44,915 nucleotides of DNA, from IMG/VR virus record IMGVR_UViG_3300033142_001338, positions 1-44,915 of that record; one strand, 5' to 3'. This DNA comes from a virus. Position numbers and translations under genes: made by a program. Under the pieces are notes generated by a model, which was not told where the DNA came from, did no database searches, and worked only from the letters and a program-made list of their open reading frames with translations. Shown piece after piece: positions 1-44,915 of this stretch; position 1 is the stretch's first letter; each line of letters opens with the position of its first letter.

Positions 1-2
1 AA

Positions 3-113
3 CGCTTGGATGAAATAATTGAAAATCAAAACCAAAACAAGAATAAGAATAAGAAATTTTGGTCGGAATTATATTTTAGATGCTGGGCGTATAATTTCAA
101 AGTGAGTATATAA
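3..113 (+). CDS. C-terminal end of an unidentified protein (cut by left edge)
   Basis: An open frame enters from the left edge and ends at TAA 111-113. It encodes about 36 residues, rich in Asn, Gln and Lys, followed by a Trp/Tyr/Phe-containing tail. Its stop overlaps the next start by one base (TAATG), the tight coupling seen across this glycan module, so it is probably the end of another gene of the same operon. Too little is visible to assign a family. Confidence 0.55.
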   Translation, partial: RLDEIIENQNQNKNKNKKFWSELYFRCWAYNFKVSI

Positions 114-1012
114 TGAATGTAACAGCTAAAGTATTTACGTGTAACGGCGTAATGCATGATTTAAATCTTCTTAATCATCATATAGATCATTATCTTAATT
201 TAGGAATTAATCCTAAGAATTATATCATAATGCTGAATACGCCCAATTTATTTTGCGAAAATCTTAGGGAAGCAAAAAATATTTGCAAAAAGACGGGCGT
301 AAACCTAGTTCATGTATGGGAAGGCCAATACTCTAGTGATGTTATGCATAAAATAAGAAGAGAACTAATTAATATATATTGGAATAAAGATGACTGGGTT
401 GTTCATGCAGACGCAGATGAATTTCACGAGTACCCCAAACCATTTTTAGAATTTGTTAAAGATTTAAGTAAAACTGATATTACAGCAGTTCAAGGTGTTT
501 TTGTAGACAGATTAGATTCTAATGGTATTTTAAAAGAAGTAAGTCAAGAACCGTCAATTGACAAACAATTTCCTGTAAAAGCCAATGCTGATTCGATGAG
601 ATTAGGAGCTTTTGAAAATACAAAATCGGAAAAAGCTCATGGTCGCAAAAAAATTACCAGCGTTGTTAAAATGATGATGTATAAAAAACATTTGCCAACC
701 AGCAGGGGTGGTCATATAATAGGAGAAAAAATAAATGGAAAAATTGAAGTTCCCAGTGATTTAAAATATTATCTTGGAGACGACCTTTCTGCTCATGAAG
801 ATATCTTAGATATTAATTTTAGAAAACAATGTCCTTTAAAAGTTCATCATTATAAATGGCACAGTGGAGTTATTGAAAAATTAAAAGAAAGAGCAGATCT
901 TTATAAAAAACAAAATAAAAAGTTTTGGAAAGACTCCCAAAAAACTATTGACGCAATGGAATTTAATTCTGATAATGTTAGAATTCCTCTAAGCTCAATT
1001 GAAGTATTTTAA
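113..1012 (+). CDS. Glycosyltransferase, family 2/92-like (GT-A fold)
   Basis: A 299-residue protein that probably transfers a sugar from a nucleotide sugar. The opening strand (TAKVFTCNG), an H/N-rich helix and a metal-binding DAD at residues 100-102 inside VVHADADEF match the 'Glyco_tranf_2_4'/GT92-like group, in which DxD holds Mn2+ and the nucleotide diphosphate. There is no signal peptide or membrane segment, so it should act in the host cytoplasm. The ATG overlaps the upstream stop (TAATG), and the next gene follows after 11 bp. With the GT genes at 1024, 1836 and 3996 it forms a glycan-building operon, either for host surface glycans or for glycosylation of a phage product. The acceptor and sugar cannot be read from sequence. 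Confidence 0.75.
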   Translation: MNVTAKVFTCNGVMHDLNLLNHHIDHYLNLGINPKNYIIMLNTPNLFCENLREAKNICKKTGVNLVHVWEGQYSSDVMHKIRRELINIYWNKDDWVVHADADEFHEYPKPFLEFVKDLSKTDITAVQGVFVDRLDSNGILKEVSQEPSIDKQFPVKANADSMRLGAFENTKSEKAHGRKKITSVVKMMMYKKHLPTSRGGHIIGEKINGKIEVPSDLKYYLGDDLSAHEDILDINFRKQCPLKVHHYKWHSGVIEKLKERADLYKKQNKKFWKDSQKTIDAMEFNSDNVRIPLSSIEVF

Positions 1013-1023
1013 AAGGCAGACAG

Positions 1024-1839
1024 ATGGAAAAATTGTATTATGTAACGTCTTTTAATAAAAAAATGTTTCATCAAACTGGAAGATTTTTGATTAACTCTTT
1101 TATAACCAGTAAATCAGAAGGAACATTATTGGTTGCATATGAAGATATGGAACAAGAATATATTCAAGAAAGTATCCCAGAACTCATAAGAAAATTTGCA
1201 AACATTGAATATTTAAGTCTTGATAACCATAAATATGGACAATGGAAAAAATCGGTTAGATCTGTTACTCCCGTGAAACATGGCGGAACTCTTGAAGAAG
1301 ATGACTCTTTAAAAGTGCCAGGAAAACCTTATTATTCATGGAATCAACGTGCTACTGGCTGGGCTTCAAAAACATTTGCAATGAAAACGCTAGTTAAAGA
1401 AGAACTCGCGGACATGATAATCTGGGTTGACTCAGATAGCGTCTTTAAGAAAAAAATTGAAAGAAAATGGTTAGAAAAAGAAATATTTAAAATTGGAGTT
1501 GATATTGATCCTTATAAGGGATTTTATCACTTTGGTCCTTATAGAAAAACAACGATGAAAGCCGCCGAAACTGGACTATTTGGATTTACAAAACCTGGAT
1601 TTCATGTTATAAATAAAGCATACACAGAATATATGACATGTGAATATCAACTTCAAGATAGATGGGATGATTCTGCTTTATATACCAGATTAATGTGCGA
1701 GGGCGTAGATAAAGCCTTCTTTAGAGATTTAGTTACTGGAGATAATGGCCAAAGTAAAAACCATGTTATTGTACAAGGACCATTTAGAAAATTCATCTCT
1801 CATGAAAAAGGAACTCATAATAGGACTATTTTAAAATGA
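1024..1839 (+). CDS. Putative GT-A nucleotide-sugar transferase
   Basis: 271 residues. The start (KLYYVTSFNKKMF), a central block and MIIWVDSDSVF at about 131-141 look like a GT-A glycosyltransferase: the DSD at 136-138, after a hydrophobic strand, is the expected DxD metal site. Similar proteins occur in phage and marine-bacterial glycan clusters, usually without a known acceptor. AGGCAGACAG precedes the ATG, a modest ribosome-binding site. The last bases overlap the start of the next gene (ATGATGG), implying translational coupling. The family call rests on the DxD context and on the flanking glycosyltransferases. Confidence 0.6.
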   Translation: MEKLYYVTSFNKKMFHQTGRFLINSFITSKSEGTLLVAYEDMEQEYIQESIPELIRKFANIEYLSLDNHKYGQWKKSVRSVTPVKHGGTLEEDDSLKVPGKPYYSWNQRATGWASKTFAMKTLVKEELADMIIWVDSDSVFKKKIERKWLEKEIFKIGVDIDPYKGFYHFGPYRKTTMKAAETGLFGFTKPGFHVINKAYTEYMTCEYQLQDRWDDSALYTRLMCEGVDKAFFRDLVTGDNGQSKNHVIVQGPFRKFISHEKGTHNRTILK

Positions 1840-2930
1840 TGGATAAAAAAAACATTAAACTGTTTTTACATAGTAATCTTACTGGAGACTCTTTAATTCA
1901 AAGAGATTTAACCAGAGGATTGAAAAAACATGGGATTGAATACGAATTATTTAAATTTACTCCTAATTTGTGCCATGAATCTCCACAAGAAGTATTAGGA
2001 ATGTTTGGGTACACAACCAAATATAATGTAAAAACTAGTAAGTGGCACCAAACAAAAAGGGCTATGCTAGACCTGCACAATAATCCTAAAACAACTTTGC
2101 TTTTAGAACAAGGTTTTGCAAAAAGAACAAGTTACAAGCAATTTCACACTCAAGCTAATCGTGAAGCAATTTATTCTGACGATATTTATTATTCTTTTGG
2201 GTGGGAAGATATTTGTGGTCTTGGTAATTATAAAAATGCAAATTCTCCAAAAGACCGTTGGGAAAAATTGGGCATTGATTTAAAAAACTCTGACTGGAAA
2301 TCAAAAGAACCCGTTTTAGTTTGCGGACAAATTAGAACTGATACAACGGTAGACTTAGAACCAACTGAAAATTGTTTAGAAGAAAATGCTGTTGGTGCTA
2401 AATTTACTCCACAACTAATGCGTTATTCATATGGTTGGCAATACGTCGAATGGGTAGTAGATGTATGTAAAAAAATTATTGACAGCGGAAGACCGTGCTG
2501 GTTTAAGCCTCATCCAAGCGAAATTGTAAAATATCTAAATGATCCAGAATGTTTAAAAAGTTTTTGGCTTAGAGTTTTGCCAAAAGAAGTTAAGATTATA
2601 TTGTCACATGAAAAATCAATCATGGACATGAAATATAACACTATTAATAAATTGGAAGATTTGTTGGATCAGGTTTATTGCACTATTTCTTATAGTTCAA
2701 ATTGCGGTGTTGAGTCTATTATTGCTGGAGTGCCTTCTTTGTGTGATAGCAAATATTCTATGATACATAGTTTAGTAGGAGGGAACTTGCAAGAAAAATT
2801 AAACGATTTAGAAAATATAAAATTACCAACAGAACAAGAACGTCTACAGTGGGCGTACAATCTTGCTTATGCACAATGGAATCCTGTAGAGATCGCTTCT
2901 GGAGAAGCCTTAGAACATATCTGGAACTAG
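1836..2930 (+). CDS. Capsule-synthesis/KpsS-like glycosyltransferase
   Basis: 364 residues with the organisation of GT-B-type capsule enzymes. It has an N-terminal Rossmann-like half, a KPHPSE motif at about 224-229, and YSSNCGVESIIAGVPS at about 286-301. The K-P-H-P plus S-S-x(4-6)-E-x(3)-G-x-P pattern is shared by KpsC/KpsS-type beta-Kdo transferases and related polysaccharide synthases that use CMP-Kdo, UDP or CDP donors. The CMP-sugar synthetase two genes downstream makes a CMP-Kdo or CMP-nonulosonate donor plausible, but that is inference from context. It overlaps the previous gene by 4 bp. A second in-frame ATG, one codon on, could equally be the start. Confidence 0.6.
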   Translation: MMDKKNIKLFLHSNLTGDSLIQRDLTRGLKKHGIEYELFKFTPNLCHESPQEVLGMFGYTTKYNVKTSKWHQTKRAMLDLHNNPKTTLLLEQGFAKRTSYKQFHTQANREAIYSDDIYYSFGWEDICGLGNYKNANSPKDRWEKLGIDLKNSDWKSKEPVLVCGQIRTDTTVDLEPTENCLEENAVGAKFTPQLMRYSYGWQYVEWVVDVCKKIIDSGRPCWFKPHPSEIVKYLNDPECLKSFWLRVLPKEVKIILSHEKSIMDMKYNTINKLEDLLDQVYCTISYSSNCGVESIIAGVPSLCDSKYSMIHSLVGGNLQEKLNDLENIKLPTEQERLQWAYNLAYAQWNPVEIASGEALEHIWN

Positions 2931-2942
2931 AAAGGGTTTAAA

Positions 2943-3308
2943 ATGAGTCATAAAACTCTATGCGGAGCAGTTCAATCAAAGCTGTGGGGGCATACCCAAT
3001 GTATTTTTGTTGGCCCTTTTTCCGAGCACCATTATTTAAAAATTAACAAAGGTGGTTATTGTTCAGAGCATTATCATGAACATAAGTGGAACCGATTCTT
3101 TTTAATTAGTGGAAGCTTAAAGGTTATTATCTACAAAGAGAACGGTCAAGATGAAACCGTACTACAGCCAGGAAATTTTACGGATGTTCCTCCTGGTGAA
3201 TATCATAAATTTGAAGCATTAGAAGATTGCGAATGTTTAGAAATTTATTGGACTGACGACCTTAAAACAGACGATATCTCTAGAAGATCAACAGGAGGTA
3301 ATCTTTGA
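2943..3308 (+). CDS. Small cupin-fold protein
   Basis: 121 residues forming one cupin barrel. Metal-ligand candidates are H43, H45 and H47 in the first cupin motif and H88 in the second (DVPPGEYHKF), joined by a turn around SGSLKV. Single-domain cupins in sugar clusters are often mannose-6-phosphate isomerase-like or nucleotide-sugar modifying enzymes. Here it lies between a KpsS-like transferase and a CMP-sugar synthetase, so a role in donor-sugar preparation is likely but unproven. AAAGGG lies 9 bp before the ATG. The stop overlaps the TTG start of the next gene (TTGA). Confidence 0.75.
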   Translation: MSHKTLCGAVQSKLWGHTQCIFVGPFSEHHYLKINKGGYCSEHYHEHKWNRFFLISGSLKVIIYKENGQDETVLQPGNFTDVPPGEYHKFEALEDCECLEIYWTDDLKTDDISRRSTGGNL

Positions 3309-4030
3309 AGAACTACATAATTATTCCTGCTAGAAAAGACAGTAAAAGACTTCCAGGTAAAGCTCTCTTAGAAGAAACTGGAAAGCCTTTATTTGTTCAT
3401 ACTTATGAAAGACTTAAAGTTTTACTTTCTTTTGGTTTAGTTGAGAAAATTTATGTAGCAACTCCTTGCGAAGAAGTTATTTGTGAGGCTGCTAAAAGAA
3501 ATATACCAACAATAAAAACACTTCCATCGCACTGTGGTTCACATGCTGCTATGAGGGCAGCCAAAATAATTAATGAATATTGTAATATTGTAAATGTTCA
3601 AGTTGATTATCCTTTAATTGATCCAGACTTAGTTCGCAGAATAATTACAAGGATTTATGAAACTGACTGTATTACCTCTGCTTATTATAAAACGAGTGAA
3701 AAAGATGCGGCTTTAAATCCTAATAATGTTAAATGCGTCATGAATATTAATAATAATGCGCATTATTTTTCTAGATCTGAAATCCCTTACAATTCAGACG
3801 AATGGAATATACATCTAGGAATTTACGGTTTTCCTTTTTCAAAATGGAGTGGTTTGAAAAATCTTTATATTCATGACAATGATTATCAGTGGTCAAATAA
3901 AGAAAATTTGGAACAGTTGATGTGGTTATACCATGGTTATAAAATTAACATGATTGAATCTAGTCCTTGTTTAGGAGTAGATACAGAGGAAGATTATGAG
4001 CAGTTCAAAAAAAATTATTCTAGTCGGTAA
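3305..4030 (+). CDS. CMP-Kdo / CMP-nonulosonate cytidylyltransferase (KdsB/NeuA-like)
   Basis: Activates an eight- or nine-carbon acid sugar by joining it to CMP from CTP. Residues 1-19 carry the family signature (IIIPARKDSKRLPGK), which binds the CTP phosphates, and a VDYPLIDPD block near 100 resembles the VQxDxPL(I/V)xP element of KdsB. At 241 residues it fits KdsB (about 248) better than many NeuA proteins. The start is TTG with a very good AGGAGGT eight bases upstream, and it overlaps the cupin stop by 4 bp. The end overlaps the next gene by 35 bp. It supplies a CMP-sugar, the donor class used by the GT29-like enzyme that follows. Kdo and sialic/legionaminic-type sugars cannot be told apart by eye. 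Confidence 0.85.
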   Translation: MKNYIIIPARKDSKRLPGKALLEETGKPLFVHTYERLKVLLSFGLVEKIYVATPCEEVICEAAKRNIPTIKTLPSHCGSHAAMRAAKIINEYCNIVNVQVDYPLIDPDLVRRIITRIYETDCITSAYYKTSEKDAALNPNNVKCVMNINNNAHYFSRSEIPYNSDEWNIHLGIYGFPFSKWSGLKNLYIHDNDYQWSNKENLEQLMWLYHGYKINMIESSPCLGVDTEEDYEQFKKNYSSR

Positions 4031-4556
4031 CGGCACAGATGCAGTGTCAAGAGAAGCTGGCGAGCAAATAGATTCTTTTGATGTTGTTGTTCGATTTAAT
4101 AATTTTAAAATTGAGGGGTATGAAAAAAACGTAGGAACAAAAACTGACATCTGGGCTACTAGAATGTGCGATACTATTGATCACACTGGCAAAGATGAAA
4201 ATGATTTTAAAATCATCTCTGTTATGAACTATTGTAAATGGACACGTTACATGTACCCACTAATTCCCAAGTGGTATGATAGATACCCAAATATGGAAAT
4301 TATTCGACCAGAAACAGTAAAACAATATAGCCGTGAATTTGATTACGATCCATTAAAAAATTGGTTGACGGTCGGATATATTATGATAAAATATTTTTTA
4401 GAACAATATGACAAGGTTTATCTATACGGATTTGGTGGTGATGTAAATTCTCATTACCATAATGTAAAACCTGCTGGCCAAGATCATCATAATTTTAAAT
4501 TAGAAGCAGAAAAAATTAAAGAATTGGAAGAAAAAGGAAAGGTCATAAGGATATGA
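3996..4556 (+). CDS. GT29 sialyltransferase-like enzyme
   Basis: 186 residues with a recognisable sialylmotif L: VGNGTDAVSREAGEQIDS at 10-27, then DVVVRFN and VGTKTD (46-51). This is the CMP-sugar-binding region of family GT29 (animal and some bacterial/viral sialyltransferases: VGNxxx..GxxID..D.V.R.N...VG.KT). The C-terminal third (VGYIMIKYFLEQYDKVYLYG, then HYHN and H-N/E-rich residues) corresponds to motifs S/VS. It is shorter than animal enzymes because it lacks a membrane anchor and stem. Translation starts inside the cytidylyltransferase gene, so donor synthesis and transfer are coupled. Transfer of Kdo or a nonulosonic acid to a glycan is the best guess. Confidence 0.8.
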   Translation: MSSSKKIILVGNGTDAVSREAGEQIDSFDVVVRFNNFKIEGYEKNVGTKTDIWATRMCDTIDHTGKDENDFKIISVMNYCKWTRYMYPLIPKWYDRYPNMEIIRPETVKQYSREFDYDPLKNWLTVGYIMIKYFLEQYDKVYLYGFGGDVNSHYHNVKPAGQDHHNFKLEAEKIKELEEKGKVIRI

Positions 4557-4565
4557 AAAACAGCT

Positions 4566-4736
4566 ATGAGAAAAAACTGGTGGAGATTATGGGCTAAAGC
4601 TCTCGGGGAAAAAGTTGGTTCAGATCGAGAAGCTGATCAAATAGCTTTCATTAGAACCTTGATCGTTTTACAGGCGGTAATCTGTAACGGGTTTATTGTT
4701 TATAACATTGTAAGAAATATTTGGGGATTACCTTAA
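4566..4736 (+). CDS. Small single-membrane-span protein
   Basis: A 56-residue reading frame (MRKNWWRLWAKALGEK...). It has a basic/Trp-rich amphipathic N-terminus, a short acidic stretch with READQIAFIRT, and one hydrophobic span ending IVRNIWGLP. I recall similar short 'WWRxWA' membrane proteins in T4-like marine phages, function unknown. Its stop overlaps the thyX ATG (TAATG), supporting real translation. A competing 14-codon frame starts at 4553 with a closer AAGG, so the start is uncertain. Confidence 0.6.
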   Translation: MRKNWWRLWAKALGEKVGSDREADQIAFIRTLIVLQAVICNGFIVYNIVRNIWGLP

Positions 4737-5365
4737 TGGGAAATAAAGTTGAATTGTTAGGACATTACGGATCAGACGAGGTTATTGCTTGCAGTGCCTG
4801 GACCTCTACTTCTAGAGATCTAACTGACGACAAGCGTGCTAGGGTTGGTAAACTAATTGATATGTTGTGGAGTAATGGTCATGAGACTCCATTTGAAAAA
4901 GGTGTTGTGCATTTTCTGGTTGATACTGAGATTGCCAGCCACATCCATCTTTTGAAACATAGGATCAGTAGTCTTAATGCTGAATCTGCTAGGTACAAAG
5001 AATTAAAAGAGGATAAGTATTATTTGCCAGAAGACTGGCCTATTGAATGGGCAGCAAAACTTGAAAAGTATACAATGATGGGTAATGATCTATACCATGA
5101 AGCCATTACCGAACTCGAACCTATTTTAGGACGCAAAAGAGCAAAAGAATCGGCCAGATTCTTCAAGACTTATAACAGTCAGATTCAGGCTGATATAATG
5201 TTCAATATGCGGAGTTTTGCTAATTTTTACAAGCTGCGATACTCAGAACATGCACAGGTCGAGATCCGAGAGATTGCTAGAAAGATGTGGGATTTGGTAG
5301 CAGCAATTCCTGGCGATCCGTTTCATCATACAATGAATACTATTTCAGATAATTTGAAAATCTGA
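4736..5365 (+). CDS. thyX: Flavin-dependent thymidylate synthase ThyX
   Basis: Makes dTMP from dUMP using FAD, NADPH and methylenetetrahydrofolate. The ThyX signature RHRxxSxNxxSxRY is present as KHRISSLNAESARYKEL, with Lys replacing the first Arg. The downstream SQIQADIMFNMRSFANFYKLR and HAQVEIREIA segments match the family's helices. About 209 residues from the ATG at 4736 is normal length; an upstream TTG would add five residues but has a poorer context. It overlaps the stop of the small membrane gene. With the dUTPase, dCMP deaminase and ribonucleotide reductase elsewhere in the window it completes a thymidylate supply route for phage DNA synthesis. Confidence 0.95.
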   Translation: MGNKVELLGHYGSDEVIACSAWTSTSRDLTDDKRARVGKLIDMLWSNGHETPFEKGVVHFLVDTEIASHIHLLKHRISSLNAESARYKELKEDKYYLPEDWPIEWAAKLEKYTMMGNDLYHEAITELEPILGRKRAKESARFFKTYNSQIQADIMFNMRSFANFYKLRYSEHAQVEIREIARKMWDLVAAIPGDPFHHTMNTISDNLKI

Positions 5366-5394
5366 TTGACAAAGGGACACTTTTGGTGTAAAAT
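5366..5394 (+). promoter_or_regulatory. Sigma70-type promoter for leader-tRNA-tmRNA transcript
   Basis: TTGACA (5366-5371), a 17-bp spacer ending in GGTG, and TAAAAT (5389-5394), directly after the thyX stop. The predicted start near 5401 lies about 7 bases before the pseudoknot element, so the element forms the extreme 5' end of the transcript that continues through tRNA-Asn and the tmRNA to the terminator at 5782-5822. Confidence 0.85.
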
Positions 5395-5407
5395 AGATTT
5401 ATAATTA

Positions 5408-5475
5408 CTTCCATCAACAAAGCTAAGTTTGGCGGTTCTTAAGCGAGATGGAAGTAGGTACAAAACCGTCATTTT
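5408..5475 (+). ncRNA. Pseudoknot leader element, copy 1
   Basis: Outer stem CTTCCATC (5408-5415) pairs with GATGGAAG (5447-5454). Inner stem GCTAAG (5422-5427) pairs with CTTAAGC (5438-5444), leaving one bulged base. The loop segment GGCGGTT (5431-5437) pairs with AACCGTC (5464-5470), with one G-U pair, forming a pseudoknot followed by ATTTT. It sits between a consensus promoter and tRNA-Asn; the T-run also supplies the first base of the tRNA acceptor. It belongs to the seven-copy family described in the findings. Confidence 0.85.
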
Positions 5476-5547
5476 CCCCGATAGCTCAGTTGGTAGAGCA
5501 GGTGGCTGTTAACCATCTTGTCGTAGGTTCGAGTCCTACTTGGGGAG
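5475..5547 (+). tRNA. tRNA-Asn (GTT)
   Basis: Complete cloverleaf. Acceptor TCCCCGA (5475-5481) pairs with TTGGGGA (5540-5546), and the discriminator base is G at 5547. D-arm is AGCTCAGTTGGTAGAGC. The anticodon stem is GGTGG/CCATC with loop CTGTTAA, so GTT is at 5508-5510. T-arm is GTAGG-TTCGAGT-CCTAC. CCA is not encoded. It lies between the pseudoknot leader and the tmRNA in one transcript. Confidence 0.96.
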
Positions 5548-5551
5548 TTGT

Positions 5552-5780
5552 CCTTTTTGGGCTAAACATGTAGACGCTATTACAGACTATTAGGCAAGAC
5601 CCGACTTCGCCGTCGGCAGGTCCACTTAGGCGAATAAATATGGGCCTGAAATGTTTCGATTGGTAATAAGACGTTTTAGTTGCATGTCGTAGTTGATCTT
5701 GAAGGGCTACGTTAAAACAAGATCGAACCTTTTTAAACGCAGAGCAAACTTTAGCTCTCGCTGCATAAGCAGTGCGGGGT
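5552..5780 (+). ncRNA. ssrA: Circularly permuted (two-piece) tmRNA
   Basis: Rescues stalled ribosomes: alanine-charged, it adds a degradation tag. Gene order is permuted. The 3' acceptor piece comes first, with GCTAAACATGTAGACGC (like the conserved GACTAAGCATGTAG), a T-arm CCGAC-TTCGCC-GTCGG (5601-5616) and acceptor CAGGTCC plus A (5617-5624). Then comes a 17-nt spacer, then the coding piece beginning GGGCCTG (5642-5648) and AAATGTTTCGATT. GGGCCTG pairs with CAGGTCC and keeps the G3-U70 pair that marks tRNA-Ala. The tag frame at 5736-5765 reads NAEQTLALAA and stops at TAA 5766-5768, which sits in the loop of hairpin CTGC-ATAA-GCAG, as in helix P5 of known tmRNAs. The resume codon is probably GCA 5739 (tag AEQTLALAA). 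The six-base T-loop is odd. Exact ends of both pieces are estimates. Confidence 0.9.
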
Positions 5781-5781
5781 T

Positions 5782-5822
5782 TGGCGAGCCTCGACAGCCA
5801 TGGGTAAATTCGCCATTTTTTT
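5782..5822 (+). terminator. Intrinsic terminator after tmRNA
   Basis: TGGCGA (5782-5787) pairs with TCGCCA (5810-5815), followed by seven T. It ends the promoter 5366 - leader - tRNA-Asn - tmRNA transcript. The 22-base loop is long and could contain further pairing. Confidence 0.75.
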
Positions 5823-5850
5823 CACTATTCATTCATGAGAGGGTATCAAA

Positions 5851-6063
5851 ATGACTCCACAAGAAGTTGTTCTACTGGCCGAGGAAATTGTTAATGCTCT
5901 GGATCTTGAGTTTTCTTTTACAGAACCAGGGGATAGGTCTACTGCTTTAAATCTAGTTGAACGAACTCTAATGGATGGACTCTATGTAGAAGAGGAAGAT
6001 GACTCTTATGAAGATCAATATGAATTTGATGATGTTGAACAAATTTTGTCGAGGTACGAATGA
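5851..6063 (+). CDS. Small acidic hypothetical protein
   Basis: 70 residues, strongly acidic in the second half (EEEDDSYEDQYEFDD). GAGAGGGT lies 9 bases before the ATG, a good ribosome-binding site. No family recognised. Its TGA overlaps the next gene's ATG (ACGAATGATG), so it is probably co-translated with the small membrane protein that follows. Confidence 0.7.
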   Translation: MTPQEVVLLAEEIVNALDLEFSFTEPGDRSTALNLVERTLMDGLYVEEEDDSYEDQYEFDDVEQILSRYE

Positions 6064-6266
6064 TGTCTAGAGAACAAAAAGAAGCTATTTATTTATCACT
6101 GTTCCCAATTGTATTGGGTATAATTCTTGGGGTATCTCATTATTATGAAAAGACAAAGGAAGAAACCCCACCTCCTGTTCAACAATTAGATATCGACAGT
6201 CAGTACGCCGAATCTCTTGGTTTAATATGTTGTTTTAAAGGGGTTAGTGCTGATGCGTTGGTTTAA
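6060..6266 (+). CDS. Small membrane protein
   Basis: 68 residues with one hydrophobic span at about 10-26 (LSLFPIVLGIILGVSHYY), then a charged/proline linker and the peptide DIDSQYAESLG. It overlaps genes on both sides. The IDSQYA segment is encoded by a 20-bp sequence repeated exactly in the exported protein gene at 6640. No family assigned; a small phage membrane protein of holin-like size is possible, but one span and no partner evidence make that weak. Confidence 0.6.
   Translation: MMSREQKEAIYLSLFPIVLGIILGVSHYYEKTKEETPPPVQQLDIDSQYAESLGLICCFKGVSADALV
6192..6211 (+). repeat. Exact 20-bp direct repeat, copy A
   Basis: ATCGACAGTCAGTACGCCGA, identical to 6799-6818 about 600 bp downstream. 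Both copies are read in the same frame and give IDSQYA in otherwise unrelated proteins. Confidence 0.85.
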
Positions 6267-6408
6267 ATTTGGAATTTTGTTACTTCTTGTTGTGTTGTTG
6301 TGGTTTTATTGGGTTCAAATCCTAAATTTTATCGCTATTGCATGTTTTATTATATACTACGTGTGTTGCAAAATGTTTGGCATTCCGTTGCCATCATTTG
6401 GCCCCTAA
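6253..6408 (+). CDS. Small hydrophobic protein
   Basis: A 51-codon frame overlapping the end of the previous gene (ATG at 6253). The protein MRWFKFGILLLLVVLLWFYW... is almost wholly hydrophobic, with one or two membrane spans and a Cys pair, ending FGIPLPSFGP. It fills the gap between 6266 and 6431. Coding is supported by the overlap and by a clean amphipathic-then-hydrophobic composition. No function can be assigned; lysis-accessory and envelope roles are open options. Confidence 0.55.
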   Translation: MRWFKFGILLLLVVLLWFYWVQILNFIAIACFIIYYVCCKMFGIPLPSFGP

Positions 6409-6430
6409 ACTTTAATTAATGAGGTGAATT

Positions 6431-6643
6431 ATGCCGTTGCCAAGTCAAGGTCCAGAAGAAAGCCGAAAAGAATTTTTGCAGCGTTGTATGAGCGACAGTG
6501 TTATGAAGAAGGAATATCGCGATTCAGATCAACGAATCGCCGTCTGCATTTCCAGAGTCTCTAGTAGTGACTCATCCATCTTAGATCAGGTGGACGATAT
6601 TTTATTTACGTTTAATTCTCAGGAAGAGGAAGAGGAATCATGA
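6431..6643 (+). CDS. Small phage protein with paired-Cys motif
   Basis: 70 residues. The core FLQRCMSDSVMKKEYRDSDQ followed by RIAVCISRV resembles a short Cys-x(n)-Cys module often attached to phage capsid or portal proteins (pattern F..RC...........Q..AVCIS). The tail is acidic (SQEEEEES). GAGGTGAA lies 5 bases before the ATG. The stop overlaps the next start (TCATGA). It may be a small virion or assembly factor, but only the motif resemblance supports this. Confidence 0.6.
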   Translation: MPLPSQGPEESRKEFLQRCMSDSVMKKEYRDSDQRIAVCISRVSSSDSSILDQVDDILFTFNSQEEEEES

Positions 6644-7131
6644 AGATTCTAACGTTTAGCGTATGTGCGGTTTTGTTTTTTTCTACAGTAGCTTCTGCCG
6701 CTGAAAAAACATGGACTTCTGATAAGTCTATTACAGAAATTATCAGCTCACTTCAAGATGATATTGTAGCACTGCAAGATGAAAAGTATTTTGACAGAAT
6801 CGACAGTCAGTACGCCGACTTTCTGCGAGATACTGACCTAGAGATTAGAACTTTGGGTCGAACAAAAGAAAGAACCTATCAACTAGACGTTGAACTGCTT
6901 TCCTCAAAAGGAAAGGTTACTAAATTTAATAAGAGTGTCTATGTTAAAGGGTCAGGAAATCAAACAATTATTCAGTCTAAGATTGAAATTGAATACGGAA
7001 AAAAGCACAGATTCCCATTTAGGTGGATTGACAAAATAAAGGACTGTGTTATATTTAAACTAGAGAATAAAGTTTTAGATTTCGAAGAATTTAAGTTTAA
7101 ACAATTTACTACAGAAAAGAAAGAAGATTAG
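6640..7131 (+). CDS. Exported hypothetical protein
   Basis: 163 residues with a clear signal peptide (KILTFSVCAVLFFSTVASAA, cleavage after about residue 20). The mature part starts with a helix (ITEIISSLQDDIVALQDEKY), carries the IDSQYA peptide encoded by the repeat at 6799, then alternates strands and ends acidic (TTEKKED). No family recognised. It overlaps the preceding small gene by 4 bp and is the first of several exported proteins in the window. Confidence 0.75.
   Translation: MKILTFSVCAVLFFSTVASAAEKTWTSDKSITEIISSLQDDIVALQDEKYFDRIDSQYADFLRDTDLEIRTLGRTKERTYQLDVELLSSKGKVTKFNKSVYVKGSGNQTIIQSKIEIEYGKKHRFPFRWIDKIKDCVIFKLENKVLDFEEFKFKQFTTEKKED
6799..6818 (+). repeat. Exact 20-bp direct repeat, copy B
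   Basis: Same 20 bases as 6192-6211, again encoding IDSQYA. It lies inside the exported-protein gene. Confidence 0.85.
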
Positions 7132-7132
7132 A

Positions 7133-7519
7133 ATGTCTAAGGAAATTGAATCGCTGATTTCAGGAGAAGCTGAACCAGAAGTAAAGTTGGTAAAACTCAC
7201 AAACGGAGAACAGTTCGTTGCCGCCGTTATTAAAATTGAGGAACAAGATTCTTTGGCAGTTTTTAATCCGTTGGTTCTAAACCTTGTTCCTGTAGATCAA
7301 GCGGGCCAACAAATGGGTGTTCAAACTAGACCATGGTTGATGTTTAATCGCTCTGATGAGGGAATTCAAATCAAAGCTTCTGAAGTTTTATGTATTACTA
7401 ATGTTGACCCACAAGTTTTAGACTTGTTTAATGAAAACGAGAATAGAATCAAGGAAGAGGCTCGTGCTACTGAATCAGGTATCGTCACTCCTCCAGAAAA
7501 AGAATTGGTTATTCCGTAA
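7133..7519 (+). CDS. LSm/Sm-like small phage protein
   Basis: 128 residues. The central strand order (VKLVKLTNGEQFVAAVIKIE, then AVFNPLVLNLVPV and PWLMFNRSDEGIQIKASEVL) resembles Sm-like beta-barrels found in marine T4-like phages, whose typical start is 'LxTGEEiIaxV...NPlxl'. Related host proteins (Hfq, LSm) bind RNA, so an RNA-related job is possible, and this genome is rich in structured RNA leaders. That link is inference. The stop overlaps the next start by one base (TAATG). Confidence 0.6.
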   Translation: MSKEIESLISGEAEPEVKLVKLTNGEQFVAAVIKIEEQDSLAVFNPLVLNLVPVDQAGQQMGVQTRPWLMFNRSDEGIQIKASEVLCITNVDPQVLDLFNENENRIKEEARATESGIVTPPEKELVIP

Positions 7520-7815
7520 TGAACACAGAAGATAAAAAACCAACGGTTCTAGTGGCAATTGATTGGGTTTGTGGATCAAGCTCAGAACCGTGTAGGGACA
7601 GGGTAGAACAAATAAACGAGTTATTTCATTCTAACTATGAAATTATATACTGGAGCCCTCTGGAAAGTTGGGTTCGTGGGGACGATTTTAAAAGTGGTTC
7701 ACAGTATTATGATCATATGCACCACAGTCTAATGGACTGGGGTTGTCGCTATTCTTCACTTGTTCTTGGAAAAGCTAAAGATCGCGTCCAATACGATATT
7801 TTTATCGGTGTATAA
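7519..7815 (+). CDS. Hypothetical protein, nucleotidase-like start
   Basis: 98 residues beginning with a hydrophobic strand ending in Asp (TVLVAIDWVCGSSSEPCRDR) and including YEIIYWSPLESWVRG and HHSLMDWGCRY. The opening resembles HAD-type or small phosphatase folds, but the second motif is not clear, so function is left open. Its last codons (GGT GTA TAA) are also the extended -10 element GGTGTATAAT of the next promoter. Confidence 0.6.
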   Translation: MNTEDKKPTVLVAIDWVCGSSSEPCRDRVEQINELFHSNYEIIYWSPLESWVRGDDFKSGSQYYDHMHHSLMDWGCRYSSLVLGKAKDRVQYDIFIGV

Positions 7816-7816
7816 T
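7807..7816 (+). promoter_or_regulatory. GGTGTATAAT promoter motif before spike gene
   Basis: GGTG directly joined to TATAAT (7811-7816), overlapping the stop of the preceding gene and 39 bp before the spike ATG at 7855. No convincing -35 lies 16-18 bp upstream. The same decamer recurs before other genes in the window (see findings). Confidence 0.5.
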
Positions 7817-7854
7817 CTTGGATGCAACCACCATAACACATGGAGAACAGTAAT

Positions 7855-9843
7855 ATGTCTGATTTATTACGACTTGAATCTACTCTTAATTGCATCTCTG
7901 TCTCTCTAGACGTTGCTACTGATCTTCTGCCTAGAGCAGATGGTACAGTAGGTCCAGGTTCAGTCCCACAAAGCGTAGCTAATTTGAAGTTCCGCAAGGT
8001 TGGAGATACTGACTGGATTGATGCGCAACCCCTTTGCCCTATCAAGACAACCAGATATCACGGTGGAAAGAAAACAAACTACTCAGTAGATTATTATACT
8101 GGTAGTATCTTGTTTCTGTCTCCTGGTACACATTATGAAGTTCTAGTGACCTTACGTGGCATAACTTACACAAAGGTAGTTAGAACTCGAATGGATGTTG
8201 ACCAGATTACTCCTCATGGTCTTATAAGAAAAGTTCCTACTGCCTTAGATGCTAATAACAATGCGGTTATCAGTGAAGGCGGCCCTGATGAAGATAATCC
8301 CGTCGTCTATGATGGCGAGGGAATGTATTTTGATTGCAATCGTTTGTATATAAATGCGCCTAATGTATTGGTCAAAAATCTCAGATTGGGCGGTCAGTGC
8401 AGTATACGAGCTAAGAATGTTAGGCTCCATGACTGCGTACTAGATGATACTTCTTATCTCGTAATGATCTATGCTGACAATGCAACAATTACGAACTGTA
8501 AATTACTCGGTAATGAAACAACAGATGAAAACGGCTATGCTGGCGAAGGAGTGCAAACGGACAAAAAGAATCGAGGCACTGTTGTTAAAAACTGTGAAAT
8601 CAGGGGTGTGGCAGATGCATACTCCTATGGTTGGGGTAACATTGACTTTATTGACAATGTAGTCCACACAATTATAGACGATCTTTTTGAAAGCGATGAA
8701 AACTGGGACAACCTAAGATGTATAGGGAATATTTTTGCAGGAGACGAGAGACTTACCCATGAAGGTGTTCGTCCTCACAATGGATTCTCAATGCAACCTA
8801 TGAACAGCGGTCCTTGGTATATTATCGGGAATGCTTTTAGAGTTGCGCCAGAACAAAGCTGGGTAAAAAAGGGTAAAGCTGGTGGGCCAGTATTTTTTGC
8901 AAATAATTATGTAAGAGTTAATTCTACTAGCAATCAAGCGTATATTGAGGGCTGGTGGAATAAATCTCTTGGATGTTTCTGCAATAATGTTTTCCTTTCA
9001 GATGTTGATTATAGACTTGCTCGACGGGCTGGTGATTATTATTACGATTTCATTAAGAATCATGGTCGGTTTGAAAGCAATGTGTATATTTATCCTAATG
9101 GGAAAGAGGGACATCTTTGGGATACGCAAGACGGAAGACTTACAGTTGCACAAGCTCAGGCCAAAGGATTTGAGATTAATTCGGCCTATGCGACCGAAGC
9201 AGATCTTGTTGGTGATGGAGTTGCGGCAAACTTTACAACCGCTAAAGTAATTACTGGAATTACAAACGGTGGACTTGGAGCTTCTACTTGGGAAAAGCCT
9301 TATGATTTCTCTGGAGATACTCCAATTGATCCAACTCCACAGCCCCAACCAGAAGAACCTGCTCCAGAGCCAGAGGTTCCTGCCGATTGTTCTGAATGTG
9401 AAGCTGCTTTGGAAAAATGCCGTGGTCATTTGGAAGCGGGTCTTCGGCTAAAGGCAGATCTTGAAGCTGAAATCTCTGATCTTACTATTCAAAATAACAG
9501 CTTACTTGCTCAGGTTAGTGCTTTGCAAACGCAAATCCATACTTTGAGCGTGGCTGGCCAGTCGGCTCAGGAAGAAGTTGATCGTCTTAATGAAGAACTG
9601 TCTGCGTGCAGTCAAGCATTAGCAGCTCTTCAAAATGATTCTGGTTTAAAGGATGAACAAGTTCAAAACTTGCAATCAATGGTTTACAGTAGAGACCAAC
9701 AGATTATTGATCTGCAAAACCAGTTGGCTAATTGTAGTAGTGACAGCGAAGAAGCAGCTGTATTACAACAAAAGCTTGACGCAATTTTAGTATTAATTAA
9801 CGGCGGTGTTGATGCTCAAATAAAAAGCATTATTCAAGGTTGA
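7855..9843 (+). CDS. Beta-helix tail spike/fibre protein with coiled-coil C-terminus
   Basis: About 662 residues. An N-terminal beta domain (SVANLKFRKVG..DWIDAQPL, fibronectin-like) is followed by a right-handed parallel beta-helix: repeated short strands such as VLVKNLRLGG, NVRLHDCVLDD, ATITNCKLLG and VVKNCEIRG from about 140 to 440. Next come a Pro/Glu linker (about 495-515), a CSECEAALEKC cluster and a heptad-rich coiled coil to the end. This is the plan of a trimeric phage spike that binds or cuts surface glycan. The start ATG 7855 is chosen because GGAG lies 9 bases upstream; an ATG at 7840 has none. Its stop overlaps the -35 box of the next promoter. Confidence 0.85.
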   Translation: MSDLLRLESTLNCISVSLDVATDLLPRADGTVGPGSVPQSVANLKFRKVGDTDWIDAQPLCPIKTTRYHGGKKTNYSVDYYTGSILFLSPGTHYEVLVTLRGITYTKVVRTRMDVDQITPHGLIRKVPTALDANNNAVISEGGPDEDNPVVYDGEGMYFDCNRLYINAPNVLVKNLRLGGQCSIRAKNVRLHDCVLDDTSYLVMIYADNATITNCKLLGNETTDENGYAGEGVQTDKKNRGTVVKNCEIRGVADAYSYGWGNIDFIDNVVHTIIDDLFESDENWDNLRCIGNIFAGDERLTHEGVRPHNGFSMQPMNSGPWYIIGNAFRVAPEQSWVKKGKAGGPVFFANNYVRVNSTSNQAYIEGWWNKSLGCFCNNVFLSDVDYRLARRAGDYYYDFIKNHGRFESNVYIYPNGKEGHLWDTQDGRLTVAQAQAKGFEINSAYATEADLVGDGVAANFTTAKVITGITNGGLGASTWEKPYDFSGDTPIDPTPQPQPEEPAPEPEVPADCSECEAALEKCRGHLEAGLRLKADLEAEISDLTIQNNSLLAQVSALQTQIHTLSVAGQSAQEEVDRLNEELSACSQALAALQNDSGLKDEQVQNLQSMVYSRDQQIIDLQNQLANCSSDSEEAAVLQQKLDAILVLINGGVDAQIKSIIQG

Positions 9844-9867
9844 CATTTATAATATCTATAGTATAAT
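9840..9867 (+). promoter_or_regulatory. Sigma70-type promoter before pseudoknot copy 2
   Basis: TTGACA (9840-9845), 16-bp spacer, TATAAT (9862-9867). The predicted start near 9874 coincides with the first base of the pseudoknot element at 9875. It drives the methyltransferase gene and those after it if the terminator at 9936-9972 is passed. Confidence 0.85.
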
Positions 9868-9874
9868 ATAGATA

Positions 9875-9937
9875 CTTCCATCAATAAAAGTAAGTTTTTC
9901 GGTTCTTAGCTGAGATGGCTGTTGAGACAAAACCGAA
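9875..9937 (+). ncRNA. Pseudoknot leader element, copy 2
   Basis: Outer stem is reduced to CCATC/GATGG (9878-9882 with 9914-9918). Inner stem is AGTAAG (9889-9894) with CTTAGCT (9905-9911), with one bulge and one G-U pair. Loop TTCGGTT (9898-9904) pairs perfectly with AACCGAA (9931-9937). The changed pseudoknot sequence on both sides is compensatory relative to the GACGGTT/AACCGTC copies. It starts at the predicted +1 of the promoter and runs straight into a terminator hairpin instead of a simple T-run. Confidence 0.8.
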
Positions 9938-9972
9938 CGAGTTATGGGTTCTCGTTAAAAACCCATTTTTTT
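9936..9972 (+). terminator. Intrinsic terminator/attenuator fused to copy 2
   Basis: ATGGGTT (9944-9950) pairs with AACCCAT (9960-9966), followed by seven T. AACGAG (9936-9941) can also pair with CTCGTT (9951-9956), which would turn the terminator into a second pseudoknot. It sits between promoter and gene, so it probably attenuates the methyltransferase transcript. Confidence 0.75.
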
Positions 9973-9997
9973 ATAGAATTATAAGGATAGTTTTCTA

Positions 9998-10606
9998 ATG
10001 ACAAGTAAAAGATTTTATTACGCCCCAATGCACAAAAGATTTTATAAATCATCAAGATATAATATGTATAAAAGCATATTGGAAAATATTCCTTATGATT
10101 TTAAACCAGATTTAATTATGTCAATCAGTGATGACGAACGTGGCGGCGGTCCTATCGTAGACCATTTTAAAAATAGTCAAATCCACGACGCTAGATTTCC
10201 AGAATATGACATATGTAACTTGTGGAATGTGGAAGATAATACGTATGAATGCATCGTTTGCGACCAAGTTCTTGAACATGTTAAAAACCCTTTTAATGCA
10301 GTAAATGAAATGCGTAGGGTTTTAAAACCTGAAGGGCTTTTATTTCTTACAACGGTTTTCATGTACCCAATCCACAGTCATCCCTCAGATTACTGGAGAT
10401 TTACGCCAGACGCTTTAGAATTACTGTGCGAAGATTTTTCTGAAATTGTTATTTGTGATGGTTGGGGCAATTCAGATATTGTAAAAATAATTACTGATCA
10501 AAGAGAGAAAAAATTAGGAATTCCTAAAGTAGAAGAAGTTTCTGATTTGATGGAAATTAATAATCCAGAATCTCCTCTAACAACCTGGATTATAGCAGAA
10601 AAATAA
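9998..10606 (+). CDS. Class I SAM-dependent methyltransferase (type 11-like)
   Basis: 202 residues. The second half shows the methyltransferase-11 pattern: YECIVCDQVLEHVKNPFNAV, then MRRVLKPEGLLFLTT, followed by a catalytic-domain tail with SDYWRFTPDALELL. The glycine-rich motif I is poorly conserved (ISDDERGGGP). The typical targets of such proteins in glycan clusters are sugars or small molecules. It lies 25 bp beyond the attenuator of copy 2, so its expression may be gated by that RNA. GGATAG precedes the ATG. Confidence 0.75.
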   Translation: MTSKRFYYAPMHKRFYKSSRYNMYKSILENIPYDFKPDLIMSISDDERGGGPIVDHFKNSQIHDARFPEYDICNLWNVEDNTYECIVCDQVLEHVKNPFNAVNEMRRVLKPEGLLFLTTVFMYPIHSHPSDYWRFTPDALELLCEDFSEIVICDGWGNSDIVKIITDQREKKLGIPKVEEVSDLMEINNPESPLTTWIIAEK

Positions 10607-10616
10607 GGAATAAAAA

Positions 10617-10961
10617 ATGGAACCTGGAATTACTACAGAAGTAGATTTTGTTCGAGCCATTGATGGTGATACAATTGAGGTTGAAATTACTCGAAGATTT
10701 GCTGTACGATTAAGAAACATTGATTGTCCAGAAAGAAATACTCCAGAAGGGCAACAGGCTAAAGCTGAAGTTGAAAGACTTTTGGAAGAGTCAGATAGAA
10801 TCTTGGCGTTTATTCCTTCAAATGATCCTGTTAAGCTAATGGACATTAATAGTTTTAGTAGAATCGTTGGGGATTTAGTGGCTTATGAGGTTGGATTTTT
10901 ACCAGAAACAGAGATTAACGTTGCAAAACACTTGAAATCTAAGGGTTTTGTTAAAAAGTAG
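10617..10961 (+). CDS. Thermonuclease (SNase/micrococcal nuclease-like)
   Basis: 114 residues of staphylococcal nuclease fold: AIDGDTIEVEI at 14-24, RLRNIDCPE at 31-39 and FSRIVGDL at about 80-87. Candidate active-site residues matching SNase Asp21, Arg35, Asp40, Glu43 and Arg87 are D18, R33, D36, E39 and R82. It would cut DNA or RNA in the presence of Ca2+. There is no signal peptide, so it acts in the cell or is packaged. GGAATAAAAA precedes the ATG, and it follows the methyltransferase gene by 10 bp. Shorter than secreted SNases (about 150) but with all core motifs. Confidence 0.85.
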   Translation: MEPGITTEVDFVRAIDGDTIEVEITRRFAVRLRNIDCPERNTPEGQQAKAEVERLLEESDRILAFIPSNDPVKLMDINSFSRIVGDLVAYEVGFLPETEINVAKHLKSKGFVKK

Positions 10962-10982
10962 TCGTTAAAGAAACCAGTATTT

Positions 10983-10992
10983 GGTGTATCAT
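10983..10992 (+). promoter_or_regulatory. GGTG-TATCAT promoter motif
   Basis: GGTG followed by TATCAT (10987-10992), 63 bp before the virion-like gene at 11055. TTAAAG 16 bp upstream is a weak -35. It matches the GGTGTATAAT class with one change. Confidence 0.45.
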
Positions 10993-11054
10993 ATAGAGTA
11001 AAAACTCTAAACTTTTATCATTTAAACTTTTTAAAAAATAGGATATTAAATAAA

Positions 11055-11537
11055 ATGGCAGGTTCATTAAGAGTTCAAGGGGCAATTGCAACTTTAAGTG
11101 GTGGAACACTTACAATTCCAACTGGAGCAATTATTGATGGTGATGTTAATGCACAAGCAGATATTTCAGTTGGAAAACTCAGACATTTACATAAGGCTGG
11201 AACTAATTTTGACCTTGGTATTACTGGAACCCCTGGAAGTCGCGAAGAACTTGTTTACGTCGCTACTTCTGCGGGAACTATTCGAGCATTTAGTGCTATG
11301 CTAAACGATACTGGTACTAGTACAGACATTGATTTTACTTTGAAGAAAAATGGTGTTTCCATTATGACCGCAGATATTAATATTACAAATGCTGATGCGG
11401 ATAGAGAAGTTATTGATGGAACTCTTAGTAGTACTTCTTATGTAGCTGACGATGTGTTTTCAATTCAAATAGCTATTACTAGTTCAACTGGTGCTCAAGG
11501 CCCATTTGCATGGGTAGAATTTGACGAAGCTGCGTAG
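11055..11537 (+). CDS. Virion-associated beta-rich protein (probable)
   Basis: 160 residues, rich in Gly, Thr, Ser and alternating hydrophobics (GSLRVQGAIATLSGGTLTIP, then GAIIDGDVNAQADISVGKL). The middle and end look like a jelly-roll or fibre-head fold (FTLKKNGVSIMTADINI, VFSIQIAI). This opening is common in phage structural proteins that sit on capsid or fibre. It has its own promoter motif and an A-rich leader with TAGGAT before the ATG. Assignment rests on composition and context; no catalytic motif is visible. Confidence 0.6.
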   Translation: MAGSLRVQGAIATLSGGTLTIPTGAIIDGDVNAQADISVGKLRHLHKAGTNFDLGITGTPGSREELVYVATSAGTIRAFSAMLNDTGTSTDIDFTLKKNGVSIMTADINITNADADREVIDGTLSSTSYVADDVFSIQIAITSSTGAQGPFAWVEFDEAA

Positions 11538-11548
11538 GGATAATACAA

Positions 11549-11719
11549 ATGAGGAAAGTAAAACATTTTGATTTAGGTAATTATTTAAGACAGCTCGCTA
11601 AAGAACTTGAAGAATTATCTGAAAAATATAAAAAGGGAAAATTGACAGTAGAGGATATGGACAGAATGCTAAAACATTCTGCTCAATTGAAAATAACTAT
11701 ATCTAATCAAGAATTATAA
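11549..11719 (+). CDS. Small helical protein
   Basis: 56 codons: MRKVKHFDLGNYLRQLAKEL, then charged helices ending ITISNQEL. It is highly charged and probably two helices (residues 10-30 and 35-50). It starts 11 bp after the virion-like gene and ends 4 bp before the next gene, filling the gap exactly, which supports it being real. Function unknown. Confidence 0.6.
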   Translation: MRKVKHFDLGNYLRQLAKELEELSEKYKKGKLTVEDMDRMLKHSAQLKITISNQEL

Positions 11720-11723
11720 TCCA

Positions 11724-12188
11724 ATGATCAAAGAAACAGAAGCTGTTGACTTGCCTTCACCGACTGAAGCTTTAAGTTGGTGGGTTAGAAATAAAAATAA
11801 AATGTGTGGCGCGATTTTGCTACTGATTGGTTTTTTCGGCGGCAATGTTGATCGTGTTACTGAGATTGCTCGCGACTTAGTTCCCGATCTTTCTGGTAAT
11901 ACACAGGATGAACAAGGTGATGGAGATGTTCAAAGTGCTCCTTATTATCCAGAACCAGAGCCAGAACCCCAAATCCCTGCTCCTGTTAACATAAGTGATA
12001 CGATATTGGAAGATATGAAAAACAAAGTTGATAATAATTCAGATAATATCAACGAATTGCAAATGAAACAGCAAACACTAATTGATGATATAGGAGATTT
12101 TGGTAAAAAGGTCGAAGATCTAAAAGGAAAAGTAGAACTTTTAGATGTCGATGAGGACGATAATAACGGACAAATTCCAATTGAATAA
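11724..12188 (+). CDS. Membrane-anchored coiled-coil protein
   Basis: 154 residues: a short cytoplasmic start, one hydrophobic span at about 29-42 (CGAILLLIGFFGG), a Pro/Glu linker (EPEPEPQIPAP near 75-85), and a charged heptad-rich helix to about 145. Similar 'one span plus coiled coil' proteins are common among phage lysis-accessory and tail-tape-adjacent genes. The gene at 30036 has the same plan. No sequence family recognised. Confidence 0.6.
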   Translation: MIKETEAVDLPSPTEALSWWVRNKNKMCGAILLLIGFFGGNVDRVTEIARDLVPDLSGNTQDEQGDGDVQSAPYYPEPEPEPQIPAPVNISDTILEDMKNKVDNNSDNINELQMKQQTLIDDIGDFGKKVEDLKGKVELLDVDEDDNNGQIPIE

Positions 12189-12190
12189 AA

Positions 12191-12664
12191 ATGGACACGG
12201 AACAACAATTAAAGTCTTTATTAAGACATATAGATAATGTTAAAGTAAATTGCATTAAATTGGCGGATATCTTGGTAGATAAAGGAGAAAATGAGTTAGC
12301 TATACAGCTTATAGCCAATGGACACAGGCATGATAATTCAAAGTTTTACGGTATAGAATGGCTTTATCTAAATGATATAACTAAAGAGAAACAGCCAGAC
12401 TTATTTAAATCCGCAGTAACACATCATATAACCACTAATTTGCACCATCCCGAAGCGTGGGCAGGGGGAATCCACGAGATGGATAGGCTTCATCATGCAG
12501 AAATGGTGTGTGATTGGGCAGCACGTTCATCTGAATTTGGAACTGATTTAAGGACATTTTTAAAGGACACTGCTACTAAAAAATTTGAAATGCCTATTCA
12601 ATCAAAGGCATACAGAGAAATAAAAGAATTGGTCGATCTTCTTTTGGACAAGCCTTTTAAGTAG
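12191..12664 (+). CDS. DUF5662 family phage protein
   Basis: 157 residues with the DUF5662 pattern: GHRHDNSKF near 44-52 (HDxSKF), E and Y residues, then THHITTNLHHPEAW (HHxxxNxHHPE) and an MDRLHHAEMVCDW block. The many conserved His and Asp residues suggest a metal-dependent, HD-domain-like hydrolase, though no DUF5662 activity is established to my knowledge. It occurs widely in tailed phages. It starts 2 bp after the previous stop. Confidence 0.75.
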   Translation: MDTEQQLKSLLRHIDNVKVNCIKLADILVDKGENELAIQLIANGHRHDNSKFYGIEWLYLNDITKEKQPDLFKSAVTHHITTNLHHPEAWAGGIHEMDRLHHAEMVCDWAARSSEFGTDLRTFLKDTATKKFEMPIQSKAYREIKELVDLLLDKPFK

Positions 12665-12718
12665 CATCGAAAGGAAAAAATCTGAAATCCAGAATTCCTA
12701 TTTGATGAGGTGTTTAAA

Positions 12719-13510
12719 ATGATAAGAATTATCTTATTTTTAATATTCTTATTTTCTTGTGTGTCTAATGTTCAAGCTAAAGTATACAATATGAAAGAGA
12801 TGATGAAGGCTGTAGTAAGAATTCAGTCTATTGGTAATTATGGATCTGGGACGATATTTTCAGAAAGTAAAACGGCCTATAAAATTATTACTAATGCCCA
12901 TGTTGTAGGCGAATCATCTCTAGTAAGTATAGATCTTTTCGAAAATGGAAAACATTTTAAACGTGTTAATGGCAAAGTTTTGTGGAAACAATTAGATTCA
13001 AACCGTAGCATTGATCTTGCTATAGTTTCAATCAGTAAGGAAGATTTAGGAGAATATACTCCTAATATAATAGGTTTAGCACCCAGCGATACTGTTATAG
13101 AAAAGGGAAGTCCTGTGTATTCTATGGGATTTCCTCATGCTCGTTGGCCTATGGGATGGTGGGGAGAAATATTGGAGAGTGAAGACACTCTTTATTTTTC
13201 TCCAACTCCTTTCGCAGGGCAAAGTGGTAGTGCCATTTTTGCTAATATCGGCGAAGGTGACGACGTATGCACTAAAATTGTAGGAATCATAGGCTGGAAA
13301 ACCTGGGAAGATAAAATTTTATCATCAGGTAAACTAGGTGGGTATGGAATTGCCATGCATATTTCTGTTCTTTATGATTTAATGGGAGCTGGTAGCGATG
13401 AAACTAATAGACCTAATGTCAAGGCTAGAACAAAGACTGGAGAAATGGGAAGTTGGTATTGGAGAAATCCGCACGGGATTGACATATCTCAAAAAGTATG
13501 GGTACATTGA
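12719..13510 (+). CDS. Exported trypsin/HtrA-like serine protease
   Basis: About 263 residues: a signal peptide (MIRIILFLIFLFSCVSNVQA) then a chymotrypsin-fold protease. The catalytic triad is visible: His60 in TNAHVVG, Asp99 in SIDLAIVSI and Ser169 in AGQSGSAIF. It has no PDZ domain. The ATG at 12719 has GAGG 9 bases upstream and is preferred to the in-frame GTG at 12710, which overlaps that site. The 3' end overlaps the metalloprotease gene by 113 bp in another frame. It leads a run of exported proteins (12719-17951). Targets could be host envelope proteins or the neighbouring pro-metalloprotease. Confidence 0.85.
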   Translation: MIRIILFLIFLFSCVSNVQAKVYNMKEMMKAVVRIQSIGNYGSGTIFSESKTAYKIITNAHVVGESSLVSIDLFENGKHFKRVNGKVLWKQLDSNRSIDLAIVSISKEDLGEYTPNIIGLAPSDTVIEKGSPVYSMGFPHARWPMGWWGEILESEDTLYFSPTPFAGQSGSAIFANIGEGDDVCTKIVGIIGWKTWEDKILSSGKLGGYGIAMHISVLYDLMGAGSDETNRPNVKARTKTGEMGSWYWRNPHGIDISQKVWVH

Positions 13511-14603
13511 AAATATCAGAGAACTTACTCTAGGTGAAGTTCATGACGGTCTTGTTAAACTACAGGGACTAGCTGGTCTTATTACAGACGGCGAACTTGG
13601 CCCTAAAACATTAAGGGTTATGAATACCCCTAGATGTGCCTGTCCAGATTATTATAACGACGGTCACGACTTTGAAGTAGCAAGCATGGAAACCCTTTCT
13701 AATAAATGGGGAAGAAAAAATCTTAGCTATTTTATAGAAAAGCGGGACAACGATCTTTCTGCTCAAGAATGGGACGAGGCTATTGAAAAAGCTTTTACCC
13801 AATGGTCTGACGTAGCTGGTTTAAAATTTACCAGAAGTAATAGTAGAAGTAATGCTAATTTCATTATGTCTATTGGTGCTGGTCGAAGAGATCAGTTTGA
13901 TGGACCTGGAGGCACATTGGCATGGGCTCAGTTACCTCCTGGCAATAGTTTTAATGGACAACTTCTTTGTCGCTTTGATGAAGCAGAAACATGGGTTCTT
14001 AACAGAAACCAACGTGGAGTACTTCTTGTTAACGTAGCCTGCCATGAAATCGGCCATCTTTTAGGTTTGAGACATTCAAATGTTCAGACCGCATTAATGG
14101 CTCCTTTCTATAGTCCTGGTGTAACAAAACCACAATTAAAAGACGATGTTACAAGAATCCAGCGTCTTTACGGTAGACCTACTGGTGGCGGAGATGTCGA
14201 TCCTCCAGAACCTACTCCTCCAGAAAAACTGGCAGCACCCTCGAATTTAGAGGCTACGGCTATTAGTTCTAGTGAAGTTTCACTTTCTTGGGTTGACAAT
14301 TCCACGGGAGAGGATATATTTGAAGTGTATAGGAATAATATATATCAAGGAGGCGTTGGTAGAGGCAGAACATCAGCTACTGACATTAAGGTTCCGCAAG
14401 GAAATCATGTATACAAAATTAGAGCAAAAAAGGGAGACGTTAAGTCTGATTGGTCTAATACAGCCGAAGTAAGTGTTGGAGAGGAAACTGTTCCACCTGA
14501 ACCTGGGCCAGAACCCACGCCAGATGAAGAACTTGTTATTAATATTACTGGCGACATCAAAAACATCAGTATTCCAGGTTACAGGGTAAGTAAAATCGGA
14601 TAA
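13398..14603 (+). CDS. Matrixin (MMP-like) metalloprotease with pro-domain and Fn3
   Basis: 401 residues laid out like a matrix metalloproteinase. A peptidoglycan-binding-like pro-domain (about 27-75) is followed by the cysteine switch PRCACPD at 78-84 (MMPs: PRCGxPD), the zinc site HEIGHLLGLRH at 216-226 (HExxHxxGxxH) and a Met-turn in QTALMAPFYS. Then comes a Pro-rich linker, a fibronectin type III domain (about 280-360) and a short beta tail. The cysteine switch keeps MMPs latent until the pro-domain is cut, and a serine protease is encoded directly upstream. It has no signal peptide of its own and begins inside the protease gene, so either internal initiation or a frameshift fusion is involved. 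Confidence 0.85.
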   Translation: MKLIDLMSRLEQRLEKWEVGIGEIRTGLTYLKKYGYIENIRELTLGEVHDGLVKLQGLAGLITDGELGPKTLRVMNTPRCACPDYYNDGHDFEVASMETLSNKWGRKNLSYFIEKRDNDLSAQEWDEAIEKAFTQWSDVAGLKFTRSNSRSNANFIMSIGAGRRDQFDGPGGTLAWAQLPPGNSFNGQLLCRFDEAETWVLNRNQRGVLLVNVACHEIGHLLGLRHSNVQTALMAPFYSPGVTKPQLKDDVTRIQRLYGRPTGGGDVDPPEPTPPEKLAAPSNLEATAISSSEVSLSWVDNSTGEDIFEVYRNNIYQGGVGRGRTSATDIKVPQGNHVYKIRAKKGDVKSDWSNTAEVSVGEETVPPEPGPEPTPDEELVINITGDIKNISIPGYRVSKIG

Positions 14604-14621
14604 GCAGGAATTTGAGGAAAG

Positions 14622-16538
14622 ATGATTAAGAAAGCATATTCTGTTCTATTGTTTTCACTGTTCTTTAGTTCGGTGTTACATGCTCAGGATGGACCCAAGT
14701 TAATCAATGAACCTGTAACAGAAGAAGTTATAGAAGTAATTGAATTTGAAAAATTGAAAACTCCTCAATCGGAAGTTGAAGACGCGATTCTATTCCTGTC
14801 TAAGCTTCCGAGCGAGGATGCTCAATTTATTCGATTCTTTTCTACCTATGCAGTACCTGCTGCTCAAAGGGAAGACGAAGTTCTAGTTCTTTCTTTTATT
14901 ATTCATAGTCTTATTGGGATTAGCGATGATCCCGATACTGGCAATGCTGGTGCCTACTATCCTCTTGCTGTACGTGACGACGATGACGTATTTAAGACTT
15001 ATCGTCAAGTGCCAGGAAGTGATACACTCTGGTGGATTGATCTTCGGGAATACAATTGGACCGCCGAAGCTTGGGAAACCATTAGTGACGGCGACGGCTA
15101 TTTTGCTGAACCGATTGTTACTGCTGATCGGAGTGGTGCTCTAAGGCTTCTTGCTGGCAATGCTATTGTGAGATCCGACTGGTTTCTTCATCATGCTATG
15201 AGCACAACTGCTCAACTAGATCTTGGTAAAGATATTAACTTTTACGATACTCTTCTGTACGCCAAGGCTACTAAAGCCCCGTCTACTATTGAAGAGTTTA
15301 GACAAGCATGGGGTTTAGACCTAACAAAAGCCAGAAAACTGGGAAATGAATATGGAACTCTAGTAACAAAAAGCAAGGCTGTTGCTACTCGTAATAGAAT
15401 GCTATTCGGGTATAGAACTGAACTAGGTTATCTTTACGAAACTTATGACGTTAATTTTCAGAATGGTAAGCGTGATTATCTTGAATCAATATTCTTAAAT
15501 AAAAGAATTGGTGGACCGCCAGATGTGTCTGATGCTGGTGAAGTATTTGCTAGTAACATGGTAGGTTTACAGGTATATGCACTTAGAGACGCTGCGGGAG
15601 ATCTTGTAGAATTCGGAGATCCTACTGTAGTCAGGCATATGGAAGACGTTCTCAGCGATCCTCGTGTAAGGGTTGCACACTCATGTTTGGATTGTCATGC
15701 ATCTGGACCTATTCCTTCTGAAAATACATTAGACGAATTTATTAGAGCAAATGCCAACTTAAAAACATATGATAAAGCTGATGCTCTTAGAATAAACAGA
15801 ACTTTACTTTCTGATAAATTTGAAGACTCTATTGCAGATAATCAGGTCTTATTTGCTAGAGCTGTTAAGAAAACTAATGGCCTTACTCCTACGGCAAATG
15901 GGTCAAAATATCTACAAAGAATTATTAGATACAACAGGTCAATTAATTTGGAGATTGCTGCATATGAATGTGGAACTACTCCAGAAGAATTAAGAACAAA
16001 GATCATGGAATCTCAATATAGATTTGGTGCTCGTTTGAAGTTGTTAGTAACAACTGGAGAATTGATTCCTAGAGATGTTTGGGAAGCACCAAGTGTAGAT
16101 GGAATTCCAGGTGGATTTCAGCAGGCCATGATTATGTTAAACGGCCTGACTATTGTGGAAGAAGAAGATCCAGGGATTCAAGTCCCAGTAGAAGAAGTTA
16201 TTATACAGGACGAAGTAGTGGAAGCTCCTCCTATTATTCAAGAAGTTGAAGAAGTTACTAATCCGCTTCGTGACCAAATTACTATACTTCAAGTAAGCTC
16301 ACAAAATGCAGAACTAAAAGCTGGGACAACGACTTTATTAACTCCTGCTGTTGGTTATCGTCTCTTCCCAACGGGTGAAGTTAGTGGTAGCTGGATTCAA
16401 GTTTACGCTATGGACGGGAAACTAGGGTATATCAAAGATACGATGGTCGAAGAAATCTCTGTGGATGTCCGAGAAGTAGAGGGAGATTTTAGCAGTCTAT
16501 CAAAAGAAAAATTAGAAGAGCTTATTAATAAAGAATAA
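14622..16538 (+). CDS. Exported c-type haem protein with SH3 tail
   Basis: 638 residues: signal peptide (KKAYSVLLFSLFFSSVLHAQ), a long alpha/beta region (about 45-330) without a family I recognise, a haem-attachment motif CLDCH at 355-359, a helical part, a Pro/Glu/Ile-Val linker (about 505-545), and a C-terminal SH3-like barrel (about 555-625, ending GKLGYIKDTMVEE). CxxCH covalently binds haem c outside the cytoplasm if host cytochrome maturation is present. Large CxxCH proteins with SH3 ends are frequent in Planctomycetes-type secretomes. Phage-encoded ones are very unusual. GAGGAAAG precedes the ATG. Confidence 0.75.
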   Translation: MIKKAYSVLLFSLFFSSVLHAQDGPKLINEPVTEEVIEVIEFEKLKTPQSEVEDAILFLSKLPSEDAQFIRFFSTYAVPAAQREDEVLVLSFIIHSLIGISDDPDTGNAGAYYPLAVRDDDDVFKTYRQVPGSDTLWWIDLREYNWTAEAWETISDGDGYFAEPIVTADRSGALRLLAGNAIVRSDWFLHHAMSTTAQLDLGKDINFYDTLLYAKATKAPSTIEEFRQAWGLDLTKARKLGNEYGTLVTKSKAVATRNRMLFGYRTELGYLYETYDVNFQNGKRDYLESIFLNKRIGGPPDVSDAGEVFASNMVGLQVYALRDAAGDLVEFGDPTVVRHMEDVLSDPRVRVAHSCLDCHASGPIPSENTLDEFIRANANLKTYDKADALRINRTLLSDKFEDSIADNQVLFARAVKKTNGLTPTANGSKYLQRIIRYNRSINLEIAAYECGTTPEELRTKIMESQYRFGARLKLLVTTGELIPRDVWEAPSVDGIPGGFQQAMIMLNGLTIVEEEDPGIQVPVEEVIIQDEVVEAPPIIQEVEEVTNPLRDQITILQVSSQNAELKAGTTTLLTPAVGYRLFPTGEVSGSWIQVYAMDGKLGYIKDTMVEEISVDVREVEGDFSSLSKEKLEELINKE

Positions 16539-16544
16539 TATTTT

Positions 16545-16615
16545 CTTCCACCAATAAAGGTGAGTTTTGCGGTTCTCATCCGAGGTGGAAGCATCACCAA
16601 AACCGCATATTTTTT
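16545..16615 (+). ncRNA. Pseudoknot leader element, copy 3
   Basis: Outer stem CTTCCACC (16545-16552) pairs with GGTGGAAG (16584-16591); other copies have CCATC/GATGG, so one pair has changed on both sides. Inner stem GGTGAG (16559-16564) pairs with CTCATCC (16575-16581). Loop TGCGGTT (16568-16574) pairs with AACCGCA (16601-16607), again a two-sided change. It is followed by T-rich sequence to 16615. It starts 6 bp after the haem-protein stop with no strong promoter, so read-through or RNA processing may supply it. Confidence 0.85.
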
Positions 16616-16656
16616 AAAGGGGAACTTTTATTCTTGTAAATAAATCTTATATAAGT

Positions 16657-16666
16657 GGTGTATAAT
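16657..16666 (+). promoter_or_regulatory. GGTGTATAAT promoter motif
   Basis: GGTG joined to TATAAT (16661-16666), 38 bp before the cytochrome-like gene at 16704 and just after pseudoknot copy 3. No good -35 at 16-18 bp. Confidence 0.5.
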
Positions 16667-16703
16667 AATAAATGGATTTCACTCACTTATTTAGGATTTT
16701 ACA

Positions 16704-17459
16704 ATGATTAAGAAAATTTTCTGCATATTCCTGGCAATTTGGACAGCCAGTAGTTCTCCTATTTTTGCTGGCGGTTTTAAAGGACGAAAAATCGTCTGTC
16801 AGCCAATAGTTAAGCAACAAATTATTCAAGATCACGTTGTTCAACAATTTAACGTTGTTGAAAATGTGGATGTAATTCAAAAGCAAGTTCAATTTGATGC
16901 TGATTATTTTCTAGGTATGAATGGTTATTATGATGTAGTTAATCAGTTGCAAGCCCAAGAGATTAATGCTGACAAAGATATAATCTTAAAGCAATCAGAA
17001 CAAGTGGACAGACTGATTAGACTTCTAGAAGAAAGCTTATTAAAAAATTCTACAAGTAATGCAAGTAATGATTCTCAACCAACCCAAGAAGAGCCAGTAG
17101 AAGAGCCACAGGACGATACAACAACGGTTGAGTCGACAGAAACAGACGGAATAGTCCAATTGAATCAAAAGGTTTTTACTATTTTCTCTGAGAATTGTTC
17201 TTCTTGTCATGGTCAATCTTCTCAAAAGGCTGGTTTGCAATTAGTAGGCGAAGAAGAAAACGGGGAGAAATGGTTGGCGGACCTCCCTTTGTCAGACAGA
17301 GTTTCTACTTATGATCATGTCGCTGGAATTAATCTTCAAGCAAGAGGTAAAAAGTTAATGCCTTTGGGCGGTCCAGCCCTTGCCGATGAAGATGTTGAAG
17401 CTATTCGTCTTTGGATGGTAGCAAAAACTGAGGAAAATAAGGAAGCGGTTGCTCAATAA
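16704..17459 (+). CDS. Exported cytochrome c-domain protein with VQ-rich N-terminus
   Basis: 251 residues: signal peptide (MIKKIFCIFLAIWTASSSPI, cleaved near AGG), a Val/Gln-rich region (IVKQQIIQDHVVQQFNVVEN) from about 35 to 65, a helical/acidic spacer, and a compact C-terminal cytochrome c domain. Haem ligands are C165, C168 and H169 (CSSCHG) and probably M219 in KKLMPLGGP. The sequence after CxxCH (QSSQKAGLQL) is like the planctomycete cytochrome domain ('...GGLRL'). It would carry or transfer electrons in the periplasm if matured. The VKQQ(I/V)(I/V)Q core is shared with the next gene, suggesting an exchanged domain. Confidence 0.8.
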   Translation: MIKKIFCIFLAIWTASSSPIFAGGFKGRKIVCQPIVKQQIIQDHVVQQFNVVENVDVIQKQVQFDADYFLGMNGYYDVVNQLQAQEINADKDIILKQSEQVDRLIRLLEESLLKNSTSNASNDSQPTQEEPVEEPQDDTTTVESTETDGIVQLNQKVFTIFSENCSSCHGQSSQKAGLQLVGEEENGEKWLADLPLSDRVSTYDHVAGINLQARGKKLMPLGGPALADEDVEAIRLWMVAKTEENKEAVAQ

Positions 17460-17498
17460 ATTTTTACACATTATTTTTTACTACAAGGTTAATATCAA

Positions 17499-17951
17499 AT
17501 GAAAACCAAACTCGCTATTTTTACCGCTTTTGTTGTGGGTGCAATCGCCGCCTGCATGATTATGCCCTCAGAAGCTGAGGCAACTGGCGGACTTTTTTCA
17601 CGTAGAAGAGTTGTTCAACGACAAAGAGTCGTAGTTCGGCCCCAAGTTCAACGAGTTGTCAAACAGCAAGTCGTTCAACAGAATAAGGTTGTCGAAAGAG
17701 TTATTGTTAATAACGGTCATTATGGTTATGGCGGACAACAGATTATCCAGAGAAATGTTATCGCCGTTCCTCAAAGAACCCTTAGAATTGTAGAAGTACC
17801 ACAAGTACAGCTTCAAAGAAGTTATGTAATTCAAAGAAATCAGGTCGGCAATGTTCTTAACGTTCAACGTAGAAATGTTGTCGAAGTACAAAAACAAAAA
17901 GTTCGCGGTAATAAAATTATTGTCGAACAAAACGTAATTAGAGGTTACTAA
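17499..17951 (+). CDS. Exported Val/Gln/Arg-rich repeat protein
   Basis: 150 residues: signal peptide (KLAIFTAFVVGAIAACMIM..., cleavage near AEA), then almost entirely V-Q-R-x repeats such as RVVKQQVVQQNKVVERVIV, with a short GHYGYGG patch. Alternating hydrophobic and polar residues predict long beta strands, possibly an amyloid-like or solenoid surface protein. It shares the VKQQ core with the upstream cytochrome protein. CAAGGTTAAT precedes the ATG. No catalytic residues visible. The low complexity makes homology searches unreliable. Confidence 0.7.
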   Translation: MKTKLAIFTAFVVGAIAACMIMPSEAEATGGLFSRRRVVQRQRVVVRPQVQRVVKQQVVQQNKVVERVIVNNGHYGYGGQQIIQRNVIAVPQRTLRIVEVPQVQLQRSYVIQRNQVGNVLNVQRRNVVEVQKQKVRGNKIIVEQNVIRGY

Positions 17952-17952
17952 A

Positions 17953-18294
17953 ATGGGAATTGGTTCCATGAAGGATAGAGCGGTAAATAACTTTACTGCT
18001 AAAAATCCTACTGCTGCATTTGATCCTGCGTCAGTTATTTTAATTGTTGACTTGATCATGCAGTTTATTCAAATGTTTCAAGACTGTAAGAAAGACGCCG
18101 ACGAAGCCGTGGAACATGCTAAGAATCCAACATTCTTAATGAAGAGAATCGTTCATCTGCGAACTCGCAGAGAGCTTGGAAGAAAAGCTTATAAAGAACA
18201 CGGTAGAGATATGGCTGAAGCTATTATTGAGGCTGGCGGTGACGTTACTCTCGAAGAAATGGTAGCAGCTTACGACGAAATCGAAAACAATTAA
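17953..18294 (+). CDS. Small helical protein
   Basis: 113 residues starting 1 bp after the previous stop. It has a hydrophobic segment at about 24-42 (FDPASVILIVDLIMQFIQMF) then charged helices (DADEAVEHAKNP, RIVHLRTRRELGRKAYKEHG) and an acidic end. No signal peptide. It could be membrane-associated or a small virion component. It is the last gene before a terminator and so closes the exported-protein transcript. Confidence 0.7.
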   Translation: MGIGSMKDRAVNNFTAKNPTAAFDPASVILIVDLIMQFIQMFQDCKKDADEAVEHAKNPTFLMKRIVHLRTRRELGRKAYKEHGRDMAEAIIEAGGDVTLEEMVAAYDEIENN

Positions 18295-18314
18295 GTTTTC
18301 TTTTTAAATAATTA

Positions 18315-18348
18315 AACCAGTGGCCTCAAAAGGGTTGCTGGTTTTTTT
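18315..18348 (+). terminator. Intrinsic terminator closing the exported-protein cluster
   Basis: AACCAG (18315-18320) pairs with CTGGTT (18338-18343) and the stem can extend inward through G-U pairs to CCT/AGG. It is followed by seven T. The ~70 bases from here to the next promoter show nothing else I can support. Confidence 0.8.
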
Positions 18349-18417
18349 ATTAATTACACTGTACCACCTAAGCCGTACACGTTAGCAAATTCTTTTTAGA
18401 AACAGTGGAGAAACTAA

Positions 18418-18445
18418 TTGACATTGACGATACTGTTAGTATAAT
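18418..18445 (+). promoter_or_regulatory. Sigma70-type promoter
   Basis: TTGACA (18418-18423), 16-bp spacer, TATAAT (18440-18445). The predicted start near 18452 is 29 bp before the ATG at 18481. Confidence 0.85.
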
Positions 18446-18480
18446 ATCTTATGTACAACCTATTTTATTATGGAGCTTAC

Positions 18481-18996
18481 ATGAATATTTTTGTTTTAAA
18501 TCAAGACCCAGTTATTGCAGCTCAACAACACTGTGATAAACACTGTGTTAAAATGGTTTTAGAACTATACCAACAGCTTGGCTCTGCCTTGCGTCGTCAT
18601 GGTGCTACTGACAGCGTGATGCCAGTTACTCAAAAGGGAACCCCTCTCAAAGGCGGTTATCATAATCACCCGTGTACTCGATGGGTTGGAGACAGCAGAA
18701 AAAACTTTGCCTGGGCCTGCGAACATGCCATCGGTCTAGCAGAAGAATACACTTACCGTTACGGCAAAAGACATGCTTGTCATGACGGCATTCTAAAGAT
18801 GCAAAAGCTTGCACACATGATTCCTCACGGCAAACTAACGGCATTTGCTCAGGCTATGCCAGACGAATACAGGAATGCTGATGCGGTTACTGCATATAAA
18901 AGCTACTACGTACTAGATAAGTATAAGAACATTCAAATGACTTGGACTAAGCGTAAATGTCCAAACTGGTTTAAGGAAAGGGTTGATAATGTCTGA
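18481..18996 (+). CDS. Conserved phage protein of unknown function ('CDKHCVKM' family)
   Basis: 171 residues. The opening MNIFVLNQDPVIAAQQHCDK followed by HCVKMVLELYQ is the hallmark of a protein family widespread in T4-like and marine phages (MNIFVLDxDPxxAAxxHCDKHVxKM). Conserved His, Cys and Asp at the start, then HNHPCTRWVG near 60, suggest a metal- or nucleic-acid-related role, but I know of no established function. The ATG 18481 has GGAGC at the right distance; an upstream ATG at 18451 lies at the transcription start and is less likely. Confidence 0.8.
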   Translation: MNIFVLNQDPVIAAQQHCDKHCVKMVLELYQQLGSALRRHGATDSVMPVTQKGTPLKGGYHNHPCTRWVGDSRKNFAWACEHAIGLAEEYTYRYGKRHACHDGILKMQKLAHMIPHGKLTAFAQAMPDEYRNADAVTAYKSYYVLDKYKNIQMTWTKRKCPNWFKERVDNV

Positions 18997-19174
18997 TAAA
19001 TGTAAAGCTCGATACGTCGTAGAACAAATTGATTGTGATAATGACAATAGAATCACGCCCAATGAAAGAGTTTGGAAAATTCGGGATCTTCAAACTGATC
19101 ATCTTGGTTTTGCATCTTATATGACAGAAGAAAGAGCAAAAGTTGCAGCGGAAAGGAAAAATTGGTCGCCGTGA
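18989..19174 (+). CDS. Small hypothetical protein
   Basis: 61 residues. The ATG overlaps the previous stop (TAATG..TGA), and AAGGAAAGGG lies just upstream. The stretch VEQIDCDNDNRITPNERVW is EF-hand-like (DCDNDNRITPNE), but only one copy is present and the calcium loop is imperfect. Function unknown. Confidence 0.6.
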   Translation: MSDKCKARYVVEQIDCDNDNRITPNERVWKIRDLQTDHLGFASYMTEERAKVAAERKNWSP

Positions 19175-19821
19175 TATCTCATGAGAAAAATTTTATATTC
19201 ATACACATTCCTAGATGTGCTGGAAATTCTATAGAAAAAGTATTGGAAAAATGGTCTAAAGAACTTAGATCAGCGTCTGCTTTACAACGTCAAGGTTTTA
19301 GGCCTAATTTCTCAGAAAGACATTTTACTTTAAATCAATATGCTGACGAAGTAGATATCTCAAAGTTTTTTTCTTTTGCTATAGTTCGGCATCCTTTAAC
19401 AAGAATGCGGTCTATATACAAATGGGGCATTGAAATTATGCCAAAAATAATTAGAGGAGAATCTGCTAATTTTAAGAATCATCATACTTGGAAAAGTAAA
19501 AGTTTTGATGAATGGGTGCAGTCTGAAGAATGGATGCGGTCAAGACAAGTGATATATAAAAATAAAAAAGGAAAAATAATTCCAGCATTTAATAAAACTC
19601 AAAGAGAATGGCTTTGTATTAATAATAAAATTCGCATAGATTATTATGGAAAATTTGAAGATTTAAATAATTCTTGGGGTTATGTTTGCAACAAATTGAA
19701 TATTAATGAACCTTTGCCGTTTATGCACAGCACGTCAAATTCAAACATTGACTGTAGTAAAAAAACCCAGGCAATTATTGAAAACCATTTTAAAGAAGAT
19801 TATGAAGAATTTAATTATTAA
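19162..19821 (+). CDS. Sulfotransferase family protein
   Basis: 219 residues with both PAPS-binding elements. The 5'-phosphosulfate loop is FIFIHIPRCAGNSIEKVL at 11-28, and the 3'-phosphate site is FAIVRHPLTRMRSIYKW at 72-88. This matches the carbohydrate sulfotransferase (Sulfotransfer_2-like) family, which transfers sulfate from PAPS to sugars. No membrane anchor, so it acts in the cytoplasm on a soluble or lipid-linked glycan. TTG 19162 has AAGG 5-6 bases upstream; GTG 19171 is an alternative that overlaps the previous stop (GTGA). It could sulfate products of the phage glycosyltransferases. Confidence 0.85.
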   Translation: MVAVISHEKNFIFIHIPRCAGNSIEKVLEKWSKELRSASALQRQGFRPNFSERHFTLNQYADEVDISKFFSFAIVRHPLTRMRSIYKWGIEIMPKIIRGESANFKNHHTWKSKSFDEWVQSEEWMRSRQVIYKNKKGKIIPAFNKTQREWLCINNKIRIDYYGKFEDLNNSWGYVCNKLNINEPLPFMHSTSNSNIDCSKKTQAIIENHFKEDYEEFNY

Positions 19822-19824
19822 ACA

Positions 19825-19852
19825 TTGACAATCAAGATTTTTAGATTATACT
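19825..19852 (+). promoter_or_regulatory. Sigma70-type promoter for tRNA cluster
   Basis: TTGACA (19825-19830), 16-bp spacer, TATACT (19847-19852). The start near 19859 begins a ~90-nt leader before tRNA-Ile. The transcript can continue through three tRNAs and pseudoknot copy 4 into tnpB-like and ssb. Confidence 0.8.
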
Positions 19853-19867
19853 TATTACATAGTTAGG

Positions 19868-19922
19868 AGATCTTGCTGTTCCCACTAAGTGTTCAGATCT
19901 TTAAAAGTAGATCGGCTGGGAA
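19868..19922 (+). ncRNA. Structured leader of tRNA cluster (possible divergent pseudoknot)
   Basis: AGATCT (19868-19873) can pair with AGATCT (19895-19900). The enclosed TTCCCA (19879-19884) pairs with TGGGAA (19917-19922), and CTT/AAG can close the loop, giving the same topology as the seven-copy family but with no shared sequence or T-tract. GATCT (19896-19900) can instead pair with AGATC (19909-19913), so alternative folds exist. Confidence 0.4.
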
Positions 19923-19948
19923 TTATCAGGACGGTAATCAACAAACAT

Positions 19949-20022
19949 GCGGCAGTAGCTTAGTTGGTTAAAGCCCCGTTCTTATAAAGCGGAGATCGCT
20001 GGTTCAAGTCCAGCCTGCCGTA
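19949..20022 (+). tRNA. tRNA-Ile (TAT)
   Basis: Acceptor GCGGCAG (19949-19955) pairs with CTGCCGT (20015-20021), discriminator A. Anticodon stem CCGTT/AGCGG, loop CTTATAA, anticodon TAT at 19983-19985. T-arm GCTGG-TTCAAGT-CCAGC. It reads ATA, a codon that suits an AT-rich phage in a host where it is rarer. Isoleucine identity assumes standard decoding of ATA. Confidence 0.93.
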
Positions 20023-20026
20023 CTTT

Positions 20027-20100
20027 GGCAACGTAGCTCAATTGGTTAGAGTACTGGACTGTCGATCCAGTGGTTGCGGGTTCAAGTCCCGTCGTTGTCG
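20027..20100 (+). tRNA. tRNA-Asp (GTC)
   Basis: Acceptor GGCAACG (20027-20033) pairs with CGTTGTC (20093-20099), discriminator G. Anticodon stem CTGGA/TCCAG, loop CTGTCGA, anticodon GTC at 20061-20063. T-arm GCGGG-TTCAAGT-CCCGT. It starts 4 bp after tRNA-Ile. Confidence 0.95.
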
Positions 20101-20111
20101 CTTTAAAACTT

Positions 20112-20183
20112 GGCCTGATAGTTAAACGGATATAACAAGGGTCTTCTAAACCCTAGTTCGAGGTTCGATTCCTCGTCGGGCTA
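20112..20183 (+). tRNA. tRNA-Arg (TCT)
   Basis: Acceptor GGCCTGA (20112-20118) pairs with TCGGGCT (20176-20182), discriminator A. Anticodon stem AGGGT/ACCCT, loop CTTCTAA, anticodon TCT at 20145-20147, reading AGA, which is common in these genes. T-arm CGAGG-TTCGATT-CCTCG. Pseudoknot copy 4 follows after 5 bp. Confidence 0.94.
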
Positions 20184-20188
20184 CTGTA

Positions 20189-20259
20189 CTTCCATCAACA
20201 AAGGCAAGTTTTACGGTTCTTGGCCGAGATGGAAGGGTGAACAAAACCGTCATTTTTTT
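20189..20259 (+). ncRNA. Pseudoknot leader element, copy 4
   Basis: Outer stem CTTCCATC (20189-20196) with GATGGAAG (20228-20235). Inner stem GGCAAG (20203-20208) with CTTGGCC (20219-20225), one bulge. Loop ACGGTT (20213-20218) pairs with AACCGT (20245-20250), followed by CATTTTTTT. It lies between tRNA-Arg and the tnpB-like start (20278), so it forms the 5' leader of the tnpB-like/ssb message after tRNA processing. Confidence 0.85.
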
Positions 20260-20277
20260 AAAAAAGGAAAAACACAA

Positions 20278-21531
20278 ATGATTAAGTTCAAAAGAAATGC
20301 CAAATTTTGGGGATTAGATCTTTCAGAGCTTGAAGAAGATTTTAAAAAAGAACTTGAAACTCAGAGAAGAATTTCTAAGCATGTTAGAAATATGATTAGA
20401 AATGGTGAAATTACATGGATTACATCAGATAAAGATCTTATACTTGCAGATGGAACCAAGCAAACAAAAGCAAAATTTAAGGATTCTATTTCTTATTTGT
20501 TTGACGAAGATGCTTGCAGCGAATCAATGAAACGCAACTGCGTGATAACTGTCCTTCATAGTTACCGTGGCTACTGGCAAAGAAATAAAGACAGGATTCT
20601 TGACATCAAATGTCCTATTGGATTTAAGTATAAATCTTTTAGGTTTAACGAGGCCGCGATTAAGGTTGATAAAGAAAATAAAGTTCTTCTTGTTAAAACA
20701 ATGTATATGCCTACAGGTAAATTTAGAAAAGTCCCCTACAAGTATAGTTTAAAGGAAGATCTTATTACAAAAAAAGAGTTTGGCGGCAACATTTCTTTCA
20801 CGCAAAAATGCTTTGTTGCTGGAATTAATGTTGAAGTAAATGAATACGTTTCCAATGATATCCTTGCTTTCGATATTAATAAAGATTCTAAATCTTGGAT
20901 ATATTTTAATGACGGAACTGTAATCACTAAGCCCGAAACCTTGATTAAGTTAGAAAAAGAAATCAAAGAAATTAATCATTCTTTAGACAAAGATAAAAAG
21001 GTTCCGATTAAAAAGAGAGAATTAAGATCTAAACAACGTAGAAAGCTAAGATTGCAAATTCAAAAAAAGCACCAAAAAGCCAATGGAATTGTTTTTAAAA
21101 TTTGTAAAGATATTCTGTCAACAGTTATTAAAAACAAGCAATTACTTTGCATTGACGGTGTAAGCATTGCGACAGCTGGAACTTTTGGGCAAGATAAAAT
21201 TATCCCAAATCTGCGAACAATGTGTGAAAATCAAGGAGTTCCTTTTTATGTAACTCCTACTACAAATACTTCTAGAAGGTGTGCTCTTTGTGGACACATA
21301 CATAAAAATAACAGAAAAACTGCTGACGAATTTCACTGCATTGAATGCGGGCATCAAGACAACGCGCAATTAAACGCAGCGCATAATATTGCCCATACAG
21401 GAAAAAGATTCTTAGACGTTGGAGTTCCTTTTGGGAGTTGGGATCATCGAAATGCGGATAAGTTAGTCGAAGAATATACTGTTGGCGACAAAGCTGAAAA
21501 CTCAGAAGAAATGGCAATTGATTTTGAATAA
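20278..21531 (+). CDS. TnpB-like (OrfB/Cas12-ancestor) protein, probably nuclease-impaired
   Basis: 417 residues, the usual TnpB size. Order: N-terminal basic/helical part, RuvC-I (LAFDINKDS, D199), a Lys/Arg-rich helix, RuvC-II (LLCIDGVSIATAG, D293 where TnpB has Glu), zinc ribbon C335/C338 and C354/C357, and RuvC-III (HQDNAQLNAAHNI). Counting back from NAA, the positions of the usual catalytic Asp (DRDxNAA) are N362 and Q364; an Asp sits one place earlier (D361). So two of three acidic sites are altered. The last residues EEMAIDFE copy the tail of the SSB encoded 11 bp downstream. No TnpA or element ends are seen. A domesticated, RNA-guided binding protein is a reasonable reading. Confidence 0.85.
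   Translation: MIKFKRNAKFWGLDLSELEEDFKKELETQRRISKHVRNMIRNGEITWITSDKDLILADGTKQTKAKFKDSISYLFDEDACSESMKRNCVITVLHSYRGYWQRNKDRILDIKCPIGFKYKSFRFNEAAIKVDKENKVLLVKTMYMPTGKFRKVPYKYSLKEDLITKKEFGGNISFTQKCFVAGINVEVNEYVSNDILAFDINKDSKSWIYFNDGTVITKPETLIKLEKEIKEINHSLDKDKKVPIKKRELRSKQRRKLRLQIQKKHQKANGIVFKICKDILSTVIKNKQLLCIDGVSIATAGTFGQDKIIPNLRTMCENQGVPFYVTPTTNTSRRCALCGHIHKNNRKTADEFHCIECGHQDNAQLNAAHNIAHTGKRFLDVGVPFGSWDHRNADKLVEEYTVGDKAENSEEMAIDFE
21508..21531 (+). repeat. Tail repeat shared with ssb, copy A
   Basis: The last 24 bases of the tnpB-like gene match the last 24 bases of ssb (21888-21911) at 22 positions, including an unbroken ATTGATTTTGAATAA. They encode EMAIDFE and EMSIDFE. Confidence 0.85.
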
Positions 21532-21542
21532 GGGAATAATGA

Positions 21543-29054: not shown

Positions 29055-29104
29055 ATAACTACGAAATAAGGATCTTAAACGAAGGACAAACAGGATATAT
29101 GTAG

Positions 29105-29126
29105 GCTACTATTTGGATAAGGTAGC
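29105..29126 (+). promoter_or_regulatory. Hairpin over the ribosome-binding site
   Basis: GCTAC (29105-29109) pairs with GTAGC (29122-29126); the loop and stem contain GGATAAGG, the ribosome-binding site of the ATG at 29130. It could limit or time translation of the virion protein. Confidence 0.5.
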
Positions 29127-29129
29127 AAA

Positions 29130-29942
29130 ATGTCGAATTATACACTATTTCCCGATGATGACAAAAAGCAAACAAGCGGGAGCGCAATTACAGCAACTTC
29201 GACTGTAGTTGATGGCGGTTCTTCAATCGCACTCGGAACAGCTGTTCCATCCGACACTGTTCTTACAGCCCAACTTCAACTTGGTGGCCGTTCGGCTTCC
29301 TATGGAGCACAGGTTGTCCAACGCAGAGACGTGTTTGGTGCATTCCAAGCAGCTGCGGTTACTCTTACTTCTGTTGCAGATGACGGAAACGGTTTCTGTG
29401 ATTTTGAACTCGTTGGTCACACCCTATCCGTAGGCGATGTAATCAATGTAACTGGTTCAACCAGTGGTAATGTTGACGGTGTTCAAAAAGTTACGAGCGT
29501 TCCAGATGGTAGCAGTATTGTAACAGATCAGCCTTATGTTGCTTCTGGTACAGCTGGTGATTACCAACTCGTTGACGGTCGATTCGCTTCGATGACTGCC
29601 GCAACTTGGATCATCAAGGGTTACACGATGACCCCAGCTGAAATCTCTGGCACATTCTATGCTTATGGTATTAATCCTGTTAATAAGCGTAGTATCCACA
29701 AAGTTGAAGCCATCAGAACCGAAAGAGTTGCAACAGCAATTCGTGCTGGTTACTGGGACATTTACTCTGGTAGCTGGACAACAGAACCTACAGTTGCTAA
29801 CGATATTAGTGACGCTGGAACTGACGAAGCAGCAACTCCGACCAGAGCCATTCCTGGTGAATTGGTCTACCGTGTTGCTGGTCAACCTGACGGTACTAAT
29901 GGTATTACTCAGGCTGATTACCCTGCAAAGACTAATGGTTAA
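29130..29942 (+). CDS. Probable virion structural protein
   Basis: 270 residues, Gly/Thr/Ser/Val-rich, with many short strands and no catalytic motif (ITATSTVVDGGSSIALGTAV, AQLQLGGRSASYGAQVVQRR, HTLSVGDVINVTGSTSG). Codon choice (GGT, GCT, AAC, CGT) looks more expression-optimised than in neighbours. It is a single-gene unit with its own GGTGTATAAT promoter motif, a ribosome-binding-site hairpin and a strong terminator, which fits an abundant capsid, decoration or tail protein made late. Which virion part cannot be told from sequence alone. Confidence 0.65.
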   Translation: MSNYTLFPDDDKKQTSGSAITATSTVVDGGSSIALGTAVPSDTVLTAQLQLGGRSASYGAQVVQRRDVFGAFQAAAVTLTSVADDGNGFCDFELVGHTLSVGDVINVTGSTSGNVDGVQKVTSVPDGSSIVTDQPYVASGTAGDYQLVDGRFASMTAATWIIKGYTMTPAEISGTFYAYGINPVNKRSIHKVEAIRTERVATAIRAGYWDIYSGSWTTEPTVANDISDAGTDEAATPTRAIPGELVYRVAGQPDGTNGITQADYPAKTNG

Positions 29943-29973
29943 TTTTTAACCAAAGGTTAATACAGTAGTTTAT

Positions 29974-30013
29974 GAAGCCATCGTTTAGCGATAAGCGGTG
30001 GCTTCTTTTTTTT
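29974..30013 (+). terminator. Strong intrinsic terminator
   Basis: GAAGCCATCG (29974-29983) pairs with CGGTGGCTTC (29996-30005), ten pairs with one G-U, followed by eight T. It closes the virion protein transcript. Confidence 0.92.
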
Positions 30014-30035
30014 ATCTAAAAGGAAATGTTAAGAA

Positions 30036-30347
30036 ATGAATAAGGCGACATCCAATCTCACATCCCAAGCTGCAACTGTTTTAATTACTATCGTTATCTC
30101 CATGACGGGATTCTGGATGATGATCGGCAGAGAATTTGTTACTAGAGAAGAAGCTAGTAAAATAACTGAAACACGACTAGAATTAATCAAAGAGAACATG
30201 GAAAATTTTGAACAAGATTCTAGAGATCTGCAAAGAAGCATTGATGAAAATAATAACTCAATTAATAACCTAAGAATAGAATTAGCAAAATTAGAATCAG
30301 CAATGACTAGCTTATCTAATTTGTTAGAAAGAATAGAAACAAGATGA
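30036..30347 (+). CDS. Membrane-anchored coiled-coil protein
   Basis: 103 residues: one membrane span at about 12-30 (AATVLITIVISMTGFWMMIG) followed by an acidic heptad-rich coiled coil to the end (residues 38-100). It overlaps the start of the NlpC/P60-like gene by 4 bp. The pairing of a short membrane coiled-coil protein with a peptidase suggests a lysis role (holin/spanin-like), but a single span with this topology does not decide it. The gene at 11724 has the same plan. Confidence 0.6.
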   Translation: MNKATSNLTSQAATVLITIVISMTGFWMMIGREFVTREEASKITETRLELIKENMENFEQDSRDLQRSIDENNNSINNLRIELAKLESAMTSLSNLLERIETR

Positions 30348-31027
30348 AACGCAACCACCTTAAATTCTCTGAAGCAAAAGAATATCTTCGGGAAGGAGAT
30401 ATTTTATTGTTTAGAGGGACTGGCATAGTCTCCTTTTTTATTAAAAGAGCCTCAGAAGGCAAATACAGCCACGTAGGGGTAGCATCATCGCATGGTCGTG
30501 GTGATGATAAAATGTGGGAATGTGTAGAATTCAGAGAAGGTAAGGGTGGCAGAACAGTAAACCTTGAGCAGTATGTTAGAACACATAACGCAATTATTGA
30601 TGTATATAGACCAAAAAGCGAAATAAAAAAATCTGTTTTTGAAAAACACGGAGATAAGTGGGAATATAAAGAAAATAGATTTGCATTCGACGGAAAATGT
30701 GTTACAAATATAATGAGGCGATTAACTGGACTGCCATATGGATGGAGGAGGATATGGTGGATGGCAACTAACAAATTGCCATTTTTAAGAATTTTCATGG
30801 ACATTCAGTCTGTTGCCAGCGACAAACCTCAAGATATTGTCTATCCTGTTTGCAGTACTGCTGTAGCATATTCATTTAGTAGATGTGATTACGACTTGGT
30901 ACACAACAGGGCTTCAAACTGGACGGAACCGTCTGATATAGCAAGATCGTCTTTAATTCACTATTTATTTACCCTGGATGCGGATTCAGGGGAATCTTTG
31001 CCTTGGGGGATGTGGCCTGATGAATAA
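30344..31027 (+). CDS. YiiX-type (permuted NlpC/P60) cysteine peptidase
   Basis: 227 residues of circularly permuted papain-like fold. EGDILLFRGTGIVSFFIKRA at about 17-36 and GKYSHVGVAS give the His (H43) of the pair; the nucleophile is probably C170 in YPVCSTAVAYSF. These YiiX/YebB-like proteins hydrolyse amide or ester bonds in peptidoglycan or lipids. It lacks a signal peptide. Next to a membrane coiled-coil gene it could act in lysis, or in virion entry if packaged. The ATG overlaps the upstream stop (ATGA). Confidence 0.8.
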   Translation: MKRNHLKFSEAKEYLREGDILLFRGTGIVSFFIKRASEGKYSHVGVASSHGRGDDKMWECVEFREGKGGRTVNLEQYVRTHNAIIDVYRPKSEIKKSVFEKHGDKWEYKENRFAFDGKCVTNIMRRLTGLPYGWRRIWWMATNKLPFLRIFMDIQSVASDKPQDIVYPVCSTAVAYSFSRCDYDLVHNRASNWTEPSDIARSSLIHYLFTLDADSGESLPWGMWPDE

Positions 31028-31056
31028 GGTCACACAAGATTAGATAGGACTGGATT

Positions 31057-31491
31057 ATGCTAGGTAAACTACTTTTAGCTATGTCTGTCTGTTGGGCATC
31101 TGATCACAACATAGATATGACTCCTACTACAACAGAAGTTGATATCATTTCTTTTAATCATTTCTATAGTAAAACAGACGGAAGCCTGATTATGGAACAG
31201 GTTATACTATGGGAATTCGACCACGTTTATATTAATGTTGTTGACTGGGGCATAAAAAAAGATTGTTCCTCAGTATCTAAATTACCAAATGGTAAATATA
31301 TGATACAGATGCACAAAAAAAGAAGCGGGGGGGTGGTCAAAACCTATATTGTCTTAGCTGACCAAGTTAGAGAAACACATACTTGGTTTGATCCAGAAAG
31401 AGAAGCTAGAGACTGGCAAATTGGAGATAGAAAGTTGCTTAAAGGAAAAGAAAGAATAAAAGGCGTCTTTAAGCACGACCAATTTCGATAA
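31057..31491 (+). CDS. Exported hypothetical protein
   Basis: 144 residues with a short signal peptide (MLGKLLLAMSVCWAS, cleavage near WA-S). The mature part is beta-rich (VDIISFNHFYSKTDGSLIME) and includes QVILWEFDHVYINVVDWGIK and a basic patch with MHKKRSGGVVK. No family recognised. A weak GATAGGA site lies before the ATG. It ends 4 bp before a consensus promoter. Confidence 0.6.
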   Translation: MLGKLLLAMSVCWASDHNIDMTPTTTEVDIISFNHFYSKTDGSLIMEQVILWEFDHVYINVVDWGIKKDCSSVSKLPNGKYMIQMHKKRSGGVVKTYIVLADQVRETHTWFDPEREARDWQIGDRKLLKGKERIKGVFKHDQFR

Positions 31492-31495
31492 AATG

Positions 31496-31524
31496 TTGAC
31501 AAGGGTCGCTTTTCATGATATAGT
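31496..31524 (+). promoter_or_regulatory. Sigma70-type promoter for second spike
   Basis: TTGACA (31496-31501), 17-bp spacer, TATAGT (31519-31524). Start near 31531 gives a ~50-nt leader carrying the palindrome at 31545. Confidence 0.82.
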
Positions 31525-31544
31525 GTAAAGCAGAGCGAAAACAT

Positions 31545-31556
31545 ATCCATATGGAT
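31545..31556. promoter_or_regulatory. 12-bp perfect palindrome in spike leader
   Basis: ATCCATATGGAT lies about 15 bases after the predicted transcription start. It could be an operator for a dimeric repressor. As RNA the hairpin would have almost no loop, so a DNA site is more likely. Confidence 0.4.
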
Positions 31557-31582
31557 TATTCACACATAAAAGGTTAATAATT

Positions 31583-33655
31583 ATGTCATACTTCTTAAAA
31601 TATAGTAGTCTTGAGTACGGTTCTACTAATATACAAGTAACAGAATTCTCAAATTATCAGTCAGCGTTAGATGCCGCTAAAGAAAAAGCAAATCAAGGCT
31701 TCGCTACTACTATAGAAACTGGTACTACTCACATACATGTAGAGAAAGAATCGCAAGACCCGACTCCTCCGCCCACTCCTCCTACAACACAATGCTGCCC
31801 AGAAAATGCCTGTAACTTAGGTATAGTAGAAGGCGAAAATATCAGTGAAGCAGATTTAGAAAAAAATACGGTAATTTTGGAAAAATTGGCTAGTACTGGT
31901 AAGGGAATTTATTTTCCTGCTGGAACTTATGAATTCAGCCGTTCTGTGAAATGGAGTTCCTCAAATAATATAGTTATTAAAGGAGATGGAAAATCCAGTA
32001 AAGTTGTTCAAAAGCATCTGGGAACTCGCCCTGGTTTATTTAGATTTGATTCTTGCTATAATATTGAGATTTCCAGTCTACAGTTAGTTGGAACAAATGC
32101 CCAAGGTTATGTCCCAGAATCAGCTACTAAAAATGAATATGCTATTGGCTGTTTTAAATCTGATAATATCAAAGTTTCTAACTGCGATATATGGGGCTTT
32201 CCCACTGACAAGGCAATTCTTTTCCGAGATTGCTGGTGCGTAAAAGTCGACAATTGTCTTTTGTATTATAACGTAAGCCGAGGTGAGGACGGATGTGATA
32301 TTTATGTACAAGAATCCCAAAGTCCTTATGAAGCCGATGTCACTAGATACATTGAAATAACAAATAATAAGTTATTATCAAATAATCTTGGAGGAATTCT
32401 ATGTACTAGCCCTAATTCTGGGTTAATTATCACAGGTAATACGGTAGTAACATGCGACAAAAATCTCGTAGAAATTCAAGACCGAAATCTTATTAATAGA
32501 AAAGAAGGTATTGAAATCCACTATGCCGTAAGCAATGCTGATGGAAATAATAGAGATATTAATGAGGCTATCTGTGCAAATAATTTAGTAAAAAATTGCA
32601 GATGGTCAGGTATATACTGCAATAATTCAATATATGGTGATAATAACCCTGGTGGAATTAAAGGTTCTATTACTGGTAATACGATTGTTAATACCTGTGT
32701 AGAAACAAAGAAATATCAAATAGCAAATAAAAGAGCTGGTATTTGTATTCAACAGCACCAACAATTGGTCATAGCCAACAATGTTATTAGAGACGTTGGT
32801 CCAGATGCCACAAATGGACAAGAACATGCTGGAATTATTGTAGAATGCACAACACCCAAAACAAAGAATATTAAATGTTCTGCAATAGTAAATAATAATA
32901 TTATTACAACTGTAGACGGACACGGAATTTTAGTAGGCAATTCTGGGGGTAAGTACAATATAACAAGCAATATCGTCCAAAATTGCACAAAAGCATTTTT
33001 ATTCGTTAATGGTCTTGCTAAAGGAGGTTTTCATATTGACGGAAACTCTTTCCTTAACGAAATTGATAATTATGGATACCACAAAATGGTGATCCTCGCA
33101 GGAGGCAAGGACGGTAACTTAAATTTCACTAATAATCTCATTAGTTCGGAAGAGAAAGTTATCTTTTCCAACTCTGCGATAATGCTACATTGTTCCTTGA
33201 ATAAAGCAAATATTATTGGAAATAAACTGATTGGACCTACTGCTCATACGACAAATATTCGTGGAATGTATTTAGACGTAATTAAGAAAAGTGGCCGCCA
33301 TTTAGAAATGGTTTTAAAAGACAATTACATTGCCAATGCAAAATATGGTATTTATGGAGGAGGAACTCCTGCTGCTTATTGCGGGCCAACGATTATGGAA
33401 GGTACAACATGGGAGAATGTAACCGTTAAAATTAGCGGAGATTCTAAACCTTATATCTTTGAAGGCGAAAAAACATTTGAAGGAAGATGTACTATTTATT
33501 CCGACTCAAATCCAAGTAATGGAACTTGGTTGCTGGGAGATAGCCGAACAGTAAAAATACCAAAATTAGATCAACCATTTTATTTCGCATGTGTTAAATC
33601 AGGAAACGGTTCTTCTAGCAATTGGCTAGGTGGATCAAAAATTAGGAACAGATAA
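31583..33655 (+). CDS. Second beta-helix tail spike / pectate lyase-like protein
   Basis: 690 residues: a short N-terminal alpha/beta domain (about 1-55), a Pro/Thr hinge (PTPPPTPPTT), a Cys-rich turn (QCCPENACN), then a long right-handed parallel beta-helix (about 85-600). The helix begins with the pectate_lyase_3 opening KGIYFPAGTYEFSRSVKW and runs through many rungs (IVIKGDGKSSKVV, NIKVSNCDIWG, GSITGNTIVN, NIIGNKLIG). The C-terminal ~80 residues look like a separate trimer or receptor domain. This is a receptor-binding or glycan-cleaving spike. It shares the rung pattern, not the ends, with the spike at 7855. AAAGG precedes the ATG. Confidence 0.85.
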   Translation: MSYFLKYSSLEYGSTNIQVTEFSNYQSALDAAKEKANQGFATTIETGTTHIHVEKESQDPTPPPTPPTTQCCPENACNLGIVEGENISEADLEKNTVILEKLASTGKGIYFPAGTYEFSRSVKWSSSNNIVIKGDGKSSKVVQKHLGTRPGLFRFDSCYNIEISSLQLVGTNAQGYVPESATKNEYAIGCFKSDNIKVSNCDIWGFPTDKAILFRDCWCVKVDNCLLYYNVSRGEDGCDIYVQESQSPYEADVTRYIEITNNKLLSNNLGGILCTSPNSGLIITGNTVVTCDKNLVEIQDRNLINRKEGIEIHYAVSNADGNNRDINEAICANNLVKNCRWSGIYCNNSIYGDNNPGGIKGSITGNTIVNTCVETKKYQIANKRAGICIQQHQQLVIANNVIRDVGPDATNGQEHAGIIVECTTPKTKNIKCSAIVNNNIITTVDGHGILVGNSGGKYNITSNIVQNCTKAFLFVNGLAKGGFHIDGNSFLNEIDNYGYHKMVILAGGKDGNLNFTNNLISSEEKVIFSNSAIMLHCSLNKANIIGNKLIGPTAHTTNIRGMYLDVIKKSGRHLEMVLKDNYIANAKYGIYGGGTPAAYCGPTIMEGTTWENVTVKISGDSKPYIFEGEKTFEGRCTIYSDSNPSNGTWLLGDSRTVKIPKLDQPFYFACVKSGNGSSSNWLGGSKIRNR

Positions 33656-34152
33656 TGCACGAGTATATTGACATACCCGATTGGGACGATTATTTTATGA
33701 CCCAGGCTATGCTAGTAGCCACCAGATCCCAGGACGCACAATGGCAATGCGGCTGTGTTATGGTTAGGGATAGAAAAATATTATCAACAGGTTATAATTC
33801 TTTTCCTAGAAATATGCCAGATGATATTCTGCCTAATACCAGACCTTTAAAATACGACTGGATGATCCACAGCGAAGCTAACGCTATTTATAATGCTACG
33901 GTGCCCCTACATGGGGCTACCTGCTATGTTAATGGACATCCGTGCCTAGAATGCCTAAAAGCCTGTTATCAAAATGGGGTTATTGATTTTGTTGTAACAA
34001 AAGGTAAAGCCACAATGATGGAAAACTACACCGATCATCAACGAAAAGTGTATTCAGATCTATTGAAATTTGGAAAAATACAAATAAAAGAAATAAAAAT
34101 TGATACAGGCTCTGTAGATAGGGCATTAAATATTATTGAAAAATCTAACTAA
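33655..34152 (+). CDS. Deoxycytidylate (dCMP) deaminase
   Basis: 165 residues of zinc-dependent cytidine-deaminase fold. The zinc site is H72-x-E74 (IHSEANAIYNA) and C97/C100 (PCLEC). The GYNSFPRNMPDD segment matches dCMP deaminases (GYNGxPxGxxD). It turns dCMP into dUMP for ThyX. The ATG overlaps the last base of the spike stop (TAATG). With ribonucleotide reductase, dUTPase and thymidylate synthase also encoded, the phage controls the full dTTP route. Confidence 0.92.
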   Translation: MHEYIDIPDWDDYFMTQAMLVATRSQDAQWQCGCVMVRDRKILSTGYNSFPRNMPDDILPNTRPLKYDWMIHSEANAIYNATVPLHGATCYVNGHPCLECLKACYQNGVIDFVVTKGKATMMENYTDHQRKVYSDLLKFGKIQIKEIKIDTGSVDRALNIIEKSN

Positions 34153-34159
34153 ATACCAC

Positions 34160-34188
34160 TTTACAGATTGGCCCCATCGGTGTATAAT
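34160..34188 (+). promoter_or_regulatory. Promoter of stand-alone ncRNA
   Basis: TTTACA (34160-34165), 17-bp spacer ending in GGTG, TATAAT (34183-34188). The start near 34195 falls at the first helix of the ncRNA. Confidence 0.85.
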
Positions 34189-34193
34189 ATGAA

Positions 34194-34438
34194 TGAGTTG
34201 GGCTTAAAGAACAGTTAGCTAAAACCTTAATTAGCTACGTTAAGTTAAAGCGGCACAACCCAGCTCAGTTATAGTTTCGTTTGGTGGTGCAATATAGATA
34301 AAGCAACCTGCTAGATGTCGGTTTAAAACTCACTAAACAGTTGAAAACGAACCCTTTGTTAGCCTTTCGAAACACAACCGTGTCGCTTTTAAAAAATAAT
34401 ACCCGCTATGTATATCTGTGTATATAGTGGGTTTTTTT
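34194..34438 (+). ncRNA. Stand-alone structured non-coding RNA, ~240 nt, unknown
   Basis: The 309-bp gap holds a promoter, a structured region and a terminator but no gene. TGAGTTGGG (34194-34202) pairs with CCCAGCTCA (34259-34267), nine pairs with one G-U, right at the predicted 5' end. Inside, CTTAA/TTAAG (34203-34207 with 34240-34244) and repeated TTAGCTA segments can form a cruciform-like hairpin. A second domain can form from TTCGTTT and AAACGAA (near 34275 and 34346) enclosing GTTTA/TAAAC. It is not a tRNA, and I see no tmRNA-type tag frame. Possible roles are a 6S-like or trans-acting regulator or a host-RNA decoy; none is shown. Confidence 0.7.
34401..34438 (+). terminator. Intrinsic terminator of ncRNA
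   Basis: ACCCGCTATGTATA (34401-34414) pairs with the downstream arm ending GTGGGT, about 14 pairs including G-U, followed by a T-run to 34438. Confidence 0.92.
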
Positions 34439-34461
34439 TACCATTTTAGGAGAATTAGGAA

Positions 34462-34767
34462 ATGTCAGAAGAATTAAATTTTGTTAGATTAGCATCAGAT
34501 GAAAAACCTTATGAAATTGAGATTTTAGTAAGAGATTCTGAAGGAAATCCCACGGGCAAAAAGAAGACTTTTAAAACAGACGATCCTCATAAATTGTGGG
34601 AATTCTACAATCGGCATCAAGGCCGACCTAAGCGACGTAAAAAGAAACAAAACGTCGACAATAAGAAACAGCGTTATAACAATCAAAAGAAAGAATCTTT
34701 GCCTAGTGATGAACAGGGCCAGAAGATTCTTCGTGAAATCTATGGTGATGACAAAGAGAAAGAATAG
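34462..34767 (+). CDS. Small basic protein upstream of ribonucleotide reductase
   Basis: 101 residues: a beta-strand N-terminal half (KPYEIEILVRDSEGNPTGKK), then a strongly basic stretch (RPKRRKKKQN, about 55-75) and a charged helical end. The basic tract suggests nucleic-acid binding. TTAGGAGAATTAGGA before the ATG is a strong ribosome-binding site. It lies 11 bp before nrdJ. No family recognised. Confidence 0.7.
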   Translation: MSEELNFVRLASDEKPYEIEILVRDSEGNPTGKKKTFKTDDPHKLWEFYNRHQGRPKRRKKKQNVDNKKQRYNNQKKESLPSDEQGQKILREIYGDDKEKE

Positions 34768-34778
34768 GGAAATAAACT

Positions 34779-37112
34779 GTGTCAACTTCAACAATTAAAG
34801 CTTTGCAAGATTATATTTTTACTTCTAAGTATGCACGATGGATCGAAGATAAAAACAGACGAGAGACATGGAATGAGGCTGTGAATCGAGTTAGGGATAT
34901 GATGCTAACTCAATATGAAGACAAGGACGTAGAAGAAGAAATCAACTGGGCCTACGACATGATGCAGAAGAAGCGTATGTTAGGTTCTCAACGAGCACTT
35001 CAGTTTGGCGGTAAGCCTGCATTTAAAAAGAATGCCAGAATCTACAACTGTGTGGCTTCATATTGTGATAGGCCCAGATTCTTCCAAGAATATTTTTGGC
35101 TTCTACTGTGTGGCTGTGGAGCTGGTTTTTCAGTTCAGAAACATCATGTAGCAAAGCTTCCAGAGTTGAATTTTTCTCCAAAAGAAGTTGTAACACATAC
35201 TATTCCTGACAGTATTGAAGGTTGGTCAGACGCGCTTGGAATCTTGCTTACAACTTATCTTGGCGTTGCAACCGATCCAAAGTTTGAGGAATGGCTTAAC
35301 GTTGAAGTAGAATTTGATTATTCTGAAATTAGACCAAAAGGCGCTCCTCTTTCTAGTGGAACTGGTAAAGCTCCTGGTCCAGAAGGCCTTAATCAATCCC
35401 TGGATAAAATTAGAGATATCTTAAATCGTTGTACTCATAGTGGTCAAAAAAGACTTCGACCAATCGACGCTTTTGATATTTGTATGCATACTGCTGACGC
35501 AGTTTTAAGTGGTGGTGTCAGACGGTCTGCAACCATCGCCTTGTTTTCAGCAGACGATATGGAAATGGCTCAATCTAAAACTGGAAGTTGGTGGACAGAA
35601 AACCCTCAAAGAAGTAGGGCTAATATTTCTGCTTTACTTGTTAGAAATCAAACTACGAAGGAAGAGTTTGAAAAACTAATTGATTGTGTTAAGCAATTTG
35701 GAGAACCTGGATTTTACTGGTCCGATTCTCCAGAAATGGTTCCCAATCCTTGTGTTGAGATCGGCTTCTTTACTTATGATATTGTTGATGAAAAGAAGTT
35801 CAACAAATGGAAAGAAAAGCATTCAACTGAAGCAATTACCTGTGATCCCGAAAAGATTGGTCTAAAATCTGGATGGCAAGGCTGCAATCTTTCAACTACT
35901 AATTGTGCAAATCTAAGAGGTAGTACGAAAGAAGAGAAAGTAGCATGGTTTATGGACAATGTAAAGGCCGCGACTATTGTAGGAACACTACAGGCTGGCT
36001 TTACAAATCTAGAATATCTTGGAGAGACTTCTGAGAACATCTTCAGACGAGAGGCTCTACTGGGCGTTTCGATGACTGGAATGATGGATAATTATGAAGT
36101 TGTTCTAGATCCTGATGTCCAACGTGAAGCTGCTTCTCTAGTAAAGAAAGTTAATAAAGATATCGCATCCAAAATCGGAATTAACTTGTTTGCTCGTGGA
36201 ACATGTTTGAAACCAGAAGGTACTGGAAGCCTTATTTTGGGTACTTTGGCTACTGGTATTCACTCACATCACTATGTACGTTATCTTAGAACAGTACAAG
36301 CTAACGTAGATGAGAACGTTTATCAATACTTTAAGTCTGTAAACCCAACTGCTTGCGAACCATCACTAAATTCTGCTACAAATACCGATGATGTTATCTA
36401 CTTCCCAATTGAAGTTCCAGACGGGGCTAAAACCAAAAATCAATTGCCAGCAGTAGAAATGTTGAAATTGGTTAAAAGCACTCAGCAAAACTGGGTGATG
36501 GCAGGAAGAAGAAAAGATAAATGTGTTATGCCGTTTATTGAGAATAATGTTTCAAATACGGTAACAGTCACAGAAGAAGAGTGGGACGAGGTAGTTGACT
36601 TTATCTATAAGAATAGAAAGTATTTTACTGGTATCACATTACTTGGAACCAGTGGTGATAAAGATTATCCTCAAGCTCCTTACTGTTCTGTCTACACTTC
36701 TCGACAGATCGCTAAAGAATATGGCGAGGCAGCTTTGTGGACTTCTGGCCTTATTGAATTAGCCATTAGAGCATTCAATGGTCAGTTGTATACAGCATGT
36801 TTGGCAATTACTAATCCAGACTATAATCCGTCAAATGATTTTGATATTAATATGGATAAGTCTGATGATCTAAAAATTGCAGCGGCTAGAAAAGAATTTG
36901 TGGAAAAGTCTAGAAGATTTGCCGATAAGTATTTTGATAGTGATTATCAAAGGCTTACATACTGTTTGAAAGATGTATTTAATTATAAACGATGGTACGA
37001 TCTTAGAAGAACGTTTGAATCTGTGGACTATACCTCACTTGTAGAATACGAAGATAATACAACTCCAGAACAAGAAATCTCATGTGCAGGGGGAGCTTGC
37101 AGCATTGTCTAG
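34779..37112 (+). CDS. nrdJ: B12-dependent (class II) ribonucleotide reductase, monomeric type
   Basis: Reduces ribonucleotides to deoxyribonucleotides using adenosylcobalamin. 777 residues, close to the monomeric Lactobacillus-type RTPR (739). The YARWIEDKNRRETWNEAV start, GSQRALQFGG, CGCGAGFSVQ, the substrate loop NPCVEIGF (about 325-333), GCNLSTTNCANLRG (about 368-381) and LKPEGTGSLILG are typical of that family. The C-terminal CAGGACSIV carries the redox pair C769/C774 that re-reduces the active site. It needs no NrdB-type subunit, but needs B12 from the host or medium. Start is GTG. The 3' end overlaps phoH. Confidence 0.93.
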   Translation: MSTSTIKALQDYIFTSKYARWIEDKNRRETWNEAVNRVRDMMLTQYEDKDVEEEINWAYDMMQKKRMLGSQRALQFGGKPAFKKNARIYNCVASYCDRPRFFQEYFWLLLCGCGAGFSVQKHHVAKLPELNFSPKEVVTHTIPDSIEGWSDALGILLTTYLGVATDPKFEEWLNVEVEFDYSEIRPKGAPLSSGTGKAPGPEGLNQSLDKIRDILNRCTHSGQKRLRPIDAFDICMHTADAVLSGGVRRSATIALFSADDMEMAQSKTGSWWTENPQRSRANISALLVRNQTTKEEFEKLIDCVKQFGEPGFYWSDSPEMVPNPCVEIGFFTYDIVDEKKFNKWKEKHSTEAITCDPEKIGLKSGWQGCNLSTTNCANLRGSTKEEKVAWFMDNVKAATIVGTLQAGFTNLEYLGETSENIFRREALLGVSMTGMMDNYEVVLDPDVQREAASLVKKVNKDIASKIGINLFARGTCLKPEGTGSLILGTLATGIHSHHYVRYLRTVQANVDENVYQYFKSVNPTACEPSLNSATNTDDVIYFPIEVPDGAKTKNQLPAVEMLKLVKSTQQNWVMAGRRKDKCVMPFIENNVSNTVTVTEEEWDEVVDFIYKNRKYFTGITLLGTSGDKDYPQAPYCSVYTSRQIAKEYGEAALWTSGLIELAIRAFNGQLYTACLAITNPDYNPSNDFDINMDKSDDLKIAAARKEFVEKSRRFADKYFDSDYQRLTYCLKDVFNYKRWYDLRRTFESVDYTSLVEYEDNTTPEQEISCAGGACSIV

Positions 37113-37800
37113 AAAAACTGAAAAACAACCAAAGCACCGTTCGCCTTCTGCTAAAACTCCTGTGCAAAGGCATTATATCAAAGAAATTCTTGCAAAGGAC
37201 ATTGTAATTTGTCAAGGTCCAGCAGGAACAGGCAAAACTCACTTGGCAGTTGGTATGGCTGTTAGTAGTTTAAGAAAAGGTGAGGTTCAGCGAATTATTA
37301 TCGCTAGACCTGTTGTAGAGGCTGGTGAACAGATTGGGTTTTTACCAGGGGAACTTGAAAAGAAAATGAACCCGTTTGTTCGCCCTTGTCTAGATGAATT
37401 ATCCGAATATGCTTCTAATAGTGAAATTGTTGCATGGCAGAATGAGGGCATTTTAGAAATTGCCCCCATTGGGTTTATGAGGGGCAGAACTTTTAAAGAT
37501 TCCTTTATTGTCTGCGACGAATGTCAGAATCTGGATTTCAACCAAATGGAAATGTTGCTGACTAGATTTGGAATGCAGTCGAAAATGGTTTTAACGGGTG
37601 ATGCCTCTCAGTCTGACCTATTAAAGAATAATCAGGGTGCATTTGCCTATGCTTGTGCTTTATTCGAGAATGATGATGAAATCTCAGTAGTACACTTGGA
37701 CAATAAGGACAATCAGAGAAATCCTTTGGTTGGTAAAATTATAGATAAATGGAAAAGCAACCTTTACAAGTTCAAGGAAACTGGTAAAATAAATGAGTGA
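37105..37800 (+). CDS. phoH: PhoH-like ATPase
   Basis: About 231 residues. Walker A GPAGTGKTH at about 38-46, ARPVVEAGEQIGFLPG in the sensor region, GRTFKDSFIVCDECQN as Walker B, and LTGDASQSD are diagnostic of PhoH. The protein is an RNA/DNA-linked ATPase, common in marine and T4-like phages; its job in phages is unsettled. Start choice: TTG 37105 has GGGGGAG nine bases upstream inside the nrdJ end; GTG 37084 would add seven residues without a good site. It overlaps nrdJ by 8 bp and the next small gene by 8 bp. Confidence 0.9.
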   Translation: MSRKTEKQPKHRSPSAKTPVQRHYIKEILAKDIVICQGPAGTGKTHLAVGMAVSSLRKGEVQRIIIARPVVEAGEQIGFLPGELEKKMNPFVRPCLDELSEYASNSEIVAWQNEGILEIAPIGFMRGRTFKDSFIVCDECQNLDFNQMEMLLTRFGMQSKMVLTGDASQSDLLKNNQGAFAYACALFENDDEISVVHLDNKDNQRNPLVGKIIDKWKSNLYKFKETGKINE

Positions 37801-37900
37801 AATCTTGGAAGCCTGTTTCCAGATACTATTTAATATACTGGTTCTCTTGTTCATGTTTTTTATTGCTAGTTTAATAAAAAGTTTATTAATACTGGTATAA
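37793..37900 (+). CDS. Very small membrane peptide
   Basis: 35 codons (MSEILEACFQILFNILVLLF...) forming one membrane span, starting inside the end of phoH (ATGAGTGA). It covers most of the phoH-37957 gap. Coding is likely from composition and overlap; function unknown. Confidence 0.45.
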   Translation: MSEILEACFQILFNILVLLFMFFIASLIKSLLILV

Positions 37901-37956
37901 AAGGAAAAGGAATGTAACAGCTAAAGTAATCGTGTTAGGATTGCCTAGAGGAAATA

Positions 37957-38691
37957 ATGCATCCATATCAAAAAGGTTATAGTGTTTTACCACAGCTGGA
38001 GAAGCTGGATCAGTCTCCATTTGTTCGTGATGAAAATTACGAGCATTATATAGCAGAAAAGAAAAAGGCTTGTGAGAATCAACAGGTCTATCTATCAAAC
38101 AATACTTTTCTTTTAAGTCGTGTTTTAACTCGCCTTCAAGATATTGTAAAAGAACATGCGGACTGGGTAAAAAAGCCTTATACCTTTTCCAATATAGCAA
38201 TGCAATTGCAGGAAGATATTGCTGTACATTCGGCATTTAATGGTAGGGATTGCCTTGAGGCTACTCATATCTGTTTCCCTTCTAGTTGGAGACCAGAAGA
38301 AAAAATAGGTAAACCTCTTAGTGAGATACATGCTTCGATCCCTGGAATCAATTTAGACAATAGTTACAAAGTAGCGGAGCTTGCCAGTAAACAAGGGCCA
38401 TTTCAAAGATTTGTCTGGTCGCCGATTTTTGAAGATAAGATTAATTTCCATCCAGATCTGCCAAAAGCCGAATTTAATCCAAAGAAACCTTTTATAAAAG
38501 TTAAGGTAGAAAAACAAATAACTTATCCCCTACCCGAATTAGGGTGTTTTTTGTTTATTTTACGGCAATATATAGTCGACCCCATTCTTCCAGATTTATA
38601 CAAGTCCTGTATGGGAATGACTGACGAGCAAAAGAAATACAAAGGCATTAAGGACAATTTTTTAGAATATTTAGGAAAGCTGTATGCGTAA
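37957..38691 (+). CDS. DUF3445 / haem-dependent oxidative N-demethylase-like protein
   Basis: 244 residues. The block HICFPSSWRPEEKIGKPLSE followed by IHASIPG at about 107-133 is the DUF3445 signature (FPSxWxxxEKxGxPLxxIHxPVPG). Further on, QRFVWSPIF and a LRQYIV helix also fit. The family includes haem-dependent oxidative N-demethylases; ligands are usually His residues near these motifs. If active it would be an oxidative enzyme, unexpected in a phage. It could act on methylamine-like compounds or a modified base or protein. It overlaps the HNH gene by 8 bp. Confidence 0.72.
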   Translation: MHPYQKGYSVLPQLEKLDQSPFVRDENYEHYIAEKKKACENQQVYLSNNTFLLSRVLTRLQDIVKEHADWVKKPYTFSNIAMQLQEDIAVHSAFNGRDCLEATHICFPSSWRPEEKIGKPLSEIHASIPGINLDNSYKVAELASKQGPFQRFVWSPIFEDKINFHPDLPKAEFNPKKPFIKVKVEKQITYPLPELGCFLFILRQYIVDPILPDLYKSCMGMTDEQKKYKGIKDNFLEYLGKLYA

Positions 38692-39250
38692 GCATCGACG
38701 ATGTTTGGTGTTAAATGCGGACTATTCTGCTATAGGAATTATTTCTTGGCAAGATGCTATGATTCTGCATTACAAAAATAGCATAAGTGTGGTAGAATAT
38801 TATAAAGAAGATTATATACTTCTGGCTGACGGAAGCCACCATCCAGTTCCCGCCGTAGTAACACTGAAAAAATACGTTCCTTCAGCTAAAAAGAATGTGG
38901 CATTCTCAAAAAAGAATGTTTTTATTAGAGACAGGTTGACATGTCAGTATTGTGGTGTTAAATTTAATATAGAAGAATTGACATTCGATCACGTTATACC
39001 TAAATGTAAATGGAGATATAAAGGTTCTCCAACAAAATGGGAAAATATTGTTACATCTTGCTACCCATGTAATCATAAAAAAGCAGATAAACCTTTGAGT
39101 GATACGGATTTGGTCCTACTTAAACAACCAGTAAAACCAAACCCAAGAAGTTACGTACTAGGACTTGCACCTTGGCAAATGTTACAGGCAGAATGGTTGC
39201 CTTATATTCCTAAGCATTATAAATTGATGATGGGCGTTAGAAATGATTAA
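38684..39250 (+). CDS. HNH endonuclease
   Basis: 188 residues. The N-terminal part (RRCLVLNADYSAIGIISWQD) and the HNH core (RDRLTCQYCGVKF...LTFDHVIPKC...NIVTSCYPCNHKKAD, about 86-135) match a common bacterial/phage HNH family. Two CxxC pairs bind structural zinc, and DH plus N/H are the ββα-metal catalytic residues. It may be a free-standing homing nuclease or a host-DNA nicking enzyme. It is embedded with overlaps on both sides (38684-38691, 39243-39250), arguing for a settled operon member. Confidence 0.88.
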   Translation: MRKHRRCLVLNADYSAIGIISWQDAMILHYKNSISVVEYYKEDYILLADGSHHPVPAVVTLKKYVPSAKKNVAFSKKNVFIRDRLTCQYCGVKFNIEELTFDHVIPKCKWRYKGSPTKWENIVTSCYPCNHKKADKPLSDTDLVLLKQPVKPNPRSYVLGLAPWQMLQAEWLPYIPKHYKLMMGVRND

Positions 39251-39443
39251 TAGAAAAGTGTGTCAATCTCCTATAACTTGTCACGATTGTGGATTATTAG
39301 AAGACGAATATATTGAATATTTTGATGGCAATGGATGGTGCTGTTTTTGTGCGTATACGAATGGTCATATAGAAAAAGAAGATTTTTGGGACGATCAAGC
39401 TCAAAATAAAGAATTACATAATTACTTCCGCAAACAAAAGTGA
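39243..39443 (+). CDS. Small zinc-ribbon protein ending inside pseudoknot copy 7
   Basis: 66 residues with CHDCG (14-18) and CCFC (32-35), a probable zinc ribbon, followed by an acidic tail (WDDQAQNKEL). The last codons (YFRKQK, TGA) are made from the 5' arm of pseudoknot copy 7, so ribosomes translating this gene would unfold that RNA. It overlaps the HNH gene by 8 bp. Confidence 0.65.
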   Translation: MINRKVCQSPITCHDCGLLEDEYIEYFDGNGWCCFCAYTNGHIEKEDFWDDQAQNKELHNYFRKQK

Positions 39444-39496
39444 GTTTTTGGCGGTTCTCAACTGATGCGGATGTAACTCCAAAACCGTCATTTTTT
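39425..39496 (+). ncRNA. Pseudoknot leader element, copy 7
   Basis: Outer stem TTCCGC/GCGGA (39427-39431 with 39467-39471) replaces the CCAT/ATGG of other copies on both strands. Inner stem AGTGAG (39439-39444) with CTCAACT (39457-39463). Loop GGCGGTT (39450-39456) with AACCGTC (39483-39489), one G-U, then ATTTTTT. Its 5' half is coding sequence of the zinc-ribbon gene; the FmdB-like gene follows. Confidence 0.82.
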
Positions 39497-39520
39497 ACCC
39501 TTATTTTTAACTTAAAAAAC

Positions 39521-39530
39521 GGTGTATAAT
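39521..39530 (+). promoter_or_regulatory. GGTGTATAAT motif next to FmdB-like start
   Basis: GGTG joined to TATAAT (39525-39530), ending 3 bases before the ATG at 39534. A start site 6-8 bases on would fall inside or after the ATG, so this copy either gives a leaderless message or serves later genes. Confidence 0.4.
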
Positions 39531-39533
39531 CAA

Positions 39534-39863
39534 ATGCCAACCTATGAATACTTGTGTGATCCAGAAGACGGTGGCTGTGGAGAAGTCTTCAGCATTACCT
39601 GTTTAATTTCAGAGAAATCTGAAAAAGAACCAAAGTCGTGCCCACATTGTAAGAAGAAAAAAACTTTTTACCAACTATTTGGTTATGGAGCTTTCCATAT
39701 GCCGAATACCTTGGGGTCTTGGGCTGATAAACAGGCATCTAGTATGAGCGAAGATGAAAAAGCAGAAATTCATTCTAAGCATTACGAGTATCGGCAAAGC
39801 GATGGTAAACCATCCTGGGTTCAAGTAGGAGATAGAATCGTACATAGAAGTGAATTAGAATAA
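39534..39863 (+). CDS. FmdB-type zinc-ribbon protein
   Basis: 109 residues beginning MPTYEYLC, the exact opening of FmdB/CxxC_CxxC_SSSS zinc-ribbon proteins, with CGEVF and a second Cys pair CPHC. The remaining part (MPNTLGSWADKQASSMSEDE) is typical of phage versions. I do not know a proven function; regulatory roles have been suggested. No ribosome-binding site precedes the ATG, and a -10-like box abuts it, so translation may be leaderless or coupled to the upstream RNA element. Confidence 0.75.
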   Translation: MPTYEYLCDPEDGGCGEVFSITCLISEKSEKEPKSCPHCKKKKTFYQLFGYGAFHMPNTLGSWADKQASSMSEDEKAEIHSKHYEYRQSDGKPSWVQVGDRIVHRSELE

Positions 39864-39877
39864 GGAAAATTATTCAA

Positions 39878-40099
39878 ATGGTACATGTAAGTAAAAGTCC
39901 TATTGAGGACACAAAAATTAATGAAAATGCGCCTCATCAGGCAATAATTACAGTGACTTGTAATATACATGAAAAAGAAATTTCTGGAAAAGTCGTACAT
40001 TTTCCTGTTGAAAGTTCCAGTAAAATGTTTACTTTTATTGGGAATAATTTTGAAGAAGCCAAAAAACAAGCACAAGATTTTTTAGATAGGATTTATTAA
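39878..40099 (+). CDS. Small hypothetical protein
   Basis: 73 residues with a strand-rich middle (QAIITVTCNIHEKEISGKVV) and a C-terminal helix (NFEEAKKQAQDFLDRIY). Its TAA overlaps the next ATG by one base (TAATG). Compact alpha/beta, no motif recognised. Confidence 0.65.
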   Translation: MVHVSKSPIEDTKINENAPHQAIITVTCNIHEKEISGKVVHFPVESSSKMFTFIGNNFEEAKKQAQDFLDRIY

Positions 40100-40587
40100 T
40101 GAAAAAACAATTACAAGAAAATCAGTCTGTTAGGGTTAGAGATGTAGATAATGCAATTTTTCATCCTAATAATGTGGTAGAAGAAGAAAATATCGTATCA
40201 GCTGAGAAACACTTGGGAAAAGCTCCTAATAGAAACGTAACGGTTTACACTGTTTTTGGTAAACATGATTATCTCGACGGTCATGATTTCCCTATTTTGG
40301 GCGATGAGTCTGATGATGTTTTAGCAGAAGATCGAGATTTGGCATTTGCCAAAGAAGTAAGTGTCGATGGTAGAAATTCTCATTACTATATTCGGCGAGC
40401 TTCAAACGGCAGATTGTTCAATCCTAATGGCATGGATGAAGGACGCCACAATAAATTCCTACATCACTCAGGAAAAAGAGAGTTTGAATATCATGAAGTG
40501 AATCAACGGGTATTTAATTTTTACAAGGATTTTCTAAAATCAAAGAATCCAGCGCATCTACGTAACGCTGAAAGAGAGGCTTTTTAA
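40099..40587 (+). CDS. Hypothetical protein
   Basis: 162 residues. Charged, with a YYIRRASNGRLFNPNGMDEG segment and many His/Asp residues (HDYLDGHDFPI, HHSGKREFEYHEVNQ). The end resembles short C-terminal domains in phage virion proteins, but no assignment is safe. It starts at the previous stop and ends 1 bp before the HTH gene. Confidence 0.65.
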   Translation: MKKQLQENQSVRVRDVDNAIFHPNNVVEEENIVSAEKHLGKAPNRNVTVYTVFGKHDYLDGHDFPILGDESDDVLAEDRDLAFAKEVSVDGRNSHYYIRRASNGRLFNPNGMDEGRHNKFLHHSGKREFEYHEVNQRVFNFYKDFLKSKNPAHLRNAEREAF

Positions 40588-40588
40588 A

Positions 40589-41206
40589 ATGGCTAATACA
40601 GGAAGATTAACAAATGTTGAAAAAATGGCAATTCAAGGTGGACTTAGCCGAGGAGATTCTGTAAAAAGTATTGCGGAAGCTATTGATAGATCTCCAAAAA
40701 CTGTTAAAAGATATATAGACGGAGAGCTGAACGAAATTCATGAAACTGTAGTTAACGCTCAAATTGAACGTGCCGAAAGTACTGAAACTCCAACCGATTA
40801 TGCCCCAGTGACAGAATCAGAAGTAGAACCAGTGCCCGAAGAAGAAACCATCAGAACTGAAGATGTCGCAAAGCGAGAGATTGTCGTTGCAACTTTTAAG
40901 CAGCTCCGCAATGCGGGATTAACTGAGCATGATGCTAATAAGATTATCCATTCTGCTCTAGTACATGCAGCTCAGAACGGCGCTGTTTTTAAAACCGAAT
41001 CTAAGCTTTATGCAGCATGTATTAATAGAATGAGCGCTGGTCATTTTATTCAAAAGCAAACTGAAGCTGGCAATGAAGGCGTAGCCATCATGTCACAGGC
41101 AGCGTCTCAGAGAATGGATGAAGCCAAGAAGTCGTATAACACAGAAGGCGTTTCTCGTGCAGCTCGCGGGAATGTTTACAATCCTTCAAGAGACGAGTAT
41201 ATGTAA
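40589..41206 (+). CDS. Helix-turn-helix phage protein
   Basis: 205 residues. Residues 5-47 form a resolvase/HTH_38-like helix-turn-helix (LTNVEKMAIQGGLSRGDSVK then SIAEAIDRSPKTVKRYI). An acidic Pro-rich linker (about 60-85) and an all-helical domain (REIVVATFKQLRNAGLTEHD onward) follow. DNA binding is likely. A transcription regulator or a terminase-small-subunit-like packaging role are both possible; the place just upstream of uvsX/dnaB favours replication or regulation. The TAA overlaps the next ATG. Confidence 0.7.
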   Translation: MANTGRLTNVEKMAIQGGLSRGDSVKSIAEAIDRSPKTVKRYIDGELNEIHETVVNAQIERAESTETPTDYAPVTESEVEPVPEEETIRTEDVAKREIVVATFKQLRNAGLTEHDANKIIHSALVHAAQNGAVFKTESKLYAACINRMSAGHFIQKQTEAGNEGVAIMSQAASQRMDEAKKSYNTEGVSRAARGNVYNPSRDEYM

Positions 41207-41646
41207 TGAATAATCTAAGTCCAGAGTTTTTGGCGATTATAAAACAGTGTGGCTATAAGTTCACCACATGGTGGGCTGAAAGTTCCAGAAAAGATATGAA
41301 CCATGCTTTGGACGCTCAAAATGAATTTGCTAAGATTATTCAACCTATAGTAAAATCTGAGGCTTTAAAAGATTTCACTTATTATTCGGATGATATATTA
41401 TCTTTATTTCCACACTTTATCGAACAAAAAACATTTTCTGCTGCTATCAAACTAACCTATCTTAATGACGGGCGACTAGATGTAGTAGAAGAGATGATTT
41501 CAGAATTGATAGAGCAAATAAAGATTAGTCTTGATGATTGTGATACATTAGGGTACTCAGATTTTATTATAGTTCCAAATAAAACGGCTTTTTATCGTAA
41601 CGAGATGGAACTATTGGTACATATTTTATTGGTTCAGAATGCCTAA
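41206..41646 (+). CDS. Hypothetical protein
   Basis: 146 residues, mostly helical and acidic (DVVEEMISELIEQIKISLDD), with a Trp-rich start (FTTWWAESSRKD). No motif recognised. It overlaps genes on both sides (1 and 8 bp), so it belongs to the HTH-uvsX operon. Confidence 0.65.
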   Translation: MNNLSPEFLAIIKQCGYKFTTWWAESSRKDMNHALDAQNEFAKIIQPIVKSEALKDFTYYSDDILSLFPHFIEQKTFSAAIKLTYLNDGRLDVVEEMISELIEQIKISLDDCDTLGYSDFIIVPNKTAFYRNEMELLVHILLVQNA

Positions 41647-42124
41647 AGAAAGAAGCGAAAAATCTAAATATCCGTCAAGATATTCTCCTGGTGGATGGGT
41701 TACTCCTGCTCAATACATCATTGAGTTAGTTTGTGAACAAAATGCGAGGTTTCATAATAAAGACCTCCCTATGAAATTCTGGAATCTAGATGAATGGGCC
41801 AGCTTTTTTAAAGCTCAATTAAGAGCAACCCACAGACTTTTAAAGAAATATGACGAAAAGGTCATCATAAAAGTTATTAAGCAGAAGAAAATAAGAACAT
41901 TGATTCCTAAGTGGATTATTAAAGTTCTTGATCAGGAACAAAAAGAATACGACGCTAAAGTTGCGTTAGCAGAAAAGGAAAAGAAAGAGCGACAACCTGT
42001 TAAAGAGCGTATAATAGAAGTACCCAAGCGAAGAACAGCTCGTCTTGGTGGTTCTGCTCTTGATAAACTTTTGGCTCTTGACATTGAGGAAAAAGAAAAT
42101 GGCGAAGACAAAGAAGAAGACTGA
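41639..42124 (+). CDS. Hypothetical protein upstream of uvsX
   Basis: 161 residues: N-terminal GGWVTPAQYIIELVCEQNA, helical middle, and a long Lys/Glu-rich helix (about 100-130) ending in an acidic tail (EEKENGEDKEED). Mixed-charge helices and its place inside the recombination block suggest a nucleic-acid or recombinase partner, but the sequence does not prove it. It overlaps uvsX by 26 bp. Confidence 0.65.
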   Translation: MPKERSEKSKYPSRYSPGGWVTPAQYIIELVCEQNARFHNKDLPMKFWNLDEWASFFKAQLRATHRLLKKYDEKVIIKVIKQKKIRTLIPKWIIKVLDQEQKEYDAKVALAEKEKKERQPVKERIIEVPKRRTARLGGSALDKLLALDIEEKENGEDKEED

Positions 42125-43163
42125 AAGTATTAGCTCGTTAGACGAGAAATTTGCACAACAGTTTGGTGATGGTGTTATCGTAACTGGCAATTATATCGTC
42201 AATGAGCCTCAAGTTGTTGTTCCAATCAGTCCTATGATTGATGCGATGTTGGGAGGAGGAATCCCCTTTGGTTCCTTTGTTATCCCAACTGGTGCTCCTA
42301 AAGTTGGTAAAACAAGCATGGCCCTTCAAATGGCCGCCAATGCTCTAGATATCCCTACTACATGGGATAATCCCAGAAGACTTCATTTCTTTAATATTGA
42401 AGGAAGACTTAATAAGCGGGATCTGCTTGGTATCCACAATATGAAAAAGCACCTTGAAGATGGAAGAGTTCAAATCTATACCTCAAGTCCAGGTAAGATT
42501 CTGACGGCAGAAAATTACTTAGAAATGGGTGAAGCTTATATTAACGAAGAGCCTGGATCAATTTTTATCTTTGATTCTTTTTCTCAGCTTTGTAGTAAAA
42601 AGGGAAGAGAAAAGGATTGGGATGATAAAGAGTACAGAGATAATGTTCCTAAGTTTTTATCTCTTTTTTGCAAAAGAATTTCAAACGTAATACCGATTAA
42701 TAAATCTATAGTCGTTGGAATTACTCACCAGATTGCAAACACTGGATTTGGATTTTCTTCCTGGGCTGAGGCTTCTGGAAACAAGGTCCAATATCAAGTG
42801 GACGTTAAACTAAAGGCTTGGTCTGAAGACTGGAAAGAAGGATCTGATGGCAATCAAGTTAAGGTTGGTAAAAAGGTTAATTGGGAATGTTTCTGTGCTC
42901 CATTGCTAAATGGTCCTTGTGAAACAACCTGCCAGTCAATGTTTAGGTTTGGGTATGGTCTTGACGCAGCAATGGAATTAATTGATGTTGCTTTAGACCT
43001 TGGTATTATTTCAAAGGGTGGAGCATGGTTTACTCTTCCAAATGGAGAGAAACTTCAAGGAAAAGATAAAGTTAGAAACTATTTTATCGAAAACCCTGAG
43101 CTTATGGATGAAATTAACACTAAATTCAGAGACATGATGGGTCTATCAGATGCAAGTGTATGA
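42099..43163 (+). CDS. uvsX: UvsX/RecA-like recombinase
   Basis: 354 residues from the ATG at 42099 (GAGGA 8 bases upstream). RecA fold: IDAMLGGGIPFGSFVIPTG, Walker A GAPKVGKTS at 65-73, Walker B-type IFIFDSFSQL, and a VGITHQIANTGFGFSSWAEA segment as the loop 1/sensor region. The GAPKVGKT Walker A differs from GPESSGKT of bacterial RecA and resembles phage UvsX forms. It drives strand exchange in recombination-dependent replication, working with SSB and the downstream helicase. It overlaps genes on both sides. Confidence 0.9.
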   Translation: MAKTKKKTESISSLDEKFAQQFGDGVIVTGNYIVNEPQVVVPISPMIDAMLGGGIPFGSFVIPTGAPKVGKTSMALQMAANALDIPTTWDNPRRLHFFNIEGRLNKRDLLGIHNMKKHLEDGRVQIYTSSPGKILTAENYLEMGEAYINEEPGSIFIFDSFSQLCSKKGREKDWDDKEYRDNVPKFLSLFCKRISNVIPINKSIVVGITHQIANTGFGFSSWAEASGNKVQYQVDVKLKAWSEDWKEGSDGNQVKVGKKVNWECFCAPLLNGPCETTCQSMFRFGYGLDAAMELIDVALDLGIISKGGAWFTLPNGEKLQGKDKVRNYFIENPELMDEINTKFRDMMGLSDASV

Positions 43164-43545
43164 TTTAGATGGTTATGAATCAAAGTGGAATATGGGGGGT
43201 AAAGAAGTTCATGCCGATACTCGCCCACGTTCCTCTCTTCATAAGGCTGCTAGAGAAGTTTTAAGATCTAGATTTCCAACATTGCAAATGCTTGAAGAAG
43301 TAAGGGTAAAAGTTCGTAAAGGTAAAACTTTATATATTGACTTTTACTTCCCTTTGCGTAAACTAGCTGTAGAGGTTCACGGTCAACAACATTACTCTTT
43401 CAACTCAATGTTTCATAATACCACACAGGATTTTATGAGGCAGTGTAAGAATGACAGAGATAAGGCTGAGTGGTGTGAGATCAATGGAATCGAATTGATT
43501 GTTTTCAAGTACGATGAAGAAGAAGATTGGACGGATCAGATATGA
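43150..43545 (+). CDS. Vsr/DUF559-like endonuclease (PD-(D/E)xK)
   Basis: 131 residues. KTLYIDFYFPLRKLAVEVHG at 59-78 carries D64 and E75 of a PD-(D/E)xK site, followed by QQHY, a D/K-rich helix (CKNDRDKAEWCEINGIELI) and a final strand FKYDEEEDW. This is the DUF559/Vsr very-short-patch-repair fold, a nicking endonuclease. In T4-like phages comparable proteins process recombination or replication intermediates, and its place between uvsX and dnaB fits. It overlaps uvsX by 14 bp and the next gene by 4 bp (ATGA). Confidence 0.8.
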   Translation: MQVYDLDGYESKWNMGGKEVHADTRPRSSLHKAAREVLRSRFPTLQMLEEVRVKVRKGKTLYIDFYFPLRKLAVEVHGQQHYSFNSMFHNTTQDFMRQCKNDRDKAEWCEINGIELIVFKYDEEEDWTDQI

Positions 43546-44039
43546 GCGTATTTAAGCAAAAATTGGCCGACAGAAATAAATTATTAGATGAATATGAAAA
43601 TAAGATTGGTTTACCAGTTAATGTTCCTCCAGGCGACGAGAATGAGCTTCAGGAATACCTGTCGATGGATCGTCAAACTGTAGAAGCAATGAGCCCAGAT
43701 CGGGCTATAGCTATCTCTGTTAGACTTTCTCAGTATTCATTTTATCTACAGAGATGTCTCAATAGAGATAAAGCCATTAAAACATGGGCAGATTCGGAAT
43801 TGAATTCGATTATTGCCACGCATTTTAATGATTATGATAAATATACAAAGTATGAGATGAGAGCCTCTTTAATTTGTAAAGAAAACTCAGCAGCTAAAGA
43901 GCTTCAATCTATTATGATTTATGCTAGTCAGAGAATCGAGAGATTGAATGATCTGTCTGGCGGAATCAAGAATTTATCTTATGTAATTTCTTTAGTATTT
44001 AAAAATAAAATAGGTGATTCAAATGAGCGAAGATCGTAA
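43542..44039 (+). CDS. Hypothetical replication-operon protein
   Basis: 165 residues from the ATG at 43542 (ATGA overlap). Helical: YLSMDRQTVEAMSPDRAIAI, then SVRLSQYSFYLQRCLNRDKA and a C-terminal helix pair. No enzyme motif. A helicase loader or recombination mediator (UvsY-like) is suggested only by position between uvsX and dnaB. It overlaps the next gene by 17 bp. Confidence 0.65.
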   Translation: MSVFKQKLADRNKLLDEYENKIGLPVNVPPGDENELQEYLSMDRQTVEAMSPDRAIAISVRLSQYSFYLQRCLNRDKAIKTWADSELNSIIATHFNDYDKYTKYEMRASLICKENSAAKELQSIMIYASQRIERLNDLSGGIKNLSYVISLVFKNKIGDSNERRS

Positions 44040-44658
44040 TATTATTAGCCAATTGCAATCGCTTTCTCCAGAAGAACTGGCTAAACTTGGCGATATCATC
44101 AACAGTATCACCAATGATCAAGATGAAAGCGAAGTCGAAGTACCAACAGAAAGAGATACAAGTCGAAAAGAAAACATAAATTCAGTTGACAATAGCTCTG
44201 AAGAGGTTATAATTGACCATGGTCCTGGTCGTTCTCAACCTAGACAAAGAATTGTTATGCCTGACGAAGTTGAGCAACAAACAGAAGCACGTTCTAGAGG
44301 AAGAGGCAGAACTGCTCCTCGGCGTAATGCTAATGTTGAAACAACTCCCAAGCAAGGTAGAGGAAGAAGATTGGCAAGAACAGAGTCTGTTAGGCTTGAT
44401 GGAAACAACAAGTTTGATAAAATGAGAGAACGTAATTCTCATAAGGCAGACTCAAAGATTGATCAGGCACTTTGGAGAGGCCGAGAAGTTTCAGAAAGAC
44501 CAGAAGAATTTAAGTTTGCGGAAGTTCAATGTGAGTCCTGTCAACTGTATTTTGACGTAAACCCATCTTTGGTTTATGTCGATCCAGACTCAGGAAGAGC
44601 CAAATGGACTTGTAACGATTGCGCTGGAAGAGGAACCCACGGTTCACAGGAGTCATAA
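44023..44658 (+). CDS. Disordered basic protein with C-terminal zinc ribbon
   Basis: 211 residues from the ATG at 44023. An N-terminal helix (IISQLQSLSPEELAKLGDII), a long Arg/Gly-rich disordered region with RGRGRTAPRR and GRGRRLAR (about 90-125), and a C-terminal zinc ribbon CESC...CNDC (about 172-203). RG-rich tracts and a ribbon fit nucleic-acid binding in the replication block. It ends 0 bp before the dnaB-like gene (TAA then ATG). No family recognised. Confidence 0.65.
   Translation: MSEDRNIISQLQSLSPEELAKLGDIINSITNDQDESEVEVPTERDTSRKENINSVDNSSEEVIIDHGPGRSQPRQRIVMPDEVEQQTEARSRGRGRTAPRRNANVETTPKQGRGRRLARTESVRLDGNNKFDKMRERNSHKADSKIDQALWRGREVSERPEEFKFAEVQCESCQLYFDVNPSLVYVDPDSGRAKWTCNDCAGRGTHGSQES

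Positions 44659-44915: not shown

Follow-up and report, generated by a model that had tools for sequence, protein, structure and literature searches.

The phage sequence analyzed here carries, in overlapping genes, a secreted serine protease and a matrixin that, judged by its sequence and predicted fold, is a pro-MMP in architecture. Comparison with related loci shows the two to be separately translated as far as gene structure can tell, the overlap being made by a C-terminal extension of the protease. On balance, we lean toward an account in which the matrixin would be a late, non-exported zymogen that leaves with the virion or at lysis, is activated outside, and cuts host envelope proteins. 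The sequence, referred to as the window, is the whole of IMG/VR virus record IMGVR_UViG_3300033142_001338 (44,915 bases). Its genes include a UvsX-like recombinase, PhoH, a ribonucleotide reductase, a dUTPase, and a sigma factor, and it is therefore probably a piece of a larger phage genome. The features of interest are:

12191–12664, plus strand: DUF5662 protein, an upstream neighbor kept in loci L003 and L004 (Pfam, locus comparison)
12719–13510, plus strand: secreted chymotrypsin-fold serine protease (Trypsin_2), 263 aa (Pfam profile, alignment, hydropathy)
13385–13388, plus strand: GGAG, a Shine-Dalgarno (SD)-like site inside the protease gene, 9 nt before ATG 13398 (anti-SD match)
13398–13510, plus strand: overlap of the protease and matrixin genes, 113 bp (+1 relation)
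13398–14603, plus strand: matrixin (M10A-type), a predicted zymogen of 401 aa with its own ATG at 13398 and no signal peptide (profiles, fold, alignment)
13629–13649, plus strand: cysteine switch PRCACPD, of the C-x-C form (sequence, alignment)
14043–14075, plus strand: zinc site HEIGHLLGLRH (sequence, alignment)
14091–14105, plus strand: Met-turn ALMAP (sequence, alignment)
14229–14480, plus strand: Fn3-like all-beta domain, limits approximate (weak profile, predicted structure)
14622–16538, plus strand: c638, a secreted protein with one CxxCH (15684–15698) and no known fold (alignment, locus comparison, fold search)
16704–17459, plus strand: secreted c-type cytochrome with a match to PSCyt1 (Planctomycete cytochrome C) (profile)
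17499–17951, plus strand: secreted VQ-rich protein of the same cassette (locus comparison)

Translation of the overlapping genes

The reading frames of the protease (12719–13510) and the matrixin (13398–14603) are frames 2 and 0 modulo 3, which puts the matrixin at +1, and the matrixin frame is closed upstream by a TAA at 13380. The overlap of the two ORFs is real; an earlier, sequence-only reading of the window had given these coordinates, the 113-bp overlap, and the +1 frame, and ORF positions and frames confirm them. Locus L004 has the same six-gene order as the window (DUF5662, protease, matrixin, c638, cytochrome, and VQ protein), with protease, matrixin, and c638 being 54–60% identical between the two. 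Its protease aligns with that of the window until the conserved core ends, and then stops at a TAG (2549–2551), a single base before the matrixin ATG at 2553, upstream of which a GGAG is also found. In the window, the homologous core ends near 13388, and beyond it lies a C-terminal extension that is absent from L004.

The internal start at 13398, which the sequence-only reading had offered as the alternative to a frameshift, is borne out by the GGAG site and by an N-terminus homologous to that of L004. Matrixin residues 3–27, all of which lie within the overlap, score 28 (BLOSUM62) against the L004 N-terminus, a value reached by none of 5000 shuffles (mean −21.9). Differences between the window and L004 at the three matrixin codon positions number 8, 4, and 13 in codons 13–27, and 8, 5, and 3 in codons 3–12, where there is no third-position excess. 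Anti-SD matches of at least 4 nt are found for 34 of the 47 window genes, compared with about 16% of 1011 other ATGs. Two other candidate starts, ATG 13416 and TTG 13479, were rejected; neither has a 3-nt anti-SD match, and homology with L004 extends upstream of both.

The overlap could also be a sequence or assembly indel, with the protease really ending just before the matrixin as it does in L004, which we consider rather unlikely. Agreement with L004 is clean until the final codons of the protease core, which is precisely where the two sequences part, and an out-of-frame TAG is found at 13393. However, an open run of at least 36 codons in the offset frame, as would have to follow such an error, has a chance probability of about 0.013, the protease frame of the overlap scores higher for coding-like whole-codon usage (0.36/0.31 per codon) than the matrixin frame does (0.02/0.27), and there is no long homopolymer at the junction, which is known from a single contig. 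Given the coding-like codons and the open run, the extension is probably genuine coding sequence, shared by the matrixin N-terminus. With amino-acid composition corrected for, 18% of off-frame windows reach the value of the protease frame, and the matrixin frame ranks at percentile 3.3 among coding windows. The weaker coding signal of the matrixin frame in the whole-codon comparison, like the missing third-position excess in codons 3–12, speaks against our favored account.

A programmed +1 frameshift that fuses the two proteins into one exported pro-polyprotein, as the sequence-only reading had proposed, is highly improbable. It would be in keeping with the +1 relation common to the window and L004, with the long open overlap (P about 0.013), and with the export of the protease, but the in-frame stop in L004 precedes the matrixin ATG, L003 carries DUF5662, then the matrixin, then c638, with no protease, and in L031 a 71-aa ORF separates the secreted protease from an exported matrixin, which a 117-aa ORF in turn separates from one with a prodomain. 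We reject the polyprotein on these three loci. In a programmed +1 frameshift gene, the absence of a separate stop and start between the frames would be conserved; L004 has both, and the window matrixin has its own ATG with an SD-like site, behind which the N-terminus encoded in the overlap is conserved with a free-standing one. Moreover, no stimulatory RNA fold was found (z −0.46), and no classical +1 site was recognized by eye among the overlap codons. Nor does the matrixin need a frameshift to rescue its export, since the lack of a hydrophobic N-terminus across its lineage (see below) makes the absence of a signal peptide a rule of the lineage.

Architecture of the matrixin

The matrixin matches Peptidase_M10 (PF00413) with 127.7 bits (E 4.8e-37; Pfam cut-off 24). 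Its predicted structure has a mean pLDDT of 78.9, N-terminal helix included, and the nearest solved structure is proMMP-1 (1su3, E 1.1e-15), with proMMP-9, proMMP-3, and MMP-13 among the next. By sequence, it matches proMMP-9 with an E-value of 1e-32 in an alignment that begins in the prodomain. Both the HExxHxxGxxH catalytic domain with its Met-turn and a prodomain with a PRCGxPD-type cysteine switch, here PRCACPD, are present, as expected of M10A. A signal peptide is usual in animal MMPs. It is absent here, the peak 10-residue hydropathy being 0.71 compared with 2.16–3.29 in Sec-type exported controls, and it is also absent from the Paenibacillus matrixins L111 and L112, for which reason we do not take it as defining the family. 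The assignment to trypsin-like and MMP-like families (both Pfam matches lie above their cut-offs), the zymogen architecture of prodomain, switch, and zinc site, and the missing signal peptide had all been put forward by the sequence-only reading and are upheld. For the Fn3 domain that it also named, the profile match is weak (13.9 bits; cut-off 25), but residues of about 282–360 are predicted with confidence as an all-beta domain.

The lineage of phage prodomain matrixins

A viral scan with the whole matrixin gave no matches, nor did a search at E ≤ 1e-5 in 50,697 phage records. In the virus collection, a 55-aa zinc-site query retrieved 8 loci, and an alignment of five matrixins used as query retrieved 31, several of which are contigs of the 55-aa query or near-duplicates. 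A third scan with the patterns [GS]GTLAWA[YFQ] and [MC]RFDxxE[TR]W gave 22 loci, corresponding to 20 contigs already found and two new ones (L122 and L130), so that at this sensitivity the lineage in IMG/VR, about two dozen contigs of up to 408 kb, looks close to exhausted. The suggestion that matrixins are rare in phages thus stands for the phage records searched, but IMG/VR holds a whole lineage. Our searches of open-licence papers turned up no account of phage matrixins with a prodomain.

Nineteen phage prodomain rows were aligned, with near-identical pairs such as L016/L018 among them and L020, L024, L033, and L130 left out. No row departs from R79, from the switch cysteine C80, or from H216, E217, H220, and H226 of the zinc site, and D84 is nearly invariant. 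A second cysteine two residues past the switch cysteine (C-x-C) is present in 15 of these rows, the exceptions being L003, L026, L031, and L037. The switch reads PRCACPD in the window, PRCSCPD in L004, and PRCGCPD in most others, including the newly found L130. We do not count the conserved Cys215 before HExxH as evidence, because ACHE was part of a search pattern; the C-x-C switch was part of none.

Among 18 phage prodomain matrixins (L026 is left out because its start is uncertain), peak N-terminal hydropathy is at most 1.68 in 17, and 24 other window genes span 0.10–1.76. The remaining one, L005, reaches 1.94, above the range of those genes. Matrixins without a full prodomain (L006–L008, L029, L031a, L038, and L039) have an N-terminus that is RR-type (Tat-like by eye), Sec-like, or membrane-type, with values of 1.77–1.92 in L006, L007, and L029 that overlap L005. 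A full prodomain and an export signal thus tend to be mutually exclusive across the matrixins, as judged from their N-termini, and this is our main ground for proposing a latch that would keep the enzyme quiet in the cytoplasm. The first matrixin of L122 fits poorly, as it has the switch, but neither the helical prodomain nor a clear signal. In two contigs, a pair of matrixins lies close together (L122, 2923–4731; L031, 4303–6771), one having a switch and lacking an export signal, the other having an export-type N-terminus.

The serine protease and neighboring genes

The protease combines a fold profile (Trypsin_2, PF13365, 35.1 bits, E 2.6e-8; Pfam cut-off 27.6) with a His/Asp/Ser triad (H61/D99/S169, preserved in the L004 homologue), consistent with a chymotrypsin-fold enzyme of S1 type, and its N-terminal hydropathy peak of 3.25 falls in the Sec-type exported range. 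Trypsin specificity depends on an Asp in the S1 pocket, six residues before the catalytic Ser. The protease has Thr at this position, and cleavage after Lys or Arg is therefore not to be assumed. Exfoliative toxin B was considered as a relative and set aside, the match being weak (E 0.019) and the resemblance at fold level. A viral scan with the whole protease gave no matches, and a close relative of it was found in L004 only.

Trypsin_2 matches lie above the cut-off in four of 28 virus records, and in six of 28 at E ≤ 0.001. Those in G002 (L004), G022 (L029), and G023 (L031) are all within 1–2 kb of a matrixin, and that in G001 is within about 2 kb of c638, in the order c638, cytochrome, VQ-rich protein, and protease; weaker matches in G001, G008, and G009 are located elsewhere. 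By these profile matches, a trypsin-like protease is an optional but recurrent neighbor of phage matrixins.

In 12 loci (L016–L026 and L033; several near-duplicates, one clade), a Baseplate_J homologue lies 1–47 nt upstream of the matrixin. The family (PF04865) was matched with 44.2 bits in L022 and 35.2 bits in L025, the L022 gene also matching the PHROG baseplate wedge (E 6e-21), and the other ten loci are tied to it by phmmer only. This adjacency points to a tail operon, on the basis of one set of related phages; no baseplate gene lies next to the window matrixin.

Besides Baseplate_J, the most frequent matrixin neighbor is c638, found near the matrixin in the window and in L003, L004, L005, L010/L035, L025, L026/L033, L028, L036, L038, L039, and L040. 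By coordinates, it is the next gene after the matrixin in 10 of these 12 (for L010, L026, and L036, the true start is taken to lie past the matrixin). The protein query finds it in 11 of the 28 virus records and a profile adds G001 and G008, giving 13; in G001, G008, and G009 it is far from the matrixin, and in L010 and L038–L040 it stands beside matrixins without a switch, a point against the favored account. All 12 aligned members have the CxxCH heme motif. The members given to Pfam and NCBIfam matched no cytochrome profile, and a PDB fold search with a moderately confident model (mean pLDDT 64.9) found no fold (best E 0.16). The adjoining cytochrome has a homologue in L004, and a similar secreted CxxCH protein lies next to c638 in a 408-kb contig (L058). 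Elsewhere, the window encodes a secreted CAP/SCP-domain protein (25090–25575; PF00188, E 1.2e-19) and, at 3305–4030, 3996–4556, and 22677–23807, genes that by eye are of nucleotide-sugar or glycan type and a dehydrogenase family match (phrog_9582, E 1.4e-104).

Host

The window cytochrome matches PSCyt1 with 24.2 bits (cut-off 22). A genome scan gave one match, in Limnoglobus roseus (Planctomycetota), with gene spacing and E-values identical to those of IMG/VR record L035, which is therefore probably a prophage of this species. In a tree whose deep forks are weak, the Limnoglobus roseus matrixin falls among the phage rows, and the planctomycete-genome rows L073 and L082, on long branches, fall inside the phage set. 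Of 246 genomes from the Limnoglobus phylum, 33 encode some matrixin at E ≤ 1e-10, in most cases lacking the prodomain part. Our best guess from these comparisons is that the host of the lineage belongs to Planctomycetota. The c638 family also occurs in six of the 246 genomes.

Proposed mechanism

For the matrixin, we infer latency, exit route, activation, substrate, and host as follows. Judged by gene structure, the serine protease is exported by its own signal peptide and ends at 13510, and matrixin translation begins at ATG 13398, with a ribosome site that lies within the last part of the protease gene; the C-terminal extension of this phage's protease gave rise to the overlap. In the reducing cytoplasm, C80 would occupy the zinc and block early digestion of phage and host proteins. 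The matrixin would exit with the virion, on the tail, or at lysis. Outside, the grip of the prodomain would be lost by a cut in the exposed linker, made by the matrixin itself, a host protease, or the neighboring exported serine protease, or alternatively by oxidation of the C-x-C switch, and the freed enzyme would cut proteins of the host envelope, probably that of a planctomycete. Once the cell has lysed, the serine protease may act in trans on the matrixin: in the 28 records, each of the four Trypsin_2 matches above the cut-off has a matrixin or the c638 cluster nearby.

A possible but less likely reading is that the matrixin is released at lysis only, is not on the virion, and weakens the host envelope together with the exported c638 and serine protease, like the Listeria metzincin/TIMP-like pair; this is a sub-case of the favored account, and our confidences in the two overlap. 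The pairing of a protease with a secreted partner recurs, the Listeria pair is a precedent as far as the accessible part of its description goes (PMC8235301), and in L031 a homologue of a weakly C92-like window protein precedes the protease. However, the 12 loci with Baseplate_J adjacency speak for the tail, and the likeness to the Listeria pair is drawn by analogy. It is unlikely that the prodomain is mainly a peptidoglycan-binding module, which would make the protein a wall-targeted lysis or virion enzyme and not a regulated zymogen. The prodomain does share the PG_binding_1 fold, with E-values of 2e-3 in the window, below the cut-off of that profile, and 5.7e-6 in L026, but R79 and C80 are invariant in all 19 rows, with D84 nearly so, and proMMPs top the structure search. 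Somewhat more doubtful is a virion-borne, redox-gated MMP whose C-x-C switch is shut when reduced and opens outside through a C80–C82 disulfide, with the CxxCH protein as redox partner. If true, tailed phages would be using an animal-type zymogen design to carry an armed protease to a cell envelope rich in protein.

Relation to known systems

Animal MMPs are textbook zymogens. The window matrixin shares with animal pro-MMPs (M10A; proMMP-1, -3, and -9, its best PDB matches) the helical prodomain, cysteine switch, HExxHxxGxxH, and Met-turn, but differs in having no signal peptide, no hemopexin domain that we could find, and a second switch cysteine (PRCACPD, compared with PRCGVPD in the proMMP-9 alignment), and in being phage-encoded. 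Karilysin of Tannerella, which has a short propeptide, matches its catalytic domain (E 6e-26). The Paenibacillus plasmid prodomain matrixins L111 and L112 likewise have a switch and lack an obvious signal peptide, but their switches (PRCGLPD and DRCGQPD) are not C-x-C. The "Zn-dependent protease" of Lactobacillus phage 3-521 (MK504444) has a matrixin-like catalytic domain (E 0.01), but a hydrophobic N-terminus and, by eye, no prodomain switch. In Listeria, according to the accessible part of PMC8235301, a metzincin of phage origin, Mtz, adjoins the gene of an exported TIMP-like partner, Tim; Mtz, unlike the window matrixin, has a signal peptide, and its partner is a lipoprotein, whereas here it is mostly a CxxCH protein.

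A phage lineage with a full prodomain and switch, no export signal, and, in one clade, baseplate adjacency would be a second setting for the latch. In the accessible text of a recent paper on MMP transfer (PMC12587646), no words starting with "phage" or "virus" occur, and "viral" occurs in the reference list alone. Phage matrixins may bear on the movement of MMPs between animals and microbes, and they are a candidate means for phages to cross a protein-rich envelope.
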